A stretch of 36,946 bases of DNA from an uncultured Erysipelotrichaceae bacterium (lineage in GTDB: Bacteria; Bacillota_I; Bacilli_A; RF39; UBA660), in NCBI GenBank assembly GCA_902788975.1, contig CADAMI010000022.1, positions 1 to 36,946 of the forward strand, in the 5' to 3' direction. Shown piece after piece: positions 1-36,946 of this stretch. Each line of letters begins with the position of its first letter. Within the stretch, counting starts at the first letter, position 1. Position numbers and translations under genes: made by a program. The notes beneath the pieces are model-generated. The model had not been told where the DNA came from, did not search any database, and saw only the letters and a list, made by a program, of their open reading frames with translations.

Positions 1-128
1 AAAAGATTGTTATTACTTCAAACTATATCCCTGTTGAAGTATCTACAAATCTAGAAAATAACCAAGAAGTAACAATAAAATTACATACTGTTAACCAAAC
101 AGAAATAAAAGGCGAAATAATTAAATAA
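1..128 (+). CDS. 3' end of an unidentified gene (5' truncated)
   Basis: The third forward frame is open from base 3 to a TAA at 126-128 and gives 41 residues rich in Val, Ile and Thr, ending EIKGEIIK. The other two forward frames hit stops within 55 bases. The beta-strand-like alternation (VEVSTNLENNQEVTIKL) suggests the edge of a beta-rich domain. I do not recognise the family, and the start lies outside the window. Confidence 0.5.
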   Translation, partial: KIVITSNYIPVEVSTNLENNQEVTIKLHTVNQTEIKGEIIK

Positions 129-141
129 TTCGTCTTTTTTC
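112..141 (+). terminator. weak terminator after the truncated first gene
   Basis: A short AT-rich hairpin with CGAA/TTCG outer pairs overlaps the stop codon and is followed by six T at 135-140. The stem is imperfect, so this is a weak call. Confidence 0.35.
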
Positions 142-142
142 A

Positions 143-171
143 TTGTCATATAAGTATTGATGTGCTATCAT
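143..171 (+). promoter_or_regulatory. sigma-A-type promoter of the ORF6N gene
   Basis: TTGTCA at 143-148 and TATCAT at 166-171 are separated by exactly 17 bases. A strong SD (GAGGAGGG) follows before the ATG at 198. The promoter at 30849 starts with the same TTGTCATATAAG string. Confidence 0.65.
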
Positions 172-197
172 AAATATAAAAAATCGAGGAGGGAAAT

Positions 198-1108
198 ATG
201 AACGAAGTAATAGTTAGAGATGAAATAAAAATTGAAGATATGATTTATGAAGTAAGAGGAAAGCAAGTAATGCTAGATAGAGACTTAGCATTTCTTTACA
301 ATGTTGAAACAAGAGTTTTGATTCAAAAATATAAAAGAAATATCGAAAGATTTCCAACAGAATTTTGCTTTCAAATGACTGATGATGAACAGAATTTTGC
401 TTTCAAATGACTGATGATGAATTTAAAAATTGGAAATCACAAACTGTGATGTCCAATAACGACCGAATAGGATTACGAAGAGCTCCGTATGTTTTTACTG
501 AGCCAGGAGTAGCAATGCTATCAGCAATTATAAAAAGCGATATAGCAATCAGTATAAGTATCAGAATAATAAATGCTTTTGTATCAATGAGAAAATATAT
601 TTCAACAAATCTGATAGAACAAAAATATATTAATAATCAAGTAATGAAAAATACTGAAGATATAAAACTATTACAAGATTCCTTTAAAAAGTTTGAAGAA
701 AAAAGAAAAATAAATGAAATATATTTTAATGGTCAAATTTACGATGCATATTCTAAAATGGTGGACATATTAAATGAAGCCAAAAAAGAAATAATCATTA
801 TAGACGCCTATGCCGATAAAACTATCTTAGACATGATAAGTAAAATAAAAACAAATATATTACTAATAACTAAAAAACATAATAGTTTAAGTGAATTAGA
901 TATTTCTAAATATAAAGAACAATATAATAATCTAAAAATTATTTATGATAATACGTATCACGATAGATACATTATTTTAGATAACAAAAAAGTATATCAT
1001 CTTGGAACAAGTATCAATCATGCTGGTTCTAAAACGTTTTCTATTAATATTTTAATCGATGAATTTGTTATAAATGAATTAATTAATAAAATATCCAAAA
1101 TAACATAA
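198..1108 (+). pseudogene. ORF6N-domain (phage antirepressor-like) protein, frameshifted by a 32-bp tandem duplication
   Basis: The first 70 codons (198-410) encode the start of an ORF6N domain (VMLDRDLAFLYNVETRVL, then FPTEFCFQM). An out-of-frame continuation (407-1108) carries the rest: NDRIGLRRAPYVFTEPGVAML, a helical linker, and a C-terminal phospholipase-D-like segment with YHDRYIILD and GTSINHAG. Bases 358-389 are repeated exactly at 390-421. The repeat is 32 bp, not a multiple of three, so it breaks the frame. Removing one copy would give one continuous protein of 292 residues with the family's expected FCFQMTDDEFKNWKSQ junction. ORF6N proteins are known from phages and mobile regions and are thought to bind DNA; the role here is unknown. 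The strong SD and promoter are intact. Either it is a fresh pseudogene, or the duplication collapses and restores the gene at some rate. A sequencing artefact is possible but unlikely for an exact 32-bp unit. Confidence 0.8.
358..421 (+). repeat. exact 32-bp tandem duplication
   Basis: Two identical 32-base copies, 358-389 and 390-421, lie head to tail inside the ORF6N coding region. Each contains TTGCTTTCAAATGACTGATG. The second copy causes the frameshift. Confidence 0.95.
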
Positions 1109-1167
1109 AATTTAATAGCAATTTCTTATAAAGTATGTTATTATATAAGAGAAAGAAAGGGATAACT

Positions 1168-1710
1168 ATGGATGGAATTTTATTAAATACCGAAGAAAAA
1201 ATGGAAAATACGATTAATTCATTAGAAAATAAATTTACAAATGTTAGAGCAGGTCGCGCTAATCCTGCTATGTTAGATGGTATAATGGTCGAATACTATG
1301 GTACTCCAACACCATTAAAACAACTTGCTAATATCTCTGTACCAGAAGCCAGACAACTTATGATTAAACCATTTGATAAATCAATTTTAGGTGGCATTGA
1401 AAAAGCTATTTTTGAAGCTAACTTAGGAATTACTCCTAATAACAATGGTGAATGTGTATTCCTAGTAATACCACCACTTACTGAAGATAGAAGAAAAGAA
1501 CTAGTAAAACAAGTAAAAGCTTTAGCTGAAGAAGGACGTATTGCTTTACGTAATATTCGTCAAGATGCTAATACAAGTATCAAGAATTTAAAATTACCAG
1601 AGGATGTTGAAAAAAGTGGTAATGAAGAAGTACAAGAATTAATTAATAAATATAATAAAGTAATTGATGAAAAATTAAAAGCAAAAGAAAATGATTTAAT
1701 GACTATATAA
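1168..1710 (+). CDS. frr: ribosome recycling factor
   Basis: Encodes the 180-residue ribosome recycling factor, which with EF-G splits post-termination ribosomes. The three-helix-bundle signatures are present: VRAGRANPAML near residue 26, then ISVPEARQLMIKPFD and EDRRKELVK. The family is usually about 185 residues, so it is full length. I place the start at the ATG at 1168, seven bases after AAAGG, rather than at an in-frame TTG at 1135 that would add a non-conserved extension. In many Bacillota frr follows pyrH; here it sits alone between the broken ORF6N gene and the pheST leader. Confidence 0.97.
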   Translation: MDGILLNTEEKMENTINSLENKFTNVRAGRANPAMLDGIMVEYYGTPTPLKQLANISVPEARQLMIKPFDKSILGGIEKAIFEANLGITPNNNGECVFLVIPPLTEDRRKELVKQVKALAEEGRIALRNIRQDANTSIKNLKLPEDVEKSGNEEVQELINKYNKVIDEKLKAKENDLMTI

Positions 1711-1717
1711 TAAACAA

Positions 1718-1912
1718 TGATTTGGAAATAGTAATACCAGATTATTAATTTATAGCGAGTTAGTGATAGTGCAAGACTAATAATTGATAAGGTATGAATT
1801 CACCCAAGGAGTTTATACGTATAACTACGTTACAGTTTTGAGTGTATAACATAAAGTTATAAATAAAGGTGGTACCGCGATTTATTATCGTCCTTTAATT
1901 TATAACTTTTTT
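1718..1912 (+). ncRNA. T-box riboswitch (Phe-specific) upstream of pheST
   Basis: The leader has the conserved T-box sequence AAAGGTGGTACCGCG (1865-1879). Stem I can be traced: TTGG (1722-1725) pairs with CCAA near 1804-1807, AGTA lies in the 5' side of the specifier loop, and ATACC pairs with GGTAT. The 3' side of the loop reads GAATTCACC, putting the Phe codon TTC at 1799-1801 in the specifier position. A terminator follows: TTATAAATAAAGG (1857-1869) pairs with CCTTTAATTTATAA (1892-1905), with T6 at 1907-1912. Uncharged tRNA-Phe is expected to bind the specifier and the GGTGG bulge and favour the antiterminator, raising pheST expression when Phe-tRNA is scarce. Confidence 0.95.
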
Positions 1913-1933
1913 CTATTTAAAAAGGAGAAACTT

Positions 1934-2983
1934 ATGAATAAAAAAACAATACTTAATATGAAAGAAGAAATATCTAAATTATTTTTAGATAATCTAGATA
2001 TGAAAAAATTAAATGATTTAAAAGTTGAATATTTAGGTAAATCAGGCAAAATTACTGAATTATCTAAAGGAATGAAAGATATTCCAAATGAAGAAAAAAA
2101 AGAATTTGGAATGTTACTTAATGAGCTTAGAGTTTTATTTAATAATAATTATGAATCATACAAAGAAAAAATAGAAACTGAAGAACTAAATAAAAAATTA
2201 GCTAGTGAAGAAATAGATGTAACTTTACCAGCAACAAATATCAAAACAGGATCTCCCAATATTCTAGAACATATTATCGAAGAAGTTGAAGAAGTATTTA
2301 TGTCAATGGGTTATGATGTTGTTGATGGGCCAGAAATTGAAGAAGATAAATATAATTTTGAATTATTAAATATTCCTAAAGGGCATCCGGCTAGAGATGC
2401 TCAAGATACTTTCTACATTGAAGATGAAAATATCTTATTACGTAGCCAAACCTCACCAGTTCAAGCTAGAACTATGTTAGCAGCTGGTGGTAACAAACCT
2501 ATCAGAATGATTTGTCCAGGTAAAACTTACAGGAGGGATGCCGATGATGCGACACATTCACATCAATTTATGCAAATTGAAGGTTTACTTATTGATAAAA
2601 ATATTAGCTTATCTGATTTAAAAGGCACTTTTGATACCATTGCTAAAAAATTATTTGGTGAAAATTGTGTAACTCGCTTTAGACCAAGTTATTATCAATT
2701 TACTGAGCCATCTGTTGAAACTGATATCTCATGCTTCGTATGTAAAGGAAAAGGCTGTAGTCTATGCAAAAATACTGGCTGGATCACTGTAAGCGGTGCT
2801 GGTATGGTTCATCCTAATGTTTTAAGAAACTGTGGCTATGATCCTAAAGAGTGGAGTGGCTTTGCCTTCGGTTTTGGCGCTGAAAGATTAGCCATGTTAA
2901 AATATGGTATTAATGATATAAGAACATTCTATCAAACAGATCTAAGAGAAAGTATCACTTTTGATAGAAAGGATGTGGAATAA
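1934..2983 (+). CDS. pheS: phenylalanine-tRNA ligase alpha subunit
   Basis: Catalytic alpha subunit of the cytoplasmic alpha2beta2 PheRS, which charges tRNA-Phe. It has 349 residues (family about 340). The N-terminal coiled coil is followed by the class II aaRS core: GHPARDAQDTF near 150, RRDADDATHSHQFMQIEGL (motif 2), a Cys-rich loop FVCKGKGCSLCKNTGW, and motif 3 GFAFGFGAERLAMLKYG. The ATG at 1934 follows AAAAGGAG. The T-box leader directly upstream controls the gene, and the stop overlaps the pheT start (TAATG). Confidence 0.98.
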   Translation: MNKKTILNMKEEISKLFLDNLDMKKLNDLKVEYLGKSGKITELSKGMKDIPNEEKKEFGMLLNELRVLFNNNYESYKEKIETEELNKKLASEEIDVTLPATNIKTGSPNILEHIIEEVEEVFMSMGYDVVDGPEIEEDKYNFELLNIPKGHPARDAQDTFYIEDENILLRSQTSPVQARTMLAAGGNKPIRMICPGKTYRRDADDATHSHQFMQIEGLLIDKNISLSDLKGTFDTIAKKLFGENCVTRFRPSYYQFTEPSVETDISCFVCKGKGCSLCKNTGWITVSGAGMVHPNVLRNCGYDPKEWSGFAFGFGAERLAMLKYGINDIRTFYQTDLRESITFDRKDVE

Positions 2984-5349
2984 TGATAAGTTTAAATTGG
3001 GTTAAAGACTATGTTGATATTGAAAATGAAGACTTAAATGAGTTAGCTGTTAAAATTACCAAAGCCGGTGTCAATGTTGAAAGAGTTATTAATAGTCATA
3101 TTGATAATCTAGTTATTGGTGAAGTAGTCGAATGTGTAAATCATCCTAACAGCGATCACTTACATATCTGTAAAGTAGATATTGGTGAAAAAATTACTCA
3201 AATTGTCTGTGGTGCTCATAATGTAAGAAAAGGTATCAAAGTACTTGTAGCCTTACCTGGATGTATTTTGCCAGGAAATAATGAAATCAAAGCTGGATCT
3301 ATTCGCGGTGAAGAATCAAATGGTATGATTTGTGCCTTATTCGAATTAGGCCTTGAAGAAAAAACAGAAGAAAATTATAACAAAGGAATTGCTGAAATTG
3401 ACACTGATTTATTACCTGGAACCGATGCTAATATCTATCTAGGTACTGATGATACTATCTACGAATTAGATGTTCATAAACATCGAAATAACGATTGTTA
3501 TTATCACATTGGTTTTGCTTATGAAATTGCTTCAATTCTATCAAAAAAAGTAAATCTTCCAGATATATCTCATAAAGAAGATAATGATAATGTTAATAAT
3601 CATTTTAAATTAAAAGTAGATACTGATAAATGTCCATACTACACAGCTAAAATGGTTAAAAATGTAACTATCAAAGAATCTCCAGAGTTTATTAAAAAAA
3701 GACTAATATCTGCTGGTATGCGTCCTATCAACAATGTTGTTGATATCTCTAATTACGTTATGTTAGAATTTGGTCAACCATTACATTTCTTTGATAAAGA
3801 TAAATTAGGAAGTAATATCTTAGTAAGATTAGCAAAAGAAAATGAACCAATAAAAACATTAGATGGTGTTGATCGAGTATTAACAACTAATGATATTGTT
3901 ATTACTGATGGCACTAAACCCGTATGTATTGCTGGTGTTATGGGTGGTGAAAATACTGATGTTGATAATACTACTAAAAATATCTTAATTGAATCAGCTA
4001 TCTTTGATGCTGTATCAATTAGATATACCGCTAGTAGATTAAATCTAAAAAGCGAAGCCTCTATTAGATATGGTAAAGGTCTAAACTATGAATACACCAA
4101 TATGGCTATCGAAAGAGCTTGCCATTTACTTGAAAAATATGCTGATGCTACTATCTTATCAGGAACTATTATCCACGATACCTTAGATAAAACACCAAAA
4201 GTAGTATCATTTAAAACAAATGAAGTTAATACATTACTAGGTATAACATTAACTGATAATGATGTTGAAACTGAACTAAATAGACTTATGTTTGAATACA
4301 CTAAAGAAAATGATAAATTTCTAGTAACCATTCCTAATAGAAGACTAGATATTGATCCTAATGTCAATGATATTGCTGAAGAAATAGGAAGATTATATGG
4401 ATATCATAATCTTGTATCAACTTTACCTAAAGTAGAAACTAGAAGAGGTCAGTATATTGGTGATGTTAAAATCAGAAAAGAAATCTCTAAAAGATTAAGA
4501 TCATTAGGTTTAAATGAAACTAAAACATATACCTTAACTAGCCCAGAAATGGCTAATACATTTAAATATGAAGATAAAACACAAGTAGTTTTACCCAACC
4601 CAATGAGTATTGATAAATCAGTAGTTAGAACTACCATTATTCCTTCATTAATAAATGTCTATGAATACAATAAAGCTAGAAATATTAAAGATATTCTTCT
4701 ATATGAAATATCTAAAACCTATGATGTAAATTATGATGAAGATATGAAAGTATCAATGTTATTAAAAGGTAACTATATAACTAACGAGTGGCAACATACA
4801 AGTATTAAATGTGATTTTTATACTCTAAAAGGTATTATTGAAAATCTTCTTAACTATCTAGGATTTAAAAATAGATATACCTTCCAAAAAGCAACTGCTT
4901 CTGAAATGCATCCCGGTATGACTGCTAAAATCTTATTAGATAGAGAAGAGATAGGTATTATTGGTAGAGTTCATCCAAACTATAAAAAAGATGAAATCTA
5001 TGTTGCTGAATTATCCGTAACTAAACTATATAATAAACAAATAAAACCATTAAAATTTAAAGAAGCTACCAAGTATCCTGAAATAATTAAAGATGTTGCT
5101 TTCGTTATTCCAAATGAAGTTGAATCAGAAGTAATAAAAAAACAGATTATAAAATCAGGCGGTAGATTATTAACAGATGTATCTGAATTTGATTTATATC
5201 CAAACATCGAAGATAATAAAAAATCTATTGCTTACAAACTAACATTCTCAGATCCAACTAGAACTCTAACAGATGAAGAAGTAATGAATGTCTTTAACAA
5301 AGTAATATCAGAAGTAACTGATAAATGTAACGTTAAAATAAGAGACTAA
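2983..5349 (+). CDS. pheT: phenylalanine-tRNA ligase beta subunit
   Basis: Beta subunit of PheRS, 788 residues, the usual bacterial length (about 800). Domains in order: OB-fold tRNA-binding domain around residues 40-150 (IVCGAHNVRKGIKVLVALPG), B3/4 editing domain in the middle third (GMRPINNVVDISNYVMLEFGQ), B5 domain near 400-470 (VTIPNRRLDIDPNVNDIAEE), core, and a C-terminal FDX-ACB anticodon-binding domain (YPEIIKDVAFVIP to the end). The start ATG shares its A with the pheS TAA, so the pair is translationally coupled. A bidirectional terminator follows the stop. Confidence 0.98.
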   Translation: MISLNWVKDYVDIENEDLNELAVKITKAGVNVERVINSHIDNLVIGEVVECVNHPNSDHLHICKVDIGEKITQIVCGAHNVRKGIKVLVALPGCILPGNNEIKAGSIRGEESNGMICALFELGLEEKTEENYNKGIAEIDTDLLPGTDANIYLGTDDTIYELDVHKHRNNDCYYHIGFAYEIASILSKKVNLPDISHKEDNDNVNNHFKLKVDTDKCPYYTAKMVKNVTIKESPEFIKKRLISAGMRPINNVVDISNYVMLEFGQPLHFFDKDKLGSNILVRLAKENEPIKTLDGVDRVLTTNDIVITDGTKPVCIAGVMGGENTDVDNTTKNILIESAIFDAVSIRYTASRLNLKSEASIRYGKGLNYEYTNMAIERACHLLEKYADATILSGTIIHDTLDKTPKVVSFKTNEVNTLLGITLTDNDVETELNRLMFEYTKENDKFLVTIPNRRLDIDPNVNDIAEEIGRLYGYHNLVSTLPKVETRRGQYIGDVKIRKEISKRLRSLGLNETKTYTLTSPEMANTFKYEDKTQVVLPNPMSIDKSVVRTTIIPSLINVYEYNKARNIKDILLYEISKTYDVNYDEDMKVSMLLKGNYITNEWQHTSIKCDFYTLKGIIENLLNYLGFKNRYTFQKATASEMHPGMTAKILLDREEIGIIGRVHPNYKKDEIYVAELSVTKLYNKQIKPLKFKEATKYPEIIKDVAFVIPNEVESEVIKKQIIKSGGRLLTDVSEFDLYPNIEDNKKSIAYKLTFSDPTRTLTDEEVMNVFNKVISEVTDKCNVKIRD

Positions 5350-5350
5350 T

Positions 5351-5382
5351 AAAACGTTTAAGATTTATTCTTAAACGTTTTT
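5351..5382. terminator. bidirectional terminator between pheT and the convergent rluA-like gene
   Basis: AAACGTTTAAG (5352-5362) and CTTAAACGTTT (5370-5380) form a perfect 11-bp stem with a 7-base loop. A run of T follows on plus and a run of A precedes it, so it can stop transcription from both sides. The minus-strand gene's stop codon lies at its edge. Confidence 0.85.
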
Positions 5383-6241
5383 ACTTTATTATTTTATTAA
5401 ATTCTGATGGAATATCACTTTCAATGTGAATTAATTTTTTAGTAACCGGATGAATAAACTCTAATATATTCGCATGTAAACATAATCTTTTAATTGGATT
5501 AGTCTTACACTTATATTTTTTATCTCCGACAATCGGATATCCTTTCTCACTTAAATGAACTCTAATTTGATTTCTTCTACCAGTATCAATAAATACTTGT
5601 ACTAAACTATAGTTATTATTGCTTTTTAAAACAGAGTAGTGGGTAATTGCTTCTTTTCCTTGTTTATTTCTAGATGAATATACAAATTGTTGTTTATTTT
5701 CAAGTAGATATGAATGAATAGTTCCATTACCCGACAATTTACCATCGACAATTGCTATATAACCACGCTTCTTAACTATCGTATTCCAATTATCTTGCAT
5801 TTTATCTCTAATCTTTTCATTCTTACAAAACATTAGAACTCCTGACGTATCTTGATCTAATCTATGTACTACAAATATATAATTATTCTTATTATTTTGT
5901 TTAACATAATTAGATACCATTCTATAAGCTGTAATCTCTTTTTCCTTATCATTAGATATTGATAATAATCCACATGGTTTATTAATAGCAATTAAATAAT
6001 CATCTTCATATAAGATATCTAAGTTATATTCAGGCATTATTTTTTTACTATATGATATTTCAATCTTATCACCATCATGAAGGAGGTAACTACTATTAGT
6101 TATAACTATATCATTAACAGAAATCATGCCATTTTTTATATAATTCTTAATTGTTCTATTAGATAAATCTTTCTTAAAAATACTAATACTATTTAATAAT
6201 GTAATATTATCATGATTAATATAATCTTGTTTTTTATTCAT
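5381..6241 (-). CDS. RluA/RluD-family 23S rRNA pseudouridine synthase
   Basis: 286 residues. An N-terminal S4 RNA-binding domain (about 25-65, LSNRTIKNYIKNGMISVND) is followed by the RluA catalytic domain. The hallmark HRLDQDTSGVLMF at 126-138 carries the catalytic Asp129. NKPCGLLS near 88 and GRRNQIRVHLSEKGYPIVGD are further family blocks. The enzyme isomerises uridine to pseudouridine, most likely in large-subunit rRNA; the exact site cannot be read from sequence. The gene starts 4 bases after the stop of the acetyltransferase gene on the same strand, so the two are probably co-transcribed. Confidence 0.93.
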   Translation of the reverse strand: MNKKQDYINHDNITLLNSISIFKKDLSNRTIKNYIKNGMISVNDIVITNSSYLLHDGDKIEISYSKKIMPEYNLDILYEDDYLIAINKPCGLLSISNDKEKEITAYRMVSNYVKQNNKNNYIFVVHRLDQDTSGVLMFCKNEKIRDKMQDNWNTIVKKRGYIAIVDGKLSGNGTIHSYLLENKQQFVYSSRNKQGKEAITHYSVLKSNNNYSLVQVFIDTGRRNQIRVHLSEKGYPIVGDKKYKCKTNPIKRLCLHANILEFIHPVTKKLIHIESDIPSEFNKIIK

Positions 6242-6245
6242 ATAA

Positions 6246-6896
6246 TTACCTCAATATATGTTCTAAATCATTTAAATAATTTTGAATATTTATGAATACC
6301 TGTGATAACGGGTATCCGTCTACAAATGCATGACTAACTGTAATATTTAGTGCCATTTTATATCTTCCATTAATAAGCTGATATTTACCAAAACATATTC
6401 TAGGGACTGATAATGATTCTTTATCATCTGGAATTGGATGTGTAAGTGCAGTAAAATCAATCCAAGGTAAACAAGTAATATAGTATTCATTAAATAAACT
6501 ACCTTCATTATATGTATCTTTAACTTTTGTTTTAACTTTAGCTTCATCAACATCATGCTTGACAGTATCATAAAATATATCAAAATTATCATTATTTTTA
6601 CTTCTAACATTTTCAAATGTCCCAGCTTCAGTCATGACGGTATATGCTGGATTTATATCATCATACATAATGATTTTATTGTTAACATACCTTATTCGCA
6701 TTTCAGGGACACTATTTAATCCTTTGACCAAAATATATAAAAAGCAAACAAAAAATGATTTTTTTTCATTTTTAATATAATTAACTAAATCAGTAACATC
6801 AATTTCTTTATTGATTGAATAAGTTGGATTACTAAATGTATTAAACCAAGTAAACTGCTTTTTTCTATTCCAAGTATCTAAATCAATTTCTTTCAT
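6246..6896 (-). CDS. chloramphenicol acetyltransferase-like O-acetyltransferase (CatA type)
   Basis: 216 residues, the length of classic trimeric CAT subunits. It opens like CAT (EIDLDTWNRKKQFTWFN), contains FVCFLYILVKGLN and LPWIDFTALTHPI, and ends with the catalytic block SHAFVDGYPLSQVF, with His189 and Asp193 in place of CAT His195 and Asp199. The first His of the usual HHAxxDG is Ser here, but the catalytic second His is kept. CAT transfers acetyl from acetyl-CoA to chloramphenicol. Many chromosomal gut homologues of this type have untested substrates, so resistance is not proven. It sits with an RluA gene among housekeeping genes, with no mobile element near. Confidence 0.88.
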   Translation of the reverse strand: MKEIDLDTWNRKKQFTWFNTFSNPTYSINKEIDVTDLVNYIKNEKKSFFVCFLYILVKGLNSVPEMRIRYVNNKIIMYDDINPAYTVMTEAGTFENVRSKNNDNFDIFYDTVKHDVDEAKVKTKVKDTYNEGSLFNEYYITCLPWIDFTALTHPIPDDKESLSVPRICFGKYQLINGRYKMALNITVSHAFVDGYPLSQVFINIQNYLNDLEHILR

Positions 6897-6935
6897 AATT
6901 CATCACCAAAATTATTGTACTAAATTTTTTTATGT

Positions 6936-6964
6936 TTGACAATAAAATACAAATGTGTTAGTAT
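6936..6964 (+). promoter_or_regulatory. sigma-A promoter of the HTH-metallophosphoesterase gene
   Basis: TTGACA (6936-6941) and TAGTAT (6959-6964) with a 17-base spacer. It excludes the upstream TTG codon at 6936 as the start, since that codon is the -35 box itself. Confidence 0.8.
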
Positions 6965-6989
6965 ATTTGCCTTGAAAGAAGCGATAACT

Positions 6990-8105
6990 ATGATGCCTAA
7001 ACAAACTGCACAAATAATTGAATTAATCAAAGAAGGAAAAACATGTAATCAAATATGTGAAGTTATGAATTTAACTAATAAACAGTTATATCTAAGACTA
7101 ATGAATTTAGAAAATAAAGGATTATTCTTTAGAAGAAAATATTATTCAGACGGTAATATTTTATATCGGCAAATTAATAAAATCCCAGTTCTAAAAGAAT
7201 ATAAAAAAGTTCCATCTGGAGAAATAATAACTAGACCAGATGAAACAGAAATTAAAGTTATAGTTATTTCAGATACTCACTTTGGAAGTAAATTAGAAAG
7301 AATAGATTTACTTGATAGAGTTTATAATTATTGCATAAATAATAATATTCATATTATTTTTAATTGTGGGGATATAATTGATGGAACATTTGGACATAAT
7401 GATAAAAGAATTAAAGATGTATACAGCCAAATTGATTATCTAATAAAAAAATATCCATTTGATAAAAATATTTTAACTTTTGCCGTTGGCGGCGATCACG
7501 ACCATAGTGCTTTAACACGCGGTTATCAAGACATAATTGAAATAATTAAAAATTATCGTCACGATTTAATATTTCAAAATTATTATAATGCTATTATTAG
7601 TATTAAAAATGAAAAAATATTATTACACCATCGTGAGCCACAAGGAAAGTTGCTTGCTGATGGAAGAACCATTGATGGTAAAGAAATAATTCCGATAGTA
7701 CTAAATGGTCATCTTCATAAATACGTAGTTGAACAAACAAAATCTGATGGAGTTGTCAATGTTTTAGTGCCATCATTATCAGACATTAATGAATCATTTC
7801 CAACTGCTCTAGAATTAACATTAACGTTTGCAAAAGGTTATATTTCAAATGCCACATTTAAACAAATTTATTTTGGCGTAAAAGACACAATAATAAGTGA
7901 AGCGAATTATGATTTAAGTAATCACCAAATTATTCCAAGACCTACTATTATGTTTGAAGAATCATATTCTTTTGATGTTAAAGAAGAAAGTGATATTGAG
8001 GATACTTCTCAAAGAATAGCGGAACAAGAAACTAAACCACTAGTAAAGAAATTAGAAAGACCAAGCCAAATAGATAGATTTAATCAAAGATATAATTTAG
8101 AATAA
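6990..8105 (+). CDS. calcineurin-like metallophosphoesterase with N-terminal HTH
   Basis: 371 residues from the ATG at 6990 (a second ATG follows at 6993), behind GAAAGAAG. Residues about 5-50 look like a helix-turn-helix (EGKTCNQICEVMNLTNKQLY). The metallophosphoesterase core follows with its metal ligands: DTHFG (95-99), GDIIDG (127-132), GGDHDHS at 167-173 in the place of the usual GNHD/E, HHR near 214, and GHLHKY at 240-245. Such enzymes hydrolyse phosphomono- or diesters with two metal ions; the substrate is unknown. The HTH suggests nucleic acid binding, but this is inference. The tail from about 320 is polar and charged. Single gene: its own promoter before, a strong terminator after. 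Confidence 0.85.
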   Translation: MMPKQTAQIIELIKEGKTCNQICEVMNLTNKQLYLRLMNLENKGLFFRRKYYSDGNILYRQINKIPVLKEYKKVPSGEIITRPDETEIKVIVISDTHFGSKLERIDLLDRVYNYCINNNIHIIFNCGDIIDGTFGHNDKRIKDVYSQIDYLIKKYPFDKNILTFAVGGDHDHSALTRGYQDIIEIIKNYRHDLIFQNYYNAIISIKNEKILLHHREPQGKLLADGRTIDGKEIIPIVLNGHLHKYVVEQTKSDGVVNVLVPSLSDINESFPTALELTLTFAKGYISNATFKQIYFGVKDTIISEANYDLSNHQIIPRPTIMFEESYSFDVKEESDIEDTSQRIAEQETKPLVKKLERPSQIDRFNQRYNLE

Positions 8106-8107
8106 TT

Positions 8108-8146
8108 AAATAAAATCATCTAAAACAACAATAGATGATTTTATTT
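8108..8146 (+). terminator. terminator after the metallophosphoesterase gene
   Basis: AAATAAAATCATCTA (8108-8122) pairs with TAGATGATTTTATTT (8132-8146), a perfect 15-bp stem with a 9-base loop. The A-rich and T-rich flanks suit termination. Confidence 0.85.
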
Positions 8147-8147
8147 A

Positions 8148-8156
8148 TGGTATAAT
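8148..8156 (+). promoter_or_regulatory. extended -10 promoter (TGGTATAAT) of the ATP-grasp gene
   Basis: TGG immediately before TATAAT (8151-8156) is an extended -10 element; no good -35 is visible. Transcription from about 8163 would leave a leader of only some 12 bases, just enough for AGGTGAT before the ATG at 8175. Confidence 0.6.
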
Positions 8157-8174
8157 ATTCACCAGGTGATGCCT

Positions 8175-9086
8175 ATGTTTAAAGAAATAATAAAAGAAAT
8201 ATGCAATGAATTAAATATTAAATACACCATTTTATCTAAAGACTGGATAATTAAATTAGAAAAAGATAATGAAGTAAGGTATTTAACAGGTAATAAATTT
8301 GATCTAAATGGTCATGCTATAGGTAATATTTTGGATGACAAATATGCCTTTTATGAAATATTAAAAAATATAAATATTCCTGTATGTCTTCATCGGATTA
8401 TTTATCACAAAAATAATAACCAGTCTTATGCCATCGGATGTAACACTGAAGAATATATTCTTAATTGTTTTAATGAATTTCATAATGATGTAGTCATAAA
8501 ACCCAATAAAGGATCCATGGGCATAGGTGTACATCATATAACAAATAAAGATGAATTAATTAATATAACAAATAATTTATTAATTAATAATTATTCCATC
8601 AGTATCTGTCCATATTATCATATTAAAAATGAATACCGAGTTATTGTTTTAGATAATGAAATAAAATTAATATATAAGAAAATCAACCCAATAGTTATAG
8701 GCGATGGTAAAAGTACTCTAAAAGAATTATTAATAAAGTTTAATTATAATTATTATATTGATAAAGATGTCCTTAACATTATTCCAAATAAAAATGAAAT
8801 AATTACTCACGATTTTCATTTCAATTTATCAAAGGGAAGTATAGCTACTATAGATATTGACTATGATACAAAAGAAAAAATATGCCAGTTAGCACTAGAG
8901 GTATCAAAGAAAGTAGGTATTACTTTTGCTAGTATTGATATTATTGAAACAACAAATAATGAATTATTGGTTCTTGAAGCTAATAGCGGAGTTACTATTA
9001 ACAAAGCTACCAACTTTATTCCTAATGGTTATAATGTTGCCAAAGAGATTTATAAAGAAGCAATTCTAAGAATGTTTGATAAATAA
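8175..9086 (+). CDS. ATP-grasp domain protein (carboxylate-amine/peptide ligase type)
   Basis: 303 residues. The start is set at the ATG at 8175, which has AGGTGAT at the right distance; GTG (8166) and ATG (8169) upstream lie inside that SD. ATP-grasp landmarks: VVIKPNKGSMGIGVH (106-120, ATP-binding Lys109 and glycine loop), CPYYHIKNEYRVIVLDNEI (145-163), IGDGKSTLKELL, and the Mg-binding LVLEANSGVTIN (265-276, Glu268 and Asn270). The IGDGKSTLKELL segment resembles cyanophycin-synthetase/GshF-type ligases. It probably joins a carboxylate to an amine via an acyl phosphate; the substrates are unknown. It is flanked by terminators and stands alone, so context gives no substrate. Confidence 0.8.
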   Translation: MFKEIIKEICNELNIKYTILSKDWIIKLEKDNEVRYLTGNKFDLNGHAIGNILDDKYAFYEILKNINIPVCLHRIIYHKNNNQSYAIGCNTEEYILNCFNEFHNDVVIKPNKGSMGIGVHHITNKDELINITNNLLINNYSISICPYYHIKNEYRVIVLDNEIKLIYKKINPIVIGDGKSTLKELLIKFNYNYYIDKDVLNIIPNKNEIITHDFHFNLSKGSIATIDIDYDTKEKICQLALEVSKKVGITFASIDIIETTNNELLVLEANSGVTINKATNFIPNGYNVAKEIYKEAILRMFDK

Positions 9087-9111
9087 AACACTTAATTTTT
9101 TATTAAGTGTT
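9087..9111. terminator. bidirectional hairpin between the convergent ATP-grasp and DUF5011 genes
   Basis: AACACTTAAT (9087-9096) and ATTAAGTGTT (9102-9111) form a perfect 10-bp stem with a T-rich loop. The T tract is better on the minus strand (TTTTATTT). Confidence 0.75.
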
Positions 9112-9117
9112 CTAATA

Positions 9118-10317
9118 TTATAATTCACCTTTGTGATATTTATACATTAAATTTGCTAAATTGTTTATTATTTCTTGTTTATTATCATTACCATGATTTG
9201 TTAAAATTACAATAATATATGGTTCGTTATCGAGAACAATTCCAACGTCATGATAATACTGACCATAATAACCATATTTATGCATAACTGATAAATTATT
9301 TATTTTTAAATAGTTTCCATAATCATTAATAAAAAATGATTTTAATTCTTCATTATTTTTAGTAATATTATATAATTTCTTTAAATATACAATTTGATCA
9401 TTAACTGTCGTGTTTCCAAAATTATCATCTCCAGCTAGTGTGTTCTTTGCACCTAGATTTATACCATAATTTTTAAGATTATCTCTTCCAATATAATTAA
9501 CTAAATACTGGTGAGCATTATTATCGCTAACTGATATGGCTTTTTCAACGTAAGACTTTGTTGAATCGTTTATTAAATTATTATCGTATAAATAAATAGC
9601 ATCTAGTGTTTTTATTAAACTGGCTCCATAATATATTTTATTTTCCCTATATAAAAACTTTTTATTTGTAATCAAATTGTAGTATCCAATAGAAACGTCA
9701 TAATTATGTTCTTTTACATATTTTACTATTGAATTATTTATATCTTCAAAGCCATAATTTGATACCATGTTTTTGTTTTGAACAATCACTTTTCGGGTAA
9801 CCTTATTTTCGTTTCCTGATGAATCTTTAGCAGAATAAACTATTGAATATTCTCCTTCTTTTGTCGTATCAAGATTACTTTCAATTATAATATTATCAGT
9901 AATATCTTTATCATAATTATCAATAGCTACAGCACCTTCATCTATAAATGTATCTCCAACATATATTTTTATTTCATCATCACCATTAAGTTCTATACTT
10001 GGGGGAGTATTATCAACAACATTTATTTCTCTTCTTAATAAATATTTATGCCATAGAAATTTTAAACTATAATTAATATTATAATTACCAACTATACTTG
10101 TATTTAAATTGTTAAATATTTTCACTTTTTTACTAATATCATAGTTAAAGATAGAGGCAATATAACCATATTCTATATAGGTTTCATTCAAGTTAAGATA
10201 TAATTTGTTATCTCCTTTAAGCTTAAAAACGACATTCATTTTAAAAATAAAAATGACACTTATAAATATAATAGTAACCATCATTAACGATATGATAAAT
10301 TTTCGAAGATTTTTCAT
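9118..10317 (-). CDS. membrane-anchored DUF5011 Ig-like plus beta-lactamase-like serine hydrolase
   Basis: 399 residues. One transmembrane helix (about 8-28) anchors it, with the rest outside. Two Ig-like repeats follow: a degenerate one at about 38-102 and a clear DUF5011 one at 105-180 (VGDTFIDEGAVAIDNYDKDIT, then SIVYSAKDSSGNENKVTR). The C-terminal half has the serine penicillin-recognising motifs: GASLIK with Ser233 and Lys236, SDN at 264-266, and HKYG (346-349) where KTG/KSG is usual. This matches class A beta-lactamase-like hydrolases. With Tyr instead of Thr/Ser in the third motif, true beta-lactam hydrolysis is uncertain and a wall-related function is as likely. SD AAGGTG before the ATG; single gene. 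Confidence 0.82.
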   Translation of the reverse strand: MKNLRKFIISLMMVTIIFISVIFIFKMNVVFKLKGDNKLYLNLNETYIEYGYIASIFNYDISKKVKIFNNLNTSIVGNYNINYSLKFLWHKYLLRREINVVDNTPPSIELNGDDEIKIYVGDTFIDEGAVAIDNYDKDITDNIIIESNLDTTKEGEYSIVYSAKDSSGNENKVTRKVIVQNKNMVSNYGFEDINNSIVKYVKEHNYDVSIGYYNLITNKKFLYRENKIYYGASLIKTLDAIYLYDNNLINDSTKSYVEKAISVSDNNAHQYLVNYIGRDNLKNYGINLGAKNTLAGDDNFGNTTVNDQIVYLKKLYNITKNNEELKSFFINDYGNYLKINNLSVMHKYGYYGQYYHDVGIVLDNEPYIIVILTNHGNDNKQEIINNLANLMYKYHKGEL

Positions 10318-10391
10318 AGTAAATCAACACCTTATTATCATTTCATTATAATTATAACAAAAAAAGAATGAAAATAAAAGCATAAAAGACA

Positions 10392-10420
10392 TTGAAAAAT
10401 AAATATATTTTTGTTATAAT
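10392..10420 (+). promoter_or_regulatory. sigma-A promoter of the phosphoketolase gene
   Basis: TTGAAA (10392-10397) and TATAAT (10415-10420) with a 17-base spacer, about 26 bases before the ATG. Confidence 0.8.
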
Positions 10421-10446
10421 TTTACTAGAATAGAAAGAGGTGTCAT

Positions 10447-12783
10447 ATGGCAAGTATTAATAATAAAGAATTAGCATTACTAGATAAGTATTTTAGAGCA
10501 AGCAACTATTTATCTGTAGGACAGTTATATTTATTAGATAACCCATTATTAAAAAGAAAGCTAACATTAGATGATATTAAACATAAACTTGTTGGCCATT
10601 GGGGAACTGTTCCTGGACAGAATTTTATTTATACCCATTTAAATCGTATAATAAAAAAATATGACTTGAATATGATGTATATATCAGGCCCAGGGCATGG
10701 TGGAAATTCATTGATTGCTAATACTTATCTAGAAGGAACATATAGTGAGGTATATCCTAATATTACATATGATGAAGCCGGATTGCAAAAATTATTTAAA
10801 CGTTTTAGTTTTCCAGGCGGTGTTTCTAGCCATGTTGCTCCTGAAACTCCTGGTTCAATCAATGAGGGCGGGGAACTAGGTTATAGTTTAGCTCATGCTT
10901 ATGGTGCTGTAATGGATAACCCTAGTTTGATTGCTGCTTGTATTATTGGTGATGGCGAAGCAGAAACAGGACCACTTGCTACCGCATGGCACTCTAACAA
11001 ATTTATTAATCCGAAAACTGATGGCGTAGTCTTACCAATTCTTCATTTAAATGGCTATAAAATTGCTAACCCAACTATTTTTGGACGTATGACTGATAAA
11101 GAATTAGAATCTTTCTTTACTGGTTGTGGTTATAAACCATACTTTGTCGAAGGCGACGAACCAATGGAAATGCATAAAAGAATGGCTTCAATTTTAGATA
11201 GAGTAGTCAAAGATATTCGCACCATTAAAAAAGGAAACAGTGTCAAAAGACCTGTATGGCCAATGATTATTTTAAGAACACCTAAGGGATGGACTGGCCC
11301 AAGCATTGTCGATGGAAAACAAATTGAAGGATCATTTAGAGCTCATCAAATTCCACTAGCAGTAGATGCTGAACATAAAAAAAATCTACATATATTAGAA
11401 AAATGGTTACTTAGTTACCACCCAGAAGAATTATTTGATAAAGATGGCAAATTAGTCAAAGAAGTTAGAGATACTCTTCCAAAAGGTAATAAACGAATGG
11501 GTGCAAATCCAAATACTAATGGGGGATTATTATTACAAGAATTAAAAACACCTGATTTTAAAAAATATGAAGTTAAAGTACCATTTCCTGGTAGCATCCT
11601 AAAAAGTGATATGATGGAAGTAGGTAAATACTTACGCGATGTCATTAATTTAAATAAAAAGAATTTCCGTATATTTGGACCAGATGAAACAATGTCCAAT
11701 AGGTTAAATTATGTTTTTGAAAAAACTAATCGTAGATGGATAGATAAAAAATTAAAAACAGATGAATTTTTAGCACCAGATGGTCGTGTCCTTGACAGTA
11801 TGCTTTCAGAACATATGTGTGAAGGCTGGTTAGAAGGTTATTTATTAACTGGTAGACACGGAATCTTTAATAGCTATGAAGCTTTTATTCGTATTGTTGA
11901 TTCAATGACTAGCCAACATGCTAAATGGTTAAAAGTATGTAATGATCTTCATTGGCGCAGACCAATAGCAAGTCTAAATTATCTATTATCTTCGAATGTT
12001 TGGCAACAAGATCATAATGGTTTTACCCATCAAGATCCAGGCTTCTTAAATCATATTGCTACTAAAAAAGCTGAAATATCACGTATGTACTTGCCACCAG
12101 ATGCCAATTGTTTATTATCTTGTATGGATCATTGCTTAAAAAGTAAAAACTATATCAATGTAATTATTGCTTCTAAACATCCAAGTCCACAGTGGCTATC
12201 TATGGATGAAGCAGTTAAACATTGTACAAAAGGGGTAGGAATATGGAAATTTGCTTCAAATGATGAAGGACAAGAACCCGATATTGTTATGGCTTCGTGT
12301 GGTGATGCTCCAACATTAGAAACCTTAGCTGCCATCAGTATCCTAAAAGAAAAATTCCCCGAAATAAAAATTAGAATGGTTAATGTTGTTGATTTAATGA
12401 AATTACAATCTAATAAGAAACATCCACATGGGTTAACTGATGAAGAATATAATGCTATCTTTACTACAGATAAACCAATAATCTTCAATTTTCATGGATA
12501 TCCTGATTTAATTCATCAACTTACATATAACCGTGAAAATACTAATATTCATGTCCATGGTTATATCGAAGAAGGAACTATTACAACTCCTTTTGATATG
12601 AAAGTTCAAAACAAAATTGATAGATATCATTTAGTAATTGATGCCTTAAAGTACCTTCCTAAATTAGGAAATCGTACCTCATTCTTAATACAAGAATGTC
12701 AAAATAAACTAATCGAACATAAAGTATATATCTATAATAATGGTGTTGATACGGAAGAAATAAGAAATTGGCATTGGAAATAA
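10447..12783 (+). CDS. xfp: xylulose-5-phosphate/fructose-6-phosphate phosphoketolase
   Basis: 778 residues, close to the family's 790-825. This thiamine-diphosphate enzyme splits xylulose 5-phosphate (and often fructose 6-phosphate) with phosphate into acetyl phosphate and glyceraldehyde 3-phosphate (or erythrose 4-phosphate). Motifs: [15 protein letters not shown] (48-62), GPGHGGNS (81-88), [20 protein letters not shown] (128-147) and the ThDP motif [18 protein letters not shown] (168-185). It has a strong promoter and its own terminator, so it is a single-gene unit, probably highly expressed. It suggests a phosphoketolase route for pentoses or a bifid-like shunt giving acetyl phosphate for ATP; the rest of the pathway is not in the window. 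Confidence 0.97.
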
Positions 12784-12815
12784 AAGTGTAAAATTAAAAT
12801 ACACTTTTTATTTTT
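12782..12815 (+). terminator. terminator after xfp
   Basis: AAAAGTGTA (12782-12790) pairs with TACACTTTT (12800-12808), followed by a T-rich tract. The stem overlaps the xfp stop codon. Confidence 0.8.
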
Positions 12816-12889
12816 ACAAAAAAGTGCTATTAAAATATTAAAATTTATGATAAAATATATTATGTATCAAAATGTAAGGAAGTGATAAC

Positions 12890-14596
12890 ATGAATAGCAA
12901 GTTTTTATTACCTGTAATTATATTTATTACATTGTTTATTGCTACCATTATTATCCTTATTATTTTGAATATCAGAAGAAAACAAAAATTTAAAAGGACT
13001 ATTGAAGATCTAGATTTAGAAAAAAATAAAGTAATTGGTGTTCCTGTTTTAAGCGAATTATCAAAAGTTCGTGAATTAGTAAAAACAGATGATTTAAAAC
13101 AAAAATTAACTGATTGGGATGAAACATTTAAAGAAATTAAAGAAGGCGGTATTGATACTCTAACAGATTTAATTACTGAAGCAGATTTCTTGGTAGATCG
13201 AAAAGACTATAAAAATGCTATGAAAAAAATAGCTAATATTGAAATGAATCTAGAATCTATTAGACATAAGACTAATATTTTACTTGATGAAATAAAAGTA
13301 ATAACTAAATCTGAAGAGAGAAATCGTAGCGTTATTACTAAATTAAAAGCTATATTTAGAGAATGTGAGAATAAGTATGAAAGAATCAAAAAAGATTATG
13401 GTCCATTAAGTGAAAGTATTGAATCAGAATTTATTAAAATAGATAAAGATTTTAAAAAGTTTGAAAGTTATATGGATCGTAATGATTATGTATCAGTTGA
13501 AAAAATCGTGGTAAATCTAGACAACGAAATAGCTAAGTTAAAAGATTATCTTGATAAAACTCCTGATTTAATCTTAATGGCCACAATGATGATTCCTAAT
13601 AAAATTGAAGAAACAAAAACTGCATATTTCCGTATGCAACGCGATGGTTATCCATTAGATTACTTAAATGTTGAATACAATATAAAAGAGATTCAAGAAA
13701 AAGTAGCTAAGATTATTGATAATCTAAAAGAGTTTAAATTAGATAATGCTGATATTGAACTTAAAACAATGTTGGAATATTTTAATACAATGTTTAATAA
13801 CTTTGATAAAGAAAGAGAATCTAAAGATATCTTTAGAGAAAATATAAAAAAGCTAAAGAAGAAAATTGAAGGTGTCAACAAAGTAGTATACGATATCTAT
13901 ATTCAGATGGACGATATCAAAACGACATATGATCTATCTGAAACAGAGATTAGTAAGTTTAGTATTATTAATAAAAATTTAGAAAAGATTAATGAAGACT
14001 ACAAAGCATTATTTGAACATGGTAAAGGAAAAACATTTGCCTATTCCAAACTAGTTGAAGAATTAGATGGTTTAAATAGTAGGTTGACAAGACTTCAAGA
14101 TGATTTAGATTATCGCTTAAAATCAATTACCAGTATGAAAGATGATGAATCACGTGCTAAAGAACAATTAAATATGATTCAAAATCTTTTAATCCAATCA
14201 AAAAATAAACTAAAAGATTATAAAATACCTGTAATACCAAATAGTTACTTTATTGAACTTGATGAAGCTGGTGAAGCTATTCGTGAAATAATTAAAGAAT
14301 TAGCTAAAAAACCAATAGTTATAAAAATATTAAATATTAGGGTAGATACAGCTAGGGATTTAGTATTTAAGATTTATAATAAGACTAATGATATTGTTAA
14401 AAGTGTTATTACATGTGAAAACTTAATAACATACGGTAATAGATACCGAACCACTTATAAAGAAATTGATGATGCCTTAACGATTGCCGAAGATTTATTT
14501 AGAAAAGGAAAATATAGCCAATCGATGGAAACATCAATTAAAGCAATATCGACAGTTGATGATAGCTTTAAAAGTAAATTCAATATTGAAAAATAA
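12890..14596 (+). CDS. ezrA: septation ring formation regulator EzrA
   Basis: 568 residues, matching EzrA (about 560-570). A single N-terminal membrane helix (about 5-27) with a short outside end is followed by a long cytoplasmic run of helical, spectrin-like repeats with heptad spacing, rich in Lys, Glu and Asp. The segment ELSKVRELVKTDDLKQKLTD after the helix and the EADFLVDRKDYKNAMKKI block are typical. EzrA binds FtsZ, limits Z-ring number and position, and links FtsZ to wall synthesis. SD AAGGAAGTGAT. The promoter is probably the TGATAAAAT at 12848-12856. A ZipA-shaped membrane gene follows 47 bases downstream and may be part of the same division unit. Confidence 0.9.
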   Translation: MNSKFLLPVIIFITLFIATIIILIILNIRRKQKFKRTIEDLDLEKNKVIGVPVLSELSKVRELVKTDDLKQKLTDWDETFKEIKEGGIDTLTDLITEADFLVDRKDYKNAMKKIANIEMNLESIRHKTNILLDEIKVITKSEERNRSVITKLKAIFRECENKYERIKKDYGPLSESIESEFIKIDKDFKKFESYMDRNDYVSVEKIVVNLDNEIAKLKDYLDKTPDLILMATMMIPNKIEETKTAYFRMQRDGYPLDYLNVEYNIKEIQEKVAKIIDNLKEFKLDNADIELKTMLEYFNTMFNNFDKERESKDIFRENIKKLKKKIEGVNKVVYDIYIQMDDIKTTYDLSETEISKFSIINKNLEKINEDYKALFEHGKGKTFAYSKLVEELDGLNSRLTRLQDDLDYRLKSITSMKDDESRAKEQLNMIQNLLIQSKNKLKDYKIPVIPNSYFIELDEAGEAIREIIKELAKKPIVIKILNIRVDTARDLVFKIYNKTNDIVKSVITCENLITYGNRYRTTYKEIDDALTIAEDLFRKGKYSQSMETSIKAISTVDDSFKSKFNIEK

Positions 14597-14643
14597 TAAT
14601 AATCATGATATTATATTTATAGAATAAAGAGGAGATGGAAAAT

Positions 14644-15474
14644 ATGAATATAAAAGATTTCTTAATGGATAACTATATATATATAATAATAGTTATTGTC
14701 TTAATTATTATTACAATTATTGGCTTTCTTGCCGATAAGCAAAAGAATGGCGGTAAAAAAAATAATAATGTCGCTGAACCATTACCAAATAATAATTCAA
14801 ATAATGAAATGGTAAATCAATTAGCAACAAATCAATCTGTAAATAATCAAATGCCTAATAATATTAATTCAATACCTAATACAACTGTAATGCCTAATAA
14901 TACCCAATTTATAAACAACATGCTTAGCAATCAAAGCCCTTTAAATCAAATGGCAAATAATAATCAAAATGTTCCACAACCAGTTGAACCAATGAATGCA
15001 GGACTAAATTCAGCAACTGAACCAATGTATCAACCATTGTCAGAACAAGCACCAATTGTTCAACCAACAAATCCAATAAATAGTATTAATAAATTTGGTA
15101 GTAACATTTCAAATAATCAAATGAGCCAAACTATAGAGCCATTACCACAATCAATGAATAATAATATTCCCAATAATATTATGTCAAACAATATAATACC
15201 AACTCAAAACATATTTAATCAAAAAGCTGCTGAACATGTTCAAACTCAAAATCCTATTCCAACACCGGTTAACATGAACCAACAACCTGTAATAAATAAT
15301 ATGGCTATTAATAATGTTACTCCAGTTAATCCAAAGCCAGTTGTTCCTGAGCCAATTCCTACTCCAATTGAAAATACTATTCCAAGTCCAATTCCAACAC
15401 CACAACCAACGATGCCACAACCAGTAGGATTTGTTTTTGGACCACAACAAGGACAAAATAATAATCAACATTAA
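14644..15474 (+). CDS. membrane-anchored, Asn/Pro/Gln-rich disordered protein
   Basis: 276 residues from the ATG at 14644, which lies 9 bases after GGAG; an ATG at 14635 abuts that SD and is less likely. A hydrophobic helix (about residues 12-32, YIYIIIVIVLIIITIIGF) is followed by a short Lys-rich stretch (ADKQKNGGKK). The remaining 230 residues are low complexity: Asn, Gln, Pro, Met and Ser, with repeated motifs such as NQMPNNIN, EPLPQS and IPTP, ending in PVGFVFGPQQGQ. No globular domain is visible. The topology (N-terminal helix, long Pro/Gln linker) recalls ZipA, but there is no C-terminal FtsZ-binding fold. It sits 47 bases after ezrA and may be co-transcribed, though TGATATTAT at 14606-14614 could be its own -10. 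Function unknown. Confidence 0.75.
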   Translation: MNIKDFLMDNYIYIIIVIVLIIITIIGFLADKQKNGGKKNNNVAEPLPNNNSNNEMVNQLATNQSVNNQMPNNINSIPNTTVMPNNTQFINNMLSNQSPLNQMANNNQNVPQPVEPMNAGLNSATEPMYQPLSEQAPIVQPTNPINSINKFGSNISNNQMSQTIEPLPQSMNNNIPNNIMSNNIIPTQNIFNQKAAEHVQTQNPIPTPVNMNQQPVINNMAINNVTPVNPKPVVPEPIPTPIENTIPSPIPTPQPTMPQPVGFVFGPQQGQNNNQH

Positions 15475-15481
15475 ACAAAAA

Positions 15482-15538
15482 AATACTAATAAATAACTAA
15501 AGAATTATTATAATTACTTTAGTTTTTTTAGTATTTAA
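15482..15538. terminator. nested hairpins between convergent genes
   Basis: ACTAAAG (15496-15502) pairs with CTTTAGT (15517-15523), followed by six more T. An outer AATACTAA/TTAGTATT pair extends the stem. It serves the Asn-rich gene on plus and can serve the RNHCP gene on minus. Confidence 0.7.
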
Positions 15539-15560
15539 ATTATCATTTTATCAAACAATG

Positions 15561-15866
15561 TTAGATTTCACTAACTGATAATTTTATAATTAAGTCATAG
15601 TTATCATCGTTAGCCATAATATTTTTATGTATCTGATTACACTTTATACACTTATAGATAATTTTATAAGTGTTTTTATATTTTTCGATGCCGACAGGTT
15701 TCATTAATCCATGACATTCGTTCAATCTATCTCCAGGATTAACATCGACATGTTTAGACCACAAACAATTAGGACAATGATCCCTAGCTGTATAATTTAA
15801 CTTCTCAACTTTATATCCACAATTATCACACACAAATTTTTCATCGACCATATTAAATTTTTTCAT
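15561..15866 (-). CDS. RNHCP-domain zinc-ribbon protein
   Basis: 101 residues matching the small RNHCP family. Paired cysteines could bind zinc: CDNC (13-16), DHCPNC (29-34), a lone Cys51, and CIKC (73-76). The family signature RDHCPNCLWSKHVDVNPGDR is complete at 28-47, and NIMANDD lies near the end. Start ATG at 15866 behind AGGTGAT. The family is widespread in Bacillota and has no defined function as far as I know; the zinc ribbons suggest nucleic acid or protein binding. It is divergent from the comN-like/secDF operon and shares its intergenic region. Confidence 0.88.
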   Translation of the reverse strand: MKKFNMVDEKFVCDNCGYKVEKLNYTARDHCPNCLWSKHVDVNPGDRLNECHGLMKPVGIEKYKNTYKIIYKCIKCNQIHKNIMANDDNYDLIIKLSVSEI

Positions 15867-15882
15867 AATATCACCTAAAGTA

Positions 15883-15911
15883 AGTATATAATAAAATTGA
15901 TTATATTACAA
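15883..15911 (-). promoter_or_regulatory. promoter of the RNHCP gene
   Basis: On the minus strand TTGTAA (plus 15906-15911) and TATACT (plus 15883-15888) are 17 bases apart, just upstream of AGGTGAT and the ATG. Confidence 0.65.
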
Positions 15912-15919
15912 ATATAAAC

Positions 15920-15949
15920 TTGTAAAAGTGCCTTTATTTGTTATATAAT
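15920..15949 (+). promoter_or_regulatory. promoter of the comN-like/secDF/rel/dtd operon
   Basis: TTGTAA (15920-15925) and TATAAT (15944-15949) with an 18-base spacer, followed by AAAGGTGTGAT and the ATG at 15970. No other promoter is obvious before dtd, so it probably drives the four genes. Confidence 0.7.
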
Positions 15950-15969
15950 TAGATAAAGGTGTGATAAAT

Positions 15970-16188
15970 ATGGATTATTCTTCACAATTAGAATTGTATC
16001 AAGCATTATTACCAGTATTTAATGTAAAAAGAAGATTGCTTGAATATGCTAAATATACTGATATAACCGATAATGATATTTGGTATTACTTATCTATTAA
16101 TAAATGGAAGAATAGTCATAATCTTACAATTTCCGAAATTGTTAACGACTTGTTAACGACATCATCCTTATTGATGCACACGATATAA
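15970..16188 (+). CDS. ComN/YrzD-like post-transcriptional regulator
   Basis: 72 residues from the ATG at 15970, behind AAAGGTGTGAT; the GTG at 15961 lies in the SD. The core ITDNDIWYYLSINKWK then LTISEIVNDLLT matches the small 'post-transcriptional regulator' family of B. subtilis ComN (DIWxxLxxxKW and EIVNDI blocks). ComN controls comE mRNA in B. subtilis. There, too, the gene lies beside secDF, and the same neighbourhood here (secDF starts 22 bases downstream) supports the call. The protein is shorter than ComN (about 98 residues) at its C-terminus. The target in this organism is unknown. Confidence 0.75.
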   Translation: MDYSSQLELYQALLPVFNVKRRLLEYAKYTDITDNDIWYYLSINKWKNSHNLTISEIVNDLLTTSSLLMHTI

Positions 16189-16210
16189 TTAAATTCAAAG
16201 GAGTTACAAA

Positions 16211-18460
16211 ATGAAAAAAAGAAACTTTATTATTGGAACTATTATTGTTCTTATTATCTCATTTATATGTTGTTATTTTATTAGTCCATTGATTAATAAA
16301 ATAAATTTTGGCCTAGACTTGCAAGGTGGCTTTGAAGTTTTATATGAAGTCGAACCATTAAATAGTGAAGATGAATTAACTAGCGATATGTTATATTCAA
16401 CATATAAGGCAATATTAAAAAGAATAGATGTTTTAGGAGTATCAGAGCCGGAAATTACCATTGAAGGTGATAATCGTATTCGTATTAAATTAGCTGGCAT
16501 TACCAATGCTAATGATGCAAGAAATACCATCTCGTCAACTGCCGTATTATCATTTAGAGATTACAATGATAATTTATTAATGACTAGTGATATCTTGGGT
16601 GGTGAGGCTAGAGTAAGTCAAGATGAATATGGCCATCCAGCTGTAAGTTTAAAAATTAAAGATACTGATACTTTCTACGAAGTAACTAAAAAAGTAAAAA
16701 ATATGACTAATAACGTAATGGTTATTTGGTTAGACTATGATGAAAATAGTGATTCATACAAAAAAGAAATAAATACTTGTGGAAATAGTAATTCACATTG
16801 CTTATCCGCTGCTAGAGTTGATAGAGCCTTTGCTAGTGATGTTATTATCCAAGGTAATTTTACCAAAGAAGAAGTAACATCTTTGGTTGAACTTATTAAT
16901 TCTGGAGCTTTACCAACCAAATTAAATGAAATATCATCAAGAACTGTTGAAGCTTCATTTGGAGTAAACTCTTTAGAGAAAACTTTAACCGCAGGAGTAA
17001 TTGGTATTATTTGTGTAATTGTTTTAATGATATGTATCTATCGCTTCTCTGGTTTTATTGCTTCATTTGGTTTAATTCTTTATACCTTTATATCATTTGG
17101 TGTATTCTACCTAATTGATGGTGTCTTAACATTACCTGGTATTGCTGCAATGCTATTAGGTATTGGAATGGCTGTTGATGCCAATGTTATTTGTTTTGAA
17201 CGTATTAAAGAAAATTTGCTTATTGGTAAAAGCTTATCTGAATCATATGAAATAGGTAACAAGAGTAGCTTTACCAGTATTATTGATGCCAATGTAACCA
17301 CGATTATTGCTGCTATTATAATGTTTATTTTAGGTGAAAGTTCTGTTAAAGGATTTGCTACAATGTTAATAATAACTATTATTACCACGATTGTAATTAT
17401 GGTATATGTTGTTAAATATTTATTAAAATTCTTTGTTAAAACTCATATCTTTGATGATAAACCAACATTATTTATTGGTATAAATAAAAATAGAATCAAG
17501 AAAGATAAAAATATCCGTATTCCATTTGAAAAATTAGATGTTGTCAAACATAAAATTAAATTTATTAGCCTAACTTTAGTTTTGCTTGTTGTTGGTTTAA
17601 CTATATTCTTAACAACCGGAGCTAATTATGGTGTAGACTTTTCTGGCGGAACAAGTATAACTATTAATAATCCAAGTAAACAAAATAAAGAAAATGTAAC
17701 TAATATCTTAAATGATAAATCATACAATATTGAAAAAACATCCTATAACGAAAAAGAAATGACTATTATAATTAGTGATGTTTTAACAAAAGAAGATATT
17801 ACTAGTTTAACTAATGATTTAAAAGAAACGTATAATCTAGACAGTGATATATATGTTGTTAGTAAAGTAGTAAAACAAGAATTAATTAAAAATGCCATTA
17901 AATCATTAATATTTGCTAGTATTGGTATAATTATCTATATTGCTATTCGCTTTAGATTTAACTATGCTATTAGCGGTATTGTTGCCTTAATACACGATGT
18001 TGTAATGACATTCTTATTCTTTAGTGCCTTTAAAATTCAGATAGATTCAATCTTTATTGCGGCTATTCTTACTATTATTGGTTATAGTATTAATGATACG
18101 ATAGTAACCTTTGATATAATAAGAGAAAACTATAAAAATAAATATAAAAATAATATAAGCAATCCAAATGATTTAGATAATCTAGTTAATATCAGTATCC
18201 GTAGAACATTAACAAGAACAATGTTGACAACCATTACTACGATTATTCCCGTAATTATCTTATTGTTCTTTGGATCTAGAGAAATAACTACCTTTAATAT
18301 TGCTCTTCTTGTTGGTTTTATTGCTGGTACATATTCATCAATTTTCATTTCCAATATGCTTTGGTTATTCTTAGAAAAGAAAAGAATATCTAAACCAGTT
18401 AAACCTGATGAAGATGATGATGAAATTCAAGAACTAAAAGTTAGAGGAATTAATTGTTAA
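16211..18460 (+). CDS. secDF: protein translocase SecDF (fused SecD-SecF)
   Basis: 749 residues, the fused form usual in Bacilli. The SecD half has the first membrane helix, the D1 motif FGLDLQGGFEVLYEV (about 33-47), the P1 head domain, SGALPTKLNEISSRTVEASFG, and helices with GIGMAVDANVICFERIKENL. The SecF half begins near residue 445 with its own first helix, GANYGVDFSGGTSITI, and GYSINDTIVTFDIIRENY. SecDF uses the proton gradient to pull translocating proteins outward after SecA/SecYEG. It ends in an acidic cytoplasmic tail (DEDDDE). SD AAAGGAG; rel follows 26 bases later. Confidence 0.97.
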   Translation: MKKRNFIIGTIIVLIISFICCYFISPLINKINFGLDLQGGFEVLYEVEPLNSEDELTSDMLYSTYKAILKRIDVLGVSEPEITIEGDNRIRIKLAGITNANDARNTISSTAVLSFRDYNDNLLMTSDILGGEARVSQDEYGHPAVSLKIKDTDTFYEVTKKVKNMTNNVMVIWLDYDENSDSYKKEINTCGNSNSHCLSAARVDRAFASDVIIQGNFTKEEVTSLVELINSGALPTKLNEISSRTVEASFGVNSLEKTLTAGVIGIICVIVLMICIYRFSGFIASFGLILYTFISFGVFYLIDGVLTLPGIAAMLLGIGMAVDANVICFERIKENLLIGKSLSESYEIGNKSSFTSIIDANVTTIIAAIIMFILGESSVKGFATMLIITIITTIVIMVYVVKYLLKFFVKTHIFDDKPTLFIGINKNRIKKDKNIRIPFEKLDVVKHKIKFISLTLVLLVVGLTIFLTTGANYGVDFSGGTSITINNPSKQNKENVTNILNDKSYNIEKTSYNEKEMTIIISDVLTKEDITSLTNDLKETYNLDSDIYVVSKVVKQELIKNAIKSLIFASIGIIIYIAIRFRFNYAISGIVALIHDVVMTFLFFSAFKIQIDSIFIAAILTIIGYSINDTIVTFDIIRENYKNKYKNNISNPNDLDNLVNISIRRTLTRTMLTTITTIIPVIILLFFGSREITTFNIALLVGFIAGTYSSIFISNMLWLFLEKKRISKPVKPDEDDDEIQELKVRGINC

Positions 18461-18486
18461 AAAAGAATTAGAAAGTAGGTGGAGTC

Positions 18487-20640
18487 ATGAGTGTAAAGAC
18501 TGAAAATATTACTATTGAAGATTTAATCAATAAAGTTAAATTATATGATGAATCTCCCGAAGATTTAAATCTAATTAGAAAAGCATATGAATATGCTTAT
18601 AAAAAGCATTTTTCTCAAAAACGTATTACAGGTGATGACTATATTACCCATCCTTTGAATGTTGCTTGGATTTTAACTGGTGTAAATGCTGATGCTGATG
18701 CTATTTGTGCCGCTTTACTTCATGATACCATTGAAGATTCTGATAGTACTTATGATGAAATAAAAAATCTCTTTAATGAAGATATTGCCAAGATTGTCGA
18801 TGGCGTTACTAAGATTAATCGTTTAAAATTTAGCTCTGACTCTGAACAAATGGCTGCTAACCAACGAAAAATACTGGTAGGTCTCTCTTCAGACGTCCGT
18901 GTCCTAATTGTAAAACTTGCTGATAGATTACACAATATGCGTACCCTTTATGTTTTATCAGAAGCAAAACAAAAAAGAAAAGCTAAAGAAACATTAGAAA
19001 TATTGACGCCTGTTGCTCATCGCTTAGGTATGTATAAATTAAAATCTGAACTAGAAGATTTATCACTAAGATATTTGAATCCAGAAGCCTACTACGACAT
19101 TGTTGAAAAACTTAATTTAAAGAAAACTGAACGTGATGAAGCTGTTGGTAAAATGTTGGATGAAGTTAGTAACTTGCTGAATGAACATAATATTCCTCAT
19201 GAAATAAAAGGCCGTAGTAAAAGTATTTATAGTATCTATAATAAAATGTCTAAAGGTAAAAAATTTGAAGACATTTATGATATATTAGCATTAAGAGTAT
19301 TTGTTAATACAGAACAAGAGTGTTACCTGGCTTTAGGTTTAATCCACTCAAAATATAAACCGGTTCCAAAACGTTTTAAAGACTATATTGCTATGCCTAA
19401 AACAAATCTTTATCAATCATTACATACAACTGTCTTTGGTATTGATGGTCAACTTTTTGAAATTCAAATAAGAACCTATGAAATGGATCGAATAGCTGAA
19501 TATGGAATAGCTTCTCATTGGTCTTATAAAGAAAACAAATCGGTTAATATGAAAGATCAAATGGAACAAAAATTAGAAATATTCAGAAGTATTATTGAGT
19601 TAAATGAAGATTCAAGTACTCCAGAGGAATTTATCACTAATGTCAAAAAAGATATCTTATTTAATGATTCAATCTATGTTTATACTCCTAAAGGTGATGT
19701 TATTGAATTACCAAAAGGTGCTACATGTGTTGATTTTGCCTATAGAGTTCATACCGAGGTAGGAGATAAAATGATTGGCGCAATTGTTAATGACAATATT
19801 GTTCCTTTCGATTATACACTAAAAACTGGTGATATTATTAAAGTAAATACTAGTAAATTATCAAAAGGCCCTAATAAAGATTGGTTAAATTTTGTTGTTA
19901 CCACTCATGCTAAAAATAAAATAAAAGCTTTCTATACTAAAAGAGAAAAAGATGAAAATCTTTCCCGTGGAACGGATATCTTTGAAAAAGCCTTACGTCG
20001 TCGTAACTTACCATTAAATGAAACTATAGATGAATATTTAGATACTATTTTAGATACTTTAAAATTAAAAGATTTAGATGATTTATATATTTCATTAGGT
20101 TCAGGTAAATATAGTATTTCATCTGTAATGAAAATAATTACTAAAAAAGAAAATCCAGCTGAAAAGTTAATTAAAAAAATAATCAATAATCCAAAGAAAC
20201 CAGGGTTAAAAAACGATGTTTTAGTTGAAGGTATGAATGAAATTAAAGTAAGTTTAAGTGGTTGTTGTAAACCAATTCCTGGAGATAATATTATTGGTTA
20301 TATAACTAAAGGTTCAGGTATCACCGTTCATCGTAGTAATTGTAAAAACATTATAGATTTAGATGAAAGGTTAATCAATGTTAAATGGAATGAAGCCGTA
20401 TCAAAGAAATTTCCAACAGACTTGTTGATATATACCACAAACGAAGATAATTTATTAAACATAATTACTTCTGCTTCAGCTCATAATGTTTTAATCGAAT
20501 CCATAACAACTATTACTAAAAGTGAATTTAAAATTTATTCATTAACTATAATGGTTGAAAACACCGAGTTATTAGAAAAATTTATGCGTGACTTAAATAA
20601 TTTAAAATTTGTAAATAAAGTAGAAAGACAGGTAAATTAA
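18487..20640 (+). CDS. relA: bifunctional (p)ppGpp synthetase/hydrolase (Rel/RelA-SpoT family)
   Basis: 717 residues, full length for a long Rel. Domains: HD hydrolase in the first 200 residues with His79-Asp80 (LLHDTIED), so hydrolysis looks intact; synthetase with RGRSKSIYSIYNKM, FEDIYDILALRV, RFKDYIAMPK and LYQSLHTTV; TGS domain (VYTPKGDVIELPKGATCVDF); a zinc-finger/helical part with SGCCKPIPGD; and a C-terminal ACT domain. It makes (p)ppGpp when uncharged tRNA reaches the ribosome and degrades it otherwise. SD TAGGTGGAG before ATG. The stop overlaps the dtd start (TAATG), as in the conserved rel-dtd pair of Bacilli. Confidence 0.97.
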   Translation: MSVKTENITIEDLINKVKLYDESPEDLNLIRKAYEYAYKKHFSQKRITGDDYITHPLNVAWILTGVNADADAICAALLHDTIEDSDSTYDEIKNLFNEDIAKIVDGVTKINRLKFSSDSEQMAANQRKILVGLSSDVRVLIVKLADRLHNMRTLYVLSEAKQKRKAKETLEILTPVAHRLGMYKLKSELEDLSLRYLNPEAYYDIVEKLNLKKTERDEAVGKMLDEVSNLLNEHNIPHEIKGRSKSIYSIYNKMSKGKKFEDIYDILALRVFVNTEQECYLALGLIHSKYKPVPKRFKDYIAMPKTNLYQSLHTTVFGIDGQLFEIQIRTYEMDRIAEYGIASHWSYKENKSVNMKDQMEQKLEIFRSIIELNEDSSTPEEFITNVKKDILFNDSIYVYTPKGDVIELPKGATCVDFAYRVHTEVGDKMIGAIVNDNIVPFDYTLKTGDIIKVNTSKLSKGPNKDWLNFVVTTHAKNKIKAFYTKREKDENLSRGTDIFEKALRRRNLPLNETIDEYLDTILDTLKLKDLDDLYISLGSGKYSISSVMKIITKKENPAEKLIKKIINNPKKPGLKNDVLVEGMNEIKVSLSGCCKPIPGDNIIGYITKGSGITVHRSNCKNIIDLDERLINVKWNEAVSKKFPTDLLIYTTNEDNLLNIITSASAHNVLIESITTITKSEFKIYSLTIMVENTELLEKFMRDLNNLKFVNKVERQVN

Positions 20641-21077
20641 TGCGTATATTAGTACAAAGATGTGACAAAGCAAGTGTCACAGTAGATAATAAAGTAGTTG
20701 GTTCTATCGATAAAGGACTTATGCTTCTAGTAGGTTTTACTGAAAATGATAGTAGTAGTAATATCGACTATCTTGTTGATAAAGTAATTAATTTAAGAAT
20801 ATTTGATGATGAAAATGGCATAATGAATAAAAGCCTTATAGATGTTGATGGAAGTATTTTATCAGTTAGTCAATTTACTCTATATGCTGATAGTACTAAA
20901 GGTAGAAGGCCAAGCTATATCAATGCCTTATCAGGAGATAAAGCCATTAATTTATATAATGAATTCAACGAAAAATTAAAAGAAAAAAATGTTCATGTTG
21001 AAACAGGTATTTTTGGTGCTGAAATGAAAGTATCATTAATTAACGATGGTCCAATAACTATTATGCTAGAAAAATAA
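20640..21077 (+). CDS. dtd: D-aminoacyl-tRNA deacylase
   Basis: 145 residues, the normal Dtd length. It has the two active-site motifs: SQFTLYADSTKGRRPSY (SQxTL type) and GPITIML (GPxT type) at the end. Dtd hydrolyses D-amino acids (and Gly from tRNA-Ala) mischarged onto tRNA. The ATG shares its A with the rel stop codon, so translation is coupled. This is the last gene of the operon; a terminator follows 10 bases after the stop. Confidence 0.97.
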   Translation: MRILVQRCDKASVTVDNKVVGSIDKGLMLLVGFTENDSSSNIDYLVDKVINLRIFDDENGIMNKSLIDVDGSILSVSQFTLYADSTKGRRPSYINALSGDKAINLYNEFNEKLKEKNVHVETGIFGAEMKVSLINDGPITIMLEK

Positions 21078-21087
21078 TTGTCAAATG

Positions 21088-21122
21088 AAAGTAGACTTAA
21101 GAAATTAAGTTTACTTTTTTTT
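21088..21122 (+). terminator. terminator of the secDF/rel/dtd operon
   Basis: AAAGTAGACTTAA (21088-21100), GAAA tetraloop, TTAAGTTTACTTT (21105-21117) with one G-T pair, then T to 21122. A possible promoter for the next gene (TTTACT, 17 bases, TATATT at 21133) overlaps it. Confidence 0.85.
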
Positions 21123-21159
21123 AACAATTTGCTATATTTATATAAAGGATAGTGATACC

Positions 21160-22296
21160 ATGAAACAATCTACAAAATTAGATAAACCACTTTTAATTGT
21201 TATGCTAGTTTTCATGGTATTTGGACTTATTATGGTATTAAGCGCCTCATCAATGGCTTCTTATATGCGTTATCATAATAGTATCTATTTCTATCTAATA
21301 AGACAAGGAATATTTATGTTAGTTGGATTGGTAGGATTTCTATTAGCACTATATTTTCCTACTAAGTTTTATAAAAAAATATCTCCCTTTTTAATGTTTA
21401 TTTTAATTGCCTCATTATTTGGACTAATGGTATATGGTTCTACTTTCTTTGGTAGCCAAAGTTGGTATGATTTAAAAGTTATTACCGTTCAACCAAGTGA
21501 ATTAGGTAAAATCATTATTATCTTGTATTTGGCATATTACTACGGAAAACACAAAGATGAACTCGATAATCAATGGACTTTATTAAAACCAATTATTATC
21601 TGTTTAATTCCAATTGTTTTTATAGTAATGCAGCCAGACCTAGGTACCGCTGCTGTTATCTTTGGTATTATTTTACTAATTTTTTATGCCTTACCATTAA
21701 AAAAAGAAACACGTAGTCCTATTAATAAAATATTTATTGGAGGTATTCTTATAGTTATTTTAACATTGATCTTAACTGGTGGATCATTTCTAAGAGATTA
21801 CCAATTAAAAAGATTTCAGTTTATGAACCCCTGTGAAAGATATGAAGAAAAAACAGGCTATCAATTATGTAACAGTATCATTGCCCTTAAAAATGGCGGT
21901 TTAACTGGTAAAGGAATAGGTGAAAGTACCCAAAAATATCTATACTTACCAGAATCTCATACAGACTTTATATTTTCAATAATTGTTGAAGAGTGGGGAT
22001 TAATAGTTGGCCTAGTAATAATATTTGCCTATCTATTTATGTTGTTTAGAATTATAAACATTGCTAAAAGGGCTGATAATCTAGGTAATGCTATCATTGC
22101 ATATGGTGTATTTGCTTATATTTTCTTTCATATTACCATTAATTTAATAGGTGTTTTAAATATAGGACCCTTAACTGGTGTACCATTACCATTCTTATCA
22201 TATGGTGGAAGTTATACCATAACTTTATTATTTGCTATGGGCTTAGTCCAAAGAGTACATTATGAAACATACAAAAAAAAGAAAAAAGGAAATTAA
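21160..22296 (+). CDS. ftsW: SEDS-family peptidoglycan glycosyltransferase (FtsW/RodA/SpoVE)
   Basis: 378 residues with about ten membrane helices. SEDS landmarks: IMVLSASS near residue 25, TVQPSELGK, VMQPDLGTA, a long outside loop with LKNGGLTGKGIGEST, LPESHTDFIFSIIVEEWG, and PLPFLSYGGSY near the end. These proteins polymerise glycan strands from lipid II with a partner class b PBP. The QKYLYLPESHTDFIF block is FtsW-like, while GVPLPFLSYGG is nearer RodA, so the subtype (division or elongation) is not settled and the symbol is provisional. SD AAGGATAGTGAT. It is a single gene with its own terminator overlapping the stop. Confidence 0.9.
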   Translation: MKQSTKLDKPLLIVMLVFMVFGLIMVLSASSMASYMRYHNSIYFYLIRQGIFMLVGLVGFLLALYFPTKFYKKISPFLMFILIASLFGLMVYGSTFFGSQSWYDLKVITVQPSELGKIIIILYLAYYYGKHKDELDNQWTLLKPIIICLIPIVFIVMQPDLGTAAVIFGIILLIFYALPLKKETRSPINKIFIGGILIVILTLILTGGSFLRDYQLKRFQFMNPCERYEEKTGYQLCNSIIALKNGGLTGKGIGESTQKYLYLPESHTDFIFSIIVEEWGLIVGLVIIFAYLFMLFRIINIAKRADNLGNAIIAYGVFAYIFFHITINLIGVLNIGPLTGVPLPFLSYGGSYTITLLFAMGLVQRVHYETYKKKKKGN

Positions 22297-22306
22297 TCCT
22301 TTTTTT
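22282..22306 (+). terminator. terminator overlapping the end of the SEDS gene
   Basis: AAAAAAGGA (22282-22290) pairs with TCCTTTTTT (22297-22305) around AATTAA; the stop codon TAA is in the loop. Confidence 0.75.
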
Positions 22307-22314
22307 ATATAACG

Positions 22315-22323
22315 TGTTATAAT
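22315..22323 (+). promoter_or_regulatory. extended -10 promoter (TGTTATAAT)
   Basis: TG, one base, then TATAAT (22318-22323), shortly before TTAGGTGG and the ATG at 22341. No clear -35. Confidence 0.5.
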
Positions 22324-22340
22324 AAACTTAGGTGGCTAAT

Positions 22341-22937
22341 ATGTATCGAATAAATAATGAAAATGATATACCATATATTTTAAATTATCATCGAGCTAGA
22401 GATATGGTAAATATAATGACTTTTTTTCCCGGACTAAGTCCAATAGATGATTTAGCTATCATATTAAATGAAGAAGATTATACAAGTAATTTAGAATCGT
22501 TAAGTAATTTAACAAGTATAAGAAATGGTAATCCCGTTAAAGAGCCTTGTATGAAATCAATTCCTGTAAAAGAAATAAATTCCAATAAACTAGATATTTT
22601 AAAAGAAATAAAAAAAGAAAATAAAGAAGGTGTTTTAATATTATTTCATCTAAACGTTGAACCTACTGAAAGATATGAAAGATATGCTGGTATTAGCGTA
22701 GGTGTTTCTTTAGGTAGAAAAATATATATTGATGCTGTTGGCAAAGGATTTGATGGAAGAGAGGTATTAAAAGGAATTGGTAATAAAACAAAAACCTATT
22801 TTTGGATTAATGCCTTTATAAGAGAATTTATTGGCACATTATATTCTGAAAAGAAAAAACATATAATAGTTTTTACTATAATACTAATAGCCATAATGAT
22901 TATGATTGGTGTAACGTATTTTGCCAATAATTTATAA
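22341..22937 (+). CDS. unknown protein with C-terminal membrane anchor
   Basis: 198 residues from the ATG at 22341, behind TTAGGTGG; an in-frame GTG at 22332 lies in that SD. Residues 1-170 are soluble and mixed alpha/beta (EGVLILFHLNVEPTERYERY, GVSLGRKIYIDAVGKGFDGR). Residues about 173-193 form one hydrophobic helix (IIVFTIILIAIMIMIGVTYF), followed by four residues. This is a tail-anchored layout with the main domain in the cytoplasm. I do not recognise the family. It is a single gene between a terminator and a small lipocalin-like gene. Confidence 0.7.
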   Translation: MYRINNENDIPYILNYHRARDMVNIMTFFPGLSPIDDLAIILNEEDYTSNLESLSNLTSIRNGNPVKEPCMKSIPVKEINSNKLDILKEIKKENKEGVLILFHLNVEPTERYERYAGISVGVSLGRKIYIDAVGKGFDGREVLKGIGNKTKTYFWINAFIREFIGTLYSEKKKHIIVFTIILIAIMIMIGVTYFANNL

Positions 22938-23009
22938 TCTCATAGTAATAATAAAACAATTAAATAAATAAAAAAGTGATAATATACTAATAAAGTAAGG
23001 TGTGATAAA

Positions 23010-23474
23010 ATGAGAAAGAAGATATTACTAGGGTTTATTATATGTATATTAATTGTTGGAATTATTATATCTATAAAAAAACCATTTAATTCGAAAGAAG
23101 AAAATTTAAATGATGAGTTTATAGGAAAATGGCAAACTATCAGTGCCATAAATTCAGAAACCGGTGAGAAAACTAATAATTTAACAGATATCTTTGGATC
23201 ATCATTTTTACAATTTGGAAGTTATTTAGAACTTAAAGAAGATGGAACATTTTTTGATGCCATACAACCGATAACCAATGGAAGTAGATCAAATACAGGC
23301 AAATATACCATAAAAAGAAATTATAAAGAAAAAGGTGACTGTTATATATTTTTAGATTATAGCGATGGTTATCAAGAAAAACTACAAAGAGTATATCTAG
23401 ATAAAAGTAAAATATCTTATTTAGTTTTAGATAACTCTATAAATGGTTATCAATTAACTTTAAAACAAGATTAA
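23010..23474 (+). CDS. small exported protein, lipocalin-like
   Basis: 154 residues. A signal or anchor helix at about 4-22 (ILLGFIICILIVGIIISI) has no lipobox Cys, so it is probably an uncleaved anchor. The outside part has the pattern of small lipocalin-like domains: FIGKWQTISA (about 38-47), YLELKEDGTF, then GKYTIKRNYKEKGDCYIFLDY, each a likely beta strand. The family is not identified with certainty. SD TAAGGTGTGAT. The 72-base gap before it has TATACT at about 22985 as a possible -10. The next gene follows after 38 bases and may be read with it. Confidence 0.65.
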   Translation: MRKKILLGFIICILIVGIIISIKKPFNSKEENLNDEFIGKWQTISAINSETGEKTNNLTDIFGSSFLQFGSYLELKEDGTFFDAIQPITNGSRSNTGKYTIKRNYKEKGDCYIFLDYSDGYQEKLQRVYLDKSKISYLVLDNSINGYQLTLKQD

Positions 23475-23512
23475 TATAATTAGTAATCGTAGAAAGTATT
23501 ATGGTGATGTAA

Positions 23513-24304
23513 ATGTTTAGTGGTAATTATAATTTTTTTGATTATAAATATAATATTTCAGGATATACCGGTCAGGATTATGGCGGAATTGCTCAGAATA
23601 TTTATTTATTTGGTTCAATTGCATTATTAATTGTTTTATTATTATCATTAAGAAAAATATCAAAAGAAAAAGTATTAACAATTGTCAGAATAGTTGGTAT
23701 TTTTATGACTTTGCTTTATATCTGTAAAACAACATGGGAATCAATTTATGATATTAAATTATCAGGAGGTTTCAATGCAGGCCTTTTACCATTTGATACA
23801 TGTTCTATTGTTATGTTAGCTTGCTTAATAGCTGGCTTTGGTAAAGGTAAAATCAAAACAATGGCCGAATGTTGGCTTACAACCGGAAGTGTTGTCGGAG
23901 GAATTGCTACAATGCTTTATTTAAATGCCTTTAAGTATTATCCCTTTTTCTCATTTGGAGCATTTTATTCTATGATATGGCATTTTATAATGGTATTTAT
24001 TGGCTTATTATTAATTGTTACTAATTATGTGGAATTAAAATATAAAAATGTTTTATTAGGATTCTTGTTTCATTTAATTATATCTTTAATAATAATACCA
24101 ATAGACTTTATTTTTAATTTTGATTTCATGCTATATCATAATCTTGGTGGTATTCCTATATTTGAGAATATTGCTACTAAATTTACACAAATGAATATCC
24201 AAATAATTAACCCCATAATGATGCTTATATTATACTTTGTATCATTTAATTTTATTTATGTAATGTCATTAATAATAAAAAGCATAAATAATAAACAACA
24301 ATAA
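23513..24304 (+). CDS. YwaF-like integral membrane protein
   Basis: 263 residues with seven or so membrane helices. LPFDTCSIVMLACL (about 92-105) in the third helix, YICKTTWESIYD before it and FGAFYSMIWHFIMVFIGL in the fifth resemble the YwaF (TMEM164-like) family, where an LPLHLC-type motif and a His in a later helix are conserved. No function is assigned to the bacterial members that I know of. The start ATG at 23513 follows TGGTGATG. The terminator stem begins inside the last codons. Confidence 0.65.
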   Translation: MFSGNYNFFDYKYNISGYTGQDYGGIAQNIYLFGSIALLIVLLLSLRKISKEKVLTIVRIVGIFMTLLYICKTTWESIYDIKLSGGFNAGLLPFDTCSIVMLACLIAGFGKGKIKTMAECWLTTGSVVGGIATMLYLNAFKYYPFFSFGAFYSMIWHFIMVFIGLLLIVTNYVELKYKNVLLGFLFHLIISLIIIPIDFIFNFDFMLYHNLGGIPIFENIATKFTQMNIQIINPIMMLILYFVSFNFIYVMSLIIKSINNKQQ

Positions 24305-24341
24305 TTATAAAAACAACATAAACGAATTATTGTTGTTTTTA
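24296..24341 (+). terminator. terminator after the YwaF-like gene
   Basis: CAACAATAATT (24296-24306) pairs perfectly with AATTATTGTTG (24325-24335), followed by five T. The stop codon lies in the left arm. Confidence 0.8.
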
Positions 24342-24358
24342 TTATGTATAATTATTAT

Positions 24359-24386
24359 TTGACATAAATATTGACAAATATATAAA
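24359..24386 (+). promoter_or_regulatory. promoter region with two tandem TTGACA boxes
   Basis: TTGACA at 24359-24364 and again at 24371-24376. The first is 16 bases before TATAAA (24381-24386). The second has only TATAAT at 24401 (24 bases), which is too far. A palindrome CTCTTAAAGAG (24413-24423) follows in the leader and could be an operator. Confidence 0.5.
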
Positions 24387-24448
24387 ATAAAACAAAAGCA
24401 TATAATAAAAACCTCTTAAAGAGTTATAATAACAATAGAGGTGTAAAG

Positions 24449-25045
24449 ATGAGAAGTAAAAGTAAAATAATAATAAGTAGTTTAATAATAATTATAGTAT
24501 TGTTAATAATCTTAATTGTATTGATGTTCATGGGTGTTATTGGAAAAAAAGAAAATTGTAGTAATAGAATAATAGTACAAAAAAGTTCAGTTGATAATTC
24601 ACAAATTATTAATTACTATAAAAGTATGATTTCTGATTTTGTAGGAGATGAACATGAATACTCAGTTGTTGATATTAATGATGATAATATTCCCGAATTA
24701 TTAATATATACAAATGGTGTTATTGGTAATACAATTATTGCTGATACAAGTGTATATACATATGATGAAAATGTAGGAAATGAAGATGAAAATTATATTA
24801 TATACGTAGGTACAATAACTGGTAGACTTGATAATGATACAATTATATATAAAATGAATGATGGAACACTTTTATCAGTTACTGGAAATATGGGATATGA
24901 AAAAGCATCACATTTCAGTTTAGAAAATGATTGGCTAGTTAGAAAAAAATATTCTGTTAAAAATGTAGAAGAATATACGAAAGGTGATAAAGAAATAACA
25001 TTTAAGACATGTACTGATGCATCTCTATTAGACGAATATAAATAA
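24449..25045 (+). CDS. membrane-anchored exported protein, unknown
   Basis: 198 residues. The N-terminal helix (about 6-31) is very hydrophobic, then a polar outside domain begins with INYYKSMISDF and has YSVVDINDDNIPELLIYTNG (about 71-90). The D-I-N-D-D-N-IPELL pattern is the repeat seen in many Bacillota surface proteins ('x-D-x-D/N-xx-x-ELL') and resembles Ca-binding FG-GAP/EF-like loops. The zinc-peptidase candidate at 30926 has a matching stretch (LLDLDNDTVEELII), so both may share a domain. Function unknown. SD AGAGGTG; a terminator follows. Confidence 0.65.
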   Translation: MRSKSKIIISSLIIIIVLLIILIVLMFMGVIGKKENCSNRIIVQKSSVDNSQIINYYKSMISDFVGDEHEYSVVDINDDNIPELLIYTNGVIGNTIIADTSVYTYDENVGNEDENYIIYVGTITGRLDNDTIIYKMNDGTLLSVTGNMGYEKASHFSLENDWLVRKKYSVKNVEEYTKGDKEITFKTCTDASLLDEYK

Positions 25046-25048
25046 ATT

Positions 25049-25076
25049 AAAAGGCAATTAATTAAATTGCTTTTTT
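25049..25076 (+). terminator. terminator after the 24449 gene
   Basis: GCAATT (25054-25059) pairs with AATTGC (25065-25070) around AATTA, extended by A-T pairs, and followed by six T. Confidence 0.7.
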
Positions 25077-25090
25077 AAATTATATTTATC

Positions 25091-25210
25091 ATGTTAAATT
25101 TATCTTTAATTATACCCAGCGTCCAGGTCTCTACATCATCAGTATATGAATACGTCTCAATAGATATGGATTCAGGTAGAGTACTCATTATTAAATTTAT
25201 GACTACATAA
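25091..25210 (+). pseudogene. relic of the 5' end of a D-Ala-D-Ala carboxypeptidase gene
   Basis: Forty codons read M-L-N-L..., then SVQVSTSSVYEYVSIDMDSG and RVL, IIKFMTT, stop. This mirrors the intact gene 680 bases downstream (YVQASTTSAYEYVLMDMDSG, RVL, then ITKIMTA). Relative to it, 13 codons are missing in frame after RVL, including the catalytic Ser of the SxxK motif, and a TAA ends the relic. Base identity in the YEY...RVL stretch is high, with changes mostly at third positions. It is a decayed partial duplicate, without a convincing SD, so I expect no product. Confidence 0.75.
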
Positions 25211-25229
25211 AAGATAAGTGAACAATTAA

Positions 25230-25258
25230 TTGTTATATTTTTTAAATAGTAGTATAAT
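25230..25258 (+). promoter_or_regulatory. promoter of the ASCH-like gene
   Basis: TTGTTA (25230-25235) and TATAAT (25253-25258) with a 17-base spacer, then TTGGAGAAAT and the ATG at 25277. Confidence 0.7.
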
Positions 25259-25276
25259 TTACTTGGAGAAATAATC

Positions 25277-25711
25277 ATGGAAAAAAATGAATTATTATTA
25301 ATGTCAATAAAAACAAAATATGCTAGTAGGATATTTGCTGGAACTAAAGAATATGAATTTAGAAGAAAAAGTATTGGTGAAAAAAACTGCTATAAAGAAA
25401 TATACATATATTCATCTGAAGAAGAAAAAGCCATTGTAGGTTACATTATAGTTGATAAAATATTAAATGGTAATTTAAAAAAAATACAAGCATTAACAAA
25501 TAGTTTCAATAATAAAGGTATGGAAAACTATTTTAATGGTTGTAAAGAGTGTTATGCATTACATATAAGTGAGCATCACAAATTTATAAAACCAATAAAA
25601 TTAGAAGATATTAAAAAACAACATAAAAAATTTGTCGTACCACAATTTTATAGATACATTAAAGAAGAAGAACCAATTTATGATTTATTAGAAAGTACGT
25701 TAGTAGAATGA
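25277..25711 (+). CDS. ASCH/PUA-like domain protein
   Basis: 144 residues. The opening LLLMSIKTKYASRIFAGTKE then YEFRRKSIGE, followed by IYIYSSEEEKAIVGYIIVDK, is the pattern of small ASCH (PUA-like) proteins: a buried strand, a helix with KxxxxI, a GTKxYEFRR turn, then strands with IYxYSS and VGY. PUA-like folds bind RNA or modified nucleotides; the ligand here is unknown. The C-terminal third (KPIKLEDIKKQHKKFVVPQF) also recalls this family. The gene lies between the carboxypeptidase relic and the intact carboxypeptidase operon. Confidence 0.7.
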   Translation: MEKNELLLMSIKTKYASRIFAGTKEYEFRRKSIGEKNCYKEIYIYSSEEEKAIVGYIIVDKILNGNLKKIQALTNSFNNKGMENYFNGCKECYALHISEHHKFIKPIKLEDIKKQHKKFVVPQFYRYIKEEEPIYDLLESTLVE

Positions 25712-25730
25712 AAACACATAAAAAATAATG

Positions 25731-25758
25731 TTATAACCAACAATATAATTCATATACT
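25731..25758 (+). promoter_or_regulatory. possible promoter of the carboxypeptidase-spmAB operon
   Basis: TTATAA (25731-25736), 16 bases, TATACT (25753-25758), before TAGGTGA and the ATG at 25775. The -35 is poor. Confidence 0.4.
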
Positions 25759-25774
25759 TAAATAGGTGAAATAT

Positions 25775-26845
25775 ATGAAGAAACTATTGTTGTTTTTATT
25801 ATGTATAAATATCTTTGTTCCTTATGTCCAAGCATCGACAACTAGTGCCTATGAATATGTTTTAATGGATATGGATTCCGGTAGAGTACTCGCTAGTAAA
25901 AATAAAGATAATCCTAGACTAATTGCTTCCATTACTAAGATTATGACTGCTATTCTAGCTATTGAAAATAAAGATGTTGCTGATTTAGTTAAAGTAGATG
26001 AATCAATATCCAAAAGTTATGGTTCTGGCATTTATATATCTGTTGGTGAAGAAATAACTTTATTAGACTTATTATATGGCTTAATGTTAAGAAGCGGTAA
26101 CGATGCTGCTATTCAAATTGCTAATTATGTATCGGGAAGTGAAGAAGAATTTGCTAAATTAATGAATAATAAAGCTAAAGAATTAGGTATGAAGAATACT
26201 ATTTTTTATAATGCTAGTGGCTTAGATACAGAAAATATTGGTAATAAATCAACAGCTTATGATATGGCTTTATTAACTAGTTATGCTATGAAAAATGAAA
26301 CATATAGAACTATTGTTAAAACTAAAAAACATACTGTTAAAACGAATTTAAAAACCTATGTGTGGCATAATAAAAATAAGTTATTACAATATGACTATAT
26401 TACGGGCGGTAAAACCGGATATACTGAAAGAGCTAAAAGAACCCTCGTATCAACAGCAACAAAAGATAATATGAATTTAGTTGTCGTAACTATTAACGAC
26501 TCAGATGATTGGAATACACATAAATCACTATATGAATCTGCCTTTAATACATATAAAAGTATTAAAGTTTTAAATAAAAATAATTTTCAAGTATTAAAAG
26601 ATGATTATTATGATAAATTATATATTAAAAATGATGTTTTTTTAACTTTAAAAAAAGGTGAATCAAAATCTTTAATATCTCATATAAAATTAGAAAAGAA
26701 AAAGAATTATCAAGATGGTGATAAAGTAGGTACTAATTATATTTATTTAGGTGATAAATTAGTCCATACTGAAGATATTTATGCTAAAAAAATATCTAAA
26801 AAAGAATCATCGATTATTTCAAAGATAAAGTCGTGGTTTAAATGA
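25775..26845 (+). CDS. D-alanyl-D-alanine carboxypeptidase (DacB/DacF type, low-molecular-weight PBP)
   Basis: 356 residues from the ATG at 25775, behind TAGGTGA; the GTG at 25766 is inside that SD. A signal peptide (1-20, cut likely after VQA) is followed by the peptidase S11 domain: SITK with Ser52 and Lys55, SGN at 107-109, KTG at 213-215 (GGKTGYTERAKRTLVSTA). It trims the terminal D-Ala of peptidoglycan stem peptides outside the membrane. A C-terminal domain (about 265-340) and a basic amphipathic tail (SKIKSWFK) suit membrane attachment. Its TGA overlaps the spmA ATG. In B. subtilis the gene before spmA-spmB is dacB, which acts on the spore cortex. Confidence 0.95.
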   Translation: MKKLLLFLLCINIFVPYVQASTTSAYEYVLMDMDSGRVLASKNKDNPRLIASITKIMTAILAIENKDVADLVKVDESISKSYGSGIYISVGEEITLLDLLYGLMLRSGNDAAIQIANYVSGSEEEFAKLMNNKAKELGMKNTIFYNASGLDTENIGNKSTAYDMALLTSYAMKNETYRTIVKTKKHTVKTNLKTYVWHNKNKLLQYDYITGGKTGYTERAKRTLVSTATKDNMNLVVVTINDSDDWNTHKSLYESAFNTYKSIKVLNKNNFQVLKDDYYDKLYIKNDVFLTLKKGESKSLISHIKLEKKKNYQDGDKVGTNYIYLGDKLVHTEDIYAKKISKKESSIISKIKSWFK

Positions 26846-27420
26846 TTAACTATTTATTTGCCTCATTCTTTATTATTGGTATTGTTTATAGTATTATTAC
26901 TGGTAATTTAAATATAAGTAGTGAAATGTTAACCGCCTCAAGAAATGGCTTAGATTTACTTTTATCTATTATTCCTATTATGTGTCTTTGGTTAGGTATT
27001 ATGAATATTGCTAAAAAGAGTGGATTGCTAGATAAACTTGCCAAAATATTAACACCTATTCTTAAAATAATATTCCCAGAAATACCAGATAATAGTCCTT
27101 GTTTTAGTTATATTGGAACTAATATTATTATGAATATGTTAGGACTAGGTAATGCAGCTACGCCATTTGGCTTAAAAGCCATTAAAGAAATGCAATCATT
27201 TAATAAAGAAAAAGATACGGCATCAAGAAGTATGATTACTTTTCTAGTAATGAATACTGCTTGTGTTACTATTATGCCTACGACAATTATATCTTTACGT
27301 ATGTTATATGGCAGTGTTTCTCCAGAACAAGTTATTCCATATATTATTATAACTTCATCTTTATCATGTTTAATCGGCTTAATTATTGATAGATTATTTT
27401 ATGTGGTGAAAAATATATGA
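26842..27420 (+). CDS. spmA: spore maturation protein A
   Basis: 192 residues, several membrane helices, nucleoside-recognition ('Gate') fold family. The signature NIIMNMLGLGNAATPFGLKA (about 96-115) and KEMQSF match SpmA, and VMNTACVTIMPTTIISLR follows. ATG at 26842 overlaps the carboxypeptidase stop (ATGA). In B. subtilis SpmA and SpmB affect spore core dehydration, but homologues also occur in bacteria not known to form spores, so sporulation is not proven here. Confidence 0.93.
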   Translation: MINYLFASFFIIGIVYSIITGNLNISSEMLTASRNGLDLLLSIIPIMCLWLGIMNIAKKSGLLDKLAKILTPILKIIFPEIPDNSPCFSYIGTNIIMNMLGLGNAATPFGLKAIKEMQSFNKEKDTASRSMITFLVMNTACVTIMPTTIISLRMLYGSVSPEQVIPYIIITSSLSCLIGLIIDRLFYVVKNI

Positions 27421-27920
27421 TCTATATATCAAAAATAATTATTCCCTTAATTACTATCATTGTAATTATCTATGGCTTAATCAAAAAAGTAGATATCTAT
27501 AATGAATTTCTAGAAGGAGTTAAAGAAGGATTGCATCTATCTCTAGATATTTTTCCAAGTATGTTTGCTATGATTATCTCAGTAACTGTCTTGGTAAAAA
27601 GTAATATTATTACTGATTTAACTTCTCTTATTAATATTAATCTATTTCCCAAAGAAATACTCCCAATTGCTATTCTTAGGCCAATATCATCATCTTCATC
27701 ATTAATGATTTTAAATAGTATCCTATCTAGATATGGACCAGATTCCATGGTTGGAAAAATTGCTTCAATTATTACCGGTAGTACTGATACGACTATCTAT
27801 ATTATTGGTATGTATTATGCTAGTGTTAAAATAAAAAAAATAAAACATTCCCTAATCGTAGGTTTATTAGCTGATTTAACTTGTGTTATTATCAGTATTA
27901 TTATTGTAAATATATTATAA
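27417..27920 (+). CDS. spmB: spore maturation protein B
   Basis: 167 residues, membrane protein, partner of SpmA. SMFAMIISVTVLVKS, LRPISSSSSLMILNSILSRY, GPDSMVGKIASIITGSTDTT and YYASVKIKKIKHSL are typical SpmB blocks. ATG at 27417 overlaps the spmA TGA, giving a tightly coupled carboxypeptidase-spmA-spmB trio as in B. subtilis. The two halves SpmA and SpmB are thought to form one Gate-type membrane unit. A terminator follows directly. Confidence 0.93.
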   Translation: MIYISKIIIPLITIIVIIYGLIKKVDIYNEFLEGVKEGLHLSLDIFPSMFAMIISVTVLVKSNIITDLTSLININLFPKEILPIAILRPISSSSSLMILNSILSRYGPDSMVGKIASIITGSTDTTIYIIGMYYASVKIKKIKHSLIVGLLADLTCVIISIIIVNIL

Positions 27921-27954
27921 AAATAAAAGCAACCATTATAGGTTACTTTTATTT
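27921..27954. terminator. terminator after spmB, shared with the minus-strand small gene
   Basis: AAATAAAAG (27921-27929) plus AACC pair with GGTT plus CTTTTATTT (27946-27954), with one C/A mismatch, loop ATTATA. It can act in both directions; the last six codons of the minus-strand 47-codon gene run through it. Confidence 0.75.
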
Positions 27955-28079
27955 AGGTTAGACTGATTCATGTTATTACTATTGTTTGAACTATTACTAT
28001 TGCTATTATTGTTAGCATTAGTTTTGTTCATACAATTATTGCATGAATTAGCTCTATTTGACTTATTGTTTTTAGCCAT
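27936..28079 (-). CDS. 47-residue Asn/Ser-rich protein (hidden small gene)
   Basis: On the minus strand an ATG (plus 28077-28079) follows GGGTGATC at seven bases, a very good SD. The frame runs 47 codons to TAA at 27936. It begins MAKNNKSNRANSCNNCMNK and continues with runs of NNNSNSNSSNNSNN. About half the residues are Asn and a quarter Ser; there is one CNNC motif (13-16) and few hydrophobic residues. The hydrophilic, MAKN-type start and SN repeats recall small spore-associated or matrix peptides of Bacillota, but I cannot name a family. It lies between spmB and secA, convergent with spmB. The Leu-rich reading on the plus strand here is only its mirror. Confidence 0.65.
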   Translation of the reverse strand: MAKNNKSNRANSCNNCMNKTNANNNSNSNSSNNSNNMNQSNLNKSNL

Positions 28080-28110
28080 TTTTGATCACCCAATATTATT
28101 ATTTTCTAAA

Positions 28111-28139
28111 TTGACTAAATTATGTATAAAGACTAGTAT
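28111..28139 (+). promoter_or_regulatory. sigma-A promoter of secA
   Basis: TTGACT (28111-28116) and TAGTAT (28134-28139), 17-base spacer, then AGGAAGTGA before the ATG at 28184. Confidence 0.75.
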
Positions 28140-28183
28140 TTTTAATTTTTTTTTGATAAAATACATATTAAGGAAGTGAATAC

Positions 28184-30679
28184 ATGATAAAAATATTTAA
28201 AAAGTTATTCGATAATGAATATAAAGAACTAAAAAGATTTAATGCTATTGCTGAAAAAATAGATGCTCTAGATCCAGAATATACAAAAATGACAGATAAA
28301 CAGTTAGCAGCTAAAACAGATGAATTTAAAGAAAGACTAGCAAATGGTGAAACGCTTGAAGATATTTTAGTCGAAGCTTTCGCTACAATTAGAGAAGTTG
28401 CTTATAGATTAATTGGTGAAAAAGCTTACTTTGTTCAATTACTTGGTGGACTAGCTATTCACTATGGTAATATTGCCGAAATGAAAACTGGTGAAGGTAA
28501 AACTTTAACAACTATTTTTCCAGCCTATTTAAATGCTTTGGAAGGAAAAGGCGTACACGTTGTTACAGTTAATGAATATCTAACTCAAAGAAATGCTGAA
28601 TGGATGGGACCAATTTTTAACTTTTTAGGTTTAACAGTTGGTGTTAATTTAAGAAGTTTATCACCAAAAGAAAAACAAGAAGTATATAACTGTGATATTA
28701 CATATACAACTAATAACGAATTAGGATTCGATTATCTTAGAGATAACATGGTTGTAAGAAAAGAAGATCGAGTATCTAGAAAATTAAACTACTGTATTAT
28801 CGACGAAGTCGACTCAGTTTTAATTGATGAAGCTAGAACACCATTAATTATTTCTGGTGGAGTAATGCAAAATGTTAACTTATATGAACAAGCTGATATG
28901 TTTGCTAAAAGCTTAAAAGAGAATGTTGATTATATTAAAGATGAAAAGACTAGAACTATTAGCTTAACAGACGAAGGTAGTCATAAATGCGAAAAAGTAT
29001 TTAAAATAGATAATCTTTATGATATTAACAATACAGCTTTAGTTCATCACATTAACTTAGCCCTAAAAGCAAATTACTTTATGAATAGAGATGTTGATTA
29101 TGTCGTTCAAGAAGGACAAGTTATTATCGTTGACCAATTTACAGGACGCTTAATGCCAGGAAGAGCTTTCTCTGAAGGACTTCATCAAGCTATCGAGGCT
29201 AAAGAAAATGTTAAAGTTAATGAAGAAACTAAAACATTAGCTACCATTACTTTCCAAAATCTATTCAGAATGTATAATAAACTATCAGGTATGACAGGTA
29301 CTGCTAAAACAGAAGAAGAAGAATTTAGAAATATTTATAATATGTATGTTATAACTATTCCAACCAATAAACCAGTAATAAGAGTTGATGCTACTGATTT
29401 ATTGTATTCAAATAAACAGGGAAAATATAATGCTATTGTTAGAGTAATTAAAGAAAGACATGCTCTAGGTCAACCAATTCTTGTTGGTACTATTGCTATT
29501 GAAACTAGTGAATTAATCAGTAAAATGTTAACTAAAGAAAAAATACCTCATGAAGTATTAAATGCTAAAAACCATGCTCGTGAAGCTGAAATTATTGCCC
29601 ATGCTGGTGAAAAAGGCGCAGTTACAATCGCAACAAACATGGCTGGTCGTGGAACCGATATCAAACTTGGCCCTGGTGTTAAAGAATTAGGTGGACTTTG
29701 TGTAATAGGTACAGAAAGACATGAATCTAGAAGAATAGATAATCAGTTAAGAGGACGTGCTGGTAGACAAGGAGATCCTGGATTTAGTCAATTCTTTGTC
29801 TCATTTGAAGATGATTTATTAGTAAGATTTGGTTCTGATAAATACAAATCAATGATGGAAAGTATTGGATTTACTGGAGATCAAGCAATTAGAAATAATA
29901 TGTTTGCCAAAACCGTAGAAACGGCTCAAAAAAGAGTTGAAGGTAATAACTTTGATATCAGAAAACATCTTCTAAGTTATGACGATGTCATGAATAATCA
30001 AAGAACTATTATCTATGAAAAAAGAAATGAAATATTAGATAATGATTCAATTCATGAAACAGTACTTAATGGTTTTAAAGAACACATCACAAACTTAGTA
30101 ATGTCTCATTTAATCGAATCAAAGAAATTATCTGATAATGATTATGATGAAATAATCGAAGCTGCTAATGAAAATCTATTAAAGAAATATAAAATAACAC
30201 CATCAGAAATTAAAAATAAAGAATCTGAAGAAGTAATTGATATAATTTATGATAAAGTAGTAACTGATTATCAAGATAAATTAAAAGATATTCCTGAAGA
30301 AGTAGTTAATGAATTTGAAAAAGCTATTTCTCTAAGAGTAATTGACTCTAACTGGATGGATCATATCAGTACCATGAGTCACTTACGTGAAGGAGTAGGA
30401 CTAAGAGGATATGCCAATGAAAATCCACTTCAAGCATACACTATGGAAGGATATCAATTATTTGATAACATGTTAAATAAAATAAATAGTGAAATATCTA
30501 CATACTTATTAAAATCTGAAATAAGACAAAATACTGAAAGAAAAACAGTAGCTAAAAAAATGATTACCAACGATGGTAAAGATGCCATTAAAACTCAAAA
30601 GAAAAGTGACAAAGTTGGTAGAAATGATCCATGTCCATGTGGCAGTGGCAAGAAGTATAAACAATGTTGTGGTAAATAA
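28184..30679 (+). CDS. secA: preprotein translocase ATPase SecA
   Basis: 831 residues, standard SecA1 length. Walker A MKTGEGKTL (100-108), Walker B-like IIDEVDSVLIDEARTPLI near 203, preprotein cross-linking domain, second nucleotide-binding fold with NMAGRGTDIKLG and QLRGRAGRQGDPG, and scaffold and wing domains. It ends in the SEC-C zinc motif CPCGSGKKYKQCCGK (Cys3-type), which binds partners and phospholipid. SecA drives secretory proteins through SecYEG; secDF lies 10 kb upstream. SD AGGAAGTGA. The 3' end matters for this window: two relics of the same tail occur downstream at 35512 and 36807. Confidence 0.98.
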   Translation: MIKIFKKLFDNEYKELKRFNAIAEKIDALDPEYTKMTDKQLAAKTDEFKERLANGETLEDILVEAFATIREVAYRLIGEKAYFVQLLGGLAIHYGNIAEMKTGEGKTLTTIFPAYLNALEGKGVHVVTVNEYLTQRNAEWMGPIFNFLGLTVGVNLRSLSPKEKQEVYNCDITYTTNNELGFDYLRDNMVVRKEDRVSRKLNYCIIDEVDSVLIDEARTPLIISGGVMQNVNLYEQADMFAKSLKENVDYIKDEKTRTISLTDEGSHKCEKVFKIDNLYDINNTALVHHINLALKANYFMNRDVDYVVQEGQVIIVDQFTGRLMPGRAFSEGLHQAIEAKENVKVNEETKTLATITFQNLFRMYNKLSGMTGTAKTEEEEFRNIYNMYVITIPTNKPVIRVDATDLLYSNKQGKYNAIVRVIKERHALGQPILVGTIAIETSELISKMLTKEKIPHEVLNAKNHAREAEIIAHAGEKGAVTIATNMAGRGTDIKLGPGVKELGGLCVIGTERHESRRIDNQLRGRAGRQGDPGFSQFFVSFEDDLLVRFGSDKYKSMMESIGFTGDQAIRNNMFAKTVETAQKRVEGNNFDIRKHLLSYDDVMNNQRTIIYEKRNEILDNDSIHETVLNGFKEHITNLVMSHLIESKKLSDNDYDEIIEAANENLLKKYKITPSEIKNKESEEVIDIIYDKVVTDYQDKLKDIPEEVVNEFEKAISLRVIDSNWMDHISTMSHLREGVGLRGYANENPLQAYTMEGYQLFDNMLNKINSEISTYLLKSEIRQNTERKTVAKKMITNDGKDAIKTQKKSDKVGRNDPCPCGSGKKYKQCCGK

Positions 30680-30720
30680 CTCGTAAAGTCCCATAAATAA
30701 AGGGAAAACACGAGTTTTTC
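30678..30720 (+). terminator. secA terminator
   Basis: AACTCGT (30678-30684) pairs with ACGAGTT (30710-30716); inner CCC and GGG extend it; a T-rich tail follows. The inner part GTAAAGTCCCATAAATAAAG is nearly repeated in the terminator at 36855-36892. Confidence 0.85.
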
Positions 30721-30848
30721 TTTTTCTAAAAAACACTTAAAAAAAGACTTTAGATCAGTTTTAGATCATTATATTTTTAAAAGGTAAAATAAGGGAATAT
30801 ATAAATCGGAAAATAGTAATATTGCGAGCAAATGTAAAAAATCGTTTT

Positions 30849-30877
30849 TTGTCATATAAGAATAAATAAAGTATGAT
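30849..30877 (+). promoter_or_regulatory. promoter of the zinc-peptidase candidate
   Basis: TTGTCA (30849-30854), 17 bases, TATGAT (30872-30877), with TATAAT overlapping at 30877-30882. It starts with the same TTGTCATATAAG string as the promoter at 143. The rest of the 246-base gap after secA holds only the terminator and the doubled TTTAGATCA motif near 30753-30772. Confidence 0.6.
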
Positions 30878-30925
30878 ATAATTATATGGGATATTTAATA
30901 ATAATTAGTAATAAAGAGGTGTGAT

Positions 30926-32299
30926 ATGAAAAAAAATAAAAATTTAAAATGCATATTTATTATTATATTAATACTAATTGGAATTGTTTTATTCAGAAGT
31001 AATGGAAATATAATTAAAATAGAAACTATTAATAAAAAATACCAAGATATTCTTGATGATAAAATTTATTTGAAAAATATTGAATCTAATGATATTATTG
31101 CTAAAGAAGATATTAATGATAATTATATTAGCTATGCATTATTAGACTTAGATAATGATACGGTAGAAGAACTAATAATAAGAATAAACAATGGTAGTGA
31201 TTTTGAAATTAATATGTTTTATACAATAATTAATAAAAAAATAAAGTATATTGGTAAATTAACGCATTATGGTATTCTTGCTTATAATAAAAATGAAAAT
31301 GCAATCACATATAGCATAGAAAGACCAAGTTTAATTTATGGGCAAATATTAAAATATGATGAACTTAAAGACAATAAATTTAATAATGTTAAGAATCTAG
31401 TAGTAGATATTGATGAAAATGACAATTATATTTATTATTTTACTAATTCTCAAGGAAGCGATAAAACAATTATAAGTGAAGACGAATATAGCAAATACAT
31501 CGATGATAATAAAGTAATTGAATTTAAAGATATTGTTAAAAGTAATATTGATAATCAAGAAGAAAACAAAATGTTTGGTTCAATAAATGGTACTGCCGAT
31601 ACAATTGATGGTAAAACAATAATTGTTTCAATTTATGCAGATGACTATGGAACTAAATGGGATTTTAATAAAGACAAGGAAAGAATTGAAGATACATTTG
31701 ATAATTTAAAAATTGCTACCGAATATTTAAAAGAGCAAGTAAAAAAATATGGTAAAAACGCTACATTTATATATGATTGGGAAAAAAATTCTGATTTGAA
31801 ATATGAAGCCCAATTTACTGATGATATCGTGGCTTTGAATGGAAATTATGAGCTTCAAAGAGAATGGATTGTTAATAATATTGATATTGATAAACTTATT
31901 AACAAATATAAAGCCGATAATATTATTTTTATGTTTTTCTTTAATAACAAGGAATTCAAATTACATTCGGCATATACCTATAACAAATTTGATATAGAAT
32001 TAATTAATATGTTTTTACAAGAAGCCGAAGGAGATACATATCCAGCAACATATGCACACGAAATAATGCATACCTTTGGCGCACCTGATCTCTATATGGA
32101 AAATGATATAATTAATGAAGATTATATTAATTATTTGATTGATATTAATTCAAATGACATAATGCGTACAATATCTCCAGGTAAAGAAATTACGAATACT
32201 TTTTCATCATTAGACGCTTATTATGTAGGATTAATTAATAGCCATGAAGATATTGAAAAATGGAATTTAGGTATAAGCGAACATTTAATAGAAAATTAA
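30926..32299 (+). CDS. membrane-anchored zinc metallopeptidase candidate
   Basis: 457 residues. One N-terminal helix (about 8-24) anchors it, and the rest is outside. An N-terminal domain has YALLDLDNDTVEELIIRI (about 70-87), like the 24449 protein. A middle part follows (GTADTIDGKTIIVSIYADDY). The C-terminal peptidase region has YAHEIMHTFGAPDLY with HEIMH at 378-382. The HExxHxxGxxD arrangement (third ligand Asp386 or so) is that of metzincin/M6-like zincins. It also has DIMRTISPGKEI, which could be a Met-turn region. The family is not certain. SD AAAGAGGTGTGAT. It is the first gene of the accessory zone behind secA. Confidence 0.75.
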   Translation: MKKNKNLKCIFIIILILIGIVLFRSNGNIIKIETINKKYQDILDDKIYLKNIESNDIIAKEDINDNYISYALLDLDNDTVEELIIRINNGSDFEINMFYTIINKKIKYIGKLTHYGILAYNKNENAITYSIERPSLIYGQILKYDELKDNKFNNVKNLVVDIDENDNYIYYFTNSQGSDKTIISEDEYSKYIDDNKVIEFKDIVKSNIDNQEENKMFGSINGTADTIDGKTIIVSIYADDYGTKWDFNKDKERIEDTFDNLKIATEYLKEQVKKYGKNATFIYDWEKNSDLKYEAQFTDDIVALNGNYELQREWIVNNIDIDKLINKYKADNIIFMFFFNNKEFKLHSAYTYNKFDIELINMFLQEAEGDTYPATYAHEIMHTFGAPDLYMENDIINEDYINYLIDINSNDIMRTISPGKEITNTFSSLDAYYVGLINSHEDIEKWNLGISEHLIEN

Positions 32300-32308
32300 T
32301 ATCAAAAA

Positions 32309-32348
32309 CTATGGTATAAAATTATTCAAGAGTGAGGTAATACCATAG
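32309..32348. repeat. 9-bp inverted repeat around a promoter-like stub
   Basis: CTATGGTAT (32309-32317) and ATACCATAG (32340-32348) are exact inverted copies around 22 bases that contain a GTGAGG SD-like string. On the minus strand the second arm is followed by TTTTTG, so it could terminate minus transcription. Confidence 0.6.
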
Positions 32349-32475
32349 AAAAATTATTAAGATAATGAGATTGGATGAGAATTGCTTTTCGTTTGGTATA
32401 ATAAAAAAGGTAAAAGAGATGGATAATAGATTATTATAAAATAATCGCAATATTAAGATATTAGGAATTGAGAAA
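32312..32475 (+). other. two orphan promoter-SD stubs without genes
   Basis: TGGTATAAA (32312-32320) is followed by AGTGAGG and then CCATAG where an ATG would be expected, so no reading frame opens. TGGTATAAT (32394-32402) is followed by AAAGAG and ATGGATAATAGATTATTATAA, a six-residue frame. Both look like the 5' ends of genes of the kind found at 33797 and 34553 whose bodies have been lost, perhaps when the IS arrived at 32476. Confidence 0.45.
32472..32475. repeat. left target-site duplicate GAAA of the IS
   Basis: GAAA at 32472-32475, repeated at 33677-33680 directly outside the other end of the IS, as expected for an IS3-family insertion (3-5 bp duplications). Confidence 0.65.
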
Positions 32476-32509
32476 TGAAGTGAACCCCATTTTGAAGTGA
32501 ACCCCATTT
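32476..32509 (+). repeat. tandemly doubled left terminus of the IS
   Basis: TGAAGTGAACCCCATTT occurs at 32476-32492 and again at 32493-32509. The outer copy touches the GAAA target duplicate, so the doubling came with or after insertion. Confidence 0.9.
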
Positions 32510-32575
32510 TGGACACTTTAAAAAAAAGAACTTTTGATATAAAATAACATCTCAAGAAAGTGAGGTGTTATTTTT

Positions 32576-32860
32576 GTGGCAAAAAAAGGTCAAAAATATA
32601 ATAAATATTCTTATGAATTAAAAATGGAAATTATTAATAAATATTTAAATAGTGATGGTGGTTATGCTTCTTTATCAAAGGAATACAATATTCCATATAA
32701 GACGATTGATATGTGGATTTATCAATATAAACATTTAAATCACGATATGAAAAATCATAAAAAAGGTAGAAAAAAAGAAGAAAATATAGATTATAAAGAA
32801 AGATATGAAATATTAAAAAAATACCAAGCCTTCCTAAAGGCACAACGAGAGAGAAAGTAA
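32576..32860 (+). CDS. IS3-family transposase OrfA (HTH)
   Basis: 94 residues starting at GTG 32576 behind GTGAGGTG. A helix-turn-helix lies at about 10-50 (YSYELKMEIINKYLNSDGGY, then LSKEYNIPYKTIDMWIYQYK), then a basic hinge KNHKKGRKKEE and a coiled coil ending ILKKYQAFLKAQRERK. The codons tta-aaa-aaa-tac (32813-32824) contain the heptamer A-AAA-AAA, the classic site at which this family shifts to the -1 frame to make OrfAB. Confidence 0.85.
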   Translation: MAKKGQKYNKYSYELKMEIINKYLNSDGGYASLSKEYNIPYKTIDMWIYQYKHLNHDMKNHKKGRKKEENIDYKERYEILKKYQAFLKAQRERK

Positions 32861-32885
32861 CATTTATAAATTTATATATTAATAA

Positions 32886-33629
32886 ATAAGTAGACGAACT
32901 TATTATAAATATAGGAATGCTGATGATCCAGATTATATAGATTATTTAATGATTAAAAATATATTTAATAAATCTAAAGGCACATATGGATATCGAAGGA
33001 TAACCGAAGGCTTAAAGATTGAATATGGTGTAATATTTAATCACAAAAAGGTAGCTAGAATAATGAAAAAATATTATTTAAAACCGAAATATATAAAGAG
33101 AACAAGACCAAATACTTATAAAAGAATTGAAGAAAATGTTCAACCTAATATATTAAAAAGAAATTTTAAAGCTGATAAACCAAATCAAAAATGGACAACT
33201 GATATTACGTATTTGATATTTCAAAACAAACGGTTATATTTATCTACAATTTTAGATTTATATGATAGAAAAGTAGTTTCATATAAAATATCAAGGTTTA
33301 ATAATAATCAATTAGTTGTTGATACATTGAATGAAGCTATTTCAAAAAGAAAAGATGTACATGGACTTATCATTCACAGTGATCAAGGATTCCAATACAC
33401 ATCTTTTGAATACAAATCCATTTGTAAATCTAATGGAATTACTATTTCTATGTCTAGGAAAGGTACCCCAATAGATGATTCACCAATGGAAAGTTGGCAT
33501 GGTATCTTAAAAAAAGAAACCTTGCACAATAATAATATCACATCTTTACAAGAATACCAAAAACTTGTAGAAGATTGGATATTATTTTACAACACAACCA
33601 GATTAAAGTCAAAAAAGTCCAAAAAATAA
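32886..33629 (+). pseudogene. IS3-family transposase OrfB (DDE integrase), N-terminus disrupted
   Basis: After a -1 shift in orfA the frame reads REKVTFINLYINK and stops at TAA 32887-32889. The family text resumes in another frame at 32886 as ISRRTYYKYRNADDPDY and continues to 33629. By comparison with IS150-like OrfB, a dozen or so codons (the rest of the N-terminal HTH) are missing between the two pieces, and the frame is broken there. The rve core is intact: TTDITYL (first Asp), HSDQGFQYTS (second Asp), MESWHGILKKE (Glu). It ends KSKKSKK, earlier than the usual ...LSPxxYR tail. The first ATG in frame is at 32949 (226 residues). Confidence 0.8.
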
Positions 33630-33648
33630 TCTTGGGCTTCCTTTTTAT
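33615..33648 (+). terminator. terminator at the end of the IS
   Basis: AAGTCCAA (33615-33622) pairs with TTGGGCTT (33632-33639) with one T-G pair, followed by CCTTTTTATTT. It overlaps the end of orfB. Confidence 0.6.
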
Positions 33649-33676
33649 TTATGTGAACTATTTGGGGTTCACTTCA

Positions 33677-33680
33677 GAAA
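33677..33680. repeat. right target-site duplicate GAAA of the IS
   Basis: GAAA directly after the terminal CACTTCA of the IS; matches 32472-32475. Confidence 0.65.
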
Positions 33681-33740
33681 TCAGCTCCTTTTTTAGTAAT
33701 CTTACGATTATCAAGTTAATGAAAAAATGACTAGGTTTTA

Positions 33741-33749
33741 TGGTATAAT
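33741..33749 (+). promoter_or_regulatory. extended -10 promoter (TGGTATAAT)
   Basis: TGG before TATAAT (33744-33749), with no -35 of note. Same element as at 8148, 34516 and 35847. Confidence 0.55.
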
Positions 33750-33796
33750 TATTATGAAACAAAATGATAAATAGTAATTTAAAAGTGAGGTATTAT

Positions 33797-34393
33797 ATGA
33801 AAAAATACAAGATATTAATTATATCAATTTTGACTTTGATTATATCATTTGTTAGAAGTTGGTATTCAGATTTTTTGTTTGACAAATTATTTATATTTTA
33901 TATTATTCCAAATTTATTATTATTTGTACTATTTAACTATTGCTTTATAACAAGTTTAATAAAAATAGTAAAAGAACGTAAATTAATAAATGTTGTAAGT
34001 ATAATAGTATTATTGTGTTCAGTTTTATTATTTTTCTTTTTTCCTTTTAGAAAAGTAAAAACAAATTATGAATTAAATAGTTTTGAAAAAGCACGCTTGG
34101 AAATTATTGACAAGATTATTTATAATGAATTAAAACCTGATGATTTTGGAAATGTAAAATTGCCTAAAGAGTACAAAAAATACTCTATGAGTGGAGAGGT
34201 AACAATTTATCAAAATGATAAAGAAGGTCAAGTAATTTGTTTTTGGATTTTTAGAGGTATGCAATCAGGCTCAGTCCAATTAATGTATTCTACTGGGGGA
34301 GAAAAGTTAATAAAAGATAATGAAAATGGACATCCTATAATAAATATAGAAAAACTTAAGGATAACTGGTATTATGTTGAAACAGATTATTAA
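33797..34393 (+). CDS. membrane protein of unknown family
   Basis: 198 residues from the ATG at 33797, seven bases after GTGAGG; an ATG at 33764 would add 11 residues but has no SD. Three membrane helices: about 5-23, 28-52 and 64-84 (LINVVSIIVLLCSVLLFFFF). A C-terminal domain of about 110 residues follows, with YELNSFEKARLEIIDKII, KLPKEYKKYSMSGEVTIY and QVICFWIFRGMQSGSVQLMY. The last block looks like beta strands (WIFRGMQSG...LMYSTG). I do not recognise it. It is the first gene right of the IS and has its own promoter. Confidence 0.65.
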   Translation: MKKYKILIISILTLIISFVRSWYSDFLFDKLFIFYIIPNLLLFVLFNYCFITSLIKIVKERKLINVVSIIVLLCSVLLFFFFPFRKVKTNYELNSFEKARLEIIDKIIYNELKPDDFGNVKLPKEYKKYSMSGEVTIYQNDKEGQVICFWIFRGMQSGSVQLMYSTGGEKLIKDNENGHPIINIEKLKDNWYYVETDY

Positions 34394-34449
34394 ATTACAA
34401 TTTATTAACCTAATCGTACTATTAAGATTTTACGAGCATTCATTATGAC

Positions 34450-34476
34450 TGCTTTTTACATAAGTTTTTACATACG
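34450..34476 (+). repeat. direct repeat DR1, copy 1
   Basis: TGCTTTTTACATAAG followed by TTTTTACATACG, before the Ig-like gene. Copy 2 (35381-35408) is the same with one more T. The end part CTACATACGTTTT recurs at 36933-36945. Confidence 0.8.
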
Positions 34477-34515
34477 ATGTAACAATTAATAAATTGGAAA
34501 AAACAAAATAGAAAT

Positions 34516-34524
34516 GTGGTATAA
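34516..34524 (+). promoter_or_regulatory. extended -10 promoter (TGGTATAAT)
   Basis: TGG before TATAAT (34519-34524). A weak -35, TTGGAA (34494-34499), lies 19 bases upstream. Confidence 0.55.
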
Positions 34525-34552
34525 TTAAAGTGAAATGTAGGAGTGTGAGGTT

Positions 34553-35380
34553 ATGAAGAAAAGTATTAAAATAGCATTAATTGTTATAGGGACTTTATTA
34601 ATAGCATTAAGCATAATAGTCTTAGTAACAAGATTAGATTCTAAACTAAAAGAAGTAAATGTGTATGCCACATCAGAAGTAGAAAATGTTAGTGCAACTA
34701 TATCTGATATTTCGCTAACGGGAGCAACAATTACAATAAAAGATAGAAATTCCACTAAATATACATATGGAGAATGGTATGTAATACAAAAAGAAGAAAA
34801 TGGAAAATGGTACAACATTTCAACTAAAGTTAAAGAATATGGTTTTAATTCCATCGGATATGAAGTTGATGAAAATAATGAAGTGAAATTTGTTATTGAT
34901 TGGGAATGGTTATATGGAAAATTGCCACAAGGAAGTTATAGAATTATTAAAGAATCGCATAATAAGTATATTTCAATACCATTTAATATAGCAGAAACAC
35001 AAAGTTCCAAAAAAGAGAATATAAACCTAAATTTATTTGATAGAAGTGAAATTATAAAAGTAGTAATTGATAATTACTCACAATATAAAAATAATTTCGA
35101 ATATACAGATAAAGATACTATTGATAAGGTTTATAATTTGTTTAAAAATTTAAAAACAAATGTAGCAAGTAAGAGTGATGAGCCAGAGAATCCTGAAGAA
35201 TTATACAAAGTAACTTTTTTCAATAGTGAAAATATGCTAATAGAAAGTGACAATGATATTTTTAAAGCAATCGTATATTTATATAAAAGAGATAATAAAT
35301 ATTATGTAGAAGAACCCAAAAATGGAATTTATGAAGTAACAGAAGAAACTTTTAACAATATCAAAAACTATGCTAAATAA
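34553..35380 (+). CDS. membrane-anchored Ig-like (Big_14 type) plus DUF5301-like protein
   Basis: 275 residues. An N-terminal helix (about 5-26) anchors or exports it. Residues about 40-155 form a bacterial Ig-like domain of the Big_14 kind: TYGEWYVIQKEENGKWYNIS, then FVIDWEWLYGKLPQGSYRI (the DWxxxYGxLxxGxYRI signature). Residues about 170-275 resemble DUF5301: DTIDKVYNLFKNLKTNVASK, KVTFFNSENM, and the end block RDNKYYVEEPKNGIYEVTEE. Both are known in Bacillota surface proteins, with no assigned role that I know of. SD GTGTGAGG. The stop is followed directly by the second copy of DR1, so the gene is bracketed by DR1 copies. Confidence 0.78.
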   Translation: MKKSIKIALIVIGTLLIALSIIVLVTRLDSKLKEVNVYATSEVENVSATISDISLTGATITIKDRNSTKYTYGEWYVIQKEENGKWYNISTKVKEYGFNSIGYEVDENNEVKFVIDWEWLYGKLPQGSYRIIKESHNKYISIPFNIAETQSSKKENINLNLFDRSEIIKVVIDNYSQYKNNFEYTDKDTIDKVYNLFKNLKTNVASKSDEPENPEELYKVTFFNSENMLIESDNDIFKAIVYLYKRDNKYYVEEPKNGIYEVTEETFNNIKNYAK

Positions 35381-35408
35381 TGCTTTTTTACATAAGTTTT
35401 TACATACG
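35381..35408 (+). repeat. direct repeat DR1, copy 2
   Basis: TGCTTTTTTACATAAG followed by TTTTTACATACG, starting at the base after the TAA of the Ig-like gene. It differs from copy 1 by one T. Confidence 0.8.
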
Positions 35409-35511
35409 TTTTGTTGGAATTATTAGACAAATTTAAGTTATAGAAAATATAAATTCTTTGTAATTTCGATAAAAAAATTGTAAAAAGTGCAGAAAAATTG
35501 TAGTTTCTACA

Positions 35512-35556
35512 CCATGTGGATCCGGGAAGAAGTATAAAAACTGCCATGGAAGATAA
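35512..35556 (+). pseudogene. SEC-C tail relic A
   Basis: Fourteen codons and a stop read PCGSGKKYKNCHGR, the standard SEC-C zinc motif that ends SecA (CPCGSGKKYKQCCGK in the intact gene here). Upstream codons in frame (KCRKIVVST) retain only faint likeness to the SecA text VGRND, and there is no start or SD. A terminator follows 13 bases after the stop. It is a fragment, either of a copy of the secA 3' end or of another SEC-C protein. Confidence 0.7.
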
Positions 35557-35569
35557 TAAAAACATTTAT

Positions 35570-35598
35570 AAAGCCCAGTAATTACGGGCTTTTTTTTG
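35570..35598 (+). terminator. terminator behind SEC-C relic A
   Basis: AAAGCCC (35570-35576) pairs with GGGCTTT (35586-35592); inner GTA/TAC adds pairs; a run of T follows to 35597. Confidence 0.8.
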
Positions 35599-35618
35599 CT
35601 CCGAAAACTTCAGAATAA

Positions 35619-35675
35619 TTTTTAGATACCTTTTTGGATACCTTCCGCTGAGTATCTAAAAGGTATCTAGATACC
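35619..35675. repeat. direct repeat DR2 copy 1 within a large inverted repeat
   Basis: TTTAGATACCTTTTT then GGATACCTTCCGCT (35621-35649) is the first DR2 copy; the second is at 36698-36727. AGATACCTTTT (35624-35634) and AAAAGGTATCT (35658-35668) are inverted copies, with GATAC/GTATC inside, so a long hairpin of some 16 pairs is possible. GGTATCTAGATACC (35662-35675) is itself a palindrome. There is no T tract after it. The remaining 35676-35846 holds only short palindromes (GCAAAAATTTTGC at 35693) and no gene. Confidence 0.75.
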
Positions 35676-35846
35676 CAAAAATGGGGTAAAAATGCAAAAA
35701 TTTTGCACGGCTAAAATTCATGACATTTTCTTTATTTATAAGGCTTTGCAAAGATTTTACTTTCAAAAAAAGATGAAAATGTGTCCAGTACCAAAATGAC
35801 ATTGGTAAGCGAGTTTAAAACATTTAATATTAAATAAAGAATAATA

Positions 35847-35855
35847 TGGTATAAT
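35847..35855 (+). promoter_or_regulatory. extended -10 promoter (TGGTATAAT) of the YunG-Ada gene
   Basis: TGG before TATAAT (35850-35855), then AGAGGG and the ATG at 35873. Confidence 0.6.
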
Positions 35856-35872
35856 GTTTATAAGAGGGTTTT

Positions 35873-36654
35873 ATGGAAATAAGTAAACTAAAACAATTAC
35901 TAATTCAATCTTGGAATTTGGAAACATGTTCACCAGGATTAAGAGATAAATGGAGTGAAGAAAATCCATCATTAGGACAGTGTGCAATTACAGCTCTAAT
36001 AGTAAATGATTTCTTTGGCGGAAAGATTATGAGATGTATGGCATCATCTGGAAGTCATTACTACAATATAATAGATGATTAACAGTAGAACAATTTTTAG
36101 GAGAAATTCCCCAATATGAAAATGGTGAAGAAAGAACAAGAGAATACTTGTTAAATAACAAAGATACAAAAAATAGGTATGAGAAATTACTTTATAATTT
36201 AAAACAGTCACTTAGACAGTTTCAAGGCAAACAGTTCAGATTAATTGATCGCAATGGACAAGAGTATTTGAGTAATACTCCAGGAACATTAGGTGGCAAT
36301 AGAAAATTAAAAATATATGGAAGACTTGACTGCCCATCAGCCAAAAGATGGATTGAAAAAGGTTATTATATTTCTAACAGAGTTTTTTTTGAAAATGAAG
36401 ACATAGCAATTGCTGCCGGATATCGTCCATGTGCAAAATGTATGCCTGATAAATATAAAGAGTGGAAAAATGACCAAATAAAAAAAAATAGATTTCAAAT
36501 GTGTGTTGATCAAAGAACACAATTTATGTCAGAAGAAGTTTCACAAGAATTTAGAGATCTTTTACAATTATGTAGTAACCAACTTTATCTTGATGATAAC
36601 CAACTTTATCTTGATGATGATGGAATGGTAAAACAGAAGAAGAAAAAATTATAA
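35873..36654 (+). pseudogene. YunG-like protein fused to an Ada-type zinc domain, broken by a one-base deletion
   Basis: The first frame (35873-36082, 69 codons) has the YunG pattern: SWNLETCSP, WSEENPSLGQCAITALIVND, FFGGKI, HYYNIIDD, then TAA. At 36077-36084 the text GATTAACA lacks one T; with GATTTAACA it would continue DDLTVEQFLGEIPQYENGEE, as YunG proteins do, into the second frame. That frame runs to 36654 and contains an Ada-like zinc domain: IYGRLDCPSAKRW, then NRVFFENEDIAIAAGYRPCA and KCM. This keeps Cys at three Ada positions, with Lys at the fourth. Ada zinc domains bind DNA phosphates or zinc; YunG has no known role. Near the end NQLYLDD occurs twice through an exact 21-bp duplication. 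Promoter and SD look intact, so the break is recent or a sequencing error. Confidence 0.75.
36577..36618 (+). repeat. exact 21-bp in-frame tandem duplication
   Basis: AACCAACTTTATCTTGATGA plus T occurs at 36577-36597 and again at 36598-36618, doubling NQLYLDD without breaking the frame. Confidence 0.95.
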
Positions 36655-36697
36655 AAATTGCAATACAAAAAATATTCGAAAAATGCTAATTTTTGAA

Positions 36698-36727
36698 TTT
36701 TAGATACCTTTTTAGATACCTTCTGCT
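36698..36727 (+). repeat. direct repeat DR2, copy 2
   Basis: TTTTAGATACCTTTTT then AGATACCTTCTGCT, differing at two positions from copy 1 (35620-35649). The two copies bracket the YunG-Ada gene. A hairpin CCGAG/CTCGG (near 36735-36749) follows, in an unusually GC-rich patch to 36800. Confidence 0.8.
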
Positions 36728-36806
36728 AGGATTCCCGAGTGCTCTCGGAAGCTAAAAAGGGCAAAAAATGGCTCCCAAACGCCCTCAAAAGCCCAAAAAC
36801 TAAAAT

Positions 36807-36851
36807 CCATGTGACAGCGGATTGAAGTATAAAAACTGTCATGGCAAATAG
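36807..36851 (+). pseudogene. SEC-C tail relic B
   Basis: Fourteen codons and a TAG read PCDSGLKYKNCHGK, a SEC-C motif with two changes (G to D, K to L). No start or SD upstream. It is closer to the secA locus in what follows: GTAAAGCCCCGCAAATAAAAG directly mirrors GTAAAGTCCCATAAATAAAG after secA. Confidence 0.7.
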
Positions 36852-36861
36852 CCTAGTAAAG

Positions 36862-36892
36862 CCCCGCAAATAAAAGGATTGCGAGGTTTTTT
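36862..36892 (+). terminator. terminator behind SEC-C relic B
   Basis: CCCCGCAA (36862-36869) pairs with TTGCGAGG (36879-36886) with one mismatch, then six T. The sequence is homologous to the secA terminator. Confidence 0.8.
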
Positions 36893-36946
36893 CCCTTTCA
36901 AAAAAGTTGTAATTTTTTTTCAAAAAAGTGCCTCTACATACGTTTT
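36893..36946 (+). other. right edge: start of another repeat unit
   Basis: After the terminator the text (CCCTTTCAAAAAAG) resembles the stretch behind the secA terminator. CTACATACGTTTT (36933-36945) matches the end of DR1 copy 2 (TTACATACGTTTT). The repeat series may go on beyond the window. No gene is visible here. Confidence 0.5.

Follow-up and report, generated by a model that had tools for sequence, protein, structure and literature searches.

An overlooked Asn-rich small-protein gene between spmB and secA with a predicted forespore-type promoter

Between spmB and secA, the window (the whole 36,946-nucleotide stretch of DNA analysed here) carries a 47-codon minus-strand gene, 27936–28079, which comparative sequence analysis indicates is a real small protein gene: its start, Shine-Dalgarno (SD) sequence and frame are conserved, and it is under purifying selection. 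The original prediction had singled out this frame as an overlooked gene, and conservation, purifying selection and an own promoter and terminator now give that claim strong support. Judged by profile comparison, the gene is outside every named family of small acid-soluble spore proteins (SASPs). From its promoter and the character of its product, we consider it probable, though well short of assured, that this is a lineage-restricted forespore gene (sigma-G/F type) for a small disordered spore protein resembling the minor SASPs.

The gene, its neighbours and its relatives

The minus-strand frame comprises exactly 47 codons plus TAA, with its ATG at 28079. The full 47-residue product, MAKNNKSNRANSCNNCMNKTNANNNSNSNSSNNSNNMNQSNLNKSNL, is Asn/Ser-rich (MAKNNKSNRANSCNNC...NLNKSNL), with two Cys and a net charge of +5. 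Its SD, GGGTGATC (28084–28091, minus strand), ends 4 nt before the ATG; its GGTGATC is complementary to the usual 3′ end of 16S rRNA. The GGGTGAT of this site is kept in all 14 aligned orthologues, its first G lying 11 nt from the ATG in ten of them and 12 nt in the other four (L013, L060, L067 and L072). The GTG within the SD was rejected as a common start codon because it is out of frame in these four members, which fixes the ATG as the start. SD, frame and location between spmB and secA are as predicted, and the Leu-rich mirror frame said to mask the gene is present as a 69-residue plus-strand ORF (27970–28179).

The small gene is convergent to an spmB-like gene (27417–27920, 167 aa) and divergent from secA (28184–30679), both on the plus strand. 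A plus-strand row headed by a D-Ala-D-Ala carboxypeptidase gene (25766–26845; PF00768, PF07943) continues with an spmA-like gene (26842–27420; PF07670 Gate), giving the gene order dacB/dacF-spmA-spmB. Pfam returned no family match for the window's SpmB-like protein; the spmB label is nevertheless reasonable, since homologues retrieved with it (L120, L131 and L114) match PF07670 Gate above the cut-off and the preceding gene is also a Gate protein. Such divergence of the SpmB-like protein may explain why spmB is listed as reduced or absent in RF39 by a survey based on annotation (PMC10868615).

A search for conservation in relatives had been proposed with the prediction, and start, SD and frame proved to be kept across 14 orthologues. 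These sequences, 13 from SpmB loci plus the window's own copy, fall into four groups and encode 43–51 aa; all have kept an M-[AG]-K start, a high Asn content and one or more Cys. The 13 came from an SpmB-alignment scan of GTDB contigs that yielded 80 named loci, 75 of them extending 1 kb or more beyond the spmB match on its downstream side. In one (L057) the gene adjoins secA about 2.3 kb from spmB, so the neighbourhood argument for a spore role is weak alone. Most of the SpmB relatives bear the label uncultured Bacilli, Tenericutes or Mollicutes, and one is Candidatus Faecisoma merdavium, whose genus is placed in the GTDB order RF39 (PMC8035907); the carriers are uncultured Bacilli, probably of this order.

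With the single peptide as query, a search of 291 family genomes retrieved a copy beside secA in another genome of the same genus (G193, 57% identity) and one downstream of spmB in another genus (G185, 55% identity). At high E values, both the single-sequence and the profile searches returned mostly low-complexity matches. Among 12 of the 291 genomes matched at E ≤ 1, only G193, G185 and the window's genome (G000) were accepted as real; frames read at 5 of the 12 loci gave no further orthologue, and the remaining loci were judged by long open frames alone. A further search matched 14 of 386 genomes, with only G000, G193, G061 and G185 real and no further orthologue at the loci read beyond the first two. 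A secA match was found in 56 of 60 genomes, and the region upstream of secA was read in 30 loci. The gene was present in all five genomes of the genus that had a secA match (G000, G061, G193, G292 and G293, out of seven examined; G285 and G291 had no secA match) and in 0/25 secA loci from other genera. With profile A3 at E ≤ 0.1, matches occurred in 7 of 386 family genomes, of which G098 was not counted as real (it lies inside a 1,081-residue frame), while the carrier G061 was missed. Together with 5 of 288 order genomes matched by profile search, this indicates that the family is narrow.

Promoter of the small gene

Upstream of the window's gene, on the minus strand, stand a predicted −10 element, AATAATA (28097–28103), and, 17 nt from it, a predicted −35 element, ACATA (28121–28125). 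Across the orthologues the −35 reads GTATA, ACATA or GAATA. The nine orthologues outside the window's genus share the arrangement GNATA or ACATA, 17 nt, CATAATA or CATATTA, 5 nt, GGGTGAT. The predicted −10 is CATWHTA-like and weaker within the genus (AATAATA).

As an independent test, we turned to the alpha/beta SASP genes of relatives and examined their promoters. PF00269 (alpha/beta SASP) matched in 24 of 40 relatives, the window's genome included. The SASP promoters that could be placed read GTATG, GTATT or ACATA, 17 nt, then CATTCTA, CAACCTA, AATAATA or similar. A weight matrix was built from 12 SASP promoters of the lineage, chosen and aligned by eye, with the spacer fixed at 17 and no copy of the small gene included. 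These 12 came from 20 loci; L147 was left out as placed out of register, L141, L142 and L143 because no promoter could be placed, L150 and L154 for want of an ORF, and L157 and L158 because the wrong gene had been taken.

The SASP matrix found its best position at one common register upstream of all 14 orthologues. At this predicted register the lineage means were 2.6, 11.1, 8.2 and 7.3 bits (average of the four, 7.3), and the four-lineage average reached at best −6.2 bits at 23 other registers. Measured against 513 upstream regions of long ORFs, members outside the genus score within the top 1–3%. The match to a forespore sigma-G promoter, read from sequence, is weak in the window's genus: the window's own promoter scored 2.3 bits, a value reached by 11% of the 513 regions, and that of L058 scored −2.8 bits, at 51% and thus no better than background. 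When 1.23 Mb (both strands summed) was scanned for the pattern of −35, 16–18 nt, CATWHTA, SD and start, 13 of the 19 hits listed were the small gene (nine separate loci and four further copies, in L135–L138), and one further hit was a gene for a DUF1540 protein.

The window's genome encodes a sigma-G-like protein, its best match to TIGR02850 (E 2.9e-99); all sigma-G hits in the 40 genomes fall below the cut-off of that model, which none of the 40 passes. It also carries a separate alpha/beta SASP gene on contig C37 (E 5.6e-21). The promoter, together with such sigma-G-like and SASP genes in the genomes, supports the link to spore material that the original prediction had offered as inference.

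The leading alternative is that the gene is real but vegetative, with ATAATA as an ordinary sigma-A −10, a short leader and a non-spore role; we regard this as unlikely. The window's AATAATA suits sigma-A about as well as sigma-G, and ATAATA followed after 2–9 nt by GGTGAT and after a further 3–6 nt by ATG occurs at 15–25 sites per genome in 9/9 genomes (G000, G193, G061, G292, G293, G185, G052, G373 and G279), against 0–1 for the reversed pattern. Because the combination is so common genome-wide, we rejected ATAATA plus GGTGAT as a marker of sigma-G genes, and the promoter evidence lies instead in the CAT, in the −35 and in the register that all members share. On these points the sequences argue against a vegetative promoter: 9 of 14 have CATAATA or CATATTA with GNATA or ACATA at the 17-nt spacing of the SASP genes, and inspection of the upstream sequences revealed no TTGACA-like −35 in a common register.

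Two observations go beyond the small gene. The frequent ATAATA-GGTGAT-ATG sites suggest many very short leaders in the lineage. In several spmB loci, a plus-strand lipoprotein-like gene (L104:1738–2289, L102:1656–2204, L099:759–1322 and L129:600–1226) scored near the top of all tested upstream regions for a SASP-type promoter, and may be another forespore gene.

Predicted product and proposed role

The 14 proteins are hydrophilic, with 9–21 Asn, 1–4 Cys and a net charge of +1 to +6; in one sub-group the C-terminus is acidic and the net charge is +1 to +3. AlphaFold, given the 14-row alignment, predicted no secondary structure (mean pLDDT 59, pTM 0.13), which fits disorder and proves little for so short a protein. 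Searches of the 14 members against Pfam and NCBIfam gave no real family match, the sole two hits being chance ones to serum albumin (0.062) and inositol dehydrogenase (0.88). None of the 14 matched a SASP profile of either library at E ≤ 1, PF00269 included; each minor SASP family presumably has a model in these libraries. The literature consulted named no such gene, and a global small-protein catalogue (PMC11364881) may well contain the sequence.

On the forespore reading, the ACATA-N17-AATAATA promoter would be recognized in the forespore by RNA polymerase of the sigma-G (or sigma-F) type, and the small gene would be transcribed on its own. The leader would be very short, about 11–15 nt, placing the GGGTGAT SD almost at the 5′ end, and transcription would stop at a hairpin overlapping the end of the ORF. 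The predicted product of about 5 kDa would be disordered and hydrophilic, with much Asn, Lys and Ser and the 1–4 Cys of the family. It would most likely accumulate in the spore core and act like a minor SASP, perhaps with a part in packing, in hydration or in association with nucleic acids, and as a store of amino acids. The sequences show coding constraint, a conserved start and SD, a conserved promoter of SASP type and a terminator; time and compartment of expression, accumulation of the protein and this role are what we infer.

The closest parallels are the minor SASPs of Bacillus (SspH–SspP, Tlp), which are likewise tiny, mostly narrow in spread and often unannotated. The small-gene proteins differ in being very Asn-rich, in carrying Cys, in matching no SASP profile and in occurring in an uncultured Bacilli lineage. 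SASP genes depend on sigma-G, and sspO and sspP (48 aa each) are among the sporulation genes omitted in genome annotation (PMC3533761). The alpha/beta SASP genes of the same genomes have the same promoter architecture and spacing as the small gene, but a longer leader and a GGAGG-type SD. DUF1540 (PF07561) offers another likeness: the protein is small and bears Cys, and in L076 its gene (5850–6008, plus strand) has GAATA-N17-CATACTA just before its SD. DUF1540 is a separate family with a denser Cys pattern, and none of the 14 members matched PF07561. In Bacillus subtilis, a similar overlooked short sporulation ORF was reportedly described by Schmalisch et al. in 2010, going by the title.

The original prediction had also entertained envelope material, a link that finds no support, since a promoter of forespore type suggests a place inside the spore, and inspection by eye showed neither a signal peptide nor a hydrophobic stretch (5–11 hydrophobic residues in 43–51 aa). 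Close to the envelope idea is an improbable alternative, in which a mother-cell gene under sigma-E or sigma-K would encode Cys-cross-linked coat or outer-layer material. All 14 proteins do have at least one Cys, and in Bacillus subtilis the neighbouring dacB, spmA and spmB belong to the sigma-E genes of the mother cell. However, the gene lies outside the spmAB operon on the opposite strand with a promoter of its own, this promoter agrees with the SASP matrix in spacing and −10 rather than being of mother-cell type, and no coat family in Pfam or NCBIfam was matched by the members.

If the forespore reading is carried further, the family might be a new class of spore-core protein, disordered, Asn-rich and with Cys, that only genome-reduced gut Bacilli possess. 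It would be made from a near-leaderless forespore mRNA and replace the minor SASPs that these bacteria lack, with hydration or thiol chemistry as its means of protecting the core. This extension is speculative, and we would not expect it to hold in full; if true, the class would protect the cores of fragile, host-transmitted spores. Spore formation, with unusual sets of genes, is predicted for RF39 (PMC10868615), and whether and how these uncultured gut Bacilli sporulate has so far been deduced solely from lists of genes. A small gene family recognizable by its forespore-type promoter would be a concrete marker, and the SASP-derived matrix would offer a route to predicting the sigma-G regulon in such genomes and could find other tiny spore genes dropped by annotation.

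Coding constraint, terminator and the rest of the window

Substitution patterns point to selection on the encoded protein. dN/dS was 0.09–0.65 in 12 of 13 chosen orthologue pairs, the remaining pair being saturated, and changes at third positions were strictly the most frequent in 11 of the 13, with one tie and one pair (L013/L056) failing. Four gap-free pairs had a pN/pS of 0.20–0.29 in the true frame, the lowest of the six frames in three of them; for L064/L069 a mirror frame gave 0.27 against 0.29 in the true frame. An intergenic alignment of six genomes showed that length changes within the ORF preserve the frame.

Folding revealed a predicted terminator on the minus strand at 27921–27954, a 14-bp hairpin with a U-rich tail (−15.6 kcal/mol, z −6.5, on the minus strand; −10.8 kcal/mol, z −4.1, on the plus strand). 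A terminator scan found none here because it requires stems with G-C pairs. The last codons of the ORF form one arm of the hairpin, and the stop TAA (27936–27938) lies in the loop. As the hairpin starts beside the spmB stop, the terminator is probably shared. It is kept in five genomes of the window's genus, to which an NKSN[LF] protein tail is confined, the proteins of the other groups ending differently; this tail may accordingly reflect the terminator, not the protein.

A short transcript unit with a strong hairpin would also suit a small regulatory RNA in which the ORF is incidental, a reading made very improbable by the codon-wise constraint, the in-frame indels and the conserved SD and start. 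Least credible of all, to the point of being negligible, is a frame left open by chance because the DNA is AT-rich, or a shadow of the Leu-rich plus-strand frame, for although low-complexity AAT/AAC codons could produce one and the mirror is mostly open too (no stop in 5 of 14 orthologues, one in 9), several lineages conserve the specific minus-strand SD and promoter, which contradicts it.

Elsewhere in the window, inspection by eye picked out a putative secreted or membrane zinc metallopeptidase with an HEIMHTFGAPD motif (30926–32299), two frames resembling an IS3-type transposase pair (32576–33629) and a frame (36148–36654) whose Cys segment, CPSAKRWIEKG...RPCAKC, resembles the metal-binding one of Ada.

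Follow-up and report, generated by a model that had tools for sequence, protein, structure and literature searches.

A family of temperate phages likely uses the 3′ end of secA as its attachment site, and the window that we analyzed, the whole 36,946-nt contig C22 of an uncultured Erysipelotrichaceae bacterium, likely holds satellite-like cassettes that lack an integrase, bear the ends of those phages and were inserted serially, each restoring the SecA tail. A preliminary description of this DNA had proposed that single accessory genes, bracketed by two different direct repeats (DR1 and DR2), were gained stepwise and could be lost or swapped by recombination between the repeats. Stepwise gain of one-gene units is supported, with species differing in the unit that they hold. 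However, DR1 and DR2 lie inside the units, and the sequence comparisons indicate that the true boundaries are copies of the last, SEC-C-encoding codons of secA together with a terminator.

The essential secA gene (28184-30679, encoding an ORF of 831 aa; all features given here are on the plus strand) is the host gene whose 3′ end would serve as the integration site, and orthologues were found in 38 of 40 relatives. Its last codons encode the SEC-C zinc motif PCGSGKKYK..C, and the CxCx8C[CH] pattern is kept in all 57 secA ends examined. Copies of these codons, each followed by a terminator, occur at 30635 (secA itself), 35512 and 36807. The core at the functional secA end (30635-30679, PCGSGKKYKQCCGK and stop) is followed right after the stop by an inverted repeat with a T run (30681-30718), a terminator that would have come with unit 1. 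The displaced cores at the junctions of units 1 and 2 (35512-35556, PCGSGKKYKNCHGR and stop) and of units 2 and 3 (36807-36851, PCDSGLKYKNCHGK and stop) encode the last SecA residues, TPCGSGKKYKNCHGR and NPCDSGLKYKNCHGK, each ending in a stop; the terminator behind the former (35573-35598) is read from the sequence and aligned in 10 cassettes. In all displaced copies examined, SecA homology starts exactly at PCGSG. A fourth SEC-C copy in the source genome, at C25:16118 near the end of contig C25, carries the terminator stretch found directly after secA in the relative G006. Since downstream genes of C25 also occur at the far end of the G004 array, C25 is probably the far end of the window's array. 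The conserved gene downstream of the locus is prfB; secA and prfB are adjacent in G116, giving an empty site, and units lie between them in G011 and G125.

DR1 and DR2 are both present where the preliminary description had placed them. DR1 (TTTTTACATAAGTTTTTACATACG) is exact over 24 nt at 34453-34476 and 35385-35408, within a longer match of 27-28 nt that starts at 34450 and 35381; the latter position is the first base past the stop of the ORF at 34553-35380. The window end (36935-36946) matches the last 12 nt of DR1, and the contig thus stops inside a third DR1-like copy. DR2 spans 30 nt at 35620 and 36698 with two differences. Each repeat is a 12-nt tandem pair, and the two are ~75% alike. 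Elsewhere in the 1.23-Mb genome neither was found, except for one DR1 match with three mismatches, and reversed-pattern controls gave 0 matches. Among 186 family genomes DR1 occurs in only five: in four (G000, G079, G143 and G094) all places with a core in the flanks are within the secA array, and in the fifth (G112) DR1 is on two short contigs that could not be placed. These searches rule out genome-wide repeats, the finding that would have undercut a link to the genes between them.

The two repeats instead look like candidate arm-type sites of an integrase: they lie inside the units, always equally far from the core; their sequence differs from unit to unit but agrees within one; and phage integrases are found next to matching repeats. 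The same three observations speak against the earlier suggestion that they serve homologous recombination. That ordinary intergenic repeats mediate gain and loss of the genes between them is very unlikely: each gene is indeed flanked by two direct copies, and the coreless DR1 pair at 34453 and 35385 could reflect such a deletion, but the repeats are only 24-30 bp long, are absent from the rest of the genome and keep a fixed distance from secA-derived cores, and the ends of units compared across genera (see below) fall in the core, outside the repeats.

Unit 1 (30635-35512) has a right-end arm repeat with an 11-bp period (TTTAGATCAGT TTTAGATCATT, 30749-30770) and a cargo gene of 457 aa with no Pfam family (30926-32299). 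An IS3-like insertion sequence lies inside it (32476-33676, ends read from the sequence), with inverted repeats TGAAGTGAACCCC and GGGGTTCACTTCA and a split transposase with HTH_Tnp_1 and rve domains. Beyond this are a second cargo gene with no Pfam family over the cut-off (33764-34393), the first DR1 copy (34453-34476), which is an arm repeat at a boundary that appears to have lost its core and terminator, and a cargo gene with Big_14 (Ig-like) and DUF5301 domains (34553-35380). The left-end module (35381-35511) comprises the DR1 arm pair at 35385-35408 and about 100 bp up to the core, and is 90% identical in G164 and 81% in G079. We found no SEC-C core between 30635 and 35512. Two DR1 copies do flank the Ig-like/DUF5301 gene, as had been described, but the gene is not a complete unit and has no core on its left. 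Its last 392 nt and DR1 are 95% identical in G143 (L157 3275-3666), where the 5′ part is different. Unit 1 reads as a fused or decayed composite and not as a clean one-gene unit: its right arms are of the GATC type and its left arms of the DR1 type, it contains three genes as well as an IS3-like insertion, and its inner DR1 copy has no core.

Unit 2 (35512-36807) has the layout of a standard DR2 cassette. Its right-end module contains DR2 copy 1, a direct arm pair with an inverted pair (GAGTATCTAAAAGGTATCTAGATACC, 35619-35676), and is 76-86% identical in G002, G004, G060, G073, G079, G164, G051 and the cassette of the viral contig G214. The cargo is a YunG/Ada zinc-binding gene (35873-36654; PF24585, PF02805), homologues of which sit elsewhere in other genomes, e.g. 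G164:C2. The DR2 copies that flank it are real, but a frame change near 36079 splits the gene described between them into two ORFs in different frames (35873-36082 and 36148-36654). The left-end module (36655-36806), with DR2 copy 2 at 36698-36727, is 82-94% identical in G164, G002, G004, G060, G079 and the phage contig L214, and likewise in the prophage G213. Of unit 3 the contig retains only the start of a DR1-type right-end arm repeat (36935-36946), like the form TACATACGTTTTACATACG in L144 and L145. The proposal that each unit has its own promoter agrees with a promoter-like site, TGGTATAAT, found ahead of three genes at 33741, 34517 and 35847 (35847-35855 for the unit 2 gene), although this is a consensus match only and four further places in the window match as well. 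The window units hold one to three cargo genes and an IS only, with no structural phage genes, and in this respect are not prophages.

The genomes compared are metagenome bins. The SEC-C codon pattern occurs in 163 of 193 genomes of the family, with at least two matches in about 70, some of which may be other SEC-C proteins. In the loci that were read we observe 50 core-to-core units in 27 genomes, with up to eight behind one secA (G079). The contigs of many relatives break within about 1.3 kb past secA, as expected for a site that is variable and repeated. Units of <3 kb (n = 36) have a median size of 1.6 kb; 35 of the 36 lack an integrase and most consist of one gene. Their sizes cluster at 0.8-3 kb, and part-decayed phages are almost absent. 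Their cargo includes acetyltransferases, a methyltransferase, radical SAM, NUDIX/HD, nucleotidyltransferase, ThrRS, peptidase M3, flavodoxin-like and HD hydrolase genes, along with defence-type genes (a retron Ec107-like reverse transcriptase with an ATPase, ApeA/HEPN with NERD, and Schlafen AlbA_2); no transfer genes were found among the cargo listed for small units. Larger units (mostly >3 kb) carry Tn916-like integrases in 10 cases and have arms of the GTGCAC, GTCCAC or GTTTGC type; the integrase of the larger elements has a putative -1 frameshift. These integrases were considered as the source of recombinase for the small cassettes and rejected, as their arms differ from those of the small units, which are mostly of the GATACC, GATAAG, GATACG, GATACA, CATACG, GAGCCA or GATC type.

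Both ends of a unit carry a core and direct arm repeats, with the left pair about 126 bp upstream of the core and the right pair 55-87 bp downstream. This is the arrangement of attP for lambda- and Tn916-style tyrosine integrases, and binding to the arms is predicted. Using arm types that we assigned from short motifs, right and left arms agree within 33 of 46 units; the permutation mean is 5.8, and 0 of 20,000 permutations reach 33. For small-class units agreement is 23 of 29 compared with a permutation mean of 7.7. The remaining six of the 29, window unit 1 included, have mismatched arms, suggesting that some units are fused or decayed. The idea that end modules meet the cargo precisely at its start and stop codons was considered and dropped: the alignment puts the end of the right module ~100 bp before the ATG in most cassettes and the start of the left module shortly past the stop.

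A search of viral contigs with the DR2 arm pair identified two prophage contigs, G213 and G214. Near one end of G213 (40 kb) are secA, a core, a terminator, tandem arms (TTTAGATACC), a tyrosine integrase (376 aa) and a CI-like repressor; toward the far end come genes for tail, lysis and restriction, followed by a left end of the DR2 type and a core. In G214 the order is secA, a DR2-type cassette, a core and a prophage with GATAAG arms. Relatives of the G213 integrase, on viral and bacterial contigs, adjoin arms of the GATACC, GATACG, GATAAG, GAGCCA and GATCC/GATCA types. Most of these integrase-arm sites adjoin a secA core, and all of their arm types also occur on cassettes. DR1-type (CATACG) arms were not found in the viral contigs, and no integrase was found beside such arms; collections of phage and plasmid records gave no useful match. 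Because prophages share core, arm types and left end with the small cassettes and have an integrase next to them, the cassettes carry the attachment ends of G213-type secA phages.

The closest solved relatives of the G213 integrase are the Int proteins 6en0/6emy, which we take to be the Tn1549 integrase. The pairing of such an integrase with these arms on phage contigs bears on whether host Xer recombinases built the array at a dif-like core, as in IMEX-like elements. Xer-like recombinases are present in every genome searched, and in several array genomes they are the sole PF00589 proteins; even so, fixed 11-12 bp tandem arms on both sides suit integrases that bind arms, and we regard the Xer reading as scarcely credible. 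In the source genome (70.6% complete) the only recombinases are two Xer-like proteins of ~300 aa, and thus no helper integrase lies within its assembled part. In genomes with an array only, the secA locus was searched for an integrase of its own and none was found, and the phage-type integrases of 370-400 aa elsewhere in these genomes have no core nearby.

Comparison between genomes indicates that units spread by site-specific movement and not by descent. G018 and G125, which belong to different genera, share a 962-bp cassette with one GNAT acetyltransferase gene at 100% identity, whereas their secA ends are only ~84% alike and the cassette flanks are divergent. The identity starts and stops inside the 14-bp core (CCTTGTGGAAGTGG). 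With its edges placed exactly in the core, and given the divergence of the secA ends, the cassette must have moved as a unit. We detected no integrase of the phage family beside it at either locus. A larger element with an integrase is 97-99% identical in G090 and G073 and starts at core +12 in both; it lies directly at secA in one and behind a small cassette in the other.

These data also weigh on the alternative that the small units are remnants of a secA-integrated prophage or ICE, reduced to a cargo gene and att ends (phage-derived CIMEs) and now immobile. Remnants would share their ends with prophage contigs, as the units do, and decay would account for the broken YunG-Ada gene, the fused and IS-interrupted unit 1, and mixed arm types in 6 of 29 units. 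Yet the 962-bp identity across genera in a cassette without an integrase means that it moved after any integrase loss, and the clustered sizes, with almost no part-decayed phages, also speak against it. Additionally, cassettes that differ in cargo share a ~150-bp DR2 right-end module in 9 genomes or contigs, and phage right ends lack it, suggesting that DR2 cassettes are a lineage of their own. We judge the remnant reading improbable.

Cassettes might alternatively travel only in cis, with a prophage integrating beside the cassette and recombination at the outermost cores packaging both together. The order of G214 fits this, cis-mobilisation by accretion is known for CIMEs (PMC5704250), and an extra 1-2.5 kb would presumably suit the packaging slack. 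As an exclusive route it is possible but doubtful, in view of the lack of a detected phage-family integrase beside the shared cassette in G018 or G125 and of the arm match within cassettes, which cis transfer alone would not need. A cis route, in which phage and cassette leave together, may coexist with a trans route.

In the phage-cassette reading that we favor, the 3′ end of secA would be attB for the temperate-phage family, and recombination by the phage tyrosine integrase would take place in the initial ~14 bp of the SEC-C codons (CCWTGTGGNAGTGG), on an attP with 11-12 bp tandem arm-type sites flanking the core on both sides. The elements of the window would be non-autonomous, with the same attP ends and no integrase. 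The right end of a cassette would supply the remainder of SEC-C, the stop, a terminator and arm repeats, the middle one gene with its own promoter, and the left end a set of arm repeats ~126 bp upstream of the core. Every insertion would then provide a new in-frame secA tail and terminator and push older units outward to form an array. The phage integrase would excise and integrate cassettes in trans, or carry them in cis beside the prophage, through an attP circle intermediate, and phage particles would carry cassettes between cells; the helper integrase acting in trans, the circle and the particle carriage are inferred from the sequences.

The layout of the secA array is that of a CIME accretion. 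In CIME tandem accretions, such as the ICESt1-related islands, elements flanked by attL and attR have lost their integrase and pile up at a gene's 3′ end through successive site-specific integrations (PMC5704250). The secA units are likewise att-flanked, with cores and arms at both ends (the shared cassette begins and ends in the 14-bp core), lack integration and transfer genes, and are stacked at a gene 3′ end; the layout of G214 would allow cis mobilisation by an adjacent element. Unlike CIMEs they have temperate-phage ends, matching prophages rather than ICEs, hold mostly one gene (median 1.6 kb), have a cassette-specific right-end module lineage and include one unit that is identical across genera although it has no integrase. 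This places them between CIMEs and phage satellites. Known satellites (PICI, P4-like, PICMI) encode their own integrase and excision factors (PMC10803314), and their size is put at 7-20 kb (PMC13376191). The cassettes resemble them in anti-phage cargo, chromosomal site specificity and helper-phage biology, with core, arm types and left end shared with G213 and its relatives; at 0.8-3 kb, however, they carry no integrase, excision or replication genes of their own, which satellites of several kb or more usually carry. They therefore fall outside satellites as defined by an own integrase, but may work like them.

Integron gene cassettes and CALINs also form single-gene arrays without an integrase, shuffled in trans by a tyrosine recombinase (PMC11389934). 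The resemblance is in outcome and not in sites: secA cassettes have a double-sided attP with arms rather than attC (by description), target a secA coding end, have their own promoters and involve no integron integrase. The ssrA-specific islands of Dehalococcoides lie in tandem next to a single essential gene, whose 3′ end is copied at their boundaries, and about half lack an integration module (PMC3146451); they share the stacking and bounds with the secA units but differ in using a serine recombinase, in their larger size, in the tmRNA target and in having no phage ends. In group B Streptococcus an ICE lies between uvrB and secA (PMC12441131), also integrating next to secA, but it is a conventional ICE, and the passage on it describes no SEC-C core or cassette array. 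Our literature search on secA as a phage attachment site, or on such an array, returned nothing beyond this ICE, an absence that is no proof of novelty.

It is an even call whether these units amount to an integron counterpart that is driven by phages. In that reading, single-gene cassettes with attP ends and no integrase would form a lineage that borrows the integrases of secA phages in trans, and the family would thereby gather defence and other genes in expressed arrays while the SecA tail is rebuilt each time. Should cassettes of ~1 kb indeed move by phage integrases that they borrow, few gene-carrying mobile elements described so far would be smaller, and tools based on integrases or transposases likely miss such units. 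The movement of integrase-less islands also becomes directly testable with one integrase and one cassette. Since any extra copy of the SEC-C codons marks a past insertion, the arrays can be read as an ordered record. The source bacterium and many relatives appear to have gained genes singly, antiviral ones among them, at a fixed spot next to secA, and the mechanism, if true, would explain how single defence, resistance-like and metabolic genes spread among gut Bacilli without a recognisable mobile element.

The Tn916-like tyrosine integrase of the larger secA elements is split at a common position in seven loci, where the frame shifts by -1 at a run of eight A and a stop follows 3-4 codons downstream (oriented positions L048 5272, L134 2115, L135 2094, L137 4446, L149 5440, L052 4512, and L124 1800). 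This -1 shift is possibly a programmed frameshift.

Within the window, the right-end module of the cassettes, the stretch following the secA-derived core and terminator, contains several inverted repeats at 35652-35790 that are kept across cassettes: the inverted arm pair, TACAAAAATTTTGTA, CTTTGCAAAG, and TGTCC..GACA. These are possible sites for an excisionase or repressor. The YunG-Ada reading frame of the second unit carries an exact 21-bp tandem duplication at 36576-36617, yielding NQLYLDD twice. In the first unit, the transposase of the IS3-like element (32476-33676) is split, and the left inverted repeat of this element is present twice, at 32476 and 32493.

One cassette gene (L157 3037-3630, genome G143) is chimeric, with a 5′ part resembling cargo at L056 7063 and a 3′ DUF5301 part resembling the DUF5301 gene of the window. 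A 2.5 kb cassette without an integrase (L146 6662-9192, oriented, genome G060) encodes a retron Ec107-like reverse transcriptase and an AAA ATPase. Additional aminoacyl-tRNA synthetase genes, ThrRS-like, MetRS-like, and of the TrpRS/TyrRS family, are among the cargo at the secA site (units L144 11104-13534 and L150 310-2764, and L048 3719-4708); perhaps these provide resistant copies against a synthetase inhibitor.
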